Positions 1-64,000 of a stretch of 64,000 bases of DNA are shown here, in pieces. Origin of the DNA: Fischerella sp. CENA71 (lineage in GTDB: Bacteria > Cyanobacteriota > Cyanobacteriia > Cyanobacteriales > Nostocaceae); contig JANBVI010000053.1 in assembly GCA_024239075.1 (NCBI GenBank), positions 124,001 through 188,000 on the forward strand. The letters run 5' to 3'. The first letter of the stretch is position 1; each line of letters opens with the position of its first letter. The position numbers and the translations under genes are program-made. The notes under the pieces were generated by a model that saw nothing but the letters and a program-made list of their open reading frames with translations, searched no databases and was not told where the DNA came from.

Positions 1-1805
1 AAAATCGATTAGAAATTAATACTGATGGTGCTGTACAACCTACTGCCCAATTAGTCTTTAATCCTACACGGTTGGTGATTGATTTACCCGGTGTGAAATT
101 TGGGCGTCCACAGCTTGTCCAGTCGGTTGGTGGTGCAATTCGTGCCGTCCGTATCGGTCAGCTTGACCCCCAAACAACACGGGTGGTAGTCGAACTGAAT
201 CCAGGTTATACTCTTGACCCCCAACAGGTAAAGTTTGAAGGGGTTACGGCTAGTCGCTGGCAGGTACAATTACCACAACCTCAACGACAGGAAGTTGCTA
301 CTAATCCCAGAAATATCTATAGTGTGGTAACTCCTAATACTCCTAATACTTCTAGTACTCCTAATACTTTTAACAGTTCCAATACTTTTAATACTTCTAA
401 TACCTCTAATACTTCTATCAATAAAAAACCCCTTATCAGTGCAAATACTGGCACAACCCAAATAGAAAGTTGGAGAGTAACAGGAGATGGATTTTTTGTT
501 CGCACTAGTGGTAGTCGCCCCCAGGTGCAAGTAAATCGTAGCCCAGACAAAAGCACTATTGATATTGATGTTGCTGGCGCCACTTTATCACCAAATTTAT
601 TACAACGAAATGCAAGTGTAAATAGATACGGTGTTAATAGCATTCAATTCACTCAACTGGAAACAACACCACCCACAGTCCGCATCACAATGCAGGTAAA
701 TCCAAGCAGTACTGATTGGCGAGCCAGCAGTAGTGCTATTGGTGGTTTAGTACTATTACCTAATGGTGGGGTATCTAAATTACCTTCTGATAGTTTAGCT
801 AACAATTCTAGTTCTTCCGCCATTCCCAGTACTGATGTGGCAACAATTCAAGCTGTGGAACTAAGTGCGACTGGTAGACAGTTAATTATAAAAGGCGATC
901 GCAATTTAACTGCAAATGGTGGTTGGGATAGATCCTCCGGCTTGTTCCGCATTACTATTCCCAATGCAAAGCTATCTACACCTGTTAAGGGGCCGGTAAT
1001 GGATGCAAATAGTCCTATCCTGAGGGTGCGTTTGCAACAGCAAAATCCTAATATTGTTGTGGTTTACGTCCAGCCGGCTTCAGGGGTGCAAGTTGGGCCA
1101 GTTAATCAAATTGGCGATCAATTTGTCTCTGTAGAGCTACAACGAAATCGTACTTCTGTTGTTTTACCTCCCCTACCACAAGCAAATCCACAACCATTAC
1201 CAGTACCCAGTGCCAAAAATCCTGATACTGTTGTACAATCACCTGCACCACGTCCAACCCCCAGAGGAAAAGTAATAGTTGTAATAGATCCTGGACATGG
1301 TGGTAAAGACTCTGGTGCGCCTGGAATTGGTGGATTATTAGAAAAAGATGTGGTTCTACCGATTGGTAAGAGAATAGCGGCTATTTTAGAACAAAATGGC
1401 ATTCAAACAGTACTAACGCGGGATGCAGACTTCTTTGTAGAGTTACAGGGAAGAGTAGATATCGCAGAGCGTGCTAATGCTACCCTGTTTGTCAGCGTTC
1501 ACGCTAATTCTGTAGATAAGCGTCCAGATGTGAATGGGCTAGAAGTTTATTACTACGACAGTGGATATAGTCTAGCTGAAGTCGTCCGCAAAACCATTCT
1601 GCAAAATATTTCTACCTTGAATGATCGAGGAACACGTAAAGCCAGATTTTATGTCCTTAGAAAAAGTTCTATGCCTTCAATTTTAGTGGAAACTGGTTAT
1701 ATGACTGGTCGGGAAGACAACCCTAGACTGGGAAACCCTGAATATCAAAATCGTATGGCAGAAGCTATAGCTAATGGTATACTTAGATACTTAAAATCCA
1801 GATAG
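1..1805 (+). CDS. N-acetylmuramoyl-L-alanine amidase, AmiC type (5' end outside window)
   Basis: Zinc amidase that cuts the amide bond between MurNAc and the peptide stem of peptidoglycan in the periplasm. The frame is open from base 3 with AMIN-domain-like sequence (RLEINTDGAVQPTAQLV), so the gene begins before the window. A second AMIN-like region follows, then an Asn/Thr/Ser-rich linker encoded at about 331-417, and a C-terminal amidase_3 domain with the motifs VIDPGHGGKDSG, a Glu in LLEKDV, SVHANS and ILVETGYMT. In Nostoc and Anabaena such amidases (AmiC1/AmiC2) drill the septal nanopores for cell-cell communication. The neighbour murI matches the amiC-murI order I recall from Anabaena, so an amiC2-type role is inferred. 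Function is sure; the paralogue is not. Confidence 0.9.
   Translation, partial: NRLEINTDGAVQPTAQLVFNPTRLVIDLPGVKFGRPQLVQSVGGAIRAVRIGQLDPQTTRVVVELNPGYTLDPQQVKFEGVTASRWQVQLPQPQRQEVATNPRNIYSVVTPNTPNTSSTPNTFNSSNTFNTSNTSNTSINKKPLISANTGTTQIESWRVTGDGFFVRTSGSRPQVQVNRSPDKSTIDIDVAGATLSPNLLQRNASVNRYGVNSIQFTQLETTPPTVRITMQVNPSSTDWRASSSAIGGLVLLPNGGVSKLPSDSLANNSSSSAIPSTDVATIQAVELSATGRQLIIKGDRNLTANGGWDRSSGLFRITIPNAKLSTPVKGPVMDANSPILRVRLQQQNPNIVVVYVQPASGVQVGPVNQIGDQFVSVELQRNRTSVVLPPLPQANPQPLPVPSAKNPDTVVQSPAPRPTPRGKVIVVIDPGHGGKDSGAPGIGGLLEKDVVLPIGKRIAAILEQNGIQTVLTRDADFFVELQGRVDIAERANATLFVSVHANSVDKRPDVNGLEVYYYDSGYSLAEVVRKTILQNISTLNDRGTRKARFYVLRKSSMPSILVETGYMTGREDNPRLGNPEYQNRMAEAIANGILRYLKSR
331..417 (+). repeat. 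Low-complexity repeat encoding the amidase linker
   Basis: Degenerate tandem repeat of units like CCTAATACT and TCTAATACT, in frame with the amidase gene. It encodes an Asn-Thr-Pro/Ser/Phe linker between AMIN-type and catalytic regions. The 9-base period keeps the frame, so copy number could vary without frameshift. Confidence 0.7.
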
Positions 1806-2368
1806 AAATCTAGTAAAAATGGCTAAATAGTTTAGTAGTTAAGTAAGTCGGCACAAATGTAGAGACGCGAAATTATCCTTACTACGCATCTCTACTACTT
1901 GGGGTCGTAATTTGTTATTTGTCATTGGTAGGGGTTTTAGATATGTTTACTTTTTGTAACTCAGTTATGTTACTTAGATCACAAAATTTTTAAGAGAAGT
2001 GCGATCGCCAACTAGAACCTGAAATACAGTTTTGTGTTCGACTACGATCACCAAGAAACTGGTATATGTATTTTATTTTGTATCTAAAAAATAACTTTGT
2101 TCTTAAAATAATGAAATTGGCTGGTTAAAGTTTTTTAATATAGACAAACTGAAACAATGTTCTTAATCATGATGTTTTCCACAACCTTGGGTAAAAACCT
2201 CGGTTTACCGAACTACTTGTCAAGCTAGGACTGGTTTCAGATGTTTTCTCATAAAACTCCTGTGTTCAAGATAGATAAGGTTTCAAATCCAAAATAGTTT
2301 GAACGCTAACCATTAGTCCCCATAAATCCTGTATCTTTATATCGCAATATTGATATCAAAATCTGCCT
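1806..2368. other. Non-coding spacer amidase-murI
   Basis: No convincing gene. It contains the hairpin repeat at 1859-1895 and AT-rich sequence. The murI promoter should lie in the right half, but I cannot assign boxes with confidence. Confidence 0.5.
1859..1895. repeat. Dispersed hairpin repeat (GTAGAGACGCG family)
   Basis: Left arm GTAGAGACGCG and right arm CGCATCTCTAC form an imperfect hairpin just after the amidase stop. Related elements lie at 25795-25820, 47636-47664 and 58200-58259, each in a spacer. It may also act as a transcription terminator, though no clear T-run follows. Confidence 0.6.
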
Positions 2369-3229
2369 GTGATTTCATCTTTTCAGTTTCAAGGCAACTT
2401 ATACGACTTCTCCCAAGAACCCCAACGCGCGCCTATTGGTATCTTTGATAGTGGTGTGGGTGGACTGACGGTACTGCGACAACTCTATCGCCAACTCCCA
2501 AATGAATCAATCATTTATTTTGGCGATACCGCTCGACTTCCCTATGGGATTCGCTCCCAATCAGAAATTCTCCAGTTTGTCCGAGAAATACTCACCTGGA
2601 TGCAGCAGCAACAGGTGAAAATGGTTATTATGGCCTGCAATACCAGTTCTGCCCTAGCACTAGAGATGGTACGCGAGGAATTTCCTATGCCGATTCTGGG
2701 GCTGATTCTACCAGGGGCAAGGGCTGCGGTACAACAAGGGAAACGCATAGGTGTAATTGCTACTCCAGCAACAGCTAAGAGCAATGCCTATAAGCGTGCT
2801 ATTATTGAAATAAATCCCGATGTCCAGGTTTGGCAGGTTGGCTGCCCGGAATTTGTGCCGCTAATTGAGCAAAATCGCATCCACGACCCCTACACAGTTG
2901 AAGTGGCGCGTTCTTATTTGGAGCCTTTAGTACAGCAGCAAATAGATAGCCTTGTTTATGGCTGTACCCATTATCCTCACCTAGCACCAGTATTGCGATC
3001 GCTCCTTTCAACTTCTGTGCAGTTTATTGATCCAGCTGTACATGTAGTTGCTGCTTGTGCCAAAGAGTTAGACCTACTAGGCCTTAAAAATACTCATCCA
3101 GCTTTGCCAACCCGCTTCGTTGTCAGTGGTTGTCCACAACAATTTGCAGAATCCTCCACACCGTGGTTAGGTTTTACTCCCATGGCTGAAGTTGTATGTT
3201 TCTCTGAAAGCGCAATATCTAGTAATTAG
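2369..3229 (+). CDS. murI: Glutamate racemase
   Basis: Converts L-glutamate to D-glutamate for peptidoglycan stem peptides; cytosolic. 286 residues, a usual length. Both catalytic cysteines are visible: Cys90 in MACNTSSA and Cys199 in YGCTHYPH. The substrate-binding segments IGIFDSGVGGLTV (23-35) and YFGDTARLPYG (50-60) are intact. The start is GTG; an N-terminal extension of about 20 residues before the first core motif is normal in cyanobacterial homologues. It sits on the same strand as the amidase, so two cell-wall genes are neighbours, but the 560-base spacer suggests its own promoter. Confidence 0.96.
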   Translation: MISSFQFQGNLYDFSQEPQRAPIGIFDSGVGGLTVLRQLYRQLPNESIIYFGDTARLPYGIRSQSEILQFVREILTWMQQQQVKMVIMACNTSSALALEMVREEFPMPILGLILPGARAAVQQGKRIGVIATPATAKSNAYKRAIIEINPDVQVWQVGCPEFVPLIEQNRIHDPYTVEVARSYLEPLVQQQIDSLVYGCTHYPHLAPVLRSLLSTSVQFIDPAVHVVAACAKELDLLGLKNTHPALPTRFVVSGCPQQFAESSTPWLGFTPMAEVVCFSESAISSN

Positions 3230-3294
3230 TCATTAGTTGTTGGTCAATAGTCATTTGTCATTTATCCATAGTCAAAAGTATTTTGCTAGCGGCT

Positions 3295-3329
3295 GTTGAC
3301 TCTTGACTCTTGACTATTGACCCTTGACT
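3295..3329. repeat. Heptanucleotide repeat
   Basis: TTGACTC/TTGACTA-type heptamers (GACTCTTGACTCTTGACTA) in the spacer between murI and the convergent small ORF. Such short tandemly repeated sequences are typical of filamentous cyanobacteria. Confidence 0.6.
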
Positions 3330-3525
3330 AACGTACACTACTGACTTCGGTAACATTTGATGTTACCGATACTTCTTGTGTATGATTTCCCTTCTGACTT
3401 GAAGAAACATCATTAGAGATTGTTTTATTTCCTGTCCGCTTTGCCAGGGCTAATAACAGGTAAATGGTAAATAAATATCCAGAAGCTAGTATAAAGATCA
3501 TCATAGGCATCTTCCCGTAAATCAT
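3328..3525 (-). CDS. Small hypothetical membrane protein
   Basis: 65 codons. One hydrophobic segment (about residues 9-28, FILASGYLFTIYLLLALA) is followed by a polar Ser/Thr/Asn-rich tail. GGGAAG lies inside the frame just before ATGCCTATGATG, so translation may really start at Met8 or Met9, giving about 57 residues. I do not recognise a family. It is convergent with murI and has no operon partner. The coherent hydrophobic-then-polar pattern suggests a real gene, but this is not proven. Confidence 0.4.
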   Translation of the reverse strand: MIYGKMPMMIFILASGYLFTIYLLLALAKRTGNKTISNDVSSSQKGNHTQEVSVTSNVTEVSSVR

Positions 3526-4450
3526 TTTTCTACCAGTGCCTTTGCCAAAGAAATATAAGTTGAGTAAAATTAGCAGGAATTAAGCCACACAAATTCTTGA
3601 TGGCTTTGATATAACATACGGAATTAGCGGGAGAACTTTTGTCCTTCCGGGCTAATTGATAGTTTTTGACGATTCTCTTGCAGACCACGCCTAATACAGT
3701 AGCTAAATAATCTAATAGAAAATCAGCTACTACTTCAGCAGTCTACCCAGTCTGCTATGTTAACGCTTACCTTTTAGTTGCTAGGAGCGACGCCGACACA
3801 CAAACAGCGTCGAGGATGTGTAAACACTCCGTTTCCTCTAAAGGAAATCCACAGCTCCCAACGTGGAGGTTAGCACACCACAGGGCACAAGACAAAAATC
3901 ACATTTTTGGCTTGACCTGCGATTATTCATCTATGACCACAACAGCTAAGTAAAAATACCTAGAGGTTATTTACGCTTCTGCAGTGAACATATGGAAAAA
4001 TTTAAAATCCCTAGATTTTAGCGTAACACAATAGCCCTAATTTTTCAGGCGAGTTTTGTGCTAAACCAAAAATTTTCTAAACCAGACTAAAAGGCGTTTA
4101 AGAGAATTTTCTTTGCTCAAGAAATAATCTTTGTGTAATAGTTTGTCTGTAAAAATCCAGAAGAGCTTTGTCGTTGTTGCCACGTTTACTCAGAGGTAAT
4201 ATCGAAAAAGATTAATTTGTTGATTAAACTATCGAATCTTTCCTGTATCTACTCGAATTAGATGCAAAATCTTTTGTATTAATTATATCAATAAAATGTT
4301 GATTTTGCTGAAGACAGTATAAGTATATTTTATTTGATTGTCCACAAAATAAGGAACTTTGTGAGGAAAAGTTTGCGCTAATTCTGGATTATCTTAAAAT
4401 GAGTATAGGATATGTAAACTTTCGTAACCTAAGCCAAAGTCCGCCAATCC
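3526..4450. other. Long spacer with candidate structured RNA, upstream of sds
   Basis: No coding frame I trust. Bases 3780-3900 are richer in GC than the surroundings and hold consecutive hairpins (separate entry). Around 3618-3651 an ATTAGC...GCTAAT stem is also present. The rest, 3960-4440, is AT-rich and must carry the sds promoter. Confidence 0.5.
3780..3870. ncRNA. Candidate structured RNA (unidentified)
   Basis: Two exact stems stand close together: CGACGC (3788-3793) with GCGTCG (3807-3812), and TTTCCT (3832-3837) with AGGAAA (3842-3847). A third, CCAC/GTGG, follows at about 3849-3866. The stretch is GC-rich within an AT-rich spacer and has no open frame. The strand is unknown because stems read the same on both. 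I looked for RNase P, SRP and tmRNA signature sequences and did not see them; 6S RNA cannot be excluded. Confidence 0.25.
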
Positions 4451-5422
4451 ATGACCCCAGCTACCTCCCTATTTTCCCCTGTGGAAGAAGACCTGCAAAT
4501 ACTGGCAGATAACCTCAAACAACTAGTTGGGAATCGTCATCCCATCCTCTATGCAGCAGCCGAACACCTATTCGGAGCTGGGGGAAAACGTATCAGACCA
4601 GCGATTGTTCTACTGGTATCGCGGGCCACGATGATTGATCAAGATATTACACCACGTCACCGTCGTCTAGCGGAAATCACAGAATTGATTCATACAGCAA
4701 GTTTGGTACACGACGATGTGATAGACGAATCAGAAATGCGACGTGGAGTATCCACGGTTCATAGTTTGTTAGGTAACAAAGTTGCCGTATTAGCAGGTGA
4801 TTTTTTCTTTGCCCAAGCTTCCTGGTATTTAGCCAATCTGGACAATTTGGAGGTCGTAAAGCTGCTGTCAGAGGTGATTATGGATTACGCTGTTGGGGAG
4901 ACACAGCAGGCATTAAACCACTTTGATACAAATATTTCGATAGAGACTTACCTGAAAAAAAGTTATTACAAAAGTGCTTCAATCATTGCCAACAGTTCCA
5001 AAGCCGCAGGTGTCATCAGTGAAGTATCCCAAGAAACTGCCGAATGTTTGTACGAGTATGGTAGCAATCTAGGTCTAGCTTTCCAGATTGTCGATGATAT
5101 TTTAGACTTCACCAGTTCGATAGATACCTTGGGTAAGCCAGCTGGCTCTGATCTTAAAAGTGGTAATTTGACTGCACCAGTCTTATTTGCTTTGGAAGAA
5201 AAACCTTACTTGGAAGTACTGATTGAACGAGAGTTTGCTCAAGAAGGCGATTTAGAGCAAGCATTAGCACTGATTCATGATAGCCAAGGTATTCAACGAG
5301 CAAGGGATTTAGCTGCTCACCATGCCAAGTTGGCAGCTACACAAGTAGGTGTGCTTCCGCCCTCAGAATCACGTCAGGCATTGATCAAAATAGCTGATTA
5401 CGTGTTAAGTCGGCTTTATTAG
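4451..5422 (+). CDS. sds: Solanesyl-type polyprenyl diphosphate synthase
   Basis: Trans-prenyltransferase that extends allylic diphosphates with IPP to make the long side chain of plastoquinone. 323 residues. Both aspartate-rich motifs are present: DDVID at 88-92 (followed by ESEMRRG) and DDILD at 215-219, plus GGKRIRP at 44-50 for diphosphate binding. Length and motifs match cyanobacterial Sds. In Anabaena the same neighbourhood (murI, sds, hypothetical, hetZ, patU) is conserved as far as I recall, which supports orthology. A long AT-rich leader precedes it, so it is probably transcribed alone. Confidence 0.93.
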   Translation: MTPATSLFSPVEEDLQILADNLKQLVGNRHPILYAAAEHLFGAGGKRIRPAIVLLVSRATMIDQDITPRHRRLAEITELIHTASLVHDDVIDESEMRRGVSTVHSLLGNKVAVLAGDFFFAQASWYLANLDNLEVVKLLSEVIMDYAVGETQQALNHFDTNISIETYLKKSYYKSASIIANSSKAAGVISEVSQETAECLYEYGSNLGLAFQIVDDILDFTSSIDTLGKPAGSDLKSGNLTAPVLFALEEKPYLEVLIEREFAQEGDLEQALALIHDSQGIQRARDLAAHHAKLAATQVGVLPPSESRQALIKIADYVLSRLY

Positions 5423-5494
5423 GGATCGGGGATTAGGTAAATAAGAACCACTTTACTCTTATCCGCTATCCCCCTCTCCCTAGTCCTCGATTCC

Positions 5495-5974
5495 TCAAGC
5501 AATATCTGGTGGTACTTTGCCCTTGAAAGGGGGGCGATTTTTTTGTAGTTGTTGTTGGACTAAATCCTGCAAATCGCTTCGCCTGACTTCAATTCCATTG
5601 ATATTGCTCTCAGCCGTGTCAAAAAATACTATACTATCTACGGGTTCTAGCGCCAGTAGCTGAAACAATATATGGGTGACAGGTATGGGGGCAGCTATTA
5701 CTTGAGGGTCAAGCCCAGCACTATAAGATGTGGGAATATCCTGTAAGGTAGGAAAAGCATAAATTACCTGCTTTTCTTCTTGTGGATTTCCACGGTTGCT
5801 TAATGTAGTTAAGACCCATTGCTGATCCAGGTTCTGAAGAATGTGGTATTGGGGATGACGTAACTTCTGAGCGATCGCACTCAAGGCGGGGGCAATTGCT
5901 GCGACCAGTTTGGGTGTTATACCATCTTGGGGTGCATTATCAATTAGCGATTGGATTTGTGCTTTTAAGTCCAT
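5495..5974 (-). CDS. Conserved cyanobacterial hypothetical protein
   Basis: 159 residues, no signal peptide or membrane segment. The N-terminal half is helical-looking (Ala/Leu/Gln-rich); the middle has alternating hydrophobics (QQWVLTTLS, KQVIYAFPT), and the C-terminus has Gln-rich VQQQLQK followed by a basic-Pro tail. I do not recognise a domain. It is convergent with sds and divergent from hetZ; the 200-base divergent spacer must contain promoters for both sides. The same placement beside hetZ exists in Anabaena to my recollection, but no function follows from that. Confidence 0.75.
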   Translation of the reverse strand: MDLKAQIQSLIDNAPQDGITPKLVAAIAPALSAIAQKLRHPQYHILQNLDQQWVLTTLSNRGNPQEEKQVIYAFPTLQDIPTSYSAGLDPQVIAAPIPVTHILFQLLALEPVDSIVFFDTAESNINGIEVRRSDLQDLVQQQLQKNRPPFKGKVPPDIA

Positions 5975-6070
5975 AATTACCTGTAAACGGCTTATCGGTA
6001 TTGGCTATAACTTCAACGGCTGTGCAAACAATCAAACAAAAATTGGGAATCTTAAAATCAGCCGCATCCT

Positions 6071-6114
6071 CAAGGCAAAACTGCCTTGCGTTTAGCTTAT
6101 ACGTAAAACCCCTC
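6071..6114. promoter_or_regulatory. Candidate regulatory sites upstream of hetZ
   Basis: A perfect inverted repeat CAAGGCA-AAAC-TGCCTTG (6071-6088) lies about 90 bases before the hetZ ATG. At 6108-6114 the string ACCCCTC equals one half of the HetR-type inverted repeat described for hetP (GAGGGGT...ACCCCTC); the left half is not evident. Regulation by HetR is known for hetZ in Anabaena; use of these exact sites is inference. Confidence 0.3.
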
Positions 6115-6177
6115 CCAATACCCGCAGTCATACAGGTTGTCAACAAGTATGTTAGGGTCAGTTTAGACACGAAACTT

Positions 6178-7365
6178 ATGAAATTAGCCGCAACCACAAC
6201 TATTCAGGGAGAATTTTCTATCGGCGTGGAGGCGATATTTCCATTCCTTTTCCAAGAACTTCAGCAGTCAACTAAAGCTTGCGACCAGAATTGCCATGAC
6301 GTAGCAATGCGAATTGCTGCCGAGGTCTACCGAATATGCAGCGAAAGTAAACGTATCCAAGCATCCGGTTCTGTAGAAAATTCGGCAATGACCCTAGCCA
6401 AGCATCGCCTGCAACAGTGCTTAAGATATTACCAATTGGGTTCAAATCGCGGCAGGGTGGAATTACATAGTACGTTGAGCGCGATCATCTACCGCTACAT
6501 CAATCCGCCACAAAGGCAATTGAGTTATCAAGGGCGGCTAACTGTCATTGAAGATTTTCTGCAAAGTTTTTACTTGGAGGCTTTAAACGCTTTCCGACGA
6601 GAAAATCAATTAGAAACCACTTATCGACCGCGCACACTGCTGGAATTAGCAGAGTACATGGCATTTACCGAACGCTACGGCAAACGACGGATTCCCTTAC
6701 CAGGACGTCAGCAACAGTTGATTATCCTACGGGCGCAAACTTTCTCGCAGCAACAGCCTCCAGAAACTTGTGTAGATATAGAACAAGCGGCAGAAGGAAG
6801 TGGTGAAGCCGATGGTTCTTGGGAAGATCCAGCAGTACAACAACTGCGTAGTGCAATGGCTACACAAACGGAACCAGAACCCCAAGAAGATACTTTGCGA
6901 TCAGTTGTAGTTACGGAATTAATGAATTATTTAGAAGAACGCCAACAAACTGATTGTGCTGATTACTTTGCTCTGCGTCTGCAAGACTTATCCGCACAAG
7001 AAATCGAATCAATTCTGGGCTTAACCCCCCGTCAGAGGGATTACTTACAGCAACGTTTCAAGTATCATTTAATTCGGTTCGCTTTGTTGCATCGTTGGGA
7101 GTTAGTTCACGAGTGGTTAGAAGCTGATTTGCGAACCAACTTGGGTTTAACTCCTCAACAATGGCAAGCTTATACTGAAAAGCTTGACGAAAAGCAGCGT
7201 TCTTTATTAGAACTGAAGCAACAGGGACAAAGTGATGAAAAAATAGCTAAAACTTTGGGTTTATCCATGGCACAACTTCAGAAGCGCTGGTTTAAAATTC
7301 TTGAACAAGCTTGGGAGATTCGTAACTCCTTAGTGTCCGGATCAAGTGCTTCTACTCATGAATAG
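6178..7365 (+). CDS. hetZ: Heterocyst differentiation regulator HetZ
   Basis: Regulator needed early in heterocyst differentiation; works with HetR, HetP and PatU. The frame is open from 6001, but the homologous protein starts at MKLAATTTIQGEF (ATG 6178), giving 395 residues, close to the about 400 of Anabaena HetZ. Recognised by long conserved strings such as RGRVELHSTLSAIIYRY, YRPRTLLELAEYMAF and SAQEIESILGLTPRQR. The C-terminal third (about 310-395) has helix-turn-helix-like repeats (EIESILGLTPRQR, KIAKTLGLSMAQLQKR). The stop overlaps the patU start, so the two are co-translated. HetZ is the strongest evidence here for a heterocystous organism. Confidence 0.95.
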   Translation: MKLAATTTIQGEFSIGVEAIFPFLFQELQQSTKACDQNCHDVAMRIAAEVYRICSESKRIQASGSVENSAMTLAKHRLQQCLRYYQLGSNRGRVELHSTLSAIIYRYINPPQRQLSYQGRLTVIEDFLQSFYLEALNAFRRENQLETTYRPRTLLELAEYMAFTERYGKRRIPLPGRQQQLIILRAQTFSQQQPPETCVDIEQAAEGSGEADGSWEDPAVQQLRSAMATQTEPEPQEDTLRSVVVTELMNYLEERQQTDCADYFALRLQDLSAQEIESILGLTPRQRDYLQQRFKYHLIRFALLHRWELVHEWLEADLRTNLGLTPQQWQAYTEKLDEKQRSLLELKQQGQSDEKIAKTLGLSMAQLQKRWFKILEQAWEIRNSLVSGSSASTHE

Positions 7366-8338
7366 TGACTCAGAAACCTTACAAAAACATTTACTCTCTC
7401 GGTTATTGACATATCCTGTCGATTCTAGAGAGTATAGACAAGTTATATGTAAGGACACCAACGGGGCAGAAAACCCTCTGCCGACAACCACCGAGTTTAC
7501 CAGTGGAGAAGAAGAGGGATGGAAGCCCCAAAAATCTTTATTGGGAGAAATTCCAACTGTGCAAGAACGTTTCCAAGCCGTACTTAAACGTCGGTTAAAA
7601 GTCGAAGTTGAAGACCACCCTCCACTATTTCCTTGGGAAACACAAATACTGGATTATCCAGAGTATATAGGCGAGCCAGCCATGGAACTGGTTCCTTCTT
7701 GGGGTTGGGTGGCACACCAGTCCAAACTGAATTTACCGACGCTCCTGCCGGAGACCATTTTCCGGCAATTGCTTGATAGATGTCAAGCACTCATAACATC
7801 TTCTCTGCCATTAGGGGCAAAATTAGTCCAAGCAGTGGAGAGCTTCTTTCCTAACGAATCTCAAGTATTGAACGACTTAGCAGGGACAATCCAGCTCAGA
7901 GCCAACCTCCGATATGGAGATACCCTAAATCCGATGCCTAATCTGGATAGCGATTATTCAGATTTGCAACCACAGCAACAGATGCTGGTGTCGTTGCTGG
8001 CGGCTCAACAAGTGTTAGAAAGTTTGACTTTGCCAATTTCAATTACAGATCCAGTCTTGGAACGGCAATGGCTGACGAATGTAGGTGTTCTCAATTTAAA
8101 AGTAGAATATCAATCTCACGGTCTAGTGCCGAAATTACTGATTCGAGGAGATTTACCCTCGAAAGGAGTAATTAAACTTCAAGGTAATGGTTCTCAAGCA
8201 AAAGCAGAGTCTTCAAGTCCTGGATGCTTGAGTGTTGAATTATGCTGTACTCAGCTAAATGAGGCTTATACCTTAATGGTTGAGTTGAAAGAAATAGAGC
8301 AGCAGCCTTTGTTATTTGTGATTATTCCCACAAAATAA
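7358..8338 (+). CDS. patU: Heterocyst pattern protein PatU (unsplit)
   Basis: 326 residues from the ATG in ATGAATAG, which overlaps the hetZ stop by 8 bases; an upstream in-frame GTG at 7346 is less likely. PatU affects heterocyst spacing. In Anabaena sp. PCC 7120 it is split into patU5 and patU3, whereas in Nostoc punctiforme it is one gene; here the frame is continuous. Features: acidic/polar N-terminus, a basic stretch VLKRRLKVEVED, PWETQ, a helical region with LVQAVESFFPNE and a C-terminal beta-rich part. No known enzymatic motif. The coupling to hetZ points to a common regulatory output. Confidence 0.9.
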   Translation: MNSDSETLQKHLLSRLLTYPVDSREYRQVICKDTNGAENPLPTTTEFTSGEEEGWKPQKSLLGEIPTVQERFQAVLKRRLKVEVEDHPPLFPWETQILDYPEYIGEPAMELVPSWGWVAHQSKLNLPTLLPETIFRQLLDRCQALITSSLPLGAKLVQAVESFFPNESQVLNDLAGTIQLRANLRYGDTLNPMPNLDSDYSDLQPQQQMLVSLLAAQQVLESLTLPISITDPVLERQWLTNVGVLNLKVEYQSHGLVPKLLIRGDLPSKGVIKLQGNGSQAKAESSSPGCLSVELCCTQLNEAYTLMVELKEIEQQPLLFVIIPTK

Positions 8339-8582
8339 CTAAATAGTTAGCTATCGCTAGCACTGAAACTTGATAAAAGCCCTTTGTGATGAAATGAGTA
8401 TCATCCTGGTTTTGAAAACGTTCACATTTTTGAAAAAGCGGTTATTAGGGCGTCTACAGGCAGCTACAGTGAGGAAACTTGGAATACGAGAGAGGTTATA
8501 GTTGACCTCGCTCGTTTTGCGTCAGTAGCGTCTACTATCATCGCTTTACTTAATATACCGATCTGCTGCTTTTTAACTTTAA

Positions 8583-10937
8583 ATGTTTAACTTCTCCAGG
8601 ATGAATTGGCTTTGGCGTCTACCTTTAGGTGATGACTGGGGGCGAAAAATGCTCCAGTCCCCTGTAACAGCAGAAGTAGAAGATTCAGTTACCTTGCGGG
8701 TGCTGGTGCTAGCGTTGGTAGTTGTGGGTGTTGTGGCGACGGATATTGCGGCTGAAACTTGGTCTAGTTTGTGGGCAGTACCGTTATCAATATTAGGTTC
8801 AATTTGGAGTTATTATCGTCGCTGCGATCGCAATATCCCAGTTAAATTTTGTATTGCCATAGGAATGTTAGTAGCACTAGGTGCTTTCTTAGGGCGAGTG
8901 GTGGGAGAGTTGAATGATACACGACTAGCTTTAGCAGAATTATTAATCCAACTTCAGGTGCTGCATTGCTTTGATGTCCCTCGTCGCAAAGACTTGGGTT
9001 ACTCAATTCTGATTGGATTGATTTTGCTGGGTGTAGCAGCAACGCTGAGTCAAACTCTAGCGTTTGCACCAGTATTACTTTTGTTTTTAGCGATCGCCCT
9101 GCCTACCTTAGTAGTAGATTATCGTTCCCGACTTGGCTTGGAGCAATTAAATATTCAGAATAGACAATCTTTGAGGAATTCCTCTACACAGGGGAATTCC
9201 TCTGTTTTTGATTTAAAATTTTTAATTTTTAATTTCGTGATGATTGTGGGGCTAGGGCTGATCATCTTTGCCTTTTTACCCCGCCTACCTGGTTATCAAT
9301 TGCGGATGTTTCCTGTGAGTTCGCCAATTGTAACCAGAGGAGAATTTACAGGACGTAATATTATTAATCCTGGATATGTCCGTCAGGGTAATATTAACAA
9401 TCAAGGTAATCGTAACACTGGTAGTGGCAACAACCAAACTGGTCAACCGGGAAAAGTAGATAATACTTATTATTATGGTTTTAATAGCCAGATTAACCAA
9501 AACTTGCGGGGAGAAATGACACCCAAAGTAGTAATGCGGGTGCGATCGCAAGCAGAAGGTTTCTGGCGAGTGCTAGCATTTGACCGCTACACAGGAAAAG
9601 GCTGGGAAGTTTCCCGCAATGACGAGGTAAAACGCTTGCAGCGATCGCCTTGGTCTTACCAAATTTTCCTTGATCCACCAGTCAACGCAGCTCAAACTCA
9701 AGAAATTATCCAGACTTACACAATAGTATCCGATTTGCCAAACCTGATTCCGGCGATGGCATTTCCTAAAGAAATTTACTTCCCAACACCCATGCTGGCT
9801 GTGGATCAAGAAGACGGGTTGCGATCGCCTGTGGAATTATCAGAAGGTATGACCTACACAGTAATCTCAGAAGTTCCCAAACGCGATCGGACTTTGTTAG
9901 GCAAAACTTCCAGCCAATATCCACAGAATATTAAAGACTACTACTTACAAATCCCGCCGGAAACTGCCACAAAAGTACGCAAACTTACAGAAAAAATCCT
10001 TGCTAACTACAACCGTCAACGTGTAGGTCAGTCAAATAAATCACTAGATTCTAACTACGAAAAAGCTCTTTACTTAGCGCAGTATCTTAAACAAAACTAT
10101 CAAATTCCTGAAAATCCCCTCGATTTACCTTATTTGAATGAAAACGAAGACCTAGTAGAAGCTTTTTTATTCAAACATAAAGGTGGCTATCCAGACCATT
10201 TCTCTACAGTCTTAACGGTAATGCTACGCTCAATTGGGATTCCAGCACGGCTGGTAGCGGGATTTGCACCAGGAGAATTTAATCCCTTTACAGGAATGTA
10301 CATCGTCCGCAACACTGATGCTTATGCAATGACAGAGGTGTATTTTCCCAAATATGGCTGGTTTGCTTTTGACCCCATTCCTAAACACCCTCTGATTCCT
10401 CCTTCAGTAGAAGATGATCAGACTTTTAACACTTTACGTCAATTTTGGAATTGGGTTGCAGGATGGCTACCCTCTCCTGTTACAGGTTTATTGAATCATG
10501 TGTTTGGGGCTATATTTGCCTGGGTAAGTAAAGCTTTTTCTTGGTTTGTCTCGTTATTCTTTCAAGGATGGCTGGGTATTTTAACTGGTTTAATCTTTGC
10601 GACAGCAGCAGCTTTCTTAAGTTGGTTAGGCTGGGACAGATGGCGAGAGTGGCGCTATGACTCAACTTTGAGGAAATTACCACCAATGGAACGTCTGTAT
10701 CAGCAAATGTTGCGTTGGACAAGTCAACAAGGTTTAGTTAAACATCCATCCCAAACGCCGTTAGAGTATGCAGCAATTTTATACCAGCATCATACGACAG
10801 CAATGGCTGAGGTAATAGACGAAATCTCGCAAGCTTATGTTAGCTGGCGTTACGGTGGTCATGCTCCTGATATGGAAAGACTACAAGAAAGATGGCAAGA
10901 AATGAAGAGGAATGTTAAACAAGCATCTCAAACTTAA
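8583..10937 (+). CDS. DUF3488/transglutaminase-like membrane protein, catalytic residues replaced
   Basis: 784 residues. N-terminal membrane region (about five helices, residues 35-190, then one at 210-235), a large extracytoplasmic part with the transglutaminase-like core at about 490-610, a further helix at about 660-690 and a C-terminal cytoplasmic tail (DUF4129-like position). The architecture is that of TgpA. In the core the usual GYCEHF reads GGYPDHF, so the catalytic Cys is Pro537, and the usual HAW motif reads YAM, so the His is Tyr581; only the Asp (Asp597, AFDPIP) remains. It should therefore not be an active cysteine enzyme; a binding or structural role is inferred. Follows patU by 244 bases. 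Confidence 0.85.
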   Translation: MFNFSRMNWLWRLPLGDDWGRKMLQSPVTAEVEDSVTLRVLVLALVVVGVVATDIAAETWSSLWAVPLSILGSIWSYYRRCDRNIPVKFCIAIGMLVALGAFLGRVVGELNDTRLALAELLIQLQVLHCFDVPRRKDLGYSILIGLILLGVAATLSQTLAFAPVLLLFLAIALPTLVVDYRSRLGLEQLNIQNRQSLRNSSTQGNSSVFDLKFLIFNFVMIVGLGLIIFAFLPRLPGYQLRMFPVSSPIVTRGEFTGRNIINPGYVRQGNINNQGNRNTGSGNNQTGQPGKVDNTYYYGFNSQINQNLRGEMTPKVVMRVRSQAEGFWRVLAFDRYTGKGWEVSRNDEVKRLQRSPWSYQIFLDPPVNAAQTQEIIQTYTIVSDLPNLIPAMAFPKEIYFPTPMLAVDQEDGLRSPVELSEGMTYTVISEVPKRDRTLLGKTSSQYPQNIKDYYLQIPPETATKVRKLTEKILANYNRQRVGQSNKSLDSNYEKALYLAQYLKQNYQIPENPLDLPYLNENEDLVEAFLFKHKGGYPDHFSTVLTVMLRSIGIPARLVAGFAPGEFNPFTGMYIVRNTDAYAMTEVYFPKYGWFAFDPIPKHPLIPPSVEDDQTFNTLRQFWNWVAGWLPSPVTGLLNHVFGAIFAWVSKAFSWFVSLFFQGWLGILTGLIFATAAAFLSWLGWDRWREWRYDSTLRKLPPMERLYQQMLRWTSQQGLVKHPSQTPLEYAAILYQHHTTAMAEVIDEISQAYVSWRYGGHAPDMERLQERWQEMKRNVKQASQT

Positions 10938-11035
10938 ATTTAGCGTTATAAGTTCGTTCGCAACCATTTTTTGGCGGGCTAAATCCTCAATTTTGGGATC
11001 AGTAATAAGTAGCGATCGCTATCTGAAAATTCAGG

Positions 11036-12208
11036 CTAAAGGTGAAAACCCCACTTTTCTACAGCCCGACGTAGTGAACCCGGTGGTAAACTTTCTGGTG
11101 CAAAAGATTGACCTTGGGCAACGCGTTCTAGCGCTTCAAAAAACGCCTGCACACCCGCGGCCGCACCATCTGGATGATCCATAATGCCAGTACCAGCGTT
11201 GAGAATCACATCTTGACCATAATCTGCTAAAGCTTTGGGAACAATACCTGGATGAATCCCAGCAGAGGGAACAGGAAAGACTCCACGACTTCGCAAGATA
11301 TCTCTAATTTGGGCTTCCTCTGCTGGATCAAAAGGTAAACTGCCGTAATGTGCTGGATATAGAACAGCGTCAGCACCAGCATGAGCCATCAGGCTTCCCA
11401 ATACGACCGAGTATGTCATACCATAATCGGGAGCGGCGCATATTGCCCCCGCGAATGCTGGATGGGCGAAGATGGGGACGTTGATTTCAGGGTCACTAGC
11501 TAAAGCAGATAGGACTGAAAAGCCGTAGGTGAGGACATTTAGCAAGAGTGCATTGGCACCTTCTTGTACCAAAAGACGTGCTTTCTCTATTAATTTGTCT
11601 GCCGTACCTGTAACGTTGGTTGCATACAATACTGTGCGTCCAGTTTTTTGCTTGACTTGTTCTATAACTTGGCGACAAGCTTGGAGACGTTCTAGGGTTG
11701 GGGCAATATCTAAGTCCCCTAAAATTTCATCATCTTTGATAATATCTAGACCAGCATAGGCTACCTCTGCCAAAATTGCAGCGTGGTCTGAGGCTGAAAG
11801 TCCCAATGCTGGTTTAAATATAGCCATAATTAAGGGGCGGTCAAATACTTCCAGGCGTTCACGGATACCTGTAATCCCAACTTTTGGAGACTGACCATAA
11901 GTTTCTGGTAGACGTATCGCAATAACTTTCGCCGCACCAGCCATAGAATATTTACCAAATATCATCGTCAACAGGCTGGATATATCATTTTCCACATTAG
12001 CTTCTGGAAAACGAATCGTAGCAATGCTGTGACCTGTTTCGGTTTCGGTTTGGACTGAGATTACTTCTGCTAAGTGCGATCGCAAAGCTGCTTCTCGATG
12101 GGCAAAACGTACATCCCAAGTTCCGACTGTTTGCCCAACAGCGATCACTTTGGCTTGTTTGTGAGGGTCTACACCCGCAGGAAAGCGATAGTCTACTTCA
12201 ATTGTCAT
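11036..12208 (-). CDS. RuBisCO-like protein (form IV, MtnW-like)
   Basis: 390 residues with a RuBisCO large-subunit fold. Kept residues: Lys132 in FKPALGLS and the metal site Lys158-Asp160-Glu161 in IIKDDE. The loop-6 lysine of true RuBisCO is missing; the region reads VLYPAHYGS, close to the PSPYGS string of the enolases of methionine salvage (MtnW, 2,3-diketo-5-methylthiopentyl-1-phosphate enolase). The phosphate-binding GGG is altered (NAGTGIMDHPDG). So carboxylase activity is excluded, and a keto-enol tautomerase in sulfur salvage is likely. No other methionine-salvage gene is in the window. It is convergent with the TgpA-like gene. Such proteins are patchy in cyanobacteria, suggesting gain or loss. 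Confidence 0.88.
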   Translation of the reverse strand: MTIEVDYRFPAGVDPHKQAKVIAVGQTVGTWDVRFAHREAALRSHLAEVISVQTETETGHSIATIRFPEANVENDISSLLTMIFGKYSMAGAAKVIAIRLPETYGQSPKVGITGIRERLEVFDRPLIMAIFKPALGLSASDHAAILAEVAYAGLDIIKDDEILGDLDIAPTLERLQACRQVIEQVKQKTGRTVLYATNVTGTADKLIEKARLLVQEGANALLLNVLTYGFSVLSALASDPEINVPIFAHPAFAGAICAAPDYGMTYSVVLGSLMAHAGADAVLYPAHYGSLPFDPAEEAQIRDILRSRGVFPVPSAGIHPGIVPKALADYGQDVILNAGTGIMDHPDGAAAGVQAFFEALERVAQGQSFAPESLPPGSLRRAVEKWGFHL

Positions 12209-12320
12209 TTGTCAAGAGTCAATGATCAATGGTTAGTTGTTTGGAATCATAAACCGCCAACAACCAATCAACAAGCACAAAGCATAAACTACCAACAACC
12301 AACCCCAACAATCAACAAAA

Positions 12321-12710
12321 CTACACCTTTTCCAAATAACTAAGCAGGTCTGCCATTTCTTTGGCACTAGGCTGGAATTTTGGCATCGGAGGAGTTTCGC
12401 CGCTAATGACTTGATGAATTAGACCATAGGGGGATTTGTGTTTAGAGACTCCTTGTAGACTAGGGCCGACTCGACCGTCTGCTTCCAAACCATGACAACC
12501 GGCACAGTTGATTTGAAAGATAGCATGTCCCTGTACTGGATCACCGGTCAGGGATAGAACTGTCTTAACATAGGGATCGGAAGCTCTGACTATGCGAACA
12601 GCAAAAATCCCCAAGAGAAGCGCTAGCAAAATCGCCAGAGCCATCAAGGCGATTCGCTGAATGATATTTTTAGGTTGGGTAATTTGGTTATCCAAATTTT
12701 TTGCTGTCAA
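12321..12710 (-). CDS. cytM: Cytochrome cM
   Basis: Small membrane-anchored c-type cytochrome. 129 residues: short basic N-terminus, an uncleaved hydrophobic anchor at 21-41, then one cytochrome c domain with the haem motif CAGCH (69-73) and the axial Met109 in PPMPKF. Length and sequence (GDPVQGHAIFQINCAGCHG) match cyanobacterial CytM, an electron carrier reported to act in stress or to limit respiration and photosynthesis. Divergent from petG, 194 bases apart, so both may share a regulatory spacer. Identification is firm. Confidence 0.92.
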   Translation of the reverse strand: MTAKNLDNQITQPKNIIQRIALMALAILLALLLGIFAVRIVRASDPYVKTVLSLTGDPVQGHAIFQINCAGCHGLEADGRVGPSLQGVSKHKSPYGLIHQVISGETPPMPKFQPSAKEMADLLSYLEKV

Positions 12711-12904
12711 AGTTTAGGTGTACAAAAAATTTTCATTTCATACACATAGCTTAAAATTTCTTTGATTGTGTTTGCAAGCACAACATCTATTTTTCTATAT
12801 TCTTTTGTTGCCTAAAACCATCTTCAGACATGGGATTGATGCCAAATTTGGTAAGATTGGGAACAGGAAATAAATCTTTAACAACTGCAACAAGGAGATA
12901 TCAA

Positions 12905-13018
12905 GTGGTTGAACCCCTGCTAGATGGCATTGTTCTGGGTCTAATCTTCGTAACTCTAAGTGGACTGTTCTACGCTGCTTATAAGCAATACAAGCGTCCT
13001 AACGAACTGGGAGGTTAA
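12905..13018 (+). CDS. petG: Cytochrome b6-f complex subunit 5
   Basis: 37-residue single-helix subunit of the b6f complex in the thylakoid membrane. The start is GTG at 12905, preceded by AAGGAG at 12892-12897 with seven bases between. The sequence [14 protein letters not shown] and the ending YKRPNELGG are diagnostic. The frame is open upstream to 12830, but that extension lacks the Shine-Dalgarno site and would spoil the fixed PetG length. It is one of three b6f genes in the window, with petC and petA. Confidence 0.95.
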
Positions 13019-13132
13019 TTTTTATTAAGAAAACGAGAGGAGACGCGAAGAGTGGGTGAAGTGGTGACGTGGATGAAGAAGACGCGGGAAAGGGCTGAAG
13101 CGGTGTCTTGTTCCTCCGCGTCACCGCTTCCC

Positions 13133-13675
13133 TCAGCCCTCTATTGTGTAGAAAGTAACAGATGTGTTACCATAAATTTTTTCACGGTAAATTTCTAAAC
13201 CAGGAATTATTGGTGCTGTATTTTGGGGACTGTGTTCGACTGCTATTTCCCCATGAGAATCTAATAATTGGTAAGATGCGATCGCCTCTAGTACTGGCTG
13301 ATAAACTTGACTAGCATAAGGTGGATCGAAATAAATTTTATTAAACTGTTGTCCAGCTAGTTTTGGCAACCACTGCACTACATCACCGCGCAGCACTTTC
13401 CATTCTTGTTGCTCTTTCGCTACTTGTTGCCAGTTTTGTTGAATAATTGCACAGGCACGGCTGGATTGTTCGATCGCGATCGCAGTTTTTGCACCTCGAC
13501 ACAATGCTTCTGCACCCATTGAACCTGTACCGGCACACAAATCTAGCCAGCGACATCCTTCAATCGTTCCCTGCCAAATATTAAAGATAGCTTCTCTGAC
13601 CCGCGCGCTTGTGGGTCTGGTATCTTTACCTGGTAATGTTTTTAACTGGCGATTTCCGTAAATCCTCAGAGCCAT
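13133..13675 (-). CDS. rsmD: 16S rRNA (guanine(966)-N2)-methyltransferase
   Basis: SAM-dependent methyltransferase acting on G966 of 16S rRNA in the 30S subunit. 180 residues. N-terminal RIYGNRQLKTLPG and RPTSARVREAIFNIW are typical of RsmD; the SAM-binding motif is LDLCAGTGSMGAEAL (44-58), and the catalytic DPPY is at 117-120. Transcribed towards petG with about 110 bases between, a spacer holding repeat-like GACGCG/AAGACGCGG sequence. Confidence 0.92.
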   Translation of the reverse strand: MALRIYGNRQLKTLPGKDTRPTSARVREAIFNIWQGTIEGCRWLDLCAGTGSMGAEALCRGAKTAIAIEQSSRACAIIQQNWQQVAKEQQEWKVLRGDVVQWLPKLAGQQFNKIYFDPPYASQVYQPVLEAIASYQLLDSHGEIAVEHSPQNTAPIIPGLEIYREKIYGNTSVTFYTIEG

Positions 13676-13897
13676 GAGTTAGGGGTCAAAATTAACGCAG
13701 ACTTAAGTACAAACTCACTTTCGCTCTAACTGTATGATCACAAAAAGTGGTTCAGGTAAAATATTAACTAATTCCTGTTCAATTAAATAACAATCCACCA
13801 CATTTATAGCAGAATTTTTCCATCATTCCGATTAGGGATGGTGGAGAGGATAAAACAGGTGAAGTGATCAGATAAATTTACAAAAATTAACTTGATT

Positions 13898-14539
13898 TTA
13901 AGCAGCAATTTCTTCGCGATCGCGGACTTGAGCAACAAAATTAGATAGAATTTGCAATCCAATATTAGAAGATTTTTCTGGGTGAAACTGGACTGCCATT
14001 AAGTTTTCATAGGCAATAGCAGCAGTGACAGTTTGGCTTCCATGAGTGACATTAGCAGCACGGACTTGAGGTTCGGTGGGGTCAACATAATAAGAATGAA
14101 CAAAATATACCCAAGGTTGAGGCGCTAAATATTCCCATAAAAGACATTTTGGTTGAGTCAATTCGAGTTGATTCCAACCCATGTGAGGAATAGTAATTCC
14201 TGGTTCTGGACGGAAGCGTCGCACTTTTCCTTTAATAATTCCTAGTCCTGGTTCGCACCCTTCTTCACTGGACTCAAACAAAATTTGCAGTCCCAAACAA
14301 ATACCTAAAAAGGGTTTACCAGATGCGATCGCTGCCTTGATGGGTGTTTCTAAATTCCGAGATCTTAAATGTTGTACTGCCGGATCAAATGCACCCACTC
14401 CTGGTAATACTATCGCATCTGCTCTTTCTAATTCCTTTGCAGAATCTGTAACTTTCGGAGTTGCCCCAGCTTTTTCTAAACCTTTGCAGACTGAGTGCAA
14501 ATTCCCCATGTCATAGTCCACAACTGCTATAACCGCCAT
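13898..14539 (-). CDS. hisH: Imidazole glycerol phosphate synthase, glutaminase subunit
   Basis: Class I glutamine amidotransferase; supplies ammonia to HisF in histidine biosynthesis. 213 residues from ATG 14539, which has GGGAG seven bases upstream; an earlier TTG would add six residues and overlap this site. Nucleophile Cys81 in GICLGLQ, catalytic His and Glu in QFHPEKS near the C-terminus, and the PGVGAFD oxyanion loop are all present. Same strand as rsmD, separated by about 220 bases. No hisF in the window. Confidence 0.95.
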   Translation of the reverse strand: MAVIAVVDYDMGNLHSVCKGLEKAGATPKVTDSAKELERADAIVLPGVGAFDPAVQHLRSRNLETPIKAAIASGKPFLGICLGLQILFESSEEGCEPGLGIIKGKVRRFRPEPGITIPHMGWNQLELTQPKCLLWEYLAPQPWVYFVHSYYVDPTEPQVRAANVTHGSQTVTAAIAYENLMAVQFHPEKSSNIGLQILSNFVAQVRDREEIAA

Positions 14540-15151
14540 TAACTTGCTCCCTGTCAATTTATTATGGAGGGTAATTCTATTTTAAATAATATTCGTAATC
14601 ACGAGAAGGTTGCTATTAATTTATTTTGCAACTTGGCTACCTGAACAACAGTCAAATTCTGATGACGATTTATTGATTTGACTAGTGAAACTTGATTCGA
14701 TATCTCATGATTTAACTGTGGCGCGATTGCTGCCTGTGGATGTGCAACTGGTCAAAACTCAAGTACTGGAAAAAATCGCAGAACTACTGCCAGATGGGAT
14801 TATCTGCTGTGTCATGACTCAAAAGCAGAAGCAATTAAGTTTAAAATCCAATGCTGCTTTTGCTTCAACTGTCTTGTCTACAACGGTGAATTGAAAGCAA
14901 GTGGTGGTCAAGGTAGGGAATTTTGAGATTAGCCATGACTGCGGCAAATTTGTCTGTTGAAGGTCTAAATTATTCAGTACTAGATGACCTGCAACTGTCC
15001 CAATTAAAAATTCCTTGCATATTTATCCACGTTTCTATTTTGACTACAGAAAATTTCCCATCAATACTTGCTGATTTTTTATTCATTATTCACAGTGTGG
15101 CACTTTGATAAAATCTTTTGCGTCTGTTTGTAGAAAAATTTATCTAAGTAT
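14540..15151. other. Spacer with doubtful short frames
   Basis: Two short open frames on the plus strand (14685-14894, 69 codons; 14923-15108, 61 codons) have protein-like stretches (VQLVKTQVLEKIAELLPDG; NYSVLDDLQLSQLKIP) but no clear ribosome site and no family I know. They could be remains of one broken gene. I do not call them genes. Confidence 0.3.
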
Positions 15152-16522
15152 ATGTTGCCAATCTTACTAATTATTCCTCTCGCTCAAACAACTCCTCTGC
15201 CACCATCAGTACCTGAAGAAGTAATACAAACTCAACAAGTACGTCCTTTACCAGGAAAACTGGATAAAATACCAACCTTTAATAGCAATAGTCCCGAAAA
15301 GGTAATGACAGAAGGAATTCTTTTGTCTACTTTTCCTAGTAAAGGGAAAAAAGTGCCAACTGCACATCTCAACTATCCCTTTAAGGGAAGATTTGATATT
15401 TTTGCCCATCATGTCGCGGAAGCACCTACCCCCAATGATTTGCGATCGCTTTATCTAGGGATCATCCTACATAACCCAGGTAAACAGCCAGTAAAGATTA
15501 ATGTGTTTCAAGGCGCAACTTATTTGAGTCAACCGGACGCACCCTTTGTCGAATTACCATCTTTGACTCAAAATCTTTTAGGAAATGTTTTCGCTGGGCC
15601 GGGCGATCGCGTCATGAATGATGTTTTACGCGGACGTCGCCAAGATATTTTCCCTAGCCAAATAGTGATTCCACCAGGGGAAAGTCAGATGCTGTTAAAT
15701 GCACCAATTCCAGTCAAAGGACTCACCCCACCTTTAAATGGTCGCTCTGCTTTGATTCGTCTGCATAGTAGCGGAACTGTCTACGCAGCTAGTTTGGCGA
15801 TGTTTGCAAAAACAAATCCTGATGGTAGCGATCGCCCACCTAATTTAGAAGAATGGGAAAATTTACTCAATAACGGTAACTTATCCGGCCCACGGGATAA
15901 AACTCCTACTGCTTTAGAAAAAACCGACAAACCCATAGTTTATGGACGTGTCGCTGGCGTCGCCAACGGTTCTTTTTGGCGGGCTTTTATTACAGATGGT
16001 GCTAAATCCAAATATCTGACTATTCCTCAACCAGGTCAAGCTTATTCTTATGCATTAAGTACTGTCCCTGGTGGAACTTTAGGAACCGATCAAATTCAAA
16101 GTGCGCCCATGTTAGTCCGCTATCCTGACACAGCCTATCTAGCTCACGGAAATTACGGTATACAATACAACCTGAAGTTCCCATTACATAACAACACCCA
16201 GACACCGCAAAAAGTAACTATATCTATGCAGACACCCCTCAAAGAAGATCAGTTAGTCAAACCGGGGTTACGCTTTTTGAGTACACCAGCCCAACAAGTG
16301 TACTTCCGTGGGACAGTCCGCTTAGGCTACAAAGATGATCAAGGTCAGCAGCAAACCCAGTTTGTGCATTTGGTACAAAAGCGCGGTCAGTCTGGAGAAC
16401 CCTTAGTAGTATTAAATATGAAACCGGGCGATAAAAGATTAGTACAAGTAGATTTCCTCTATCCGCCAGACGCAACACCACCGCAGGTATTAACGGTTGA
16501 AACTTTAAAAACTAGCCCTTAA
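15152..16522 (+). CDS. DUF3370 family protein
   Basis: 456 residues. Begins with a short hydrophobic stretch (MLPILLIIPLAQTTP) that may be a signal sequence, followed by a Pro-rich segment and the beta-rich DUF3370 domain, found mainly in cyanobacteria. Recognisable strings include GILLSTFPSKGKKVPTAHL and RFDIFAHHVAEAP. Probably exported; function unknown. A strong hairpin terminator follows at 16534. Confidence 0.75.
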   Translation: MLPILLIIPLAQTTPLPPSVPEEVIQTQQVRPLPGKLDKIPTFNSNSPEKVMTEGILLSTFPSKGKKVPTAHLNYPFKGRFDIFAHHVAEAPTPNDLRSLYLGIILHNPGKQPVKINVFQGATYLSQPDAPFVELPSLTQNLLGNVFAGPGDRVMNDVLRGRRQDIFPSQIVIPPGESQMLLNAPIPVKGLTPPLNGRSALIRLHSSGTVYAASLAMFAKTNPDGSDRPPNLEEWENLLNNGNLSGPRDKTPTALEKTDKPIVYGRVAGVANGSFWRAFITDGAKSKYLTIPQPGQAYSYALSTVPGGTLGTDQIQSAPMLVRYPDTAYLAHGNYGIQYNLKFPLHNNTQTPQKVTISMQTPLKEDQLVKPGLRFLSTPAQQVYFRGTVRLGYKDDQGQQQTQFVHLVQKRGQSGEPLVVLNMKPGDKRLVQVDFLYPPDATPPQVLTVETLKTSP

Positions 16523-16533
16523 CTAATACAAAA

Positions 16534-16555
16534 CCCCCAGTTGAACAACTGGGGG
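16534..16555. terminator. Transcription terminator hairpin
   Basis: Perfect inverted repeat with arms CCCCCAGTTG and CAACTGGGGG, followed by TAACTAAAAA. It lies between the convergent DUF3370 gene and the Psb35-like gene, with A-runs on its left and few T on its right. It best serves the minus-strand gene and may work both ways. Confidence 0.75.
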
Positions 16556-16613
16556 TAACTAAAAACTCTCAAATAAACTAAATTTTTGGGGAATAAACCC
16601 AAATATCTGCACT

Positions 16614-16844
16614 TTAGTTGGGTAATGTATTGCTGACGTAAGCATCCATCCCATAAGCAGGGGTGCGATCGCTATAGTCTATATCTTTACCAGTAATAGA
16701 TTTAGCCAATTTCTCAAAAGATTCAGAACGCCAGTTACGTTCGTGGATAGGCTTTCTTTGTTCTCCCAAGAAATAAGCCATAGAACCCAGTAAGGAAGCT
16801 GCTACCCAACCAACAACGAATAATCCAATTAAGATACTAATCAT
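16614..16844 (-). CDS. Small thylakoid-type membrane protein, probably Psb35-like
   Basis: 76 residues: one transmembrane helix (about 2-26, ISILIGLFVVGWVAASLLGSMAYF) and a conserved soluble tail (KPIHERNWRSESFEKLAKS...DYSDRTPAYGMDAY). I recall this pattern from the cyanobacterial protein Psb35, linked to assembly of the CP47 module of photosystem II, but I cannot verify it. The conserved tail makes a real gene very likely. It stands alone between a terminator and a stem-loop. Confidence 0.7.
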   Translation of the reverse strand: MISILIGLFVVGWVAASLLGSMAYFLGEQRKPIHERNWRSESFEKLAKSITGKDIDYSDRTPAYGMDAYVSNTLPN

Positions 16845-16919
16845 AGTTTTGAGTCTTTTTATTTAACTTTTATGTCTTTATGTAAATAAATGTAACAGAA
16901 TCTCAACAAATAGGGCATG

Positions 16920-16955
16920 GTGTGAATACCGAAAAAAAGATCGGGTATTCCACAC
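16920..16955. repeat. Stem-loop between cupin and Psb35-like genes
   Basis: Arms GTGTGAATACC (16920-16930) and GGTATTCCACAC (16944-16955) pair with one bulged base. The loop holds an A-run (T-run on the minus strand). It may end the toxin-antitoxin-cupin transcript. Confidence 0.5.
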
Positions 16956-16980
16956 TCAAGCATCCCGTGCATTGAATAGA

Positions 16981-17325
16981 CTAGCTGGCTATGATGCGAT
17001 CGCCATGACTAGGAGGTTGGGAAATCACCAAAAACTCCAAATCTTGCTGGGATGTGTTAAATATTTGATGAGGAACATTAGGCAAAATTTCCACACCTTC
17101 ATGTTGATGCAAAACTTGCAGGTTTCCCGCTATTTCTATAGTTGCTTCACCTGATAAAACAAAGAAAAACTGCCGTGCTTTCTGATGATAGTGCTTAACT
17201 TCCGCAGTTCTTGAAGGCATAAGTTCTTGAATCACACTTAACTCGGTTCGTTGAACTAAATGCCAACCATGACAGTTATTGCCCCATATATAATGTTCGG
17301 CAGTATCTTTATTAATATTAATCAT
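16981..17325 (-). CDS. Cupin-domain protein, coupled to the toxin gene
   Basis: 114 residues forming a single cupin barrel. First motif KHYHQKARQFFFVLSGEA keeps the His-x-His pair but has Gln where the metal-binding Glu usually stands; second motif ILPNVPHQIFN keeps the His. Probably a small metal- or ligand-binding protein; no substrate can be named. Its ATG overlaps the toxin stop by 8 bases (ATGATTAA), so it is translated from the toxin-antitoxin mRNA, an unusual third member. Confidence 0.85.
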   Translation of the reverse strand: MININKDTAEHYIWGNNCHGWHLVQRTELSVIQELMPSRTAEVKHYHQKARQFFFVLSGEATIEIAGNLQVLHQHEGVEILPNVPHQIFNTSQQDLEFLVISQPPSHGDRIIAS

Positions 17326-17797
17326 TCGCTATATCTTCTTTTTCTTCTTGAGAATCTTCTTTTTGACATTCAGCTAGCAACTCATCAATACTTTCAGGTA
17401 ACTCTCCATTCATTACTTTTTTAGAGAAAACTTGATAACAATCCTTCTTATCTCCTTCCTTGCGTGGAAATCCTAACCAAAGAATAATAATAATTTTGTG
17501 TTCTTTAAATGCTCTAAAGAACAATCGATATTTTTCAGGTAGTCCCATCTTTTTGAGACGACCATATTTTTGTAAAGGTTTTTGTAAAACAAAGTAGGAA
17601 GCAAAAGGATCTTGAGGTATTTTTTCTTTGATACCAACATCTAATGCTTTTAATAACTTGACATCTGGATGTTTAATAAATTCTTCTTTAGTTAATTTAT
17701 TTTTTAAAACACGAACTCGATTAGACAATTCTACCCATTGTTCATGAAACAATGGGTAAAAAAAGATTATCCATCCATTACAAGTGAATGAATTCAT
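17318..17797 (-). CDS. Type II toxin, YhaV family
   Basis: 159 residues. Resembles E. coli YhaV, a ribosome-associated RNase: NGWIIFFYPLFHEQWVEL at the start, KYRLFFRAF and IIIILWLGF in the core, and CYQVFSKKVMNGELP near the end. The C-terminal tail is acidic. Its start shares one base with the antitoxin stop (TAATG), typical of tight coupling. The upstream PrlF-like gene fits the known PrlF-YhaV pair. Activity is inferred from family and context. Confidence 0.85.
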   Translation of the reverse strand: MNSFTCNGWIIFFYPLFHEQWVELSNRVRVLKNKLTKEEFIKHPDVKLLKALDVGIKEKIPQDPFASYFVLQKPLQKYGRLKKMGLPEKYRLFFRAFKEHKIIIILWLGFPRKEGDKKDCYQVFSKKVMNGELPESIDELLAECQKEDSQEEKEDIAND

Positions 17798-18117
17798 TAA
17801 TCTAACTCTACATCAGCTAGTAAATCATCCATTTCATCACTCATTTCTTGAGTATAAGGAATAAGCTTTGAGGGATTTTTGATTGCATCTTTCATTAGGA
17901 AGTCAAGAAATAAACTCAACATCAGTGATTCTGTTTCATCTGCATTCTCCATTTCTTCCGTATCTAATCTGACTAGAAATGTATTTTCAGATAATACTTC
18001 GATATAACCAGAAGCATTAACTAAATTAGGATAATCTTTAGAAAAGGCACGGGGTAGACGAAATCCGTCTTGAGTACCTATCTTGGCATGAGCTATGGGA
18101 TAAATTTTGTCAGTCAT
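17797..18117 (-). CDS. Type II antitoxin, PrlF/AbrB-like
   Basis: 106 residues. The N-terminal half looks like a swapped-hairpin AbrB fold (GTQDGFRLPRAFSKD, SGYIEVLSENTFLVRLD); the C-terminal half is helical and acidic (LMLSLFLDFLMKDAIKNPSKLIPYTQEM), like the toxin-binding part of PrlF. First gene of the operon, antitoxin before toxin; PrlF-type proteins repress their own promoter, which would lie in the AT-rich 18118-18200. Confidence 0.82.
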   Translation of the reverse strand: MTDKIYPIAHAKIGTQDGFRLPRAFSKDYPNLVNASGYIEVLSENTFLVRLDTEEMENADETESLMLSLFLDFLMKDAIKNPSKLIPYTQEMSDEMDDLLADVELD

Positions 18118-18211
18118 TTGAAAATATTATAACAATAATTATAATTTAACAAATTCTATATAAAAAAGACAGGCGTATTGCCTGTCCTCACTTGATAATT
18201 CCAATCAAAAT

Positions 18212-19213
18212 TTAGAAATTCATTTCAGCCGCTTGGACTTTTTCAACTTGTTTCTTCTTCAGAACCAACATGACTTGAGCTAACATTACCAAGCAGACGA
18301 ATGCAATCATCCACTTCACTCTGTTGGGATCTTGCAGTACGATTTCTGTATCGTCTTGACCAAAGCCGCCGACGTTGGGATTATTAGTCAAAGCGTCTCC
18401 ACTCTTGAGAGTTTGTCCTTCAGAAACAATCAACTCAGGGCCAGCAGGAATTGTATCGACAACAGTTTCGCCAGAGTCAGTTTGAATGCTGACTTGATAT
18501 TTAGCGCTACCATACTCATCTTCTTCTTTGGCAATTTTGGTAATTGTGCCAGCAGCAGAAGCTGTGTAAACAGTATTGTTGCTCTTTTCACCTGTTGGGT
18601 AAACTTGTCCACGTCCCCGGTTAGCACCTAAGTGAACTGCATATTTGCCGAAGTGAATGTTCTTGTCGCTGGCGGGGTCAGGGGAAAGAACTGGGAAGAC
18701 AATTTCTCGGTACTGTTCGCCAGGAATGGGGCCGACAAGAAGCACATTGTCCTGACCTTCTTTATAAGGCTGGAAGTAAACATCGCCTACTTCTTCTTTC
18801 AATTCTTCAGGAATGCGATCCTCTGGAGCAATCTTGAAGCCTTCTGGTAGCATTAACACAGCGCCGACATTCAAACCAACTTTGGAACCGTCTGCGCCTA
18901 CTTGCTGAACGCTGGTGTCGTAAGGAATTTTTACTACCGCTTTAAATACTGTGTCAGGTAGAACTGATTGGGGAATTTCTACTTCCGCAGGCTTTTGTGC
19001 TAGGTGACAGTTAGCACAAACAATCCTTCCTGTAGGTTCGCGGGGTGTTTCTGGATAGGTTTGCTGCGCCCAAAATGGGTAGGCGGCGGCTGATTGGGGA
19101 AGGACTAGATCGCTGCTGAAGAAGAATGTCACGCAGGCGATCGCAACGAGTAATGTTTTGGTAATTACTCTAGCACTGCGAGTTAGTCTCGCGCTTTTCA
19201 AGGCTTTTCTCAT
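18212..19213 (-). CDS. petA: Apocytochrome f
   Basis: Haem-bearing subunit of the cytochrome b6f complex, lumen side of the thylakoid. 333 residues: a signal peptide ending in AAAYPFW (Tyr45 would be the mature N-terminus and haem ligand), CANCH haem motif at 66-70, large beta domain, and a C-terminal helix ([21 protein letters not shown]) near residues 302-322. Downstream of petC on the same strand as usual, but the 145-base spacer is filled with heptamer repeats. Confidence 0.97.
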
Positions 19214-19245
19214 CTCTTAAGGACTAGTTTCTCTGAATAAATATG

Positions 19246-19353
19246 TCATTGATCATTAGTCATTGGTCATTGATCATTAGTCATTGGTCATTGGTCATTG
19301 GTCATTATCTAATGACAAATCACAAAGGACAAATGACAAAGAACAAATCACAA
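19246..19353. repeat. Heptanucleotide repeats between petC and petA
   Basis: TCATTGG/TCATTAG units on the left pass into (G)ACAAAT/GACAAAG units on the right, which are roughly their complement. Both lie within the petC-petA spacer and so probably inside the transcript, where the two halves could pair. Confidence 0.7.
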
Positions 19354-19358
19354 GACTT

Positions 19359-19898
19359 TTAGCTCCACCAAGGTTCTTCGCCTGTACGGAAGTCGGTTTC
19401 TGTCCAAGGGGTGAGGACGATTTTATCGTCTTGTGTAGAAGCGTGAGACAAAGCCAAAGAAAGTGGTGCAGGTCCGCGAACTACTTTACCGGTTGCATCA
19501 TATTGAGAACCGTGACAAGGACACTTGAACTTGTTTTCAGCAGCGTTCCAAGGTACAACACAACCCAAGTGGGTGCAAACAGCATTAATTCCGTAATCGG
19601 CGATCGCCTCTTTGTTTTCTACCACAATATAGGTGGGGTCGCCCTTTAGTCCCTGAACCAGAACGCGATCGCCCGCATTATGGCTGTCTAAAAACTTGCT
19701 AATACTGACATCGTTACCCAATTCATCTTTGGCTGTTGTACCACCGCCAGCACCACCACTAGCAGGTGGGATGAAATACTTGACAACGGGAAACAATACC
19801 CCTGCGGCAACTCCTGTGACAGTTCCGAAAGTCAGAAGATTCATGAACTGACGACGCCCCATATCGGGTACGTCCATTGATTCGGAAAATTGAGCCAT
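19359..19898 (-). CDS. petC: Rieske iron-sulfur protein of cytochrome b6f
   Basis: 179 residues. N-terminal transmembrane anchor (about 20-42), flexible Gly-rich hinge (SGGAGGGT, 47-54) and the 2Fe-2S domain with CTHLGC (108-113) and CPCHG (126-130). The usual twin-Arg-like [13 protein letters not shown] precedes the anchor. Transfers electrons from plastoquinol to cytochrome f encoded by the next gene, petA. Divergent from the DUF3067 gene. Confidence 0.97.
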
Positions 19899-20124
19899 AA
19901 TCTACGCGTTCTAGGTGTATTTTGTAAACAAATTTGACTTGAGTTCTAATTATCCAGAAACTCATGTCTATTTTTTGATGCCCATGCCCACAAAGACGCC
20001 AGTTTTCTTGTCAAGATATTTCTAGCATCTTGTTTTGTAGCATTACATTTCTTTATATTCTTATCATACTTGAGTAACTGAACTTAACATCATAACTAAA
20101 TGTAAAATATAATTGAGAATAACC

Positions 20125-20433
20125 ATGACAGGACAAGAATTACGTCAACTACTGCTAGAAAAGTGGGGGCGCTCTTATGATGTTCAGCTGCGCCGCACCC
20201 AGGGTAAAATATTTTTGCAAGTAATGTGGAAATATTTAGAACAAGCTTCATTTCCCCTCAGTGAGACTGAATACCAAGAACATTTGGAAAGTATTGCTAG
20301 CTATCTCAATTACTTAGGTGGTACAGCACAGGTACAAGAATTTATTCAAGAAACACGGGAACGTCCGCGACTTGGTAAAGCTGTTAGTATACCTCTAGAT
20401 TTAGGGGAAAGGTCAACAGAATGGTTAATTTAA
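20125..20433 (+). CDS. DUF3067 family protein
   Basis: 102 residues from ATG 20125 (MTGQELRQLLLEKWG); an earlier TTG at 20113 is in frame but unlikely. DUF3067 proteins occur in cyanobacteria and plastids. The segment GRSYDVQLRRTQGKIFLQVMWKYLEQASFPL is characteristic. No transmembrane segment. It is divergent from petC, a position that could hint at a b6f-related role, but that is inference only. Confidence 0.82.
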   Translation: MTGQELRQLLLEKWGRSYDVQLRRTQGKIFLQVMWKYLEQASFPLSETEYQEHLESIASYLNYLGGTAQVQEFIQETRERPRLGKAVSIPLDLGERSTEWLI

Positions 20434-20642
20434 TATTTGATGATTTTATAAGTTAAAAACAGTAAATTCTACGAATAATTATTTGTTGATTTTGGTTTTT
20501 CAGCACTACTTAACATTTTTATTGCCTAACCCAAAGTTAATTATTAATCATTTATGACTGACTACAATGAACAATTACAAAATTATTGCTAACTACTAAC
20601 AAAACTAATGTGAATTTAATTATATTAGTGCCAAATTTAATT

Positions 20643-21107
20643 ATGAAAAAAGAAGATTTACCTTTACCAAATGGTTGTATTCTTCGCCAAGCAACTCCAG
20701 CTGATATCTGGTCAATTCGGTGGTTAGTGCTATCAGCAAAACTTGACCCGACACAATTAATTTGGCAACAATTTTGGGTAATTGAATGTGAACAACAAGT
20801 AATAGCTTGTGGACAACTACGTAATTTTTCTGGCGCTCAAGAACTTGGGAGCTTAGTAGTCAAGCAAAACTGGCGCGATCGCAACTTGGGAAGTATTTTA
20901 ACTCAGCATTTAATCGAGAGTGCGACTCAACCGCTATATTTGGAGTGCTTAGGTCAGCGCCTAGCAAATTTTTATCACAAATTTGGTTTTGTACCTATCG
21001 CTTTTGAAGATTTACCGCGATCGCTACAACGCAAGTTTCAATTATCTGAGTTAGGAAGAAAGCTAGGTATTGTACCTGTAGTCTTGATGCATTATCAAGA
21101 TAGCTAA
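20643..21107 (+). CDS. GNAT-family N-acetyltransferase
   Basis: 154 residues from ATG 20643. The acetyl-CoA-binding motif A reads GSLVVKQNWRDRNLGSILTQHLI, with the RxxxLG form of the Q/RxxGxG/A pattern. A beta strand LYLECL and YHKFGFVPI near the C-terminus are typical of the fold. Substrate unknown. Ends directly before the convergent Uma2 gene, with no spacing. Confidence 0.85.
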   Translation: MKKEDLPLPNGCILRQATPADIWSIRWLVLSAKLDPTQLIWQQFWVIECEQQVIACGQLRNFSGAQELGSLVVKQNWRDRNLGSILTQHLIESATQPLYLECLGQRLANFYHKFGFVPIAFEDLPRSLQRKFQLSELGRKLGIVPVVLMHYQDS

Positions 21108-21731
21108 CTATAATGTCCCCCCAACTTCAAAAATCTGTTGAGCAGTCAAATTCAACTCTGGGAATGTTGGCGATACAATGCGCTCATTACCCCGAAACTG
21201 ATTAATTTGGTATTCACCTTCAACCAAAGCATAAATAGAAATAGTTGCTTGCTTAGGGTTGCCAATAAACCGTCTCCCCCCTAAAGCTGCATAATCTACA
21301 ACCCAGTATTCTGGAATGCCTACAGCCTCATAATCAGCCACTTTTTTGAGATAATCATCGCGCCAATTGGTGCTAACAACTTCAATAACCAGAGGAATAG
21401 ATTCAGCTTGACTAACAGTAGATGCTTTTTTCCACAGTGGTTCATTTACTAAATTAGGCTGATTTAGTATCACCACATCTGGCGAGTAAGCTGATTCACT
21501 CTCAAAGGGTTTAACAAATGCTGTTTTGGGAATAAAGTAAGGCAGTTTTAAACGTTTATATTCTGTAACTATTTCTCCAACTAAAAATCCAACTATCTCT
21601 TCATGGTCGCCTGTAGGTGGGGGAATTTCAATAATTACTCCATCATGTAATTCATAGCGGCGCTGTGGGTTTTCGGGATACCAAGTAACGAATTCATCGA
21701 ATGTAACTAGTTTCCGTAAAGCTTGAGTCAT
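21108..21731 (-). CDS. Uma2 family (DUF820) putative endonuclease
   Basis: 207 residues of the PD-(D/E)XK-like Uma2 family, greatly expanded in cyanobacteria. Visible motifs: DEFVTWYPENPQRRYELHDGVII, SPDVVILN (Asp), LVIEVVSTNWRDDYLKKVADYEAVGIPEYWVVD (Glu and Lys of the nuclease-like core). Cellular role unknown. Confidence 0.88.
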   Translation of the reverse strand: MTQALRKLVTFDEFVTWYPENPQRRYELHDGVIIEIPPPTGDHEEIVGFLVGEIVTEYKRLKLPYFIPKTAFVKPFESESAYSPDVVILNQPNLVNEPLWKKASTVSQAESIPLVIEVVSTNWRDDYLKKVADYEAVGIPEYWVVDYAALGGRRFIGNPKQATISIYALVEGEYQINQFRGNERIVSPTFPELNLTAQQIFEVGGTL

Positions 21732-21944
21732 GACTTAATTCCTCAACGCAAAAATTAGTATATGCCTAAAAGTATTTAAAGTATCAAAAACTAATCAAAA
21801 TCTTCCTACACCTCTACAGCCTTTTTTCTAAAAACCAAAAACCTTGCTTGCATGTTCCCCTCATCCTTAATTCTGCCAAAATAAAAGTATTGGGTGGACT
21901 GGCTGGTGTGTCAACAGTTGTCCCAATACCAAAATGGAAAATTC

Positions 21945-22484
21945 ATGAAAAAGCGCCTCAAAAGCCAATTTTTGTTTTGCGATCGCTGGTTTGATCGACA
22001 CTGGATAGTCCGCAATATGGAAGCTTTCCAAGATTTAATTGTGGTGATCTTGTGTTTGAGCTTATTTGGCGTCATGCTGATGCAACTATGGTCAATATTT
22101 GTCGCCCTCAAACTGCCACTAGATTATAAGCTTGTGACTGCCAAAATCTTATTTATCTTGATTTTGGTGGAATTATTTCGATTGCTGATGATTTACTTAC
22201 AGGAACACAGCATTGCTGTAGGTGTGGCAGTTGAAGTCACAATTGTATCAGTATTGCGAGAAGTAGTTGTGCATGGAGCCTTGGAAATTTCTTGGATTCA
22301 AGGAGCCTCAATTTGTGCCTTATTATTAATTCTTGGTGCATTGCTAATAGTGTGTGCCAAAACACCGCACATGGATTGCATTAGTGTTAATACAAAATCT
22401 TGCCCAATTGTAAATATAGAGAGTAATCAACTACAAAAAGAGCAAGAATTTGACCGAACCGCGTCAATGCAAAAAAGGAGATAA
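21945..22484 (+). CDS. PsiE-family phosphate-starvation-inducible membrane protein
   Basis: 179 residues from ATG 21945. Four hydrophobic helices at roughly 28-50, 60-82, 90-110 and 118-140, with the conserved HSIAVGVAVEVTIVSVLREVVVHG typical of PsiE-like proteins. The tail after 145 is polar and variable. Function of the family is unclear; a phosphate-starvation link comes from E. coli and is not shown here. Confidence 0.75.
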   Translation: MKKRLKSQFLFCDRWFDRHWIVRNMEAFQDLIVVILCLSLFGVMLMQLWSIFVALKLPLDYKLVTAKILFILILVELFRLLMIYLQEHSIAVGVAVEVTIVSVLREVVVHGALEISWIQGASICALLLILGALLIVCAKTPHMDCISVNTKSCPIVNIESNQLQKEQEFDRTASMQKRR

Positions 22485-22650
22485 GCAGGAGACAAGGGGG
22501 ACAAGAAGGACACGGGGGAGAATAAACACCAATACCCAATGTCCCGATCCCCGATCCCCAATCCCTTTCCTTATACCCTTCTGGACAGATGAACACCTCT
22601 TTGAGGGCTAGTAGAAGTAAGTTATGGAAAGCCTAAAGGAGGGTGAATCA

Positions 22651-22893
22651 ATGACTCAAACTAGAGAAAGACAAGCTCAAAATCCTATTAGCGACCTGGA
22701 ATACGACTTTTTGACTGTGTTGCACAATAAAGGCGAAGCGATTAAAGCTTACGACACCTATATCCAAGATGCACAACAAGCTGGTTCTCAGCCTTGTGTA
22801 GAGTTGTTCCAAAAATTGCGTCAGTCTGACATTGAGCAAGCACAAGAAATCCGCCACCATCTTCAGGAAGTAATGCAAAAAGGTAAAATGTAG
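22651..22893 (+). CDS. Small conserved hypothetical protein
   Basis: 80 residues from ATG 22651, chosen because AGGAGG (22637-22642) sits eight bases upstream; the longer form from 22624 would contain the ribosome site within its own frame. Soluble, helical, with DLEYDFLTVLHNKGEAIKAYDTYIQDAQ and a second helix rich in Gln/Glu. The pattern resembles a small helical bundle. No known family that I can name. Confidence 0.75.
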   Translation: MTQTRERQAQNPISDLEYDFLTVLHNKGEAIKAYDTYIQDAQQAGSQPCVELFQKLRQSDIEQAQEIRHHLQEVMQKGKM

Positions 22894-23097
22894 ACTTGGT
22901 GGTATCAAGCGATCGCTTTCTAAATTTTTAGAGGAAAAAGCGATCGCTATAGTTATTAATAACCGCAAAAATATCTCTAAACAAGCAAATACAGTTTCTT
23001 CATTTGCAAAACAGGTGGGCTTTCTGCTTGTAATCGTGTAAACTGGCAAACAAACTAAAGCTATGATTACATGCATGGCTCTGAGTTCTCAGCAGAT

Positions 23098-25467
23098 GTG
23101 ACAATGGAACATTGGCAATTTCTTATACAGAAACAGGGCGATCGCTTTTGGGATTCCCTAAAATCGCCAAGCGTCGAAATATCGGAAGGTAAGTATAGAG
23201 TTGTGGCTCGATCCAACCTTACCAATGTTGACGTAGAAGTACGGGTGACTCACTACTCAAGTTCAGAGATTCCACCAAAGCGCCGTGTTCAAAAGCGATC
23301 GCGTCGGACAAATGCTGAAGGCTTAATGGCTGTAATGCCTTTTACTTATCTCCACCCTGGACTTTGGGAGTTACAATGTTCTGGCGATTTAATGTCAAAT
23401 CTTTTTGGTCAGCCTTGGCAGCATAGTATACAATTGCAAGTCTTGCCCCTGAGAAGAGATGGGGTAATGGGCAATGACTACAAAGAAATCTCCACAATTG
23501 CTCAAACTAGCACGATTGAGAAAGAAGATGCGATTATTAATCAGCCTGTCAGCCCAGTTTGGCTACAAGGCCAGACAGCAGAGCAAATATTACAACAATT
23601 AGTAGAATTAGTTTTACCAGTTTCCGAGCCTTTAGCAAAAGATGAAGTTATGGAGGATTCACCTCCACTTATCCCAGAACTACCACTGCTACTAAGTTTA
23701 GAACAAGAAAACTATATCGCTAGTTGGGGGCAAATTCTCAACATTGATGGATGCGTGGAGTTCCCAGAAACATCGGCTTTGCCAAAGTTGTTGACTGGAG
23801 AACTACGATTTGAGTTGCGATCGCCTCAAAGCCTAGAAATATTAGCCCAAAGACGCGAAACCTTACCAGAAAAGCTACTACCCTTTTCAATCAAATCTTC
23901 AATTGCAATCCCCGCTGATTGTGAATCGAAACTCATATTGGGCGAGATTAGTTTGTATGGCACACTCACCCCAAAGAGTGAAACTACACTGTTAGCTAGC
24001 CAATCTTTTACAATCACAGCCGATATTACGCAATTACTCGCAACTAGTACACCAGTAACTGAACCAGAACCAATACCAAAAACTGAAGTAACGCCAGAAC
24101 AATCTTTAAAGCTGGATCTAGAACTTTTTAATATTGCTAAATCTCAAAAAATAGCTCAGTTATCATTTACTGAACCTACTCCCAACATTCTGCCCCCATT
24201 AGTTACACGTTCTCATAAATCAGCTAATTTTCGTTCCCCACAACTGCCTAAGTTTCCTCAAAAGCAGACTCCTGTTGCTATTTGCGAACCCCCAACTCAA
24301 AAAGAGTATTTGGAAGCAAAAGATTCTATGAATGTAGAACAGATAGCAACAATGGATACCAGTGCGATTGTTCTTGCTTCAGCGACTCCCACACAGGTGC
24401 AGACTTTACCTAAAGAAATTTCTTTTGCCATTGTCAAGCGTAGAGCAAAAAGGAACAGTACTTTTCCATTTTTGAGACGAATCAAAAACTTACCAGGCGA
24501 TCGCGAAAATACTACAAGCGGTGTACCAGAAACATCAGAATCGCATTTGCAAGAAAACTCAGATCACAACCATAGCGCTGCGGTTGTAGAAGATACACAT
24601 CAATTAGCAACAAATCTTGATGATTCTAACGACTCTGTAGCAGTAGTCGTGCAACGCCATTCTCAATTATTAACCGTAGAAACTTCCAACATGTCGCCCC
24701 TGATTCGGAAGTGGATGCAGAGTCATGGATACACTTTGCCTGAACCTATCGATGTAGAGTATGAAGATTACGATCTTTCTGTCACAACTCACGAAGAGAT
24801 ATCCGAACAACAAACTTTATCCGCAATTGAAACTGACACCCCAGAAGTAGAAACCAAAGCAGAAGTACAGGAAAGCAAAGAACAATTTCCACTACCCCCA
24901 TCTCCCTTTGTCTCTACCCCTTCATCTTCTTCTCCTCTCCCTCTTCCTCCCCCACCTTCGCCATTTCGTATCCGACAATTCAAAACACCACCAGCTTGGT
25001 TAGCTAGAGAAATTGTCGTAGATGACACTGGTGATCAAGAAAAAGTAGGTGATTTATTACAGCAGAAGGAGGAAATGTCTGTGGTGATCGCTCCTACAAT
25101 CATTGAACCCTTACCAGTTCCGCAATTATATGTACCAGAAGGCGAATTAATTTCTGGTAAGTTTGTGACAGTACGTGTACAGCTAGATTGTGTACATCCT
25201 AACGTTGCGATTAAGCTATGGGTTAAAGATTGCCAAACGCGCTGTATACTTGATGGGCCATGTTTACTCACAAGTTTCCTCCCCACAACTTCGGGCTTAG
25301 AGGTGATTGATCAAATCTATATTCCTCTTGGTTGTTTAGAAGTTCGTATAGAAGCGATCGCTATAGATACAACCAACCAACACGAAAGCCACAAAGTCAC
25401 TGTCATCAGAAGCGTTATTCCAGAAGACTTACAGACTGTGCAACTAGATGAACTACTGAATCTTTAG
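23098..25467 (+). CDS. Large cyanobacterial hypothetical protein with disordered Pro-rich region
   Basis: About 789 residues from GTG 23098; ATG 23071 and ATG 23104 are alternatives. N-terminus (MEHWQFLIQKQGDRFW...VVARSNLTNVDVEVRVTH) looks like a beta-rich domain with GLWELQCSGDLM. A middle beta-rich region (about 200-320) is followed by a long low-complexity stretch with acidic, Thr and a Ser/Pro cluster encoded at 24890-24965. A C-terminal beta domain (about 680-780, VPEGELISGKFVTVRVQLD) resembles an Ig-like fold. No signal peptide, no membrane helix, no catalytic motif. Transcribed alone. Confidence 0.8.
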   Translation: MTMEHWQFLIQKQGDRFWDSLKSPSVEISEGKYRVVARSNLTNVDVEVRVTHYSSSEIPPKRRVQKRSRRTNAEGLMAVMPFTYLHPGLWELQCSGDLMSNLFGQPWQHSIQLQVLPLRRDGVMGNDYKEISTIAQTSTIEKEDAIINQPVSPVWLQGQTAEQILQQLVELVLPVSEPLAKDEVMEDSPPLIPELPLLLSLEQENYIASWGQILNIDGCVEFPETSALPKLLTGELRFELRSPQSLEILAQRRETLPEKLLPFSIKSSIAIPADCESKLILGEISLYGTLTPKSETTLLASQSFTITADITQLLATSTPVTEPEPIPKTEVTPEQSLKLDLELFNIAKSQKIAQLSFTEPTPNILPPLVTRSHKSANFRSPQLPKFPQKQTPVAICEPPTQKEYLEAKDSMNVEQIATMDTSAIVLASATPTQVQTLPKEISFAIVKRRAKRNSTFPFLRRIKNLPGDRENTTSGVPETSESHLQENSDHNHSAAVVEDTHQLATNLDDSNDSVAVVVQRHSQLLTVETSNMSPLIRKWMQSHGYTLPEPIDVEYEDYDLSVTTHEEISEQQTLSAIETDTPEVETKAEVQESKEQFPLPPSPFVSTPSSSSPLPLPPPPSPFRIRQFKTPPAWLAREIVVDDTGDQEKVGDLLQQKEEMSVVIAPTIIEPLPVPQLYVPEGELISGKFVTVRVQLDCVHPNVAIKLWVKDCQTRCILDGPCLLTSFLPTTSGLEVIDQIYIPLGCLEVRIEAIAIDTTNQHESHKVTVIRSVIPEDLQTVQLDELLNL

Positions 25468-25502
25468 AAGTTAAGAGTGTGAGGGTGTAAGGGTATGAAA
25501 TT

Positions 25503-25533
25503 ATAACAAATAACAAATGACAAATGACAAATG
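25503..25533. repeat. Heptanucleotide repeat
   Basis: ACAAATA/ACAAATG units in tandem between the large hypothetical gene and psaI. Confidence 0.6.
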
Positions 25534-25656
25534 ACTTTTAACATATATTTACAAATAACTTTTCTGTGTTAAAAATCTTTAGAAATTACAAATTTAGGCG
25601 AAGAATTGCAGTAAGCTCATTTTGAATTGTAGTGTGCTTTAAGAGGAATCTTTACT

Positions 25657-25791
25657 ATGGTGACTTCACTTTTGGCTTCATACCCTGCTTCATTCTTGTC
25701 TCCAATTCTCGTTTACAGTATTGGTTGGATTGTGCCAATTGTTGTATTCTCCTTTCTATTGATCTACATCGAACGCGAAGATATTGCGTAA
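25657..25791 (+). CDS. psaI: Photosystem I reaction centre subunit VIII
   Basis: 44 residues, too short for most gene callers. Single helix followed by the diagnostic ending YIEREDIA: IGWIVPIVVFSFLLIYIEREDIA. PsaI helps bind PsaL and form PSI trimers/tetramers. AAGAGGAA lies about eight bases before the ATG. Followed by a hairpin repeat and then a strong terminator. No psaL neighbour. Confidence 0.93.
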   Translation: MVTSLLASYPASFLSPILVYSIGWIVPIVVFSFLLIYIEREDIA

Positions 25792-25794
25792 ATT

Positions 25795-25820
25795 AGAGAC
25801 GCGATGTTCCTCGCGTCTGT
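25795..25820. repeat. Dispersed hairpin repeat (AGAGACGCG family)
   Basis: AGAGACGCGA - TGTTCC - TCGCGTCTGT immediately after the psaI stop. Second member of the family first seen at 1859. Confidence 0.6.
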
Positions 25821-25928
25821 ACAATAGTCATTAGTTATTAGTCATTAGTCACTGGTTAGAATTAATTAACTTTTGACATAGGACAAATTGCAAATGACAA
25901 ACGACAAATGACAAAATAATAAATTAAT

Positions 25929-25960
25929 ACCGCCTATCTCTAGGAGATGGGCGGTTTTTT
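25929..25960 (+). terminator. Rho-independent terminator after psaI
   Basis: Arms ACCGCCTATCTC and GAGATGGGCGGT (one T-G pair) with loop TAG, followed by six T. Convergent psbJ lies to the right. Confidence 0.85.
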
Positions 25961-26023
25961 AATACTGATTTCTAAACAAATTGCTAGAAAATTACGGCTT
26001 TTACTATTAGGTTCATGTCAATT

Positions 26024-26143
26024 TTAGACAGAAGAACCTAGTCCAGCGTAGGCTCCATAAAAGAAAATACCTACCACAGTAATCACACCTAATCCTGCGA
26101 TTGTAGCAACAATCCACAAAGGAATTCTCCCACTTCCAGACAC
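26024..26143 (-). CDS. psbJ: Photosystem II protein J
   Basis: 39 residues starting at GTG with GGAGGAG upstream. One helix: [20 protein letters not shown], ending [13 protein letters not shown], as in all PsbJ. Acts near cytochrome b559 in PSII electron flow. Last gene of psbE-psbF-psbL-psbJ; separated from psbL by 124 bases containing heptamer repeats. Confidence 0.95.
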
Positions 26144-26179
26144 TTTTTTCTCCTCCCTAAACGCAAAATCAACACAAAT

Positions 26180-26250
26180 TAATTATCAGTTATCAGTTAT
26201 CGATTATCAGTTATCGGTTATATAACTTCAGATAACTGTTCGCTGATTAA
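26180..26250. repeat. Heptamer repeat inside the psb operon
   Basis: TATCAGT/TATCGGT units followed by the complementary GATAACTG, lying between psbL and psbJ. The two halves can form a hairpin in the transcript. Confidence 0.65.
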
Positions 26251-26267
26251 TTATCAACATATTCCAG

Positions 26268-26387
26268 TTAGTTGAAGAAGTAACTGGAAAACAAAATTCC
26301 TAGAACAAAAACTAGCAATAGTCCCAGGTAAAGTGAAGTCCGGTTAAGTTCAACCGGTTGATTGTTAGGATTGGGGCTTCTTTCCAT
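26268..26387 (-). CDS. psbL: Photosystem II protein L
   Basis: 39 residues: polar N-terminus [19 protein letters not shown], one helix [18 protein letters not shown]. Needed for assembly and for the electron acceptor side of PSII. Nine bases after the psbF stop, with AGGAG covering the psbF end. Confidence 0.96.
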
Positions 26388-26396
26388 TATTTTCTC

Positions 26397-26537
<141 letters not shown>

Positions 26538-26786
26538 CTACTTGCCAATAAATTCTTCTACTTGTTGTTTTGCTTCATAACGGTTATTCACAATCGGCAA
26601 TTCTTGCCGTGCTTGTGGATAATACTCGTTAGGGCGAGGTGTGCCAAACACATCGTATGCCAAACCGGTGCTGACAAATAACCAACCTGCTATGAACAAT
26701 GCTGGAATGGTAATACTATGAATTACCCAATAGCGAATGCTGGTAATAATATCCGAAAACGGACGTTCTCCAGTACTTCCTGACAT
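26538..26786 (-). CDS. psbE: Cytochrome b559 alpha subunit
   Basis: 82 residues. His23 in [15 protein letters not shown] is the haem ligand; the lumenal part has [23 protein letters not shown]. With PsbF it forms cytochrome b559 in the PSII core. First of the four clustered psb genes; ycf48 and rubA lie upstream on the same strand, the conserved cyanobacterial order. Confidence 0.97.
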
Positions 26787-27027
26787 TTAGATTCCTACCT
26801 GTCTTTTCAAAGATGTTTTAATGGGTAGATTTCTTGGTTTTACCCAAGTACACTACATCTCATCTGGATGTTTGCCCCCAGACGGGACTACTACACACTC
26901 GCCCGATTGGGTTTGTGTCTATGTGGATTTTTTACATGAATTCATTATCCTATAAAGTTAAGAAAGAGTTACATCTTGCAACTTCTTTCTCAGAAAATAG
27001 GCCATGAATTCTTAAAGTTTTGTTACA

Positions 27028-28038
27028 TTAAGCGGCATCAGTTTTGGCAGCAGTAGCAATATCTGGTTGATACTTTAATAAATAACCGCGATCGCCAATC
27101 ACAAATCCCTGCTTAGGTGAAAAGAAAACTATTTTGTATAAATTAGCAGGAATTCCTTCCACATCACGATCTTTTTCCCAAGTTTTGCCACCATCAGGAC
27201 TGCGTAACAAATTACCGCTACCGCCACTAATCCAGATTTCATCGGGAGTGCGATAAGCCATATCAAGCAGCCCCCAACTTGTAGCTAGTTCAGGATTTTG
27301 TGCTTCTTGCCATTTTTCAGCATCAGCAGTTTCGCTAAATTGTATCTGTCCTCCCCGCGCCAGCATCCACAACTGTCCATCTTGGGTGAAACCCATATTT
27401 TCTACACGTCGGGAACTATTGCGGTTATGAGGAACCCAAGCATTTTGACCAGGTTCCCAAGTTGAGTAGAAATTTCCTTTGGCAGAAACAGCAACATACT
27501 TACCATCGGCGGAACGTTCCATATTCCGCACCACACCTACTGCTTCTTCTACTTGGGCTTTCCAATTTTGACCACCGTCTGTTGTTTTGTAAATTGCTCC
27601 CACATCGGTAGCCATTTCTGCTGAATTTCCTCCTTGAGCAAGAATACTAACCGGATTTCCAGGTAGCTTTTCACTCAGAGGAATTCGTAACCACGATTTA
27701 CCCTCATCAGTACTATGCAGCAATAAAGAAGGTTCACCAACAATCCATCCTTCTTCACCTTTAAAACTGACAGAGTTAAAGCGGTACTTGCTATCGTCTA
27801 ATTGCAGTTTAATTGATTGCCAAGTTTCACCCCCATCTTTGGTTTCCAAAAGAGTAGCGTCACTACCTACTAAGAAACCATGCTGAGGATTGCCAGTAAA
27901 AGAAAGGTCTAATAATTTGGCATCTGTGCCTACAGAAATTATTTCCCAAGGATTGTAACTTGTAGAGGGAACCTTACTACAACCGACACATACGAGAACA
28001 ACTGCAAACAGAGCAATTAGTTTTTGCCAAATTTTCAT
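27028..28038 (-). CDS. ycf48: Photosystem II assembly factor Ycf48 (HCF136)
   Basis: 336 residues forming a seven-bladed propeller with repeated DGGETW/DEGKSW/DGGQNW/DGGKTW motifs. Lipoprotein signal with Cys20 in VLVCVGCSK, so it is anchored on the lumen side. Binds precursor D1 early in PSII assembly. In the rubA-ycf48-psbEFLJ order known from many cyanobacteria. Confidence 0.95.
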   Translation of the reverse strand: MKIWQKLIALFAVVLVCVGCSKVPSTSYNPWEIISVGTDAKLLDLSFTGNPQHGFLVGSDATLLETKDGGETWQSIKLQLDDSKYRFNSVSFKGEEGWIVGEPSLLLHSTDEGKSWLRIPLSEKLPGNPVSILAQGGNSAEMATDVGAIYKTTDGGQNWKAQVEEAVGVVRNMERSADGKYVAVSAKGNFYSTWEPGQNAWVPHNRNSSRRVENMGFTQDGQLWMLARGGQIQFSETADAEKWQEAQNPELATSWGLLDMAYRTPDEIWISGGSGNLLRSPDGGKTWEKDRDVEGIPANLYKIVFFSPKQGFVIGDRGYLLKYQPDIATAAKTDAA

Positions 28039-28159
28039 CGCAATTTGTATTTATTAGTTTTTTGTTAATTTAGTTTATGGTTGCTCAGTCAGGGAAGGCA
28101 GCGCTTTGGACGGTTGTCCTGGTTATTGCAACTGCCGTATCCCTTCCTAAGAGCGCGTC

Positions 28160-28495
28160 CTACTGTAAGCCATAAAGACTCAGGAAAAATAAGACACCAA
28201 GAGCTAATGCCCCAAAAATCAGAATACTCTTCTGAGTAGGGGTTAATTTGTTGACACCGAAACCATAACCGAGATTTTCTTCAAAACCAGAAGCCTTACC
28301 CGCAGGGCCGACATTGGCAAAAGCATTCTTCTTGGCGCTACAAACTGGACAACGCCAAGTTAGCGGCAGTTCTGCAAAGGGTGTGTCTGGGGCAATGTCA
28401 TGTTTTTCGTCCCCTTTGCTGGGTTCGTAGACATAACCGCAAGCGCGACACTCGTAGCGGTCTAAAACCGAATTTTCAACAGCTTGTTCGCTCAT
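28160..28495 (-). CDS. rubA: Membrane-anchored rubredoxin
   Basis: 111 residues from ATG 28495 (MSEQAVENS); a longer form to 28519 is possible. The iron site is complete: CRAC (16-19) and CPVC (49-52). A Gly-rich linker leads to a C-terminal transmembrane helix (about 88-108). RubA is needed for assembly of photosystem reaction centres in oxygenic phototrophs. First gene of the rubA-ycf48-psb block. Confidence 0.94.
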   Translation of the reverse strand: MSEQAVENSVLDRYECRACGYVYEPSKGDEKHDIAPDTPFAELPLTWRCPVCSAKKNAFANVGPAGKASGFEENLGYGFGVNKLTPTQKSILIFGALALGVLFFLSLYGLQ

Positions 28496-28687
28496 GGCTG
28501 TGGCAGGGGTGAGGATCAAAGCTTAAATATACGTTACAAATTATGACATAACTGTTAGGTTTTTCTATAGCAAGCAAAAACGAATCAAATAACTCTGAGT
28601 CTGTTTTGCAAAACTCATAAATCCCTAAACTATATAATGTAAAAGAAAGTAACAGGTTATTTCCACCCATAACGGTAGATATTCATT

Positions 28688-29050
28688 GTGTTTGTCCTCA
28701 GCGGTTACGAGTACCTTCTAGGCTTCTTGATGATTTGTAGCTTAGTGCCTGCCTTAGCTCTAGCGGCATCTAAGCTGTTGCGACCCAGTAGTCGCAGTCC
28801 CGAACGTCGCACCACCTACGAATCCGGTATGGAACCCATTGGCGGAGCCTGGATTCAGTTCAATATTCGCTATTACATGTTTGCCTTAGTCTTCGTGGTA
28901 TTTGACGTAGAAACGGTGTTTTTATATCCTTGGGCAGTTGCTTTCCACCGTTTAGGTCTATTGGCATTTATCGAAGCGCTAATCTTCATCGCAATTCTTG
29001 TAGTTGCTCTCGTTTATGCATGGCGCAAAGGAGCCTTGGAATGGTCTTAG
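28688..29050 (+). CDS. ndhC: NDH-1 subunit 3
   Basis: 120 residues, GTG start. Three transmembrane helices; conserved [16 protein letters not shown] loop and [15 protein letters not shown]. Membrane part of the photosynthetic NDH-1 complex (respiration and cyclic electron flow). Its end overlaps ndhK by 10 bases. Confidence 0.96.
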
Positions 29051-29787
29051 ATGCTAATTTAACAGCTAAAGATTTAGAACAGCAGCAAAAAGAGCGGGTT
29101 CTTAATCCTATTGGACGCCCAACAGTGACTCAAGAACTGTCGGAAAACGTCATTTTAACCACAGTTGATGATCTTTACAACTGGGCGCGTCTTTCTAGTC
29201 TTTGGCCTTTGTTGTTTGGTACAGCTTGCTGCTTTATTGAATTTGCAGCATTAATTGGTTCTCGCTTTGACTTCGATCGCTTTGGACTTATTCCTCGTTC
29301 TAGTCCCCGACAAGCTGATTTGATTATTACAGCCGGAACAATCACGATGAAGATGGCTCCCCAATTGGTGCGTCTTTATGAACAAATGCCAGAACCGAAG
29401 TACGTGATTGCGATGGGAGCTTGTACAATTACTGGCGGGATGTTCAGCGTCGATTCTCCTTCAGCAGTTCGTGGAGTCGATAAACTGATTCCGGTGGATG
29501 TATACTTACCTGGTTGTCCACCCCGCCCAGAAGCGATTATTGATGCAATTATTAAATTACGCAAAAAAATCGCCAATGATTCCATCCAAGAGCGGGATTT
29601 GATCAAGCAAACCCACCGCTATTACAGTACGGCTCATAACATGAAATCAGTGCCACAAATCCACACTGGTGAGTACTTGCTCAGTGATACTCGTGTTGCA
29701 CCACCGAAGGAATTGAGCGAAGCGATCGGTATGCCCATACCACCTGCTTTGTTGACAGAGAATAAGGAGGAGGTAAACCGTGGCTGA
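29041..29787 (+). CDS. ndhK: NDH-1 subunit K (4Fe-4S, N2 cluster)
   Basis: 248 residues from ATG 29041 inside the end of ndhC; the frame is open to 28930 but that part only reads through ndhC. N2-cluster cysteines are visible: [21 protein letters not shown] and LPGCPPRPE. Peripheral arm of NDH-1. Overlaps ndhJ by 8 bases. Confidence 0.96.
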
Positions 29788-30307
29788 AGAATCGAAACCA
29801 GTACCAGCAGCAGAAAAATCTTTAGAAATAGCAGCAGGTAAAGTTTCCCAGTGGTTAACGGAAAACGGCTTTGCTAACGAACCTCTACAACCTGATGTTA
29901 ACGGTGTAGAGATAATTAAGGTAGAGGCAGATTTCTTACTACCAACTTCCACTGCTTTGTATGCCTATGGGTTTAATTATCTCCAATTTCAAGGAGGGAT
30001 TGACTTAGGCCCTGGACAGGAATTAGTCAGCGTGTATCACTTAGTTAAACTTGGTGATAATACTGACAAACCAGAAGAAGTGCGTGTCAAAGTTTTCTTG
30101 CCACGAGACAATCCGAGAGTACCTTCAGTTTATTGGATTTGGAAAACAGCTGACTGGCAAGAGCGCGAATCTTACGATATGTTCGGGATTATTTACGAAG
30201 GACACCCGAACTTGAAGCGGATTTTAATGCCGGAAGATTGGGTAGGTTGGCCCTTACGTAAGGATTACGTTTCACCTGATTTTTACGAGTTGCAAGACGC
30301 TTATTAG
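29780..30307 (+). CDS. ndhJ: NDH-1 subunit J
   Basis: 175 residues, GTG start overlapping the ndhK stop. Family signature [12 protein letters not shown] followed by [13 protein letters not shown] and WPLRKDYV. Peripheral arm subunit. Last gene of the ndhCKJ operon, closed by a terminator. Confidence 0.96.
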
Positions 30308-30332
30308 TAGTGAATAGCACCTCATTGTGTTA

Positions 30333-30372
30333 ACCCCCTTCTCCCGGTTAGTGGAGAGGGGGGTGGTTTTTT
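30333..30372 (+). terminator. Terminator of ndhCKJ
   Basis: Stem CCCCCTTCTCC (30334-30344) with GGAGAGGGGGG (30353-30363), then GTGGTTTTTT. Confidence 0.85.
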
Positions 30373-30443
30373 GGAACTTATACGCAGGTCACTCTAAAAA
30401 TTACGAGGAGTTAGTCTTTTAGATTTTTATTTTTTGAATAAAG

Positions 30444-31478
30444 CTAAACAGCACCACTGTTTTTGTGAAACAGGATAGTTACTGTTTTTATAATCAGTTT
30501 CAAATCGTATAGCAAGCTCCAGTTTTTTTGATATTGCAAATCCAGACGAATTACATCCTCAAATTTACGTACGCTAGATCGTCCATTAACTTGCCATTCT
30601 CCAGTCATACCCGGTTTTACATCCAAACGTTGCCATTCTGGGACTTCATAACGTTCTACTTCGTCGGGTGTGGGTGGCCTTGTACCGACTAGACTCATTT
30701 CTCCTTTGAGAACATTCCAAAACTGCGGTAGTTCGTCTAAACTTGTACGCCGCAAAAAGCGTCCTATTTTAGTAATTCTGGGATCATTGTCAATTTTGAA
30801 AAATGCCCCTTGTACTTGGTTATGTTTGGCTAATTCAGCCTTTCTGGCTTCAGCATTAACATACATGGAGCGAAATTTCCAAATGCGAAACCGTTTACCC
30901 ATCCAACCACAACGAATCTGACTGAATAAAATGGGGCCGGGATCGTCAATTGCGATCGCAACAGCAATAGGAATAAACAAAACTCCTATGATGACTAAAC
31001 CTACCAATGCTCCAACAATATCAATTATCCGTTTCATCCAAGAACGGACAGAAGGATGTGTTGTCGGTAGCTGCTCTTCAAGTTGGTTCTTAGAGGGTAC
31101 TGGAAGTGAGTTACTAGACTCAATGGGAAAAACCTTTTCCAGTCCTGTCAGGTTGAGTACAGCCATAACTTGGGGAGTTACATTCCGCAGTATAAATTCT
31201 ATACCTTGATCTTGAGCGATTTTAAAGTTATTTACCAAAGCACCTAAACCACTACTATCCATAAAAGTAGTTTGCTGAAAATCAATGATGATTTTCTGCG
31301 GCATTGGTTGTGTTTGAGTGATATTTTGGCAAGTTTGCTTGAAGGCTACCGCCTCTAGCACGCTTAATCGCTCTGATACCTGCACTATTGCTGTGTCATG
31401 TAAGAACATCACTGGAAAATCTACCTCTTGGGGTTGGCTAATCATGAAACCCTGCACCTTCATTGCCATGTCAGTCAA
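30444..31478 (-). CDS. STAS domain fused to a polyprenyl-phosphate sugar transferase
   Basis: 344 residues. Residues about 20-120 form a STAS (anti-sigma-factor antagonist-like) domain with the phospho-site pattern MDSSGLGALV (73-82). Residues 148-344 form a bacterial sugar transferase: one helix (150-176), DDPGPILFSQ, KFRSM (200-204), RRTSLDELPQFWNVLKGEMSLVGTRPP and KPGMTGEWQVNGR. Such enzymes put the first sugar phosphate on undecaprenyl phosphate for exopolysaccharide. The fusion suggests that a kinase/phosphatase switch controls the transferase; this is inference. Translation may begin at Met6 or Met12. Confidence 0.88.
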   Translation of the reverse strand: MTDMAMKVQGFMISQPQEVDFPVMFLHDTAIVQVSERLSVLEAVAFKQTCQNITQTQPMPQKIIIDFQQTTFMDSSGLGALVNNFKIAQDQGIEFILRNVTPQVMAVLNLTGLEKVFPIESSNSLPVPSKNQLEEQLPTTHPSVRSWMKRIIDIVGALVGLVIIGVLFIPIAVAIAIDDPGPILFSQIRCGWMGKRFRIWKFRSMYVNAEARKAELAKHNQVQGAFFKIDNDPRITKIGRFLRRTSLDELPQFWNVLKGEMSLVGTRPPTPDEVERYEVPEWQRLDVKPGMTGEWQVNGRSSVRKFEDVIRLDLQYQKNWSLLYDLKLIIKTVTILFHKNSGAV

Positions 31479-31774
31479 TGTAATATGCCAAATATTACTT
31501 AGTTTGAGTGAACCACTTAAACTGATGTGCGATCAGCTCAAATCATAACTAATCGCCAGTAGTCCGCTACCCAGGTTATGAACCGATTGAAAATGAGAAA
31601 AGATCAAAGGATAGTACCTCTTTACTTTTGCTCCACCCGTGAAACTGTCTTTTCCGGAAGGCTAGTTACTGGAGTTGAAATTGGAGACTGCCAGTAAAGT
31701 TCACAATAGAACTATAACTTCAGAAACATTCCTGCTTTTATGCCGAAAGGGCGCATACACCTTTTGCTCATCAA

Positions 31775-32572
31775 ATGACTACTAAAATTGGTATCACACC
31801 CACAGCACGCCTAGTAGAAGTCTTTTCCGCTATTCAAGGGGAAGGACTGAATGTCGGGACACGTCAGATTTTTATTCGCTTTGCTCTTTGTGATTTGCGC
31901 TGTCAATTCTGTGATAGCGCTCATACGTGGAATGCACCCACTACCTGTAGGATAGAGCGATCGCCAGGAAGACGCGATTTTGAAATCTATTCAAACCCTG
32001 TCTCTTTACCTATCTTACTCGAATGGGTCGAGCGGCAAAATATACCTTCTTTACACGATAGCATTAGCTTGACTGGTGGTGAACCTCTGCTTCATGCTGG
32101 ATTTTTAGTGGAGTTTTTACCACAGATACGTGCAATTACTGCTTTGCCTATATATTTAGAGACTGGAGGACACCGTCCAGAACAGTTGGCAATGATTTTG
32201 CCTTATTTAGACTCTGTAGGTATGGATTTGAAATTACCCAGTACTAGTGGTGAAAATCGTTGGCAAGAACACAGCAAATTTCTCCAACTTTGTTATGAAT
32301 CACAAGTAGAAGTTTTTGTCAAAATCATCATTTCTGATCAAACAAACCCAGCAGAACTAGAGCGTTCAGCTTTACTTGTGGCACAGGTTAGTCCATCGAT
32401 CCCAATATTTTTACAACCCGTTACTCCTTTGCCTGCTTCTGAACAATTCACGACAAATCCTGTGCTTGCCCCTTCTCCAGAACAGGTATTGATGTGGCAA
32501 GCTTTGATCAAGCGCTTCGTTAAGCAGGTGCGGGTAATACCTCAAACACATAAGATGCTGAATCAGCTTTAG
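31775..32572 (+). CDS. queE: 7-carboxy-7-deazaguanine synthase
   Basis: 265 residues, radical SAM enzyme. It converts 6-carboxytetrahydropterin to 7-carboxy-7-deazaguanine, a step towards queuosine (and 7-deazaguanine DNA bases). Iron-sulfur cysteines at 39, 43 and 46 (CDLRCQFC), QGEG at 21-24, and SLTGGEPLLH. The N-terminal FSAIQGEGLNVGTRQIFIR is typical. No other que gene in the window. Confidence 0.93.
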   Translation: MTTKIGITPTARLVEVFSAIQGEGLNVGTRQIFIRFALCDLRCQFCDSAHTWNAPTTCRIERSPGRRDFEIYSNPVSLPILLEWVERQNIPSLHDSISLTGGEPLLHAGFLVEFLPQIRAITALPIYLETGGHRPEQLAMILPYLDSVGMDLKLPSTSGENRWQEHSKFLQLCYESQVEVFVKIIISDQTNPAELERSALLVAQVSPSIPIFLQPVTPLPASEQFTTNPVLAPSPEQVLMWQALIKRFVKQVRVIPQTHKMLNQL

Positions 32573-32920
32573 ATTTAATAATTTAGTGGTTATTAGTTAT
32601 TTACTACTGACCACTATCTACTAACTAGCAATGTTCTTTTATAAAGATAAATGCAAGAATTAAGTAAAATTTGTGAATTTTTGATATAAAAAATGTACTT
32701 AGTTTAACAGTTAACCTAGTCTTAATACGGTATCTTAATTCTTGAACCAGTAATGTTTTGATATTTAAGCGTAGCGACAAGAAGGACAAGGAAAGGGAGA
32801 CACGGGGACAAGGGGACAAGGGGAAAGTTCCTAGTTATCTCACCGCGTCCTTTCTATCTTCGTGTCACTCCTTCACCGCTCTCCCTTGTCTCCTCCCAAT
32901 GCCCAACACCCAACATCTAT
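32573..32920. other. Spacer with short G-rich repeats
   Basis: AT-rich left part, then GACAAGG/GGGGACAAGGGG type repeats at about 32775-32830. No gene seen. Confidence 0.5.
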
Positions 32921-33709
32921 CTACATGGAATCAAGGCGTTTACGCAACTGACTGCTAAAGAAATCTATGATAGTCACGACTATCAACAACACCAACATCA
33001 TGGTTGTGGCTTTGTTATATTCAAAGCCATCTATATAACTTTTCAACTGAAAACCAATACCACCTGCTCCAACTACACCCAACACAGAAGCAGCGCGGAT
33101 ATTGTACTCAAACATCCACAGTGTATATCCTAAGCCCAAAGGCAAGACTTGGGGTAAAATGCCATATTGCGCTGTTTGTAATCTTGATGCTCCCGTAACT
33201 TGCAAAAATTCTATAGAACGAGAGTCTACTGCTTCGATCGCTTGTTGGTAAAACTTGGCAAGGTAGCCAATCGTATAAATGCTTAAAGCCAAAGTACCAG
33301 CAGGCGCACCCAGTCCAGTTGCGGCGACAAAAATTAAACCCAGAATAATCGAAGGAACCGAACGCACTATATTTTGTAAAAGATTAGCCAACCATTGTAA
33401 CCAAACAGGGGCAACATTGCGGGCGCTAGCAATAGCAATTGGTAGAGAAAGAATTGCTCCTAAAGTTGTTCCCCACAAAGACATTTGGATTGTTTCAATT
33501 AATGCTTGAATAGCAATATCTAAAACAGCCGGGTCTGGTGGAAATAATCTAGAAATAAAATCACTTATATAGGGCCAACTATTTTTGAGAAGTTCAAAAT
33601 CTACCTTCAGACCCTGCAAAGCCCAAGCGTAAATTGCTAATATTAGGCACAATATGAGTAGGCGACTCAGCCAAGCAAAACGCTGACAAAAACTTACAAA
33701 ATACTTCAT
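32921..33709 (-). CDS. phnE: Phosphonate/phosphite-type ABC transporter permease
   Basis: 262 residues with about six transmembrane helices and the permease EAA-like loop (AIEAVDSRSIEFLQVTGASRLQTAQYGILPQ). Closest to PhnE/PtxC permeases: RSVPSIILGLIFVAATGLG and VGAGGIGFQL. Third gene of a D-C-E set. Substrate could be phosphonate, phosphite or phosphate; no lyase or dehydrogenase gene is present to decide. Confidence 0.88.
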   Translation of the reverse strand: MKYFVSFCQRFAWLSRLLILCLILAIYAWALQGLKVDFELLKNSWPYISDFISRLFPPDPAVLDIAIQALIETIQMSLWGTTLGAILSLPIAIASARNVAPVWLQWLANLLQNIVRSVPSIILGLIFVAATGLGAPAGTLALSIYTIGYLAKFYQQAIEAVDSRSIEFLQVTGASRLQTAQYGILPQVLPLGLGYTLWMFEYNIRAASVLGVVGAGGIGFQLKSYIDGFEYNKATTMMLVLLIVVTIIDFFSSQLRKRLDSM

Positions 33710-33781
33710 TTTTATACAACTCAGTCACCAACGATTAATCTAAGCGAACATGATATTAATTCTGAGTAATTCTTTTTTCTT

Positions 33782-34513
33782 CTACTTTTTAATTACAGAA
33801 AACTGGGCTTGCAAATTTTCACAATGACCGTCATAAATAACACGTCCATTATCTAAGACGATCGCTCGTTGAGCATATTCTGCTGCTATACCCAAATCGT
33901 GCAAAACTGTGACAATAGTTATACCTTGTTGAGAATGTAATTGAGATAAGGTATCCATCACCTGTTTACAGGCCATGACATCCAAACCTGTAATCGGTTC
34001 ATCGGCTAAAAGAATTTGGGGAGATTGAATTAAAGCACGAGCGATCGCTACCCGTTGTTGCTGTCCACCACTTAGTAAACTTGTTTTTTGATCAGCTTGC
34101 CCTTTCAAACCCAATTGTTCTAATATCTCTAACGCTTGACGGCGATCGCGTTTAGGAAAACCAAACAGGGTTTGCCAAGTTGTACGTGTACCTAGTTTCC
34201 CACACAAAACATTATCAATTGCCGGAAGTTGGGGAATTAATCCCCCACCTTGAAATAACATCCCGATGTCTCGCCTAATTTGCGTTAAAGTACGAGGATT
34301 CATCGGCACACCATTAATATTGATGCTTCCCTGCTCTAAGGGTACTAGTCCAACAAGCGATCGCAGTAGCGTAGATTTACCCGCACCATTGAGTCCTAGC
34401 AAAGCTACAAACTCACCATGATGAATTTGACAACTAATCCCATTCAAAATGGGGCGCTGTAAAGATAGTGAGTATGCTGTTTTTAGATTGTGACACTCAA
34501 TAGCGGGATGCAT
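33782..34513 (-). CDS. phnC: Phosphonate-type ABC transporter ATP-binding protein
   Basis: 243 residues from ATG 34513; the upstream extension to 34627 is low-complexity repeat sequence. Walker A GLNGAGKST (40-48), signature LSGGQQQ (147-153), Walker B ILLADEP (167-173). Powers import through the PhnE-like permease. Downstream of the binding-protein gene after a spacer with heptamer repeats. Confidence 0.9.
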   Translation of the reverse strand: MHPAIECHNLKTAYSLSLQRPILNGISCQIHHGEFVALLGLNGAGKSTLLRSLVGLVPLEQGSININGVPMNPRTLTQIRRDIGMLFQGGGLIPQLPAIDNVLCGKLGTRTTWQTLFGFPKRDRRQALEILEQLGLKGQADQKTSLLSGGQQQRVAIARALIQSPQILLADEPITGLDVMACKQVMDTLSQLHSQQGITIVTVLHDLGIAAEYAQRAIVLDNGRVIYDGHCENLQAQFSVIKK

Positions 34514-34619
34514 GTTGTAAGGAGGTGAGGTAAGTGAGGAGAGTGTGGGGAGACGCACCGGACGCGGAGATGGTGAGCAGAGGAGCAGGGGAGCAGGGGG
34601 GACAAGGGAGAATAACCTA

Positions 34620-34665
34620 TTGACCAATGACTATTGACCAATGACTATTGACCATTGACCAAAAA
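34620..34665. repeat. 14-base repeats (double heptamers)
   Basis: TGACCAATGACTAT repeated about three times between phnD and phnC. Confidence 0.7.
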
Positions 34666-34676
34666 CAATTAACTTT

Positions 34677-35651
34677 TTAAGGCTGAATTCCTGCTAGTTG
34701 CAGGGCATTGCGTAAAGGTGCTAGATGTTGGTTATGGTCAACTTTGACCAATTCTGTAGAGTTATATAAGTTACGCAGCAATTGGTTATTTTGTGACTGA
34801 TTCAACAGCAGCATCGCGCTGATAATTTTGTCGCGTGTAGGGGTGGGAACGTCATCATCAATAGCAACGCCGTGAGCAGGAACGCCGGAGATTTTGTGGA
34901 GAATTCGCACTTGATTCTTTTCTGCTTCCGTAATGTACGGGGGGTTAAGTGCATATTCTGACACCGCAGCTACATCCGCTTGACCACGTAACACAGCTTG
35001 TATGGCTTTGCTGTAATTACCACCATATGTAACTTGTCCAAAGAAATTATTCAAGCGATCGCGGTTTTCTACAAGTCCTTGTTTCACAAGTTCACCAGTG
35101 GGGAAAATAAACCCAGATCCAGAGGTGGGAGAAGTGAAAGCCATTCTTTTACCGCGCAATTGTGACAAAGTGGCTTTGGCTGTGGACTGGGTTTTAAAAG
35201 GGCTATTTTTGGGAACAACAAATACTGAGTTATAGGTATATTTCCCCGAATAAGTGGGGCGAACCTCAGCCAGATACAAACGAGCATTTGCTAATTGTTC
35301 AGCTTTCAACGCCGGACGACTACTCAAGAAAGCGATATCAGCACGGTTGGCTCTTAGAGCTTCCACTGCTGCGGTGTCATCACCAATCTGTGCTTTGACT
35401 GGAACTCCTAACTGTTTAGACAAAAACGTAGCTACAGCATTGGCTTTACTTTGCAAATCTGTAGAGTCAGAACGACTAGGAAAGATTACTACTAATTCAT
35501 TTGTCTTTCCTTGGGCGAGTAAGGTTTGCTCTTTTTGATTGGGAATGAGATTAGCGATCGCCGACTTTTCTCCTAAAGCACTAGCCATTAAACCCATAAG
35601 CGCTAAAGATGACACACTTACACCCAGCACACCCTGTTTTGTGACTCTCAT
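34677..35651 (-). CDS. phnD: Phosphonate/phosphite-type substrate-binding protein
   Basis: 324 residues from ATG 35651, which has GGAGAAAG upstream; ten extra in-frame residues upstream are less likely. N-terminal signal peptide (about 1-33) for export to the periplasm. PhnD-type core: LVVIFPSRSDSTDL, ADIAFLSSRPAL, FTSPTSGSGFIFPTGEL and QADVAAVSEYAL. Brings the ligand to PhnC/PhnE. Ligand specificity cannot be read from sequence here. Confidence 0.9.
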   Translation of the reverse strand: MRVTKQGVLGVSVSSLALMGLMASALGEKSAIANLIPNQKEQTLLAQGKTNELVVIFPSRSDSTDLQSKANAVATFLSKQLGVPVKAQIGDDTAAVEALRANRADIAFLSSRPALKAEQLANARLYLAEVRPTYSGKYTYNSVFVVPKNSPFKTQSTAKATLSQLRGKRMAFTSPTSGSGFIFPTGELVKQGLVENRDRLNNFFGQVTYGGNYSKAIQAVLRGQADVAAVSEYALNPPYITEAEKNQVRILHKISGVPAHGVAIDDDVPTPTRDKIISAMLLLNQSQNNQLLRNLYNSTELVKVDHNQHLAPLRNALQLAGIQP

Positions 35652-35681
35652 TTGTCTTTCTCCATTGGGAATTATTATCAA

Positions 35682-35993
35682 TATTTATGCGAATTTATTG
35701 CAATTGTTTTTCTTAAAACTTTAGAGTTTTGAGGAATCAAAGTCAAGATGAATTGTGTAAATATCGCTTTTGATTTATCCACCAAGACAGCAATCAGAAT
35801 TTTGGCGTTGCTGAATAAGGGGATGATTTAGGCTGACACGGAGACGGGGAGATGCGATGACACGGTGATTATTTTTTATGCAAATTCCAAAATCATCCCG
35901 CAATTATGCAACGCCAGAATTTTTACAACAAAGAGAACATGAGATGATATTTACTTTGCAGTCTGCAAAATATATCTGCTTGGCAATCAACCC
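35682..35993. other. Spacer containing a MITE
   Basis: The right half is filled by the 112-base element at 35804-35915. No gene is seen in the rest. Confidence 0.6.
35804..35915. mobile_element. MITE, 112 bp with terminal inverted repeats
   Basis: Ends GGCGTTGC...GGATGATTT and AAATCATCC...GCAACGCC form imperfect 26-base inverted repeats. The element is flanked on both sides by AGAATTTT (35796-35803 and 35916-35923), an 8-base direct repeat that fits a target-site duplication. No coding capacity. The interior has GACACGGAGACGGGG-type sequence. A truncated copy lies at 45790-45865. Confidence 0.8.
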
Positions 35994-36641
35994 ATGAGTC
36001 AAATCATCTGGATAGCAAGACACGCTAATCGCCTTGATTTTGTTAACCCTGATTGGTTTCTTACCGCCGAACGACGTTATGATCCCCCTTTGTCTGAAGA
36101 TGGTTTCATACAAGCGAAGCAACTAGCTAACCGTCTCAAGAAAGAAAAAATTGCCCATATTTTTGCTTCGCCTTTCTTGCGAACCGTACAAACGGCAAAT
36201 GCTGTTGCAGAAGTTCTGGATTTACCAATTAAGCTGGAAACAGGTTTAAGTGAATGGCTCAATCCTGCTTGGATGACAGAGGAACCAGAAAGGCTTTCTA
36301 TTCCTACCCTAGCTGGACTATTCCCAAGAATAGATACTAGCTATACCCCTCGCATTGCTGCTAAATATCCAGAAACTCAACCACAAGTGCGAGCGCGTTC
36401 CGGACAAACTGCTAGATGTCTAGCCACAGAATATTCTCCAGATAATATTTTGCTGGTGGGACATGGTGCATCTGTACTAGGCGCAGCGATGGGACTTGTT
36501 GGTGAAATTGCTGTAACGGAAGTTAAAGCATCTTTATGTAGCTTAGTAAAACTTGTGCGTCAAAATCCAGAATGGTTCCTTGAACTCAAGGGAGATACTT
36601 CCCACTTAACACAGGTCGAGGAATTTGTTCGGTTTAATTAA
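35994..36641 (+). CDS. Histidine phosphatase family protein
   Basis: 215 residues of the phosphoglycerate-mutase-like superfamily. The phospho-acceptor motif is ARHANR (RHA instead of the usual RHG), with SPFLRTVQTA and VGHGASV supplying the other catalytic Arg and His. A GLSEWLNP segment holds the acid residue. Eukaryotic-like UBASH3/TIGAR-type length. Substrate unknown. Begins only 70 bases after the MITE. Confidence 0.85.
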   Translation: MSQIIWIARHANRLDFVNPDWFLTAERRYDPPLSEDGFIQAKQLANRLKKEKIAHIFASPFLRTVQTANAVAEVLDLPIKLETGLSEWLNPAWMTEEPERLSIPTLAGLFPRIDTSYTPRIAAKYPETQPQVRARSGQTARCLATEYSPDNILLVGHGASVLGAAMGLVGEIAVTEVKASLCSLVKLVRQNPEWFLELKGDTSHLTQVEEFVRFN

Positions 36642-36717
36642 TGGATAATAACTAAATGTCTTTTAAATGTTTTTCTCGTGGTAGTTAGTGCTAAAAAATC
36701 AACTACTAACTACTGTA

Positions 36718-36746
36718 GGGTACCACAGCTAGCTAGCTGTGTACCC
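36718..36746. terminator. Inverted repeat before glk
   Basis: GGGTACCACAGCTAG pairs with CTAGCTGTGTACCC (one bulge). A strong stem without a T-run, so termination is possible rather than sure. Confidence 0.5.
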
Positions 36747-36793
36747 CTAGCAATTAGCAATCAGCAACCAGCAACTACCATATATATTTATCT

Positions 36794-37819
36794 ATGACTT
36801 TACTACTAGCAGGAGATATCGGCGGCACAAAAACCATTCTGCGAGTGATGGAGGAAACAGAAGCACCTCTTTTACGGACGGTGTATGAACAGCGTTACCG
36901 CAGTGGGGATTTTCCTGATTTAGTGCCAATAGTACAACAGTTTTTGACAGCAGCTAACACACCCATACCGGAAAAAGCTTGTTTTGCGATCGCTGGGCCT
37001 ATAGTTCACAATACTGCCAAGCTGACTAATTTGGCTTGGTTTTTGGACGCCGAACGTTTACAACAACAACTCGGTATCACTCATGTCTCTTTAATTAATG
37101 ATTTTACTGCTGTTGCCTATGGCATTTTAGGTCTAGAAGCACAGGACTTTTATACACTTCAACCTGGTAAACCAAACCCAGATGCACCCATTGGGATTCT
37201 TGGTGCTGGTACTGGTTTAGGACAAGGATTTTTAATCAAACAGGGAAATTTTTATCAAGCTTTTCCTTCTGAGGGTGGACACGCTGATTTTGCCCCTCGT
37301 ACTGAGTTAGAGTTTCAACTGCTGAAATATCTGTTGGATAAACATGATATCCAGCGCATTTCTGTGGAACGGGTAGTTTCTGGTTTGGGAATTGTTTCCA
37401 TTTACCAATTTTTACGCGATCGCAAAATTAGCAGCGAATCACCAAAGATAGCTGAAATAGTCAGAACTTGGGAACAAGAAGCAGGAAAACCAGAAAAAAG
37501 CGTTGATCCGGGTGCTGTCATTGGTAATGCTGCTTTACAAGGAAGCGATCGCCTTAGTGAACAAACAATGCAGTTATTTATAGAAGCTTACGGCGCTGAG
37601 GCTGGTAATCTTGCCCTCAAACTCCTTCCTTATGGTGGTTTATATGTTGCCGGTGGGATAGCCCCAAAAATCCTGTCTTTAATTCAAAAAGGTGAGTTTT
37701 TGTTCAACTTTACTCATAAAGGTAGAATGCGTTCGCTGTTAGAAGAAATACCAGTACATGTCGTAATAAATCAACAAGTGGGATTAATCGGTGCTGCTAT
37801 TTATGCTTCTAGGCTTTAG
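36794..37819 (+). CDS. glk: Glucokinase
   Basis: 341 residues. Phosphorylates glucose with ATP. ATP-binding LLAGDIGGTKT (4-14), LINDFTAVAYG with the catalytic Asp, GAGTGLGQGF and the conserved SEGGHADFAP. Bacterial Glk family (no ROK zinc motif). The neighbouring invertase could feed it with glucose from sucrose, sensible in a heterocystous filament; this link is inference. Confidence 0.94.
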   Translation: MTLLLAGDIGGTKTILRVMEETEAPLLRTVYEQRYRSGDFPDLVPIVQQFLTAANTPIPEKACFAIAGPIVHNTAKLTNLAWFLDAERLQQQLGITHVSLINDFTAVAYGILGLEAQDFYTLQPGKPNPDAPIGILGAGTGLGQGFLIKQGNFYQAFPSEGGHADFAPRTELEFQLLKYLLDKHDIQRISVERVVSGLGIVSIYQFLRDRKISSESPKIAEIVRTWEQEAGKPEKSVDPGAVIGNAALQGSDRLSEQTMQLFIEAYGAEAGNLALKLLPYGGLYVAGGIAPKILSLIQKGEFLFNFTHKGRMRSLLEEIPVHVVINQQVGLIGAAIYASRL

Positions 37820-37901
37820 TATATATACTTAGAAAAACAATGCTCTTTTTACACAATTTTACGGGTGCATCTAAACATTTTGTTAAGTTATAACAAACCT
37901 A

Positions 37902-37939
37902 TCAGCCTACGTAATATTAGTCAGCCTACGTAATATTAG
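37902..37939. repeat. Perfect 19-base tandem duplication
   Basis: TCAGCCTACGTAATATTAG occurs twice head to tail, ending 20 bases before the start of the secreted-protein gene. It may duplicate a regulatory site. Confidence 0.8.
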
Positions 37940-37959
37940 CAAGTGTAAAAGCAAAAACT

Positions 37960-38562
37960 ATGACGAAAAGAGTGTTGTTTTCCTTAATTACTGTAGCATT
38001 ACTATGTAGCGGATTTACTCGTGTCGAGGCACGTCCTCCCCAGCGCCCTCTTTCCCCAACCAAACCAGCTCCGAATAAACCAATTAAGTCAGAATGGAAG
38101 CTATTCACTGCCCCAGATGGTAGCTTTACTGTCTTAATGCCGGGAATGCCTAAAGCGATTACCCAAACTCAACAGACCTATATGGGGGCAATAAATTTAC
38201 AAGTTTTTGTTGGTCAACTAGCTAACCAAGAAGTGGCTTACGTAGTCGCATACAATGGCTTCCCCTATAGCTATGGTCAAATGACAAATCCCCAATTAAT
38301 ACTTAATAATGCCCAAACTTTGGCTGTTAAAGCTACCCAAAGTAATTTAATTGGACAACGTAGCATTAATAGTTCAAATGGTCATCCCGGCAAAGAAATT
38401 GAGTATATTAACTCTGCTGGGAAAATCACCAAAAACCGAATGTATGTTGCTGATGGACGTTTGTATCAAGTCATGGCGATCGCAACTACAAAACAACAGA
38501 AGACTTTATCTAAAACTATTGATGGATACTTGAATTCTTTCCAATTAGTTTTGAAAAAATGA
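37960..38562 (+). CDS. Secreted hypothetical protein
   Basis: 200 residues with a signal peptide (MTKRVLFSLITVALLCSGFTRVEA, cleavage near 24/25), a Pro-rich linker and a beta-rich domain (WKLFTAPDGSFTVLMPGMPKAITQT). The PDGSFTVLMPG pattern recurs in small cyanobacterial exported proteins. Function unknown. The tandem duplication lies in its leader. Confidence 0.8.
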   Translation: MTKRVLFSLITVALLCSGFTRVEARPPQRPLSPTKPAPNKPIKSEWKLFTAPDGSFTVLMPGMPKAITQTQQTYMGAINLQVFVGQLANQEVAYVVAYNGFPYSYGQMTNPQLILNNAQTLAVKATQSNLIGQRSINSSNGHPGKEIEYINSAGKITKNRMYVADGRLYQVMAIATTKQQKTLSKTIDGYLNSFQLVLKK

Positions 38563-38656
38563 GGATTAGGATTGACGCAAAGAAGACAGTGAAAGTTGGG
38601 ATTGGACTTTAGAAATAACCAACAATCAACCACTAACTACTAATAACATAACAGGT

Positions 38657-40096
38657 TCAAGCGTCAAAACTGTTGATTTGAATTTCACAAGCCCTAAAAA
38701 ACTGTTGTGTTACGAATTCCTCAAAACTAACTAATGGCAAACAAGAGGGATTTTTAATCAATTCTTTTGCTAATAAAAAGCCTGCAACTGTCCATGTTTG
38801 ATATTTTCTTGCTTGTTTGCCTTGCAGTCGGCCTCTTCTACCGTCGTAATACTCTGGCCATTCATCATCTCTAAGACGTTCTTGGGCAATTTCAATTGCT
38901 CTGTCTGCTAAATATACTCTTTTAGTTTTAATGGCTGCTGCTGCCAACATCCACATTAATACGGGCCAATTCCCACCGTTGTGATAAGACCAAGGTATAT
39001 TCTTAGGATCGCAGCCAGTAATAATTCTATATTCTTCATTTTCCAAGGCTGGAAAAGTGATTTTCATCGGCATATCTCCGACTAAGTCATCCCAGCGTTT
39101 CTCAATTAAATTCATGATGGCTTGCGATTGTTCTTCGCTCGCAAGATCAGAAATAATTGCAACTAAATTTCCTAATGTAAAAAAGCGGGTATCCATCTGT
39201 GATGGGCCAACATTTCCTGCTAGATAACCACCTTGTTTTGGCAGCCACCGATCTAATTCAGCATAAGGAAGCGAATCTACATATATATTGAATTCATTAA
39301 CGGCCTGTTTGCCATACTCTTCACCTTTGTAACGGTAAATAGCATTAAGACGATTTAAGTCTATCCAGTAATGTTTACGGATATGAGCAAGTAAAATCGG
39401 TAAGCGATTATCAATAGCTGTAACAATATCTTGATTGTCTTGGCAAATTAGCAATTCTCGCCCAGCACGTAATGCTGAGTAAAATAGAGATTGTATTTCT
39501 AAAGGATGTCCGTATATACCCAGACGACGATCAATCATACAAGCACCGTCTGGAACCAATAGGGTAGGATACATATCAAAACGTGTCGCTAAGGAAAGTT
39601 CCATAATCAACTTGATTCCTTGTTGAAAATCGCTTTGATATGCCAATGAATAATCCTGGGTAGCTACTACATAAGCACGTAGCAGGATCATCCACCAAAA
39701 ACATGAATCTACTGGTGTGACTCTAGCGATCGCATGTTCTCCAAAATCTGCTTCTAAATATTCTTCACCATTTTGAGATACAACTACTTTAAAGCTTGCT
39801 GGAATCATGCCTCGACCAGGTTTGTAGGCATCTAATTGATTTTCTTTTGGCTGTAGCTTTAAAGTTACTTCTAGAAAGTTACGAACAATTTCTGTTCTAC
39901 CTTGAACGAGAAATAGTAGACCAGAAGAAACAAAATCGCGAATAAAACATTGATCGTAATTGAGCGCATCTATTGTACTATCAATGGCAGCGAGTGTCCC
40001 AACTGGACGACCTTGATAGTACATAATCGATTTTTCTAAAACTTCCCAAGCTTCTCTTTCTACATTTTCAATTGTTGCCAAATCTTCTAATTGCAT
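38657..40096 (-). CDS. Neutral/alkaline invertase (GH100)
   Basis: 479 residues; hydrolyses sucrose to glucose and fructose in the cytosol. GH100 signatures: [54 protein letters not shown] and [15 protein letters not shown]. Length fits cyanobacterial InvA/InvB. In Anabaena one of the two paralogues, InvB, is needed in heterocysts for diazotrophic growth; I cannot tell which paralogue this is. Preceded by a very long AT-rich spacer. Confidence 0.93.
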
Positions 40097-40420
40097 CGTC
40101 TCAATATCTCCATATGAATTTTAAAGTTAATAGATAAAATTTAGTTTTTTCATTTCAATTTTTTCATCCTGATCAACAGTTTTTTAATTCAAAAACAAAG
40201 ATAAATGCTAATTTAAAAAATCTTTTCACTGTTTAAACAATCAATTTTATTAATTTTTATGATTTTTTATTATTTGCAATTTTAGCCTGAAAAAACGCAT
40301 TTCTTGCTATTTTAATAAAAATAGCCAAGAAACCTGCTTGTTATAACCAAGCTCAATATATTATTTAACACTTGGAGATTTCTCAGGATTTAATTACTTT
40401 TTACCATACAAAAACATATA

Positions 40421-40546
40421 TGATACTAATTCTTCGTGAAGCTGCATAGAATTTTACCCCTCACCAACCCTCCCCGATGTCTTGGGGAGGGTGCGCGTTA
40501 GCGCGGGTGGGATATTTGTATGCGTCTTCATATTAAATTGGTATGA
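40421..40546. mobile_element. MITE-like palindromic element, 126 bp
   Basis: The ends (40421-40448 and the complement of 40519-40546) match at 19 of 28 bases, best at the tips (ATAC-AATT, TGAAG, GCATA). The centre has ACCCTCCCC-GATGTCTT-GGGGAGGGT and GCGCGTTAGCGCG. No open frame. No clear target duplication. Confidence 0.6.
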
Positions 40547-41369
40547 GTATGAGTTTAATTTTTTGTAAATTTAAATACTTTAACAACAGAAGTACTTTTA
40601 GCTGTAAATAAATAATTTACTAACATATTAAAATTTATAACTATTTTTCATAATATGCAATAGTAATTTTAAAAATCATTTTTGATATTTAACATAGTAA
40701 TTAATTTTACTTTTTATCTGCTAATCTTCTGTATAAAGAAATAAATTTAACTTAATATAGTGCATCCAAAAATACACATTTAACCAAAAAACAATATATT
40801 TTGAAAATGAGCTATTTCAAGTAAATAACACATTTCATCATAGATAAATTATCGTCATACATTTCAAATATTTTTGATGAGCGGTAATTTTTTTCTTAAT
40901 TCTTCTTTGCTAATTACCCCAAATAGTGGTCTAATAAAGCTATGCTAATCAGCAAGTTTACTGATCAAAGTTTTTTTATGAGAGTTAGGAAAGAATGCAA
41001 TCGTACAATGACCAAATAGATTAGAACGAAATTTTAGCTTCTTCGCCCTTATTATGGGAGTGCGATCGCATACTAAAAAGTTGGTAGATACAAAAAAGTA
41101 ACTAGCTACACAAATGGCTATTCTGATAAACAACTAGATGAGAGAAGTGTTTATATTAAAAAAGCATATTATTTTGTAGCTATTGTTACTTGTATCATAT
41201 CAAATTTCCGAAGTACATCAAGTACGGAAAACAAATATTTCCCAAAAATCTTCTTAAATCTTCCGGATAACAACTAAAGTTTCTGTATTTTACAAACAGA
41301 GGGAGTTCTGTATGGAAAAACTCCTAGTTCCCTGGATTAATAATTAAAAAACAATAAAGTTAAATTCCG

Positions 41370-41480
41370 CGACCTAGCAATGTGCGCCCAGCGTGGCTGT
41401 TTGGAAAATCAAGGGTCTAAAGCCTGCCTTTGTTTAGAGGATTTGTTTCTTTCTCCACGACTGAGCATTGCCTGATACAA
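41370..41480. ncRNA. Candidate small RNA island (unproven)
   Basis: A GC-richer block (GCGACCTAGCAATGTGCGCC and following) inside otherwise AT-rich spacer. No frame, no family recognised; strand unknown. Confidence 0.15.
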
Positions 41481-41974
41481 GAATCAACACAATAGAATTG
41501 CCTGTGTAGACTTCCAAAAATTTAACCCACCTTGCTTTAGTGATATAAATTTTAAAGCTATATAGTTAAGCTACGATTAAGTAATATTTTGATTTGAGGT
41601 ATTAATTTAGTATTCACAAATCTGGATTAGGTAATAAAAATAAAAAAGAAATCAAGAAGTCTTAGTCAAAATGACGATTTGAAAGTATTTGAGTCCACAA
41701 ATAATAAACTCTTTGGCTAAAAGACTTGAAAAGTATTTATGGACGGTTTATATCAATAGTGGAAATAACTATAATAAGCGTACTAAATAGTATGATAGAA
41801 AATCTCACTTAATATTAATCGCAAATCCAATTTAATGAATTTAGATTATCTTATCATAAATATTTATTTATTTAATTAAAATTACTTATTGTCTTAGAAA
41901 AATATTCCTAAGTAAACATATGAATTTGATTAATTGTACGGAAAAATAAAAAATAAACTCAAAAGGAAAAATTT

Positions 41975-43060
41975 ATGCTTAAAACAGTAGAAACTGTTAA
42001 AAATGCTCCGGTAGAACGCTTGCTCAAGCTTTGGGCAAAACGTTATACACTAGATTTCTCTCGTGTCTCACTAGACAAGTATGTTCATACTAGTTTAGTG
42101 GCAACCGCTTCACCAGAGGGACGAGCTTTTACATCTGCTAGGTTGACAAAGAATCTATTAGATATTAATTGCCAAATGGGATGTATACAAGCGAAAAGTT
42201 TTTATAGTTATATCCCCAACATTGTAGATTTGAATGAAGCAAGACTGATAACTCAATTTGCTTTTCGAGTATATAAAAAAACACTTGAATTTTACGAAAA
42301 AAACTCTCTTCAAGCACATTTATCAACAACAGAAATATTTGAAAGTAATAATATTGTCACATTTGGGATGGCAGAAATCACCGAATTAGCCTATTTACTT
42401 GAACCAGTATTACTTTTATTTCAAGAGCAGCACATAATTTCCAAAGACTGGCGTTCTCTTGGCTTTATGACTACGCAAATAAATTTTACAAATCAGTTAA
42501 TTCTCAAAAAACTTACGTCAACAGAAAAAATATTACTAACTCCCTACTTAAAATTTGTTGAAGAACAAGTTGCCATGCCTTGGCAACAAGTCTGTGCTAG
42601 CGCTACCAAGTATGAGGTAGATTCACCGGAATTCAAGCTTGTAGAACAGATGATGTTAGCTACACCAGAGATTGCTGAATCGATTTATCGTCAACTGGTG
42701 GATTTATTACCCAATCACTATAGCCGCAGGGGAGAATTGACTAACCCAAGTATCAAACACTCTTGCCTTCGTGACTTGAATATGTTTCAAGCTTACTTGT
42801 GGTTGTGTTTTTTAGAAAAGAGCATGGAATCCATAGAAAGGGAACTTCTACCTTTGTGTGTGATGGTTGTCAAGGGTGTGGGCATTAAATGGGAAATGAC
42901 AGAAAAATGGTGTCAACTCTTGGTAGATGAAATTAGCAGCCACCTGAACGCAGAACAGAAGATGTTATTGTGGCCTTATCTACAAGAAATGCAACAGCTA
43001 TTTTTGAGGGAGCGATCGCGTTTGGGTTATAAAGAAGAATTAGCTGGCGGTGTAGTTTAA
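41975..43060 (+). CDS. Conserved cyanobacterial hypothetical protein
   Basis: 361 residues, soluble, mainly alpha-helical; AAAAGGAAAAA precedes the ATG. Conserved-looking N-terminus (PVERLLKLWAKRYTLDFSRVSLDKYVHTSLVATASPEGRAF) followed by helical repeats. No catalytic motif or membrane segment. I believe homologues exist in other Nostocales, function unknown. It sits 67 bases upstream of lysS on the same strand but may have its own long leader. Confidence 0.78.
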   Translation: MLKTVETVKNAPVERLLKLWAKRYTLDFSRVSLDKYVHTSLVATASPEGRAFTSARLTKNLLDINCQMGCIQAKSFYSYIPNIVDLNEARLITQFAFRVYKKTLEFYEKNSLQAHLSTTEIFESNNIVTFGMAEITELAYLLEPVLLLFQEQHIISKDWRSLGFMTTQINFTNQLILKKLTSTEKILLTPYLKFVEEQVAMPWQQVCASATKYEVDSPEFKLVEQMMLATPEIAESIYRQLVDLLPNHYSRRGELTNPSIKHSCLRDLNMFQAYLWLCFLEKSMESIERELLPLCVMVVKGVGIKWEMTEKWCQLLVDEISSHLNAEQKMLLWPYLQEMQQLFLRERSRLGYKEELAGGVV

Positions 43061-43127
43061 CAGTTATAGTGTTGCCTACATTGCCAGCATCTATAATTAA
43101 TTCTTGCCCTATGTTAGTTCGTTAATT

Positions 43128-44645
43128 ATGTCGGAAGAAGATATCCGTGCTACGCGGCTAGAGAAAGTAGAACAGTTTAGACAGTTAGGGATGAACCCCT
43201 ACGCCTATCGTTGGGAATCTACCCATCACGCAGCGCAATTGCAGGAAAAATTTGCTGATTTAGCCAATGGAGAAGAAGTAGATATAGATGTAGCTGTGGC
43301 TGGGCGCATTATGGTGCGTCGCGTCTTCGGTAAACTAGCTTTCTTTGATATAGAAGATGAAACTGGCAAAATTCAGCTTTATTTAGACAAAAACCGCGTC
43401 CAAGCAGGTATGGCAGATGTTGATGCTAATGCCTTTAATCATCTCAAACAGCTTACAGATGTTGGTGACTTCTTGGGTGCAAAAGGAACAATTAAACGGA
43501 CTGAAAAGGGCGAATTATCAGTTTATGTTAAAGAATATACAATATTAACTAAATCTCTGTTGCCCTTGCCTGATAAGTGGCATGGTTTGACAGATGTAGC
43601 TAAACGTTATCGGCAACGCTACGTAGACTTAATCGTTAACCCAGAAGTTCGGCAAACTTTCCGCCGTCGCGCTCAAATTACTGCTGGTATTCGTAGATAC
43701 TTAGAGGAACGTGATTTCTTGGAAATTGAAACTCCTGTTTTACAAGCAGAAGCAGGAGGTGCAGATGCGCGGCCATTTATTACCCACCACAACACCTTAG
43801 ATATGGAGTTGTATTTGCGGATTGCCACAGAACTCCATCTCAAGCGATTGATTGTCGGTGGGTTTGAAAAAGTATTTGAACTAGGACGGATTTTCCGTAA
43901 TGAAGGAATTTCTACCCGTCATAATCCAGAATTTACTACGGTGGAAATTTACCAAGCCTACGCCGACTACAACGATATGATGGCGCTAACGGAAGGAATT
44001 ATTACTAGTGTTGCCCAAGAAACACTCGGCACATTACAAATTACCTACCAAGGACAAGCAGTTGATTTAACACCACCTTGGCGTCGTGTTACCATGCATG
44101 ATCTTGTACAAGAATATACAGGATTAGATTTCCGATCCTTCCAAAGCTTGGAAGCAGCTAAAACTGCATCTAAAAACGCTGGATTAGAAAAAATAGAAGA
44201 TTGTCCTTCTATTGGTAAGCTGCTGAATGAAGCCTTTGAACAAAAAATAGAGGCTAACTTAATTCAGCCTACTTTTGTAATTGACTATCCCGTCGAAATT
44301 TCACCCTTGGCAAAACCGCACCGTTCTCAGCCTGGTTTGGTGGAACGTTTTGAATTATTTATTGTTGGGCGCGAAACAGCCAACAGTTTTTCAGAACTTA
44401 CCGATCCCATTGATCAACGCCAACGCTTAGAAGAACAAGCAGCCCGCAAAGCCGCAGGTGATTTAGAAGCTCAAGGAGTAGATGAAGACTTCCTAACAGC
44501 CTTAGAATACGGAATGCCTCCCACTGGAGGCTTAGGAATTGGTATTGACAGATTAGTAATGTTGCTGACTGACTGTGCTAGCATCCGGGATGCGATCGCC
44601 TTCCCCCTACTCAAACCAGAAAAATCTGAACAAATTGGAGAATAG
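43128..44645 (+). CDS. lysS: Lysyl-tRNA synthetase (class II)
   Basis: 505 residues from ATG 43128; an in-frame TTG at 43104 is less likely. N-terminal OB fold ([20 protein letters not shown]) and class II core: motif 2 [15 protein letters not shown] and motif 3 [14 protein letters not shown]. Charges tRNA-Lys. A normal full-length enzyme. Confidence 0.97.
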
Positions 44646-44680
44646 GAATACGGGATAGGAGATCAAAGATCAGGTATAAA

Positions 44681-44790
44681 TCAGTTAACAGTTAACAGTT
44701 AACAGTAATCAGGTTAATTTGATAACTGATAACTGATAAGTCCCCCTTCCAATCTCCAATCCCCTTTCCCCTTTCCCCTTTCCCCGATCC
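44681..44790. repeat. Three kinds of heptamer repeat before yebC
   Basis: AGTTAAC (x3), GATAACT (x3) and CCCCTTT (x3) follow one another between lysS and yebC. The first two are partly complementary to each other. Confidence 0.7.
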
Positions 44791-44813
44791 CTAACTGATA
44801 ACTGTTTCAAAGT

Positions 44814-45569
44814 ATGGCAGGACATAGTAAATGGGCAAATATTAAACGCCAAAAAGCAGTAGTGGATGCCAAAAAGGGTAAGACATTTACTCAACTTTCA
44901 CGGGCAATTATTATTGCTGCTCGTAGTGGTATTCCAGATCCAGCAGGTAATTTTCAACTGCGGACAGCGATCGACAAAGCCAAAGCGGCGGGTATTCCCA
45001 ATGAAAATATTGAAAGAGCGATCGCTAAAGGTGCGGGAACTTTTGCAGGTGATGGATCTCAACTTGAAGCTATTCGTTACGAAGGTTATGGCCCTGGGGG
45101 CGTTGCTGTTTTAATCGAAGCCTTGACAGACAATCGTAATCGTACCGCAGCTGACTTACGCGCCGCCTTCAGCAAAAATGGCGGTAATCTTGGTGAAACA
45201 GGATGTGTCAGTTGGATGTTTGATCAAAAAGGTGTTTGTATTGTTGAGGGAGTAGAGGATGAAGAAAAACTTTTAGAAGCATCCCTAGAAGGTGGCGCAG
45301 AATCTTACGAGATGACCGATAAGAATAGTAGTGAGGTTTTTACTGAGGTGACAAACTTAGAAAACCTCAACCAAACTCTCAAAGAAAATAATTTTCAGGT
45401 AACAGACGCCGAACTACGTTGGATTCCGAATAACAACGTTGAAGTTAACAACCCAGAACAAGCGCGATCGCTACTTAAATTAATAGATACTTTAGAAGGC
45501 TTGGATGATGTGCAGAACGTCACCGCCAACTTTGAAATGTCAGAAGAATTAATGGCTGTCATGTCTTAG
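44814..45569 (+). CDS. yebC: YebC/PmpR family DNA-binding protein
   Basis: 251 residues with the constant N-terminus [14 protein letters not shown] and [30 protein letters not shown]. Family members act as transcription regulators or, in recent work, help ribosomes at polyproline stretches (YebC). Transcribed after lysS with a repeat-rich spacer. Confidence 0.95.
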
Positions 45570-45750
45570 CTTAAATTGCAATAGGAATTTCACATTAATT
45601 ACACAGCACCGACATATTAGTTTGAGATATTGATATTGTTGATGACCAAATGTTAGTAACAGGTAGTGCCAAGCAACCAACAGCTAACCATTAACAATCA
45701 ATAACAAGTAACTTTATCTTACTCTTCAACACACTTAAACACGGTTTTTA

Positions 45751-45786
45751 CCCTACTGCGTATCTCATGCACCAGTAGGGTTTTTT
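45751..45786 (+). terminator. Rho-independent terminator downstream of yebC
   Basis: CCCTACTG (45751-45758) pairs with CAGTAGGG (45773-45780), followed by six T. About 180 bases after the yebC stop. Confidence 0.8.
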
Positions 45787-45789
45787 ATT

Positions 45790-45865
45790 GGCGTTGCTGA
45801 ATAAGGAGATGATTTAGGCTGACACGGAGACGGGGAGATGCGATGACACGGTGATTATTTTTTAT
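45790..45865. mobile_element. Truncated copy of the 112-bp MITE
   Basis: Bases 45790-45865 equal 35804-35879 except one base (GGAGATG for GGGGATG). The right third with the second inverted end is missing. It begins three bases after the T-run of the terminator. Confidence 0.8.
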
Positions 45866-45980
45866 TTAATACCCTCTTCTTAAATTTTTAATTTTTAATT
45901 TTTAATTGTTTACTCCCCCTTGTCCTCTACGGCGCGATCGCGTAAAAATAATAATTAAAACGCTGTAATTTGTCTTAACA

Positions 45981-47264
45981 ATGGCGCAAGCACAGCTTCC
46001 ACAAACTTTTTTCCCAAACCAGGTAGCTACAAGTAAACGGGAATACGACTATGATTTGGTCATAGTCGGCGGCGGAATTATCGGCCTCACCTTAGCATCT
46101 GCTTTTAAGAACTCAGGATTGAGTATCCTGCTGATTGAAGCCAAACCAGAATCCGCAGCAGTAGCCAAGGGACAAGCTTACGCCGTACATATGCTGTCGG
46201 CGCTAATTTATCAAGGTATTGGAGTCTGGGACAAAATCTTACCCCAAATTGAAACTTACCGCCGCGTCCGGCTTTCTGATGCTGATCACCCAAATGTGGT
46301 GGAATTTACCACAGCAGACATCAATAAACAAGATTTGGGTTATGTGGCGGAACACCAAGCACTGTTGTATCCTCTACGTGAGTTTGTCAAAGAATGTCCA
46401 AATGTGACTTATTTGTGTCCAGCAGAAGTCATAAGTACTCATTATCACCAGGACACAGCTACAATCAACATCAAAGTCGCCGGAGAAATACGGACAGTCC
46501 GTAGCAAATTGGTAGTAGCTGCTGATGGTTCGCGATCGGCTATTCGGCAAGCTGCTGGGATTAAAACTCGTGGTTGGAAATACTGGCAATCCTGCATTGT
46601 GGCATTTGTCAAACCAGAAAAACCACATAATCATACTGCCTACGAAAAATTTTGGTCTAGTGGCCCCTTCGCAATTTTACCTTTACCGGGAAATCGTTGT
46701 CGCATTGTCTGGACTGCCCCCCATGAAGAAGCAAAAGCCTTGTGTGCTTTGGATGATGAGCAATTTCTCCGAGAATTAAGTCGGCGTTTTGGTAATCAGC
46801 TGGGTAAACTGGAATTGCTTGGCGATCGCTTTATTTTTCAGGTACAACTCATGCAAAGCGATCGTTACGCCCTACACCGATTAGCTTTGGTGGGTGATGC
46901 AGCACACAATTGTCATCCCGTGGGTGGCCAAGGTTTAAACTTGGGTATCCGCGATGCAGCAGCCTTAGCCCAAGTGATTCAAAAAGCACATCAAGCTGGT
47001 AAAGACATCGGTGATATAAAAATCCTCAAACAGTACGAACGTTGGCGGAAAAGGGAAAACCTAACTATTCTAGGTTTTACAGATTTATTAGATAGAGTCT
47101 TTTCTAATACATTTTTACCCGTAATGCTAGTTCGTCGTCTTGGGTTATGGGTAATGCAGCGAGTACCAATCTTGAAAATATATACTCTCAAATTAATGAT
47201 TGGCTTGAAAGGACGCACTCCCGAATTAGCCCAACATTATATAGCATTCCTAAATCATTCGTGA
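45981..47264 (+). CDS. UbiH/Visc-family FAD-dependent hydroxylase
   Basis: 427 residues. FAD-binding LVIVGGGIIGLTLASAF near 26-42, the second motif AADGSRSAIRQAAG, and the GDAAHNCHPVGGQGLNLGIRDA motif of the UbiH/UbiF group. Likely hydroxylates a quinone or related ring; in cyanobacteria a plastoquinone-linked or other role is open. A hydrophobic C-terminal part (FLPVMLVRRLGLWVM) may contact the membrane. Confidence 0.85.
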   Translation: MAQAQLPQTFFPNQVATSKREYDYDLVIVGGGIIGLTLASAFKNSGLSILLIEAKPESAAVAKGQAYAVHMLSALIYQGIGVWDKILPQIETYRRVRLSDADHPNVVEFTTADINKQDLGYVAEHQALLYPLREFVKECPNVTYLCPAEVISTHYHQDTATINIKVAGEIRTVRSKLVVAADGSRSAIRQAAGIKTRGWKYWQSCIVAFVKPEKPHNHTAYEKFWSSGPFAILPLPGNRCRIVWTAPHEEAKALCALDDEQFLRELSRRFGNQLGKLELLGDRFIFQVQLMQSDRYALHRLALVGDAAHNCHPVGGQGLNLGIRDAAALAQVIQKAHQAGKDIGDIKILKQYERWRKRENLTILGFTDLLDRVFSNTFLPVMLVRRLGLWVMQRVPILKIYTLKLMIGLKGRTPELAQHYIAFLNHS

Positions 47265-47349
47265 ACAACAATATCTCCGAACTTAGCGATCGCCAGTGAA
47301 TCAGCGATCTGGGATATTATACGATTTTGAATTTTGGATTACTCTGTCG

Positions 47350-47422
47350 AGTAGCCACGGAGTGGCTACTTGCACGCCTGTCGCTAACGCGCTTACCAAA
47401 GGTAGCCGCATCGAAGCGCGTC
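47350..47422. repeat. Palindromic repeat cluster
   Basis: AGTAGCCAC/GTGGCTACT with 3-base loop, followed by TACC-AAA-GGTA inside CGCGCTT...AAGCGCG. A compact set of stems, probably a repetitive extragenic palindrome. Confidence 0.6.
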
Positions 47423-47635
47423 TATAGATTTTGGACTGAGAAACTCTTTATACATAAGAGTTCTGTAAGTCCATCTGTCACATTCTTTTTTCAAATTCAT
47501 CTTACCCCTACTCGCCAGTTTTATTCTTCAAGAAGTTGGGGTTTATGTTTTTAATTTTTACAACTCATACCATGTTTGATTAAACACTTATGCAATACTG
47601 ACAGATTCAGGGTTTTTTGTCATAATTTTGGGTTT

Positions 47636-47664
47636 GTAGAGACGTTGCAGTTCAATGTCTCTAT
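47636..47664. repeat. Dispersed hairpin repeat (GTAGAGACG family)
   Basis: GTAGAGACGTTGCA - GTTCA - ATGTCTCTAT, a divergent third member of the family at 1859 and 25795. Confidence 0.5.
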
Positions 47665-47934
47665 TTTATTTAACTTTTTACTATGTTATTGGAGTTTCTA
47701 CTTAAATAATAATACTTAAAAAGCATTCTTTTTTTTATCTTATTAAAGTAAAAAATGATACTCGTACAACTAAGCCATAAGTATTAAATTTTACTCAAAT
47801 TTTAATAGCAAAGCACTGACATTGAGACAATCCAAGGAGAAAATTCAGATAGAAGTGCAATCTCTACCTGGAATGATTTTCAGGAAAAATTTGCTGAATT
47901 AGCCGGAAGCAAGGGTTGTTTTGATTAATTTGTT

Positions 47935-49215
47935 ATGCGGATTTTAATTTACTCTTATAACTACTACCCAGAACCAATAGGGATAGCCCCCCTAATGACT
48001 GAATTAGCAGAGGGACTCGTTAAACGAGGACATCAAGTACGTGTAGTGACTGCTATGCCAAACTACCCAGAACGTCGAATATACGACGGGTATAAAAAAA
48101 AGTTGTATATGACCGAATATAAAAATGGCGTTCAAATTCAACGCAGTTATGTTTGGATTCGCCCTCAACCGAACCTTCTAGATCGGATATTACTAGACGC
48201 GAGCTTTGTGATTACAAGTTTTCTACCAGCCTTGAGGGGTTGGCGTCCAGATGTAATTCTTGCGACTTCACCATCTTTACCTGTGTGTCTTCCAACAGCC
48301 TTATTAGGATGGTTACAAAATTGTCCTGTGGTATTAAACCTTCAAGATATATTGCCAGAAGCAGCGATTCATGTTGGCTTGATAAAAAATCAATTACTTG
48401 TTAAAGCCTTTACAGCATTAGAAAAATTTGCTTACCACACTGCGACAAAAATTAGTGTCATTGCTGATGGATTCGTAGAAAATTTGATAGATAAAGATGT
48501 AAAAGCGAATAAAATTGTACAAATTCCCAACTGGGTCGATGTCAATTTTATTCGTCCTTTACCAAAAGAAAATAACTCTTTCCGCAGCGAACATCAACTA
48601 AATGATAAATTTTTAGTTTTATATTCTGGTAACATTGCTTTGACTCAAGGTTTGGAAACAGTAGTAAAAGCTGCCTCTACGTTGCAACATATTCCAGATA
48701 TTAAGTTTGTAATTGTAGGAGAGGCAAAAGGTCTACAAAGATTGCAGCAAGAATGCCAAAAATGTGGTGCAGATAACGTTTTATTGCTGCCTTTTCAACC
48801 CCGTGAACAATTACCAGAGATGTTGGCTGCTGCTGATCTTGGTTTGGTAGTACAAAAGAAAAATGTGATATCCTTCAACATGCCATCCAAAATTCAAGTT
48901 TTACTTGCCAGTGGTAAAGCATTAATTGCATCTGTACCTGATAACGGTACTGCTGCGAGAGCAATAAGACAAAGCGGCGGCGGTGTTGTTGTCCCTCCAG
49001 AAGATCCCGATGCTCTAGCTAGGGCAATTTTGGATTTGTACCAACATCCTCCAAAAGTTAAAACTCTCGGTTATAACAGTCGCCAATTTGCCGTTGAACA
49101 ATATTCTTTTGAGCAAGCTTTAAATTATTATGAGTCTTTGTTCTACACAATGATTGCTGATAGTCCAGCAATTGAATCCACTGTTGTTTCTAAACAAGAA
49201 GTTAAAATCAGTTAA
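47935..49215 (+). CDS. WcaI-type glycosyltransferase (GT4)
   Basis: 426 residues of the GT-B fold. N-terminus MRILIYSYNYYPEPIGIAPLM and LVVSA-type Rossmann segments are typical of WcaI-like enzymes. Donor-binding region: LYSGNIALTQGLETVV and VVQKKNVISFNMPSKIQVLLASGKALIA. Probably adds a sugar to a lipid-linked exopolysaccharide precursor in the cytoplasm; works in the same general pathway as the two sugar transferases in this window. Confidence 0.88.
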   Translation: MRILIYSYNYYPEPIGIAPLMTELAEGLVKRGHQVRVVTAMPNYPERRIYDGYKKKLYMTEYKNGVQIQRSYVWIRPQPNLLDRILLDASFVITSFLPALRGWRPDVILATSPSLPVCLPTALLGWLQNCPVVLNLQDILPEAAIHVGLIKNQLLVKAFTALEKFAYHTATKISVIADGFVENLIDKDVKANKIVQIPNWVDVNFIRPLPKENNSFRSEHQLNDKFLVLYSGNIALTQGLETVVKAASTLQHIPDIKFVIVGEAKGLQRLQQECQKCGADNVLLLPFQPREQLPEMLAAADLGLVVQKKNVISFNMPSKIQVLLASGKALIASVPDNGTAARAIRQSGGGVVVPPEDPDALARAILDLYQHPPKVKTLGYNSRQFAVEQYSFEQALNYYESLFYTMIADSPAIESTVVSKQEVKIS

Positions 49216-49757
49216 CAATGATTTGTCTTGACCAATTAGGGCTTGATGGTACAAGCCCCGGATTAATCCGTGGAATAAATCGAAAATCGAAAATTTCAAG
49301 GGGCGACAATCGCCTCTAAGCCCCGCCAACTAAAGAGTTAGAAGGCACAGACCCCTTGAAAAATTTGGGTGCTTATTGAGAATGAACTGTATAGAGGTAG
49401 TAGACTCTTCTGTGGAGAGCGGTTTCGTGGTAAAAAAGAACGGTCTCGTATCAAAGAAAGAGGGTTTATTTCTCTGATGAAGAACATCTAAAACCTTAAT
49501 TTTTATGCAAATTTAACTTTGATTATATTCTATCAGTTGTTTGTGTAATTAATTCTGCTTAGTTACTTATCGCTGACTTTTCAGACTTTTTTAGAAATGT
49601 ATAAGCATCCTCAGTCTTGTTCCATGCAGCCCATAACCAGGAATTACCTAATGGACAGACACTAAAGGCAGGTGAACTCCACGACATAATTGAATTTTAT
49701 TTAGTAAATATAATAACTAGTATTATACGCAAGAAATTTTTGATGTAATTAACTCTA
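49216..49757. other. Spacer with structured element
   Basis: First 150 bases hold a series of stems (separate entry); the rest is AT-rich with no gene. Confidence 0.55.
49239..49370. ncRNA. Candidate structured RNA or transposon end
   Basis: Stems in order: GGGCTTG-ATGGTA-CAAGCCC (49239-49258), CGGATTAATCCG (49259-49270), AGGGGCG-ACAAT-CGCCTCT (49299-49317), AACT-AAAG-AGTT (49328-49339), then GGCACAGACCCCTTG. The last part looks to me like the right end/omegaRNA region of IS200/IS605-type TnpB elements, but no tnpB is present. Identification is a guess. Confidence 0.3.
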
Positions 49758-50030
49758 CTATTCCAAAACTTCCATCAAGTTCTCAATCGTGATATCAAAA
49801 GCACGAGCTATTTCATACACTAGACTTAAATGAACAGTATTCAGTCCGTCATCACATTGAGTATAGCTTTTGACAGTGTTGTAGTTGACTCCAGATTGAT
49901 CAGCGACATCTTGCAACGTCCAACCCCGTTTTTTAGCTAATTCTCGATTTTTGAGGGTAACAATACTAAAAGCGATCGCTCGTTGAGCCTGGAAAACTTG
50001 AGAGCGATCGCTATTCAAAACACATCCCAC
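49758..50030 (-). CDS. XRE-family helix-turn-helix protein
   Basis: 90 residues from GTG; the true start is uncertain. HTH in KNRELAKKRGWTLQDVADQSGVNYNTVKSYTQ (about 27-58), followed by a helical end (SLVYEIARAFDITIENLMEVL). The segment before the HTH is encoded by sequence with two HIP1 palindromes and may be untranslated. A small DNA-binding regulator; target unknown. It lies downstream of frp-ocp. Confidence 0.7.
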   Translation of the reverse strand: MGCVLNSDRSQVFQAQRAIAFSIVTLKNRELAKKRGWTLQDVADQSGVNYNTVKSYTQCDDGLNTVHLSLVYEIARAFDITIENLMEVLE

Positions 50031-50171
50031 AAATTGGGGAAGACTAACCTATGATATCAATCTCAAAATCAAATACTCATTTGTTAAGAAAAAGCAGTTA
50101 ATTGATATTAGGTATTGTGAACTTAGCAAATTGCCACCAATGACTAATACCAATGACTAAACGAATAATAA

Positions 50172-50501
50172 TCATATACGGGTAAGAGCGGCTATTTTAG
50201 TCAGCTTATCTGTATTTAATCCCTTTAATTCATCAAGCTGTAGCCAACCTTCTTTGACCAACCTCGCAAATACAAAGATGAGAACTGAATATCTGTAGTC
50301 GTACTTGCCATCTATCTCATGTCTCCTTGCACTCAAGAAATTGTGTAATTGCCATATATGATCAAGTTCTGCGATCGCACTTGTTTTTTCGCGAACTTCT
50401 TTGATCAAAGTATCAATCTCTCGCTCATAAGCTCTCTCGAAAGCTTGTTTAGCTACTTCTTTCTCAGTCTTAGACCACTCAACGTCACTCACTTGCTTCA
50501 T
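50172..50501 (-). CDS. frp: Fluorescence recovery protein
   Basis: 109 residues. Binds the active (red) orange carotenoid protein, detaches it from phycobilisomes and returns it to the orange form. Family string WQLHNFLSARRHEIDGKYDYRYSVLIFVFARLVKEGWL is diagnostic, and the all-helical pattern fits. 125 bases after ocp on the same strand, as in OCP1-bearing cyanobacteria. Confidence 0.93.
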   Translation of the reverse strand: MKQVSDVEWSKTEKEVAKQAFERAYEREIDTLIKEVREKTSAIAELDHIWQLHNFLSARRHEIDGKYDYRYSVLIFVFARLVKEGWLQLDELKGLNTDKLTKIAALTRI

Positions 50502-50626
50502 TAACCCTACAATCTATGCGGTCATTTGTTTTATCAAATTGTGCCATTTACCTCAAATAAGGGAGGGAGCGCCCTTACCACAGAGCGCTCACGCAATTAG
50601 TCAGGCTTACTTACACTGAGCTTTCT

Positions 50627-51586
50627 CTAGCGAACTAAATTCAAAAGTTCTTTGGGAGAAGCCAGCAAATCAATTGCTACAAAGAAAATCTTGCCTTTAG
50701 GATTGAGCAAGAATCGCCAAGCCATGTTCATTCCCACAGCAGCACCAAACCATGGAGTTTGTACTTTACCAGTGACTTTCACCTGGGTGTAACCATCTTC
50801 TGCGGGTTCCGCAACACCTCGTTCGGGCATTAATTTGAGGTTTTGACATTCCTCATTAAAAAATCTAAGAATGGCATCTCTACCAACAATTGGTTTTTGG
50901 AAAGGAGGTTGCAAAGCAGCATCAGGCGCGAACAGATCAATCAAAGCTCCAAAGTCATTGGCATTCAAATTGTCCATGTAACTCAGCACCGTTGGATTGT
51001 CAATGCCTTCAATAGTGACTTGAGTTCGCTGTGAAACTTCTTTGGGAGCAACAACAGGTTCAGTAACTCTTTTATAGTCACCCAACTTGCTTGGATCAAA
51101 CCCCATATCTACCACAGCACTACGTAAGACTGTAATTTGTTGACCCTGATCCAGTTCTCTAACTGCTTGCAGCACTGCTGAAGCATTAGCAGAAAGCTGA
51201 TAGCCTGCTGGGATTGGAGCGACGATACCCTGATCCATCCATTGTCCAAGTTGATACCAGAATCCTAACTTGATGTTTGCAGACCAGGTAGCATAAGTAC
51301 GGCAAATTGGTGTATCAGCATGGTTTGCTAGGTCACACATAACCTGCGTTTGCTCAGAGAAAGTCATTTGCCGAATTTGATTCAAAGTTGCTTCTGCAAA
51401 CTGCATACTAGCAGCACCTGGAGCAGCAACCGTGATGGTTTTACCCATCTCTAGATAAGCAAACCAAGTCCATGCTAGTTGGTCTTCAGCACTAAGCTGA
51501 TTGAATCTAGCGATCGTGGCTGGTACTGCATCAGCAGATAGGGTTTTTGGGAAGATACCACGAGCTGAGTCAATAGTAAACGGCAT
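50627..51586 (-). CDS. ocp: Orange carotenoid protein
   Basis: 319 residues: helical N-terminal domain (1-160), linker (about 161-190) and NTF2-like C-terminal domain. Photoactive carotenoid protein that quenches phycobilisomes in strong light. Key residues are in place: Tyr44, Trp110, Arg155, and the C-terminal pair Tyr203 and Trp290 (Tyr201 and Trp288 in Synechocystis; two residues more here), with Glu246 for the Arg155 salt bridge. Presence of frp downstream marks an OCP1-type protein. Confidence 0.97.
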   Translation of the reverse strand: MPFTIDSARGIFPKTLSADAVPATIARFNQLSAEDQLAWTWFAYLEMGKTITVAAPGAASMQFAEATLNQIRQMTFSEQTQVMCDLANHADTPICRTYATWSANIKLGFWYQLGQWMDQGIVAPIPAGYQLSANASAVLQAVRELDQGQQITVLRSAVVDMGFDPSKLGDYKRVTEPVVAPKEVSQRTQVTIEGIDNPTVLSYMDNLNANDFGALIDLFAPDAALQPPFQKPIVGRDAILRFFNEECQNLKLMPERGVAEPAEDGYTQVKVTGKVQTPWFGAAVGMNMAWRFLLNPKGKIFFVAIDLLASPKELLNLVR

Positions 51587-52118
51587 AAAAAAATTTACCT
51601 TACTAGGTTTGCAACTGGCAAAAAGATAACAAGGAGAGCATTTGGGCGATATAACTTATCTCTCGATCACCAAAATATCATAAAATATTACAAAAATTAA
51701 CAAAAATATACTTTTGCGTCGATTCCGCGTAGCGCTAACAGGGGTGAAAGCTTGATACCACGCTTTTACAACAAGCTAAGGAACTAGCAACAGCCTGCGC
51801 GAAGTTCAATATTTTTTACAGCCGATAACCTTGATTTCTGTTTTTCCCTGTGTTTCAAAAACTAGTGCTTAGGATTGATGGAGTATAACGGTTCAGCCAA
51901 AATCTATTCAAAAAACCCAGAGTTCATAGCTACGTACAGAGTAGCTATAAAATCAAAATTTACGCAAAATATCAAAACAACGTGGTAGGGTGAGAACCCC
52001 TGCCACGTTGTTTTGATAGATATTTCTAATAAATTAGAGATGCTGCTATGCAACATCTCTATTACTTTATATATGCCTTCTTTAATTATGCGATCGCATT
52101 CACAAATACATAAAATTT
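51587..52118. other. Spacer upstream of ocp with terminator
   Basis: Carries a strong stem at 51971-52017 and AT-rich sequence with the ocp promoter. No gene. Confidence 0.6.
51971..52017. terminator. Bidirectional terminator
   Basis: ATCAAAACAACGTGG pairs with CCACGTTGTTTTGAT, with an inner TAGGG/CCCCTG part. A/T runs on both sides. It most likely ends the minus-strand secreted-protein gene 100 bases away. Confidence 0.75.
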
Positions 52119-52487
52119 TTAATAAACCACAGGTGCTTGACCACGCAAAGCACGTAGAGCATTCATACAATAAGGACAATCGCAACCAAATGTAGCAAGT
52201 GCAGCATCGCTTTCTTCTTCAGTAAAGTTGAGCATTGCTACTTTATCGTTAGAAAAATTGACTGCATTGAATTTAGATGCAGTAGAGTAACGAGGATCTA
52301 CTTTGGAAGTCCGTATACACACAAAGCGATCATAACTAACGTGAGGATGTCTGATGCACGCTTCTCCGTCTTTGAGACGAATTACTGGTGAAGCTGCATG
52401 AGCAGGATTGACTATTCCGATTACGGATAATAAAGAAGTGAAAATGGTAGGACTTGCAAGCAAAGCTAATGCTAATTTCTTATTCAT
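52119..52487 (-). CDS. Small secreted Cys-rich hypothetical protein
   Basis: 122 residues. Signal peptide with AHA-A cleavage (29-32). Mature part has cysteines at 44, 57, 102, 104 and 107; the last three form CDCPYC, followed by a short helix MNALRALRG. This could bind a metal or form disulfides; family unknown. Transcribed alone between two terminators or spacers. Confidence 0.72.
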   Translation of the reverse strand: MNKKLALALLASPTIFTSLLSVIGIVNPAHAASPVIRLKDGEACIRHPHVSYDRFVCIRTSKVDPRYSTASKFNAVNFSNDKVAMLNFTEEESDAALATFGCDCPYCMNALRALRGQAPVVY

Positions 52488-52826
52488 GACCTTTCCAAAA
52501 AATCAAGTTTCTAAACGCTAGCAACTCTGAAATTAAGTTTCTAGCGTTAACAAAGATAATAATCAAAGATAGCAGGAAAATCTATAATTTATGCAACTTT
52601 AATCTTTTTTATATCATAAAAAATAAACAATATGTTCGAGACAAAAGTTCATGTAATTTTTGTCCGAAATGAGGGTATGAAAATCTATTCCCTAATTCCC
52701 GTTGTCCCTTCGCTCCTAATCCCCAAAGGAGGTATTGAGTCCCCCAGAGAGAACCCCACCTTCCCTGATCTGTGTTACCTATTTCCTACTCCCCATTTTT
52801 GAAAGAATAAACAGTTGCTGTTTTTA
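52488..52826. other. Spacer, nothing recognised
   Basis: AT-rich upstream half, then C/T-rich repetitive sequence (CCCTAATTCCC, CCCAGAGAGAACCCCACC). No gene or clear signal. Confidence 0.5.
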
Positions 52827-53825
52827 CTAACTAGCTAAATAGCAACTAAGTTTATTCTGATGTCTTCGCAGAGTATTCAAAGCTTTTTGTTCTAATTGGC
52901 GCACTCTTTCTCGACTCATTCCAATCCGTTCGCCAACTGCTGCTAATGAGAGTTCATTTCCATCAATTAAACCAAAGCGTAAAGTCAATATTTCCTGTTG
53001 TTGAGGAGGTAATTTAGATAATAAATTTTGAATATCTTGATTGAGAGATTTTTGAATTGTGTAGTTTTCAGGAGATAACCCATCATCTTCTAACATCTCC
53101 TGTAATTCTGTGTCTAATTCTGTTCCAACTCGCATTTCTAAAGAAACGGGTTGACGTGCAGAAAGCCAGTGTTGTCTAATTTCATCAGGTTCTAAATCAA
53201 GTACTTGGGCAATTTCTGCTGTGCTGGGAGTACGCCCTAATTTCTGCGATAATTCTCGTTGAGTAGATTTAATTTTGTTTAGTTTTTCGGTGATGTGAAT
53301 AGGTAAGCGAATTGTACGTCCTTGTTGTGCGATCGCTCGTGTCATAGCTTGGCGAATCCACCAATAAGCATAAGTCGAAAATTTGTAGCCCTTTGTCGGA
53401 TCAAATTTCTCAATTCCTCGTTCTAAACCTAAAGTACCTTCTTGAATTAAATCTAACAAGTCTAGATTACGTTTTTGGTACTTTTTAGCAATAGAAACTA
53501 CTAATCGCAAATTAGCTACTAGCATTTTATGCTTGGCTTGTTGCCCTTTACTTAACAAATCAAGCAATTGTTCTTCACTCATTTTGAGACTATTTGCCCA
53601 CTCTTGTAGTGTGGGTTCACGCTTTAATTCCAATGCCAATTTATCCTGTACAGCTATTATGGCTATCATCTGCTGTACTTGTTTAGACAAAAAAATCTCT
53701 TGTTCATAATTCAATAGAGGAATACGCCCAATTTCATGAAGATAAGTACGCACCATATCAAACTGAGATGTAGAGTTTTTAGTTTTAATATGAGCTTCTT
53801 TCTTTAGAGGTGTCGTATTGTTCAT
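52827..53825 (-). CDS. Group 2 RNA polymerase sigma factor
   Basis: 332 residues of the sigma-70 family. Region 1.2 DMVRTYLHEIGRIPLLNYEQE, region 2 LRLVVSIAKKYQKRNLDLLDLIQEGTLGLERGIEKFDPTKGYKFSTYAYWWIRQAMTRAI, region 3, and region 4 with a HTH ERIGMSRERVRQLEQKAL. The missing long N-terminal region 1.1 makes it non-primary (group 2; SigB/C/D/E type, not decided). Next to a sugar transferase gene, but direct control is not shown. Confidence 0.92.
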   Translation of the reverse strand: MNNTTPLKKEAHIKTKNSTSQFDMVRTYLHEIGRIPLLNYEQEIFLSKQVQQMIAIIAVQDKLALELKREPTLQEWANSLKMSEEQLLDLLSKGQQAKHKMLVANLRLVVSIAKKYQKRNLDLLDLIQEGTLGLERGIEKFDPTKGYKFSTYAYWWIRQAMTRAIAQQGRTIRLPIHITEKLNKIKSTQRELSQKLGRTPSTAEIAQVLDLEPDEIRQHWLSARQPVSLEMRVGTELDTELQEMLEDDGLSPENYTIQKSLNQDIQNLLSKLPPQQQEILTLRFGLIDGNELSLAAVGERIGMSRERVRQLEQKALNTLRRHQNKLSCYLAS

Positions 53826-54200
53826 AAATTGTTGTAGAAACTAAAACTCAATAATAGGAGGTAATGTTGTGCATCAAAGTTTTTTCTGCCAGAGTACTAG
53901 TTTGCTAAATCTGAATTCATAGAACTTAGTCCTGAGCAAAACTAACTTGGCAGATTAGTACTACTGTAAGATGTGATTCAAGATAATATTTGATGCTTAT
54001 TTGATGCTCATTGAGTATATAAACACCAGCTTGAGGTGAATATGTTTAACTTAAAACCCTAATGTTTCACAGATGTGTCAAACTATTGAAGAATAGATGT
54101 CAACAAATTTTAAATATAGTCAAATGAAAAATCAGATGAAGATGAAACCTCCATCTGAAAAAATATGGTATATTATCAAACTAAGTATAAATGCTATTAC
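53826..54200. other. Promoter region of the sigma factor
   Basis: AT-rich, with partly inverted AGTACTA...TAGTACT sequence near 53895-53965. Probably the regulatory region of the sigma factor gene. No frame. Confidence 0.4.
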
Positions 54201-54878
54201 CTAGAAAGCTCCAACTCTACCAACCAGAATATAGAAAGTTTTGGCGATTAAAAATAAGTCATATAAGGGATGCCATTTTTTTTGGTATTGCAAGTCTAGA
54301 TCGACAATTTGCTCAAAGTCTTTTATATGGGAACGGCCACTAGTTTGCCATTCACCAGTTAAACCGGGTTTAACATTTAAACGTTGCCAATGACGTTGAT
54401 TGTAGTGTGCTACTTCGTCATTTGTGGGTGGACGTGTTCCGACTAAACTCATTTCACCTACTAGGACATTCCAAAATTGTGGTAGTTCGTCTAAGCTGGA
54501 GCTTCGTAAAATCCGCCCAATTTTGGTTACTCGGAAATCATTTTTATTTTTAAATATAAGTCCGTTAGCTTCGTTTTTAACTAAGTACTTTAATTGTTCA
54601 GCCTCAGAAAGCATTGAGCGGAATTTACGAATATAAAACGGACGCCCGTATAATCCGTAACGTTTTTGTGTGAAAAAAATAGGGCCGGGACTGTCTAGTT
54701 TAATGGCGATCGCAATCGGTATAAATACAAGAGCTAGTATAAATAATCCAATTATGCTACCCAGAATATCTAAGCAACGCTTAAATTTAGACTTTACTGA
54801 AAGATGAGGATAAAATGATAAGTCCCATGTGTTAGAGGTTGCACCTTCAACAACGGTTGTAAATGGTATTCCGTACAT
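54201..54878 (-). CDS. Polyprenyl-phosphate sugar transferase
   Basis: 225 residues from ATG 54878; a TTG two codons earlier is possible. One N-terminal helix (about 36-62) then the bacterial sugar transferase core: LDSPGPIFFTQKRYG, KFRSM, RSSSLDELPQFWNVLVGEMSLVGTRPP and KPGLTGEWQTSGR. It is a paralogue of the STAS-fused protein at 30444, without the STAS domain. Starts exopolysaccharide repeat-unit synthesis on undecaprenyl phosphate. Confidence 0.88.
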   Translation of the reverse strand: MYGIPFTTVVEGATSNTWDLSFYPHLSVKSKFKRCLDILGSIIGLFILALVFIPIAIAIKLDSPGPIFFTQKRYGLYGRPFYIRKFRSMLSEAEQLKYLVKNEANGLIFKNKNDFRVTKIGRILRSSSLDELPQFWNVLVGEMSLVGTRPPTNDEVAHYNQRHWQRLNVKPGLTGEWQTSGRSHIKDFEQIVDLDLQYQKKWHPLYDLFLIAKTFYILVGRVGAF

Positions 54879-55510
54879 TGTCAAGCCGAGTGTTGAGTGA
54901 AAAACGTGTTTTTACGTATCTTATATTTTGACTATAGACTCAGCTTTCTTCTAATCATTCAAACACAACCGTATATTCACTGAATCTTCATTTAGTTGAT
55001 AGGGATCATCATTTTTTATAAATTTCACATAAAGCACATTTAATATATCTTATGGAAGATGAAAAATCATTTTGGGTGTGGATATTACAGGTAGTTGTGT
55101 TAGAATTTGCTATCAAATGTTTGTGATTATTGACACATTCAATTATTACCTGTTACATAAAAGTATCAGCTTAGAATCTTCCACTAAAATATTAGTCTCA
55201 AGGTTAGAGAAAGAGGATTTTGCCTTGTAGAAAAGGCAAATTAAATACTAAAAACGTGCAGTAAATCTGACGTTGGTTTTCTCTATCACAATCAAAAATG
55301 ATATTCCGTGGTGGATAAAAATGACACTTTACTTTTTTGGAGTGTCGAGTTGAAAATTTGTACTTCTGGGGCGTAACTTATCTTAATCGAAGTCTGGAAA
55401 AATCCCAGATTAATATGAAAGTGGCAATAGCTGCTTGCATTCAACTTATTTAAAAATAAAGCAACAAGAAATTTAGTGTAATGCGATCTCAAGATTGAGG
55501 AGCGGGATAA
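54879..55510. other. Non-coding spacer
   Basis: AT-rich, with a weak stem GACACT...AGTGTC at about 55322-55346. The minus-strand frame 55292-55492 has no support. Nothing else seen. Confidence 0.45.
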
Positions 55511-55813
55511 ATGGTTATAGCAGGGGCGGAAATAAAAGTAGGTCGCTTAGAATCAATTGTTGAGCAAATTGGGGAAGCTGTACTCGCTACTACAGAAACT
55601 ATCGAGCGTTTAGCTCAAAGAGTGGATAATCTCAGCACCCAAGTTGAAGAACAAGGAAAACAGTTACAGCAGCAGGGTTATCAAATCTTAGCTTTATGTG
55701 ATGCAGTACAAACTCTGGCTGAAACACAAGATGATTCACTCCAAAGAATATCCCAATTGACAAAAAATCTCGACCGTTTGATGCAACTCATTGAAGCACC
55801 AGAAGATTCATGA
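55511..55813 (+). CDS. Small coiled-coil protein
   Basis: 100 residues, almost entirely heptad-patterned coiled coil (ESIVEQIGEAVLATTETIERLAQRVDNLSTQVEEQGKQLQQQ). Soluble. Many cyanobacteria carry proteins of this kind, often with variable length; function unknown. Followed by heptamer repeats. Confidence 0.68.
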   Translation: MVIAGAEIKVGRLESIVEQIGEAVLATTETIERLAQRVDNLSTQVEEQGKQLQQQGYQILALCDAVQTLAETQDDSLQRISQLTKNLDRLMQLIEAPEDS

Positions 55814-55886
55814 ACAGTGAACAGTGAACAGTTATCAGTGAACAGTTATTAAACTGATAACTGATAACTGGTAACTGATAACTGAT
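55811..55886. repeat. Heptamer repeats
   Basis: GAACAGT (x3) then GATAACT (x4) between the coiled-coil gene and convergent surE. Confidence 0.7.
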
Positions 55887-56624
55887 TTACACTTTCAATT
55901 GGGTAACTGCTATTTTGCCTGAAAAGCAAACATCAACATCACTCCCAGGAATGCGATCGCGCTGTTGATAGACGCCAGCATAATGAAACTCATCACCTTC
56001 TATGCGGTAGTTAATCGGTAATGGTTTAGTACAAGGTTGACAAAATACAACTTCTGGATCGGGTTCTCCTGGTAAAAGATGGGGTAAATTCACATTCCAA
56101 AAACTTCCCGGTTCTAAAGGACGGTTGAGTAAATCAGCTAAAACATTCGCTGTCCACCCTGCTGCTACATCCCAATCAACATTGAGTTTTCTTTGGCGAT
56201 AGTGAGAGACTGCAATCCCAGGAATACCATGCATTGCTGCTTCCCGTACCGCCGCAACAGTACCAGAAATATAAGCATCTACTCCTAAATTACCACCAGC
56301 GTTGATACCAGAGATAACATATTTGACATGCTCACAGATATGTGATATTGATATTCTCACACAATCAGCAGGAGTTCCGGCGATCGCATACTCATGATCT
56401 GAGCGATGGTGAACCTGTATCGGTTTAGTTGTGGTGACTTGATGACCACAGCCGGAGAGATGATCTCTAGGAGCAGCTATGATTACTGATAAGGGAGTAC
56501 TGGGTGCTGGGTATTTGCCATTGAACAGTTCCAAACTGCTAATACCAAGTTTGTTTACAGCTTTGTGGAGTGCTTGAATACCTGGAGCGTCAATACCATC
56601 ATCATTAGTGAGAATTAAGGTCAT
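55887..56624 (-). CDS. surE: 5'/3'-nucleotidase SurE
   Basis: 245 residues. Metal-dependent nucleotidase; removes phosphate from nucleoside monophosphates. LTNDDGIDAPGI (5-16) carries the metal-binding Asp pair; SGINAGGNLGVDAYISGTVAAVREAAMHGIPGIAVS is typical. Complete gene. Confidence 0.95.
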   Translation of the reverse strand: MTLILTNDDGIDAPGIQALHKAVNKLGISSLELFNGKYPAPSTPLSVIIAAPRDHLSGCGHQVTTTKPIQVHHRSDHEYAIAGTPADCVRISISHICEHVKYVISGINAGGNLGVDAYISGTVAAVREAAMHGIPGIAVSHYRQRKLNVDWDVAAGWTANVLADLLNRPLEPGSFWNVNLPHLLPGEPDPEVVFCQPCTKPLPINYRIEGDEFHYAGVYQQRDRIPGSDVDVCFSGKIAVTQLKV

Positions 56625-56911
56625 AATATTTTGGCAATATCTAACTTTTTGATTTTCTCCCTTTTAACTCTGTAATTGCTGTTTGTGGATATATGGGAAT
56701 AGGGAACGGGGAATTCTTAACAGGGAACAAATATTAAAAACCTTGGAAATATTTCATTTTTACTGCAAGTGCGATCGCCGTAAAGCGGGTGTTACTCTTC
56801 GGGAAGTCCCTTTCAGGGTCTAATGCATCATCTCCTTTTTGAGAGAATCGCCTCCAACGAGTGCTGTTGCGCCATCGCTGTTATGATTGCGTAAATTACT
56901 GAAATCACAGA

Positions 56912-57196
56912 TCAATCAGCATGTTGAAAAAGTAAAGAGCCTGCTTGCTTATTTTCTTGCTGTTCTGCATGGCTAAATAAGCGTCCCACGATTTGCAGAA
57001 AATTGGTCATTTCTTGCTCTAATTTTTGAGCGCTAACTTTAACCGTATCTCCTACACCCTTGCTACTAGTCGTTTCCCTGATTTCATCTGTCCAGTCTCC
57101 TCCTCTACTAATCACGCCTCTAGTACCATCAGGGATAGAGATTTGAGGAGTTTCGTCGGTAACAATCAAAATAGTATCTGAAGGTGTTTCTGGCAT
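56912..57196 (-). CDS. Hypothetical protein, possibly Trypco1-like
   Basis: 94 residues. A beta-hairpin-like N-terminus (DTILIVTDETPQISIPDG) and an amphipathic helix (VSAQKLEQEMTNFLQIVGRLFSHAEQQ). The pattern reminds me of the trypsin-co-occurring domain (Trypco1/CU044_2847), whose members are usually somewhat longer, so the C-terminus may be truncated. The guess is weak. Confidence 0.5.
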   Translation of the reverse strand: MPETPSDTILIVTDETPQISIPDGTRGVISRGGDWTDEIRETTSSKGVGDTVKVSAQKLEQEMTNFLQIVGRLFSHAEQQENKQAGSLLFQHAD

Positions 57197-57377
57197 AATG
57201 CGTTAAATATATAGATAAAATTACCCATAAATTATATATACAACGCTAGATATGATGATTTCCATCAAATGCTGGTTGTCTGTCCCATTAGTTTTGATAG
57301 GTTTGTAGTAAGCACTTTAGTGCTTAAATATTTGAGGACTGAAGTCCTCACTACAAACGCATTACCCATCAAAATTA

Positions 57378-58196
57378 ATGATCCGACCGCGCAAAATATT
57401 TGGTCAACATTGGCTAAAAAGTGAAAAAGCACTTGCAGAAATTGTTGAAGCTGCAAAATTAAAACCGAGCGATCGCATTCTGGAAATTGGCCCTGGTACT
57501 GGCATTTTAACTCGTCGTTTATTACCCTTAGTTGAATCTTTAGTTGCAGTCGAAATTGACCGCGATTTGTGTGAAAATTTAGCTAAAGGATTAGGTAAGC
57601 GCGAAAATTTTTTGCTTTTACAAGGGGATTTTTTAGAGTTGGATGTTCCATCTTTGTTAGAAGGATTTTCAACTTTTCAAAACCCGAACAAAGTTGTGGC
57701 AAATATTCCCTACAATATCACCGGGCCGATTATCGAAAAGCTTTTGGGGACAATTGCTCACCCCAATCCAAAACCCTATGATGCTATAGTTTTGCTGATT
57801 CAAAAAGAAGTCGCAGACAGACTTGTAGCTAAACCAGGTTCTAAGGCCTGTGGGGCGTTAACAGTGCGGGTACAATATTTAGCCGAGTGTGAGTTAATTA
57901 GTATTGTGCCAGCCAAAGCATTTTATCCACCGCCCAAAGTAGACTCTGCGGTAGTGCGATTGATTCCCCGCAAAATCGAACCAGCAGCCGATGATCCGCG
58001 CCAACTAGATACTTTGGTAAAATTAGGCTTTGGAGCCAAGCGCAAAATGCTACGCAATAATTTGCAATCAATTGTAGAACGCGATCGCTTGACCGAATTA
58101 CTAGAACAATTACAAATAAATCCTCAAGTTCGTGCTGAAGAACTCAGTATTGGGCAATGGGTTGCTTTAAGCAATCAGTTAGGGGTTAATGGTTAG
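57378..58196 (+). CDS. rsmA: 16S rRNA adenine dimethyltransferase
   Basis: 272 residues (KsgA). Dimethylates A1518 and A1519 of 16S rRNA. SAM site ILEIGPGTGILT (33-44); catalytic NIPYN; C-terminal FGAKRKMLRNNL. Start ATG IRPRKIFGQHWLK is the usual one. Followed by ispE, an arrangement common in bacteria. Confidence 0.96.
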   Translation: MIRPRKIFGQHWLKSEKALAEIVEAAKLKPSDRILEIGPGTGILTRRLLPLVESLVAVEIDRDLCENLAKGLGKRENFLLLQGDFLELDVPSLLEGFSTFQNPNKVVANIPYNITGPIIEKLLGTIAHPNPKPYDAIVLLIQKEVADRLVAKPGSKACGALTVRVQYLAECELISIVPAKAFYPPPKVDSAVVRLIPRKIEPAADDPRQLDTLVKLGFGAKRKMLRNNLQSIVERDRLTELLEQLQINPQVRAEELSIGQWVALSNQLGVNG

Positions 58197-58199
58197 TGG

Positions 58200-58259
58200 G
58201 TAGAGACGCGATTATACTCTTACGAGAAGCCGCTCTTACGAGCGTCTACGCGTCTGTAC
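58200..58259. repeat. Dispersed hairpin repeat between rsmA and ispE
   Basis: Outer arms GTAGAGACGCG and CGCGTCTGTAC enclose TCTTACGAG repeated twice. Largest member of the family found at 1859 and 25795. Confidence 0.65.
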
Positions 58260-58347
58260 AATTAATGGTCAATTGTCATTGGGTAATTGTCATAACTTCC
58301 TTGTTACCGCTCTCCGCTCCCCGATCCCCAATCCCCGATCCCCAAAA

Positions 58348-59295
58348 ATGCGTAGTTATACTCTCATCGCTCCTGCCAAAATTAATTTATATCTGGAAAT
58401 CATCGGCGATCGCCCTGATGGTTATCACGAGTTAGCAATGATACTGCAAAGTATTAGCCTAGCTGACCAAATTGATCTGCGTGCAGGTAGTACAGAAGCG
58501 ATTCGCGTTCACTGCGATCATCCGCAAGTACCGACAGACAAAAGTAATTTAGCATACCGGGCTGCTGAACTGATGGCAACGGAATTTCCTGATGCTTATG
58601 CTAAGTATGGTGGTGTAGATATTACAATTACCAAACGCATACCTGTTGCTGCTGGGTTGGCTGGAGGTTCGACAAATGCAGCAGCAGTGTTAGTTGGTAT
58701 AGACTTATTGTGGAATTTGGGACTTACCCAGTCGGAATTAGAAGAACTAGGAGCAATTTTAGGTTCTGATGTACCATTTTGTGTAGCTGGTGGTACTGCG
58801 ATCGCCACAGGTAGAGGTGAGCAACTTTCTACTTTGGCTGGTTTAAACAATATATATATAGTATTAGCAAAATATCGTAGTCTAGAAGTATCGACTGCTT
58901 GGGCATATAAAACCTACCGTACCTCATTTGGTAGTTCGTATATCAAAGATAAAGAAAGTTTGACAGCGCGTGCTGAGGCTGTACATTCTGGAGGAATGGT
59001 AAAAGCGATTTTACATCAAGATGTCAAAGAAATCGCCGACAAACTGCACAATGATTTAGAAAAAATAGTCTTACCAGCTTATTCACAAGTTTTGCAACTG
59101 CGTGAAATATTTGCAACTCAAGAAGGGGTTTTAGGAACCATGATGTCTGGTTCGGGACCGAGTGTATTTGCACTATGCGAGTCAAAGCAGCAAGCACAAC
59201 AAGTTCAGCAGCGTGTCAGGGAAGCAATACCTGACGAAGATTTAGAATTATTTGTAACTGAGTTTGTGAGCCACGGTATTAAGATAGCATCGTAA
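58348..59295 (+). CDS. ispE: 4-diphosphocytidyl-2-C-methyl-D-erythritol kinase
   Basis: 315 residues from ATG 58348; the frame is open further upstream but that is repeat sequence. GHMP kinase of the MEP isoprenoid pathway. YTLIAPAKINLYLEI, ATP loop PVAAGLAGGSTNAAAVL and MMSGSGPSVFAL are all present. It feeds the pathway that supplies sds and carotenoids. Confidence 0.96.
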   Translation: MRSYTLIAPAKINLYLEIIGDRPDGYHELAMILQSISLADQIDLRAGSTEAIRVHCDHPQVPTDKSNLAYRAAELMATEFPDAYAKYGGVDITITKRIPVAAGLAGGSTNAAAVLVGIDLLWNLGLTQSELEELGAILGSDVPFCVAGGTAIATGRGEQLSTLAGLNNIYIVLAKYRSLEVSTAWAYKTYRTSFGSSYIKDKESLTARAEAVHSGGMVKAILHQDVKEIADKLHNDLEKIVLPAYSQVLQLREIFATQEGVLGTMMSGSGPSVFALCESKQQAQQVQQRVREAIPDEDLELFVTEFVSHGIKIAS

Positions 59296-59370
59296 CAGTT
59301 AACAGTTAACTGATAACTGATAACTGCTAACTGATAACTGATAACTGATAACTGATAACTGATAACTGTA
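59293..59370. repeat. TGATAAC heptamer array
   Basis: About nine copies of the TGATAAC/AACTGAT period, preceded by two of CAGTTAA, directly before the DUF3082 gene start. Confidence 0.8.
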
Positions 59371-59376
59371 ATTTTT

Positions 59377-59682
59377 ATGAGTGATCCAGAAGAAACTCAA
59401 ACGCAAGCTAAAGCTACTCCTTTACGTAGTTTAATTGGCGCTGTGATTTCAGGTGCTTTGGCATTTGCTGCTTATTCTCTCATGATTTCCATCGCTACTA
59501 GTTTTGCTGCCAAGCCAATTCATTCTGATAATGTATTTGCGCTGAGAATTTCCTCAGCTGTACGTACTTTAGTTTTGGGTATAGCTGCTTTGGGTTCTGG
59601 AGTATTTGCACTTGTGGCGATCGGTTTAGTAGCTTTGGCGATTCAACTATTTTTCCAGCAGTTAACAAAGCGTGAGTCTTAA
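59377..59682 (+). CDS. DUF3082 membrane protein
   Basis: 101 residues with two transmembrane helices (about 17-44 and 61-92) separated by a short lumenal/periplasmic loop. Recognised as the cyanobacterial DUF3082 family. Function unknown. Its leader is occupied by the heptamer array. Confidence 0.8.
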   Translation: MSDPEETQTQAKATPLRSLIGAVISGALAFAAYSLMISIATSFAAKPIHSDNVFALRISSAVRTLVLGIAALGSGVFALVAIGLVALAIQLFFQQLTKRES

Positions 59683-59877
59683 CGCTACTACACAAACAAA
59701 GTTCACCTAAGTAGACTAAATAAAACAACAACCCGCGTAGTCGGGTTTAGCTAATCCTTCTCTTACTTTTTCAGCAAGCCCTATATAGCAATTTTAAATT
59801 ATTCGTGAACAACAATATCGCCGACTTCTCAAAGAAGCCGGGGGGCTGAAATCATATCTTTGTTTAATTTTGGTTAT

Positions 59878-61965
59878 TTATAATGGTGCCAAATTATTGC
59901 GATTCACTTCAATAATTTCTGTATACTCAAATTCATTAGGACTTTGTCTGACCAGAGGATATCTTTCTCCTCCTAATTCGATATAATCTTGTTCACAATC
60001 AGGTTTAGAAGAATAATAAACCAAGATATATTCTCTACCAATTCTTTCAGCTATTTCTGCTTCTACTTCACCTCGCCATTGGGTTTTAGTTACTAACACC
60101 ACTAATTGATTTGCTAATTTAGGAATTACTCTCGCAATCTGACGGCGATTAATCACATCCAAACTACCAAAGGGTGAATCCATGACGATTGGTAAGGTAC
60201 TAGTATCTGGAACCATCAACATTCTTTTTTGACTCCATTCTCTTACCCTGTCGATAATTCCGCCGATAAAAGATAAACTGAGAATTTGATTTTCACCAGT
60301 GGAAGCAGCAACTGGTGATTCTATCCCTATTGTATTTTCTACTAGCGCCAGTTCGTATTTATCGCTGATTTTGGGAATGTAAGGTGTAAATGAGATTTCG
60401 CTAAATATTTCTTGGACTCGTTTTTCCAGCTGTAAACGAAATTGTTGTTCTTGGCGTGCTTTGACTAAATTTAATCTATCAATTGCATCTTGGGTAGCAG
60501 TAATCCGGCGTTGTGCTAGTGCTTGGCGTTCTTCGTTAAATTTTTGTCTCGTAATTTGCTTATTTAAGCTTTCAATTTCGGTTTTAGTGTTAGCAATTTG
60601 CTGTTGATTAGCGCCTTGTTCTAAGGTTAAATCAGTAATTTTCTCTTCTATTTCATCTAAACGCTTTTGTAAATTGCGAATTTCTTCACTAGGATCTTTT
60701 CGCAATCGTTCTTGAATACTATCTAAATCTGCTTCTATTTGAGAGATTGATTGTCTTAACTGATTGATTCCTACTTGTTCTCGATCTACTTCTTCCCAAA
60801 ATGCGATCGCTTGTTTATCAATTTCATCAACTTGAGCATTCATCCGAATCGCAGTTTCTTCTACTACCGATGAACCTGCTTGACCTAGCAATATTTTAAC
60901 ATTTGTGTGGGAGTGAGTTCCTTCATGTAATTCTGCGCCACAAATACAACGTTGAGAGTCGAGTAAATTATCTAAGAATTCCCGCGAAATTCCAGGAGTT
61001 AATTCACCACGTTGCTTTAAATGTTGGATAATTTCTCGAAATTGCAGTGTAGTTTCTGATAGTAAAACAGTATAGCCACGTGTGGAAATTGTTTTTTTTA
61101 GTGTTTCCCACTTTTTTTTCAATTCTTCTTGATTGCGAGTTTTTTGTGATTCTAAACTCTGTCGTCTTTCTTGTAATTCTTTAGCGGCGCTGAGTTCTCG
61201 TAAACGGTTACTAGTTTCTTTTTTGATAGTTTGCTGATATTCTAGTTCTTGCTTTATTTCTGTTTGACGAGTGTTAATTCGTTCAACTTCTTGCTCGATT
61301 TTGGCTTGTTGTTTGAGCAACTGTTTTGTTTCCGAATCACCAATAACTTTCAATTCGTTTTCTAGGGTTTTCTTAGCTTCGCTTAAATGTCTAATTGAGC
61401 GGTTAATTACCTCAACTCCTAATAAAATTTTCGTAGCTTCAGCAATTTCAGCTTTTTTATCAGAACGCACAATATGTTCTATGCGTTCTCCATCAAAGAA
61501 GAAATATTGATGTAAGCTGCTAGGTAAAATTTGATTGATAATATCTTCTAGATTTTGATTGGGTGGGACAAAATACCACGAACCATCATCTCTACCTACC
61601 CACATACTCAATTCTGTTTTACCGGGTTCAAAATCAGTTTCATTTTTGTAAACCCGACAAGCACGTTTAATGCGGTAGCGTTTATTATCATGTTCCCAGA
61701 CAATTTCTACCCAACATTCGATAGGTTGTCCAATTTTTGCTTCTGTGATCGCACGCTTATTTACTAATTGTTCTGATGAAGAAAAAGCCGCACTAAATTT
61801 TTCATAAAGCACCCAAGTAAATGCGTTCAAAAAACTAGTTTTTCCTGCGCCATTATTCCCATGAATTACTGTTGTGTTGTTAGCATCTCCATGAGCGAGG
61901 ATGACTTCTGGAGTTTTACCATAAAAGGAGCGAAAGTTGCATAATTTAATAGAAATTAACTTCAT
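59878..61965 (-). CDS. DndD-like SMC/Rad50-type AAA ATPase
   Basis: 695 residues. Walker A GNNGAGKT (36-43), the motif FFFDGER (155-161) characteristic of DndD-type proteins, long coiled coils (about 195-300 and 370-520), a hook-like CICG at 340-343, a signature-like STGENQILSLS (555-565) and Walker B PIVMDSPFGSLD (592-603). In DNA phosphorothioation systems DndD uses ATP to prepare DNA for sulfur transfer. Its start overlaps the preceding small gene (ATGA), so both are coupled. No dndE-like gene follows. An unrelated SMC-like defence ATPase remains possible. Confidence 0.78.
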   Translation of the reverse strand: MKLISIKLCNFRSFYGKTPEVILAHGDANNTTVIHGNNGAGKTSFLNAFTWVLYEKFSAAFSSSEQLVNKRAITEAKIGQPIECWVEIVWEHDNKRYRIKRACRVYKNETDFEPGKTELSMWVGRDDGSWYFVPPNQNLEDIINQILPSSLHQYFFFDGERIEHIVRSDKKAEIAEATKILLGVEVINRSIRHLSEAKKTLENELKVIGDSETKQLLKQQAKIEQEVERINTRQTEIKQELEYQQTIKKETSNRLRELSAAKELQERRQSLESQKTRNQEELKKKWETLKKTISTRGYTVLLSETTLQFREIIQHLKQRGELTPGISREFLDNLLDSQRCICGAELHEGTHSHTNVKILLGQAGSSVVEETAIRMNAQVDEIDKQAIAFWEEVDREQVGINQLRQSISQIEADLDSIQERLRKDPSEEIRNLQKRLDEIEEKITDLTLEQGANQQQIANTKTEIESLNKQITRQKFNEERQALAQRRITATQDAIDRLNLVKARQEQQFRLQLEKRVQEIFSEISFTPYIPKISDKYELALVENTIGIESPVAASTGENQILSLSFIGGIIDRVREWSQKRMLMVPDTSTLPIVMDSPFGSLDVINRRQIARVIPKLANQLVVLVTKTQWRGEVEAEIAERIGREYILVYYSSKPDCEQDYIELGGERYPLVRQSPNEFEYTEIIEVNRNNLAPL

Positions 61966-62129
61966 CGCACAGCATCCTTCACTATCCTTAAAATATCATC
62001 ATTGATATGGCTATTACTTTTTTTATCTAATCTGCTTTTTTCTAATTGCCATACTTGTTCAATAATTTGCCGTACCTCTGGAGGAGCAGTTATTATTGGT
62101 TCTTGAACATCATCTATATTATTTGTCAT
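61962..62129 (-). CDS. Small DNA-modification-associated protein
   Basis: 55 residues from ATG 62129 (MTNNIDDVQEP). The frame continues up to 62171, adding 14 residues encoded by heptamer repeats with two more in-frame ATG codons. Core: APPEVRQIIEQVWQLEKSRLDKKSN and HINDDILRIVKDAVR, helical. I recall small proteins of this type beside Dnd-like modification genes; function unknown. It overlaps the ATPase start by 4 bases. Confidence 0.65.
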   Translation of the reverse strand: MTNNIDDVQEPIITAPPEVRQIIEQVWQLEKSRLDKKSNSHINDDILRIVKDAVR

Positions 62130-62185
62130 TGGTAATTTGTCATTTGTCATTGGTAATTTGTCATTTGTCATTGGTAATTTGTCAT
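62121..62185. repeat. 21-base repeat spanning the small gene start
   Basis: Unit GTCATTGGTAATTTGTCATTT repeated about three times (three heptamers each). On the minus strand each unit carries an ATG, giving three possible starts in one frame. Confidence 0.75.
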
Positions 62186-62267
62186 TGGGAAGAGACTTGT
62201 TAAATAAATAATTCTCTCTTGTCTCCCCACACTCCCCACACTCCCTTGTCCCCGATCCCTAATCCCT

Positions 62268-63782
62268 TCAAATATCCAATAATCCATACCTTTTTTGCAA
62301 ATCAAGTAACTTAATTCTGGCTTCACCAGCATTATCTGCTAAATCAGCAAATTCTACAAAGCGTCGCAATTCTTTTCTTAATAAATTACGTTCTACTTCT
62401 AAAGTTTTTCTGTCTAAATCGGGTGGTAAAACAATCATGTCAAAAATTGTTGCTCGTTCTTTACCAGGATGAGGACGTAAAACTCGTCCGCGTCGTTGGA
62501 TAAATTGACGAGGGTTCCCAGAACTTGCCAAAATTACAGCAGTTTGAATTGCTGGAATATCTACACCTTCATCCAAACAGCGAATTGCAACTAAACCCTG
62601 TAATTCTCCACTTTCAAATTGACGACGTAAAATTTCTCTCTCTTCTAAAGAAGTTTGAGCCGTGTAGGTATTGATTTTGTAACCTAATTCTACTCCTAAA
62701 ATCTTGGCAACTTCTTTAAGTTGCTGTAAATTAGAACGCTGTCCTGCTTCTTGAGAACCGTCGCTACAATAGAACAGAGTATGAGTTGTTTCGCTACGAG
62801 TAGCCATTAGTTCACGCAACGCCTTGAGTTTATTTGCTGCTGCACCAATTAACCTAGCTCTTTGCATTAACAATGGTTTTAAATCTTCATTATCTTCAAA
62901 ATAATTGGGATATCCGTTTTCTTTTTCTCTATATAATAAAGCCTTACCTATTTTCTGGGTTATTTTTGCATAAGTACGGCTTTCGGTTTCCGTTAATTCT
63001 ACTAAAATTGGATAATAAAGATAATGAACTAAAGCACCTTGATTAATAGCATCTTTTAAAGTAAACTCTGGCTGGAGAACCGAACCAAAATAATTAAAGA
63101 CAGATTGGGTTCCAGTTTCATCAAAATATCTTTCTGGTGTTGCAGATAAAGCTAGGCGCAAACCGATACGTCGGGGTAAACTTTCTTCGAGTTTGGGTGC
63201 GCCTAAATTATGAGCTTCATCACCAATAATTAAAGTTTTTTCGGGAAAATATTTGATTTGAGATTGGAATCCATCACCGATTAAAGTGGAGTTAGTTGTA
63301 ATTATTGTGATGAATGGTTGTGAACCAGAATGGACATTATAAAGTTGACTAGAAAGTTGACTTTGCCAGTTGCGTAAGTTTTCAAAAGCTAAGATGGGTT
63401 GTAAATTAAATTTTTCACATTCTCGCGCCCATTGGGTGACAAGATGACGGTAGGGACACACTATCAGTAATGCTTGTAAGCGAATTTGTTTATATAACTC
63501 GCAAGCAACAGCAAGTGCAGTAATTGTTTTACCACTACCCGTTGCCATTTTTAGTGTACCTCTGCCGTTGTTGGCAAACCAATTATTGACAGCTTGACGC
63601 TGATATGGTCGCAATTGCAGATATACTGGCATTTGCGGACATCCTGGTAATGGTTGCTGAGTTTGGTAATTACCCTTACTTTCACCCGCAAACGGTAATT
63701 TCAGGCGATATTTTCCCGAAGGTTTATTAACTGTGGTTGTGAAAGTATTGATTGATCGGACTTTTGGCTGTATCAGATACAT
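62268..63782 (-). CDS. SF2 helicase of a Dnd-type modification/restriction locus
   Basis: 504 residues from ATG 63782; the upstream frame to 63968 is repeat sequence. Motif I ATGSGKT (80-86), DEAH (188-191), SAT (213-215) and motif VI QRRGRVLR (429-436). No nuclease domain visible. XPB/RAD25-like core with an N-terminal RPYQRQAVNNW. Helicases of this type are annotated as phosphorothioation-linked restriction factors; the two following genes support this. The rest of the operon probably lies right of the window. Confidence 0.8.
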   Translation of the reverse strand: MYLIQPKVRSINTFTTTVNKPSGKYRLKLPFAGESKGNYQTQQPLPGCPQMPVYLQLRPYQRQAVNNWFANNGRGTLKMATGSGKTITALAVACELYKQIRLQALLIVCPYRHLVTQWARECEKFNLQPILAFENLRNWQSQLSSQLYNVHSGSQPFITIITTNSTLIGDGFQSQIKYFPEKTLIIGDEAHNLGAPKLEESLPRRIGLRLALSATPERYFDETGTQSVFNYFGSVLQPEFTLKDAINQGALVHYLYYPILVELTETESRTYAKITQKIGKALLYREKENGYPNYFEDNEDLKPLLMQRARLIGAAANKLKALRELMATRSETTHTLFYCSDGSQEAGQRSNLQQLKEVAKILGVELGYKINTYTAQTSLEEREILRRQFESGELQGLVAIRCLDEGVDIPAIQTAVILASSGNPRQFIQRRGRVLRPHPGKERATIFDMIVLPPDLDRKTLEVERNLLRKELRRFVEFADLADNAGEARIKLLDLQKRYGLLDI

Positions 63783-64000
63783 TGATTGAGGAACGGGGAA
63801 CGGGGAACAGGGAAAGGGGATTGGGGATTGGGAGAAGACGCGGAGACGCGGAGACGCAGTGACGCGATGATGCGGAGAATCCATCAAAAATACTCTCCGT
63901 GTCTCCGTGTCCCTGTATCCCCGTGTCCTCCTTGTCCCCTTAACTACAAGTACGCCAGATACCCACAAGGGAACCCTGTACCTGTACCTGCATGGCTGGT
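63783..64000. repeat. G-rich repeats at the right edge
   Basis: GGGGAACG, GACGCGGA and the complementary CTCCGTGTC units. The complementary halves can form a hairpin. No gene seen before the edge. Confidence 0.6.

What the first reader, a model, noticed from the sequence alone, without database searches (positions are those of the whole stretch)
59878..63782. Helicase - small protein - SMC-like ATPase operon: partial Dnd-type system, apparently without dndE here
Seen: three minus-strand genes, the last two overlapping by ATGA. The ATPase has the DndD-like FFFDGER motif and a CxCG hook; the helicase is SF2. Known: Dnd systems (dndB-E with helicase or DptFGH partners) put sulfur in the DNA backbone. 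Inference: this is the downstream half of such a system, or an unnamed three-gene variant in which a small protein links helicase and ATPase. After the ATPase comes DUF3082, so dndE is not at its usual place.
Basis: partly seen in the sequence, partly recalled or inferred. Interest (0 to 1): 0.7.

Follow-up and report, generated by a model that had tools for sequence, protein, structure and literature searches.

The report
Split sulfur-DNA defence lacking its nuclease
The three genes are one half of a bacterial defence system that probably tells own DNA from foreign DNA by sulfur marks on the DNA backbone; the other half lies elsewhere in the same genome, and the helicase of this half lacks the DNA-cutting domain that such helicases usually carry.

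Summary
In detail: a minus-strand operon of SF2 helicase (62268-63782), small protein (likely start 62129) and CxC-hook ABC ATPase (59878-61965), the last two overlapping by ATGA. It is not an unnamed three-gene system but pbeA-pbeB-pbeC of the known PbeABCD (CxC-ABC) module, cut off from its partners. pbeD (TIGR04062 "dnd_assoc_4") and dndB-C-D-E lie together on another contig; several relatives carry them in one cluster. Two points go beyond what I found in print. (1) The helicase lacks the N-terminal HKD/PLD nuclease. Among 386 cyanobacterial genomes, the short helicase, CxC ATPase, PbeD and DndC occur together in 86, none of the four in 285, a part in 15. In 23 of the 86 no pair is linked, so the genes are kept together without linkage. 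Jian 2021, which searched DndFGH, held that cyanobacteria lack a PT restriction partner. (2) In the window's family the helicase sits directly behind lexA, which has a conserved LexA-type box. Best reading: a phosphorothioate-gated block on unmodified DNA that does not itself cut. Membership is well supported; defence role, non-cutting action and LexA control are inferred.

The parts
62268..63782 (-). PbeA-type SF2 helicase (TIGR04095) without the N-terminal HKD/PLD nuclease domain, 504 aa
   Evidence: TIGR04095 675.9 bits, cut-off 600, from residue 50; PADLOC PbeA 551 bits but only from profile position 238 of 682; no PLDc_2 in the Pfam scan; tblastn of four HKD domains finds nothing in the window; dN/dS 0.08-0.15
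61962..62129 (-). PbeB-type small protein, 55 aa (the ORF to 62171 has a repeat-derived start)
   Evidence: homologues at the corresponding place in 10 other loci; start argued from L184; ATGA overlap with the ATPase gene
59878..61965 (-). PbeC-type CxC ABC ATPase, 695 aa, Walker A GNNGAGKT, CxC hook at residue 340
   Evidence: PADLOC PbeC 1178.7 bits against best DndD 156; CxC present and grouped with PbeC loci in a tree
63940..64000 (-). 3' end of lexA, whose stop lies 157 bp upstream of the helicase start; rest of lexA and its LexA-type box lie outside the window (L009:5941-6648, box L009:6582-6594)
   Evidence: (TIGR00498 206.6 bits)

Best explanation
The three genes encode PbeA (helicase part only), PbeB and PbeC, the effector half of a phosphorothioate (PT) defence system. 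DndC-D-E with a cysteine desulfurase put sulfur into the host DNA backbone; dndB-C-D-E are on another contig together with pbeD. The Pbe complex (CxC ABC ATPase, PbeD, small protein, helicase) then acts on DNA without the PT pattern. Because the helicase has no HKD nuclease, I propose that the complex stops foreign DNA by loading, translocating and blocking replication rather than by cutting, as reported for haloarchaeal DndCDEA-PbeABCD. A separate PT-binding-type HNH gene (contig C66 here) may add cutting in some strains. Shown: identity of the parts, the split, the co-occurrence, the missing domain, purifying selection. Inferred: complex formation, defence role, PT gating in cyanobacteria, non-cutting action, any LexA control.
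For: Family scores. dndB-C-D-E and TIGR04062 on C4; one dndC and one DndE-family match in the genome. lexA-pbeA-pbeB-pbeC-pbeD-dnd in one cluster in relatives. TIGR04062 or its relative at the pbeD place in haloarchaeal and bacterial pbe loci. Co-occurrence over 386 genomes: all four genes 86, none 285, part 15; within the order helicase/dndC 87/2/6/10, p 1.6e-8; genera by majority 48/1/2/5, p 3e-5. 23 of 86 keep all four with no linked pair (all six pairs looked at by eye in the positions). Short helicase frames of 451-600 aa in 89 genomes. Archaeal PbeABCD stopped viral replication with viral DNA left intact (PMC6459918: abstract, passages, section 8).
Against: No experiment in cyanobacteria was found. 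The archaeal experiment used a PbeA that has a PLD domain, so 'non-cutting' there is not 'nuclease-free' here. The NAR 2024 authors argue that Pbe systems cut. G051 keeps the helicase without the other three, G070 lacks dndC, and three genomes have dndC and an HNH match but none of the Pbe genes (G058, G080, G211). Shared descent in one order inflates the co-occurrence. Cysteine desulfurase and DndFGH were not searched in this genome.
Confidence: 0.68

Rival explanations
1. The module does cut: a nuclease encoded elsewhere, chiefly the PT-binding-type HNH protein (NF045808-like), replaces the missing HKD domain in trans.
For: The own genome has one such gene on C66. It is found in 40 of 386 genomes, 37 of them with dndC, and in several it lies next to pbeD.
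Against: 57 of 94 genomes with dndC have no match at E 1e-20, so it is not the general replacement. 0 of 386 genomes have a match over the family cut-off. G193 has both an HKD helicase and an HNH gene.
Confidence: 0.25
2. A genome-maintenance role: the helicase, XPB/RAD25-like and placed behind lexA, serves DNA repair, and Pbe with Dnd handles damage or oxidative stress rather than phages.
For: Best solved relatives are RAD25/XPB. lexA-helicase tandem with a LexA-type box in 11 of 11 loci looked at. G051 keeps the helicase alone. 42 of 43 family genomes have it at 600 bits or more, unlike the patchy spread usual for defence genes.
Against: Helicase and dndC are kept and lost together in the order. 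Outside the family lexA is beside it in 1 of 11 loci. Homologous pbe loci sit on plasmids.
Confidence: 0.2
3. A decaying remnant: nuclease domain lost, cluster broken up, no longer functional.
For: Domain loss and split; G385 has stops in both helicase and dndC.
Against: Purifying selection; long open frames in 89 genomes; the same split in 4 of 4 congeners.
Confidence: 0.05

Closest known systems
DndCDEA-PbeABCD of Haloterrigena jeotgali (Xiong 2019, PMC6459918; abstract, passages, section 8 seen)
   Same: Gene order helicase, small protein (66 aa there), ATPase; a fourth gene of about 150 aa; partnership with dndC-E.
   Different: PbeA there has a PLD-like domain, absent here; dnd and pbe are adjacent there, split here with pbeD on the dnd side. 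Its own protein sequences were not compared.
CxC ABC-ATPase systems (NAR 2024, PMC10853773; passages, sections 14 and 16 seen)
   Same: CxC hook, SF2 helicase, small protein, coupling with Dnd.
   Different: The paper finds HKD fused to the SF2 helicase in the vast majority; here it is missing. It says that CxC ATPases are universally linked to their DndE-like partner; here and in many relatives the gene taken as pbeD is unlinked. 'cyano' does not occur in its main text.
DndBCDE-DndFGH
   Same: The modification half (dndB-C-D-E) is of this kind.
   Different: The effector here belongs to other families; DndFGH is reported absent from Nostocales (PMC8569181, passages) and was not searched here.
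Rad50/SbcC
   Same: ABC head and coiled coil with a cysteine hook.
   Different: Far lower scores (61.1 and 43.8 bits), 695 aa, CxC instead of CxxC; the genome has its own SbcC-like protein of 1009 aa with CPLC.

Membership tests
PbeABCD / CxC-ABC system | CxC-hook ABC ATPase distinct from DndD | tested here: met
   CxC at residue 340; CxC in 18 of 19 PbeC-type rows (not L. plantarum), in 0 of 5 DndD rows; grouped with Ruegeria/haloarchaeal PbeC at 0.955. PADLOC PbeC labels alone are not specific.
PbeABCD / CxC-ABC system | SF2 helicase of the PbeA/TIGR04095 kind | tested here: met
   675.9 bits, cut-off 600
PbeABCD / CxC-ABC system | HKD/PLD nuclease fused to the helicase (reported for the vast majority) | tested here: not met
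   short helicases also in Halorhabdus, Natrinema, Pseudanabaena and L. plantarum plasmid loci, so typical rather than strictly defining
PbeABCD / CxC-ABC system | Small protein gene between helicase and ATPase genes | tested here: met
PbeABCD / CxC-ABC system | pbeD next to the ATPase gene | tested here: not met
   Present in the genome but on C4; adjacent or close in several relatives
PbeABCD / CxC-ABC system | PbeD is a DndE homologue (literature claim) | tested here: inconclusive
   No DndE family listed for five genes at the pbeD place, hhalign below 1%; AlphaFold model too poor (mean pLDDT 42.9)
DndBCDE PT modification | dndB, dndC, dndD, dndE in the genome | tested here: met
   TIGR03183 707.8, TIGR03185 729, TIGR03184 140.4, all over cut-off; dndB only by the DGQHR domain model, 191.2
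DndBCDE PT modification | Sulfur in genomic DNA | not testable with these tools
   needs mass spectrometry
DndFGH restriction module | dndF, dndG, dndH genes | not tested
Canonical DndD | Score over the TIGR03185 cut-off | tested here: not met
   161.9 against 245.85; the genome's DndD on C4 scores 729

The most novel reading that the evidence does not exclude
In one whole cyanobacterial order, PT modification is not a solitary (antioxidant) mark but one half of a near-universal, long-kept defence whose effector has lost its nuclease for good and works by a non-cutting block of replication; in the window's family the helicase is wired to LexA, so that DNA damage or phage attack raises it. Such a system would settle the dispute whether Pbe systems need to cut.
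Probability: 0.3. Interest if true: 0.8.

Novelty: new variant of a known kind. Interest (0 to 1): 0.6.

Why it matters
Two published positions conflict: Pbe stops viruses without cutting (Xiong 2019), or its HKD domain argues for cutting (NAR 2024). Nuclease-less Pbe helicases in 89 of 386 sampled cyanobacterial genomes are a natural experiment on that question. They also bear on the proposal that PT began in cyanobacteria as an antioxidant system because no restriction partner was found there (Jian 2021, which searched DndFGH). And the family named only "DNA phosphorothioation-associated protein 4" gets a place: it is the pbeD-position gene in bacteria, with relatives at that place in haloarchaea.

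Tried and rejected
Canonical dndE missing downstream: rejected; the gene that follows pbeC in compact loci is pbeD. Rad50/SbcC: rejected by scores, length and hook. Assembly artefact for the split: rejected; 4 of 4 congeners have pbeABC with no TIGR04062 or dndC match in the 4 kb or more held beyond the ATPase, and 6 of 6 Fischerella/Westiellopsis/Pelatocladus loci have pbeD-dnd with no helicase or ATPase in the flank held (L083 has only 1.5 kb and L129 6.1 kb on that side). PADLOC name as proof: rejected; the genome's true DndD scores best to a model called PbeC. PbeD-DndE homology: sequence and model gave nothing usable; no fold search was made because the model was poor. HNH as universal nuclease: rejected, 57 of 94 dndC genomes have no match. 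L010 was fetched and not read.
Full report
WHAT IS THERE. The window is G000:C53:124001-188000 of a 7.47 Mb, 95-contig genome. The closest named loci for PbeD are Fischerella muscicola, Westiellopsis prolifica and Fischerella sp. PCC 9431 (96-98%), so this is a Fischerella-like cyanobacterium (inference). Three minus-strand genes are confirmed: helicase 62268-63782, small gene 61962-62129 (the longer ORF to 62171 has a repeat-derived start) and ATPase 59878-61965 with an ATGA overlap. Selection is purifying: helicase dN/dS 0.08-0.15 and ATPase 0.06-0.12, each against 4 congeners; small gene 0.17-0.23 against 3 of 4. The fourth (L184) was dropped because the script started in the upstream repeat; its gene is intact.

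WHAT IT IS. The helicase passes TIGR04095, "DNA phosphorothioation system restriction enzyme" (675.9 bits, cut-off 600). PADLOC calls it PbeA, but only from profile position 238 of 682 on. The ATPase gets 161.9 bits for DndD (cut-off 245.85), 61.1 for Rad50 and 1178.7 for a PADLOC PbeC model. PADLOC's PbeC label alone is not safe: the genome's true DndD also scores best to a PbeC model (966 against 807.8 for DndD). The safer evidence is the CxC hook: present in 18 of 19 PbeC-type rows (not in L. plantarum, which has CxxC) and in 0 of 5 DndD rows. In the tree the window protein lies in a clade of cyanobacterial PbeC with full support (1.000), which joins Ruegeria, Pontibrevibacter, Halorhabdus and Natrinema at 0.955. 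The 5 DndD form their own clade (1.000), but the deepest branches are unresolved: two second-type ATPases (G253, G116) fall next to DndD with support 0.27.

WHERE THE REST IS. In the 13 kb listed to the right (lexA, argF, then others) I saw no dnd-like gene; 4 of those ORFs were scanned. The genome's only dndC match and only DndE-family match are on C4, with TIGR04062 (197.3 bits), a DGQHR protein taken as DndB (191.2), DndC (707.8), DndD (729), DndE (140.4) and a dnd-related putative methyltransferase (696.3). In relatives the halves form one cluster: argF-lexA-helicase-small-CxC-TIGR04062-dndB-dndC-dndD-dndE in L060 and L061; L062 and L070 show the same up to dndD, where the stretch ends, with extra ORFs between and no dndB match in L070. 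The full order is also seen in named species such as Amazonocrinis nigriterrae (L085) and Anabaenopsis elenkinii (L092); 29 of 80 named loci hold helicase, ATPase and dndC within the held flank. The window's split, between pbeC and pbeD, is shared by 4 of 4 congeners and fits 6 of 6 Fischerella-group loci (two with short flanks). One congener, G389, has a contig of the same length (6,735,698) as Fischerella sp. PCC 9431's scaffold; if they are the same, helicase (about 2.20 Mb) and pbeD (about 4.07 Mb) lie 1.9 Mb apart on one scaffold.

THE MISSING FOURTH GENE. In G170 the order is helicase-small-ATPase-TIGR04062, four compact genes; next to them lie only pieces resembling dndC and dndD, the latter cut by the end of the stretch. 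In 72,556 plasmid records 31 match the G170 ATPase and 5 match its TIGR04062 protein. In Ruegeria and Pontibrevibacter the TIGR04062 gene overlaps the ATPase gene; in Rhizobium and Arthrobacter the matched pieces lie 200 and 110 bases apart; in Pseudanabaena it is 1.6 kb on. In four haloarchaeal loci the gene directly after the ATPase, annotated hypothetical, matches TIGR04062 at 5.3e-14, 1.7e-10, 1.3e-11 and 8.4e-12, all below its curated cut-off; the L. plantarum gene there gives only 0.061. Profile-profile comparison of 8 TIGR04062 proteins with the four haloarchaeal ones gives 98.9%. So TIGR04062 is the pbeD-position family; the H. jeotgali PbeD itself (152 aa) was not compared. The literature calls PbeD a DndE relative (clade 2; PMC10853773, sections 14 and 16 read). 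I could not see this by sequence, and the AlphaFold model was too poor to use (mean pLDDT 42.9).

THE NUCLEASE IS MISSING. Helicases with frames near 700 aa have an N-terminal PLD-like domain of about 250 residues: PLDc_2 20.9, 30.6 and 27.4 bits in G193, G170 and G253 (cut-off 27), and HxK with GSxNxS visible in G193, G170, G253, G081 and Halobaculum. The window helicase has 49 residues before the TIGR04095 match. tblastn with four such domains (E up to 1) against the window, L009, L019, L021, L023-L051 and L060-L079 hits only loci with long forms. In 386 phylum genomes 89 have a TIGR04095 match of at least 600 bits in an open frame of 451-600 aa, and 11 have a frame of 640 aa or more; 5 of these 11 also have the short form. 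Short forms also occur in plasmid loci of Halorhabdus (477 aa), Natrinema (469), Pseudanabaena (476) and L. plantarum (455), so the lack is not unique to this order. PLD matches of the own genome are on C28, C13, C20, C27 and C9, none on C53 or C4.

KEPT TOGETHER WITHOUT LINKAGE. Over the same 386 genomes: short helicase 89, dndC 94, TIGR04062 95, CxC ATPase 93; all four 86, none 285, part 15. The 86 all lie in the window's order (86 of its 105 genomes in the sample). Layout of the 86: fully clustered 27; no linked pair 23; helicase apart from ATPase-pbeD-dndC 17; helicase-ATPase apart from pbeD-dndC, as in the window, 8; others 11 (links of 12-15 kb, three pairs by script; for the 23 I looked at all six pairs by eye). 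Many genomes are drafts, so contig ends inflate the unlinked classes, but single-contig ones (G002, G066, G121, G187, G368) are scattered too. Fisher values are inflated by descent: helicase/dndC p 2.7e-75 over the phylum, 1.6e-8 within the order, 3e-5 by genus majority (48/1/2/5); for PbeD/dndC by genus it is 0.0066. The 15 partial ones: G051 helicase only; G070 no dndC; G097 no ATPase found; G054 (helicase broken) and G326 no short helicase; G159 ATPase and PbeD only; G058, G080, G211 dndC only; G385 dndC with stops, a helicase with stops, no ATPase or PbeD; G011 and G268 PbeD traces with stops; G060 an ATPase piece; G170 and G193 with long helicases (G193 with all the rest, G170 without a dndC match).

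LEXA. In the 11 loci of the window's family examined closely the helicase follows lexA by 40-230 bp, and an exact LexA-type box (10 identical, 1 with one change) lies near the lexA start; it is the only exact box in 10 of the 11 loci. The consensus was recalled, not taken from a call; with one mismatch allowed such boxes are not rare (11 found in L009, 6.0 expected). Among 30 helicase loci with 1.5 kb flanks, lexA is beside the helicase in 18 of 19 of the family and 1 of 11 outside it. Co-transcription is inferred.

MECHANISM. By homology with the haloarchaeal system, PT marks self DNA and the Pbe proteins hinder unmodified DNA. There viral DNA stayed intact while its replication was strongly reduced; pbeB, pbeC and pbeD were essential, and a pbeA deletion left a little resistance (PMC6459918, passages and section 8). 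A PbeA reduced to its motor fits that picture, though that archaeal PbeA has a PLD domain. The rival is cutting in trans by the HNH protein (own copy on C66; 40 of 386 genomes, 37 with dndC).

NOVELTY. Jian 2021 (PMC8569181; abstract, passages and section 7 seen) states that PT restriction is absent in Cyanobacteria and infers an antioxidant origin; it searched DndFGH, and 'pbe' does not occur in its main text. The main texts of the two Pbe papers do not contain 'cyanobacter'; Xiong 2019 does note a PbeC-like "SMC protein" in Hydrococcus rivularis, a cyanobacterium by recall. Their supplements were not open to me and may list such loci. Searches for PbeABCD, phosphorothioation with cyanobacteria or Nostoc, the TIGR04062 name, PbeD, CxC/HKD and dndD with lexA showed no title or abstract describing this arrangement (listings only, except the papers named). 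TIGR04095 and TIGR04062 are already named as PT-linked by NCBI, so the kind is known. New as far as I could see: the nuclease-less, dispersed, order-wide form and the pbeD assignment of TIGR04062.

Noticed in passing
L009:6582-6594 (G000:C53, right of window) and 10 further loci of the family: Conserved LexA-type box AGTACTAATGTTC (one locus AGTACAAATGTTC) by lexA, with the Pbe helicase directly downstream of lexA; possible LexA coupling of a defence helicase.
   Followed up: partly
L019:6302-8284 (G000:C4): A PADLOC PbeC model scores higher than the DndD models on true DndD (966 against 807.8 bits), so PADLOC PbeC calls need the CxC hook as a check.
   Followed up: partly
L176:1411-2388 (G000:C66): Single HNH protein resembling the PT-DNA_restrict family (125.1 bits, cut-off 180); its like lies near pbeD or dndC in several relatives.
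   Followed up: partly
window 62120-62190: Short direct repeat (AATTACCAATGACAAATGACA type) that extends the small ORF artificially.
   Followed up: partly
L009:8288-9009: Short ORFs with weak matches to a defence DNA methyltransferase (17.6 bits) and a group I intron endonuclease (16.5 bits), possibly remnants of a restriction-modification system.
   Followed up: no
L163 and L165: Haloarchaeal plasmid pbe-like loci lie near DNA methyltransferase genes; no dnd gene is annotated in the stretch shown.
   Followed up: no
L068:7594-11337, L067:4524-8636 (G340, G042): Very large ORFs (1247 and 1370 aa) directly behind the helicase in two relatives; not identified.
   Followed up: no
G385, C1:491366-495051: Helicase and dndC lie side by side, both with stops, while ATPase and PbeD are not found: joint decay.
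   Followed up: no
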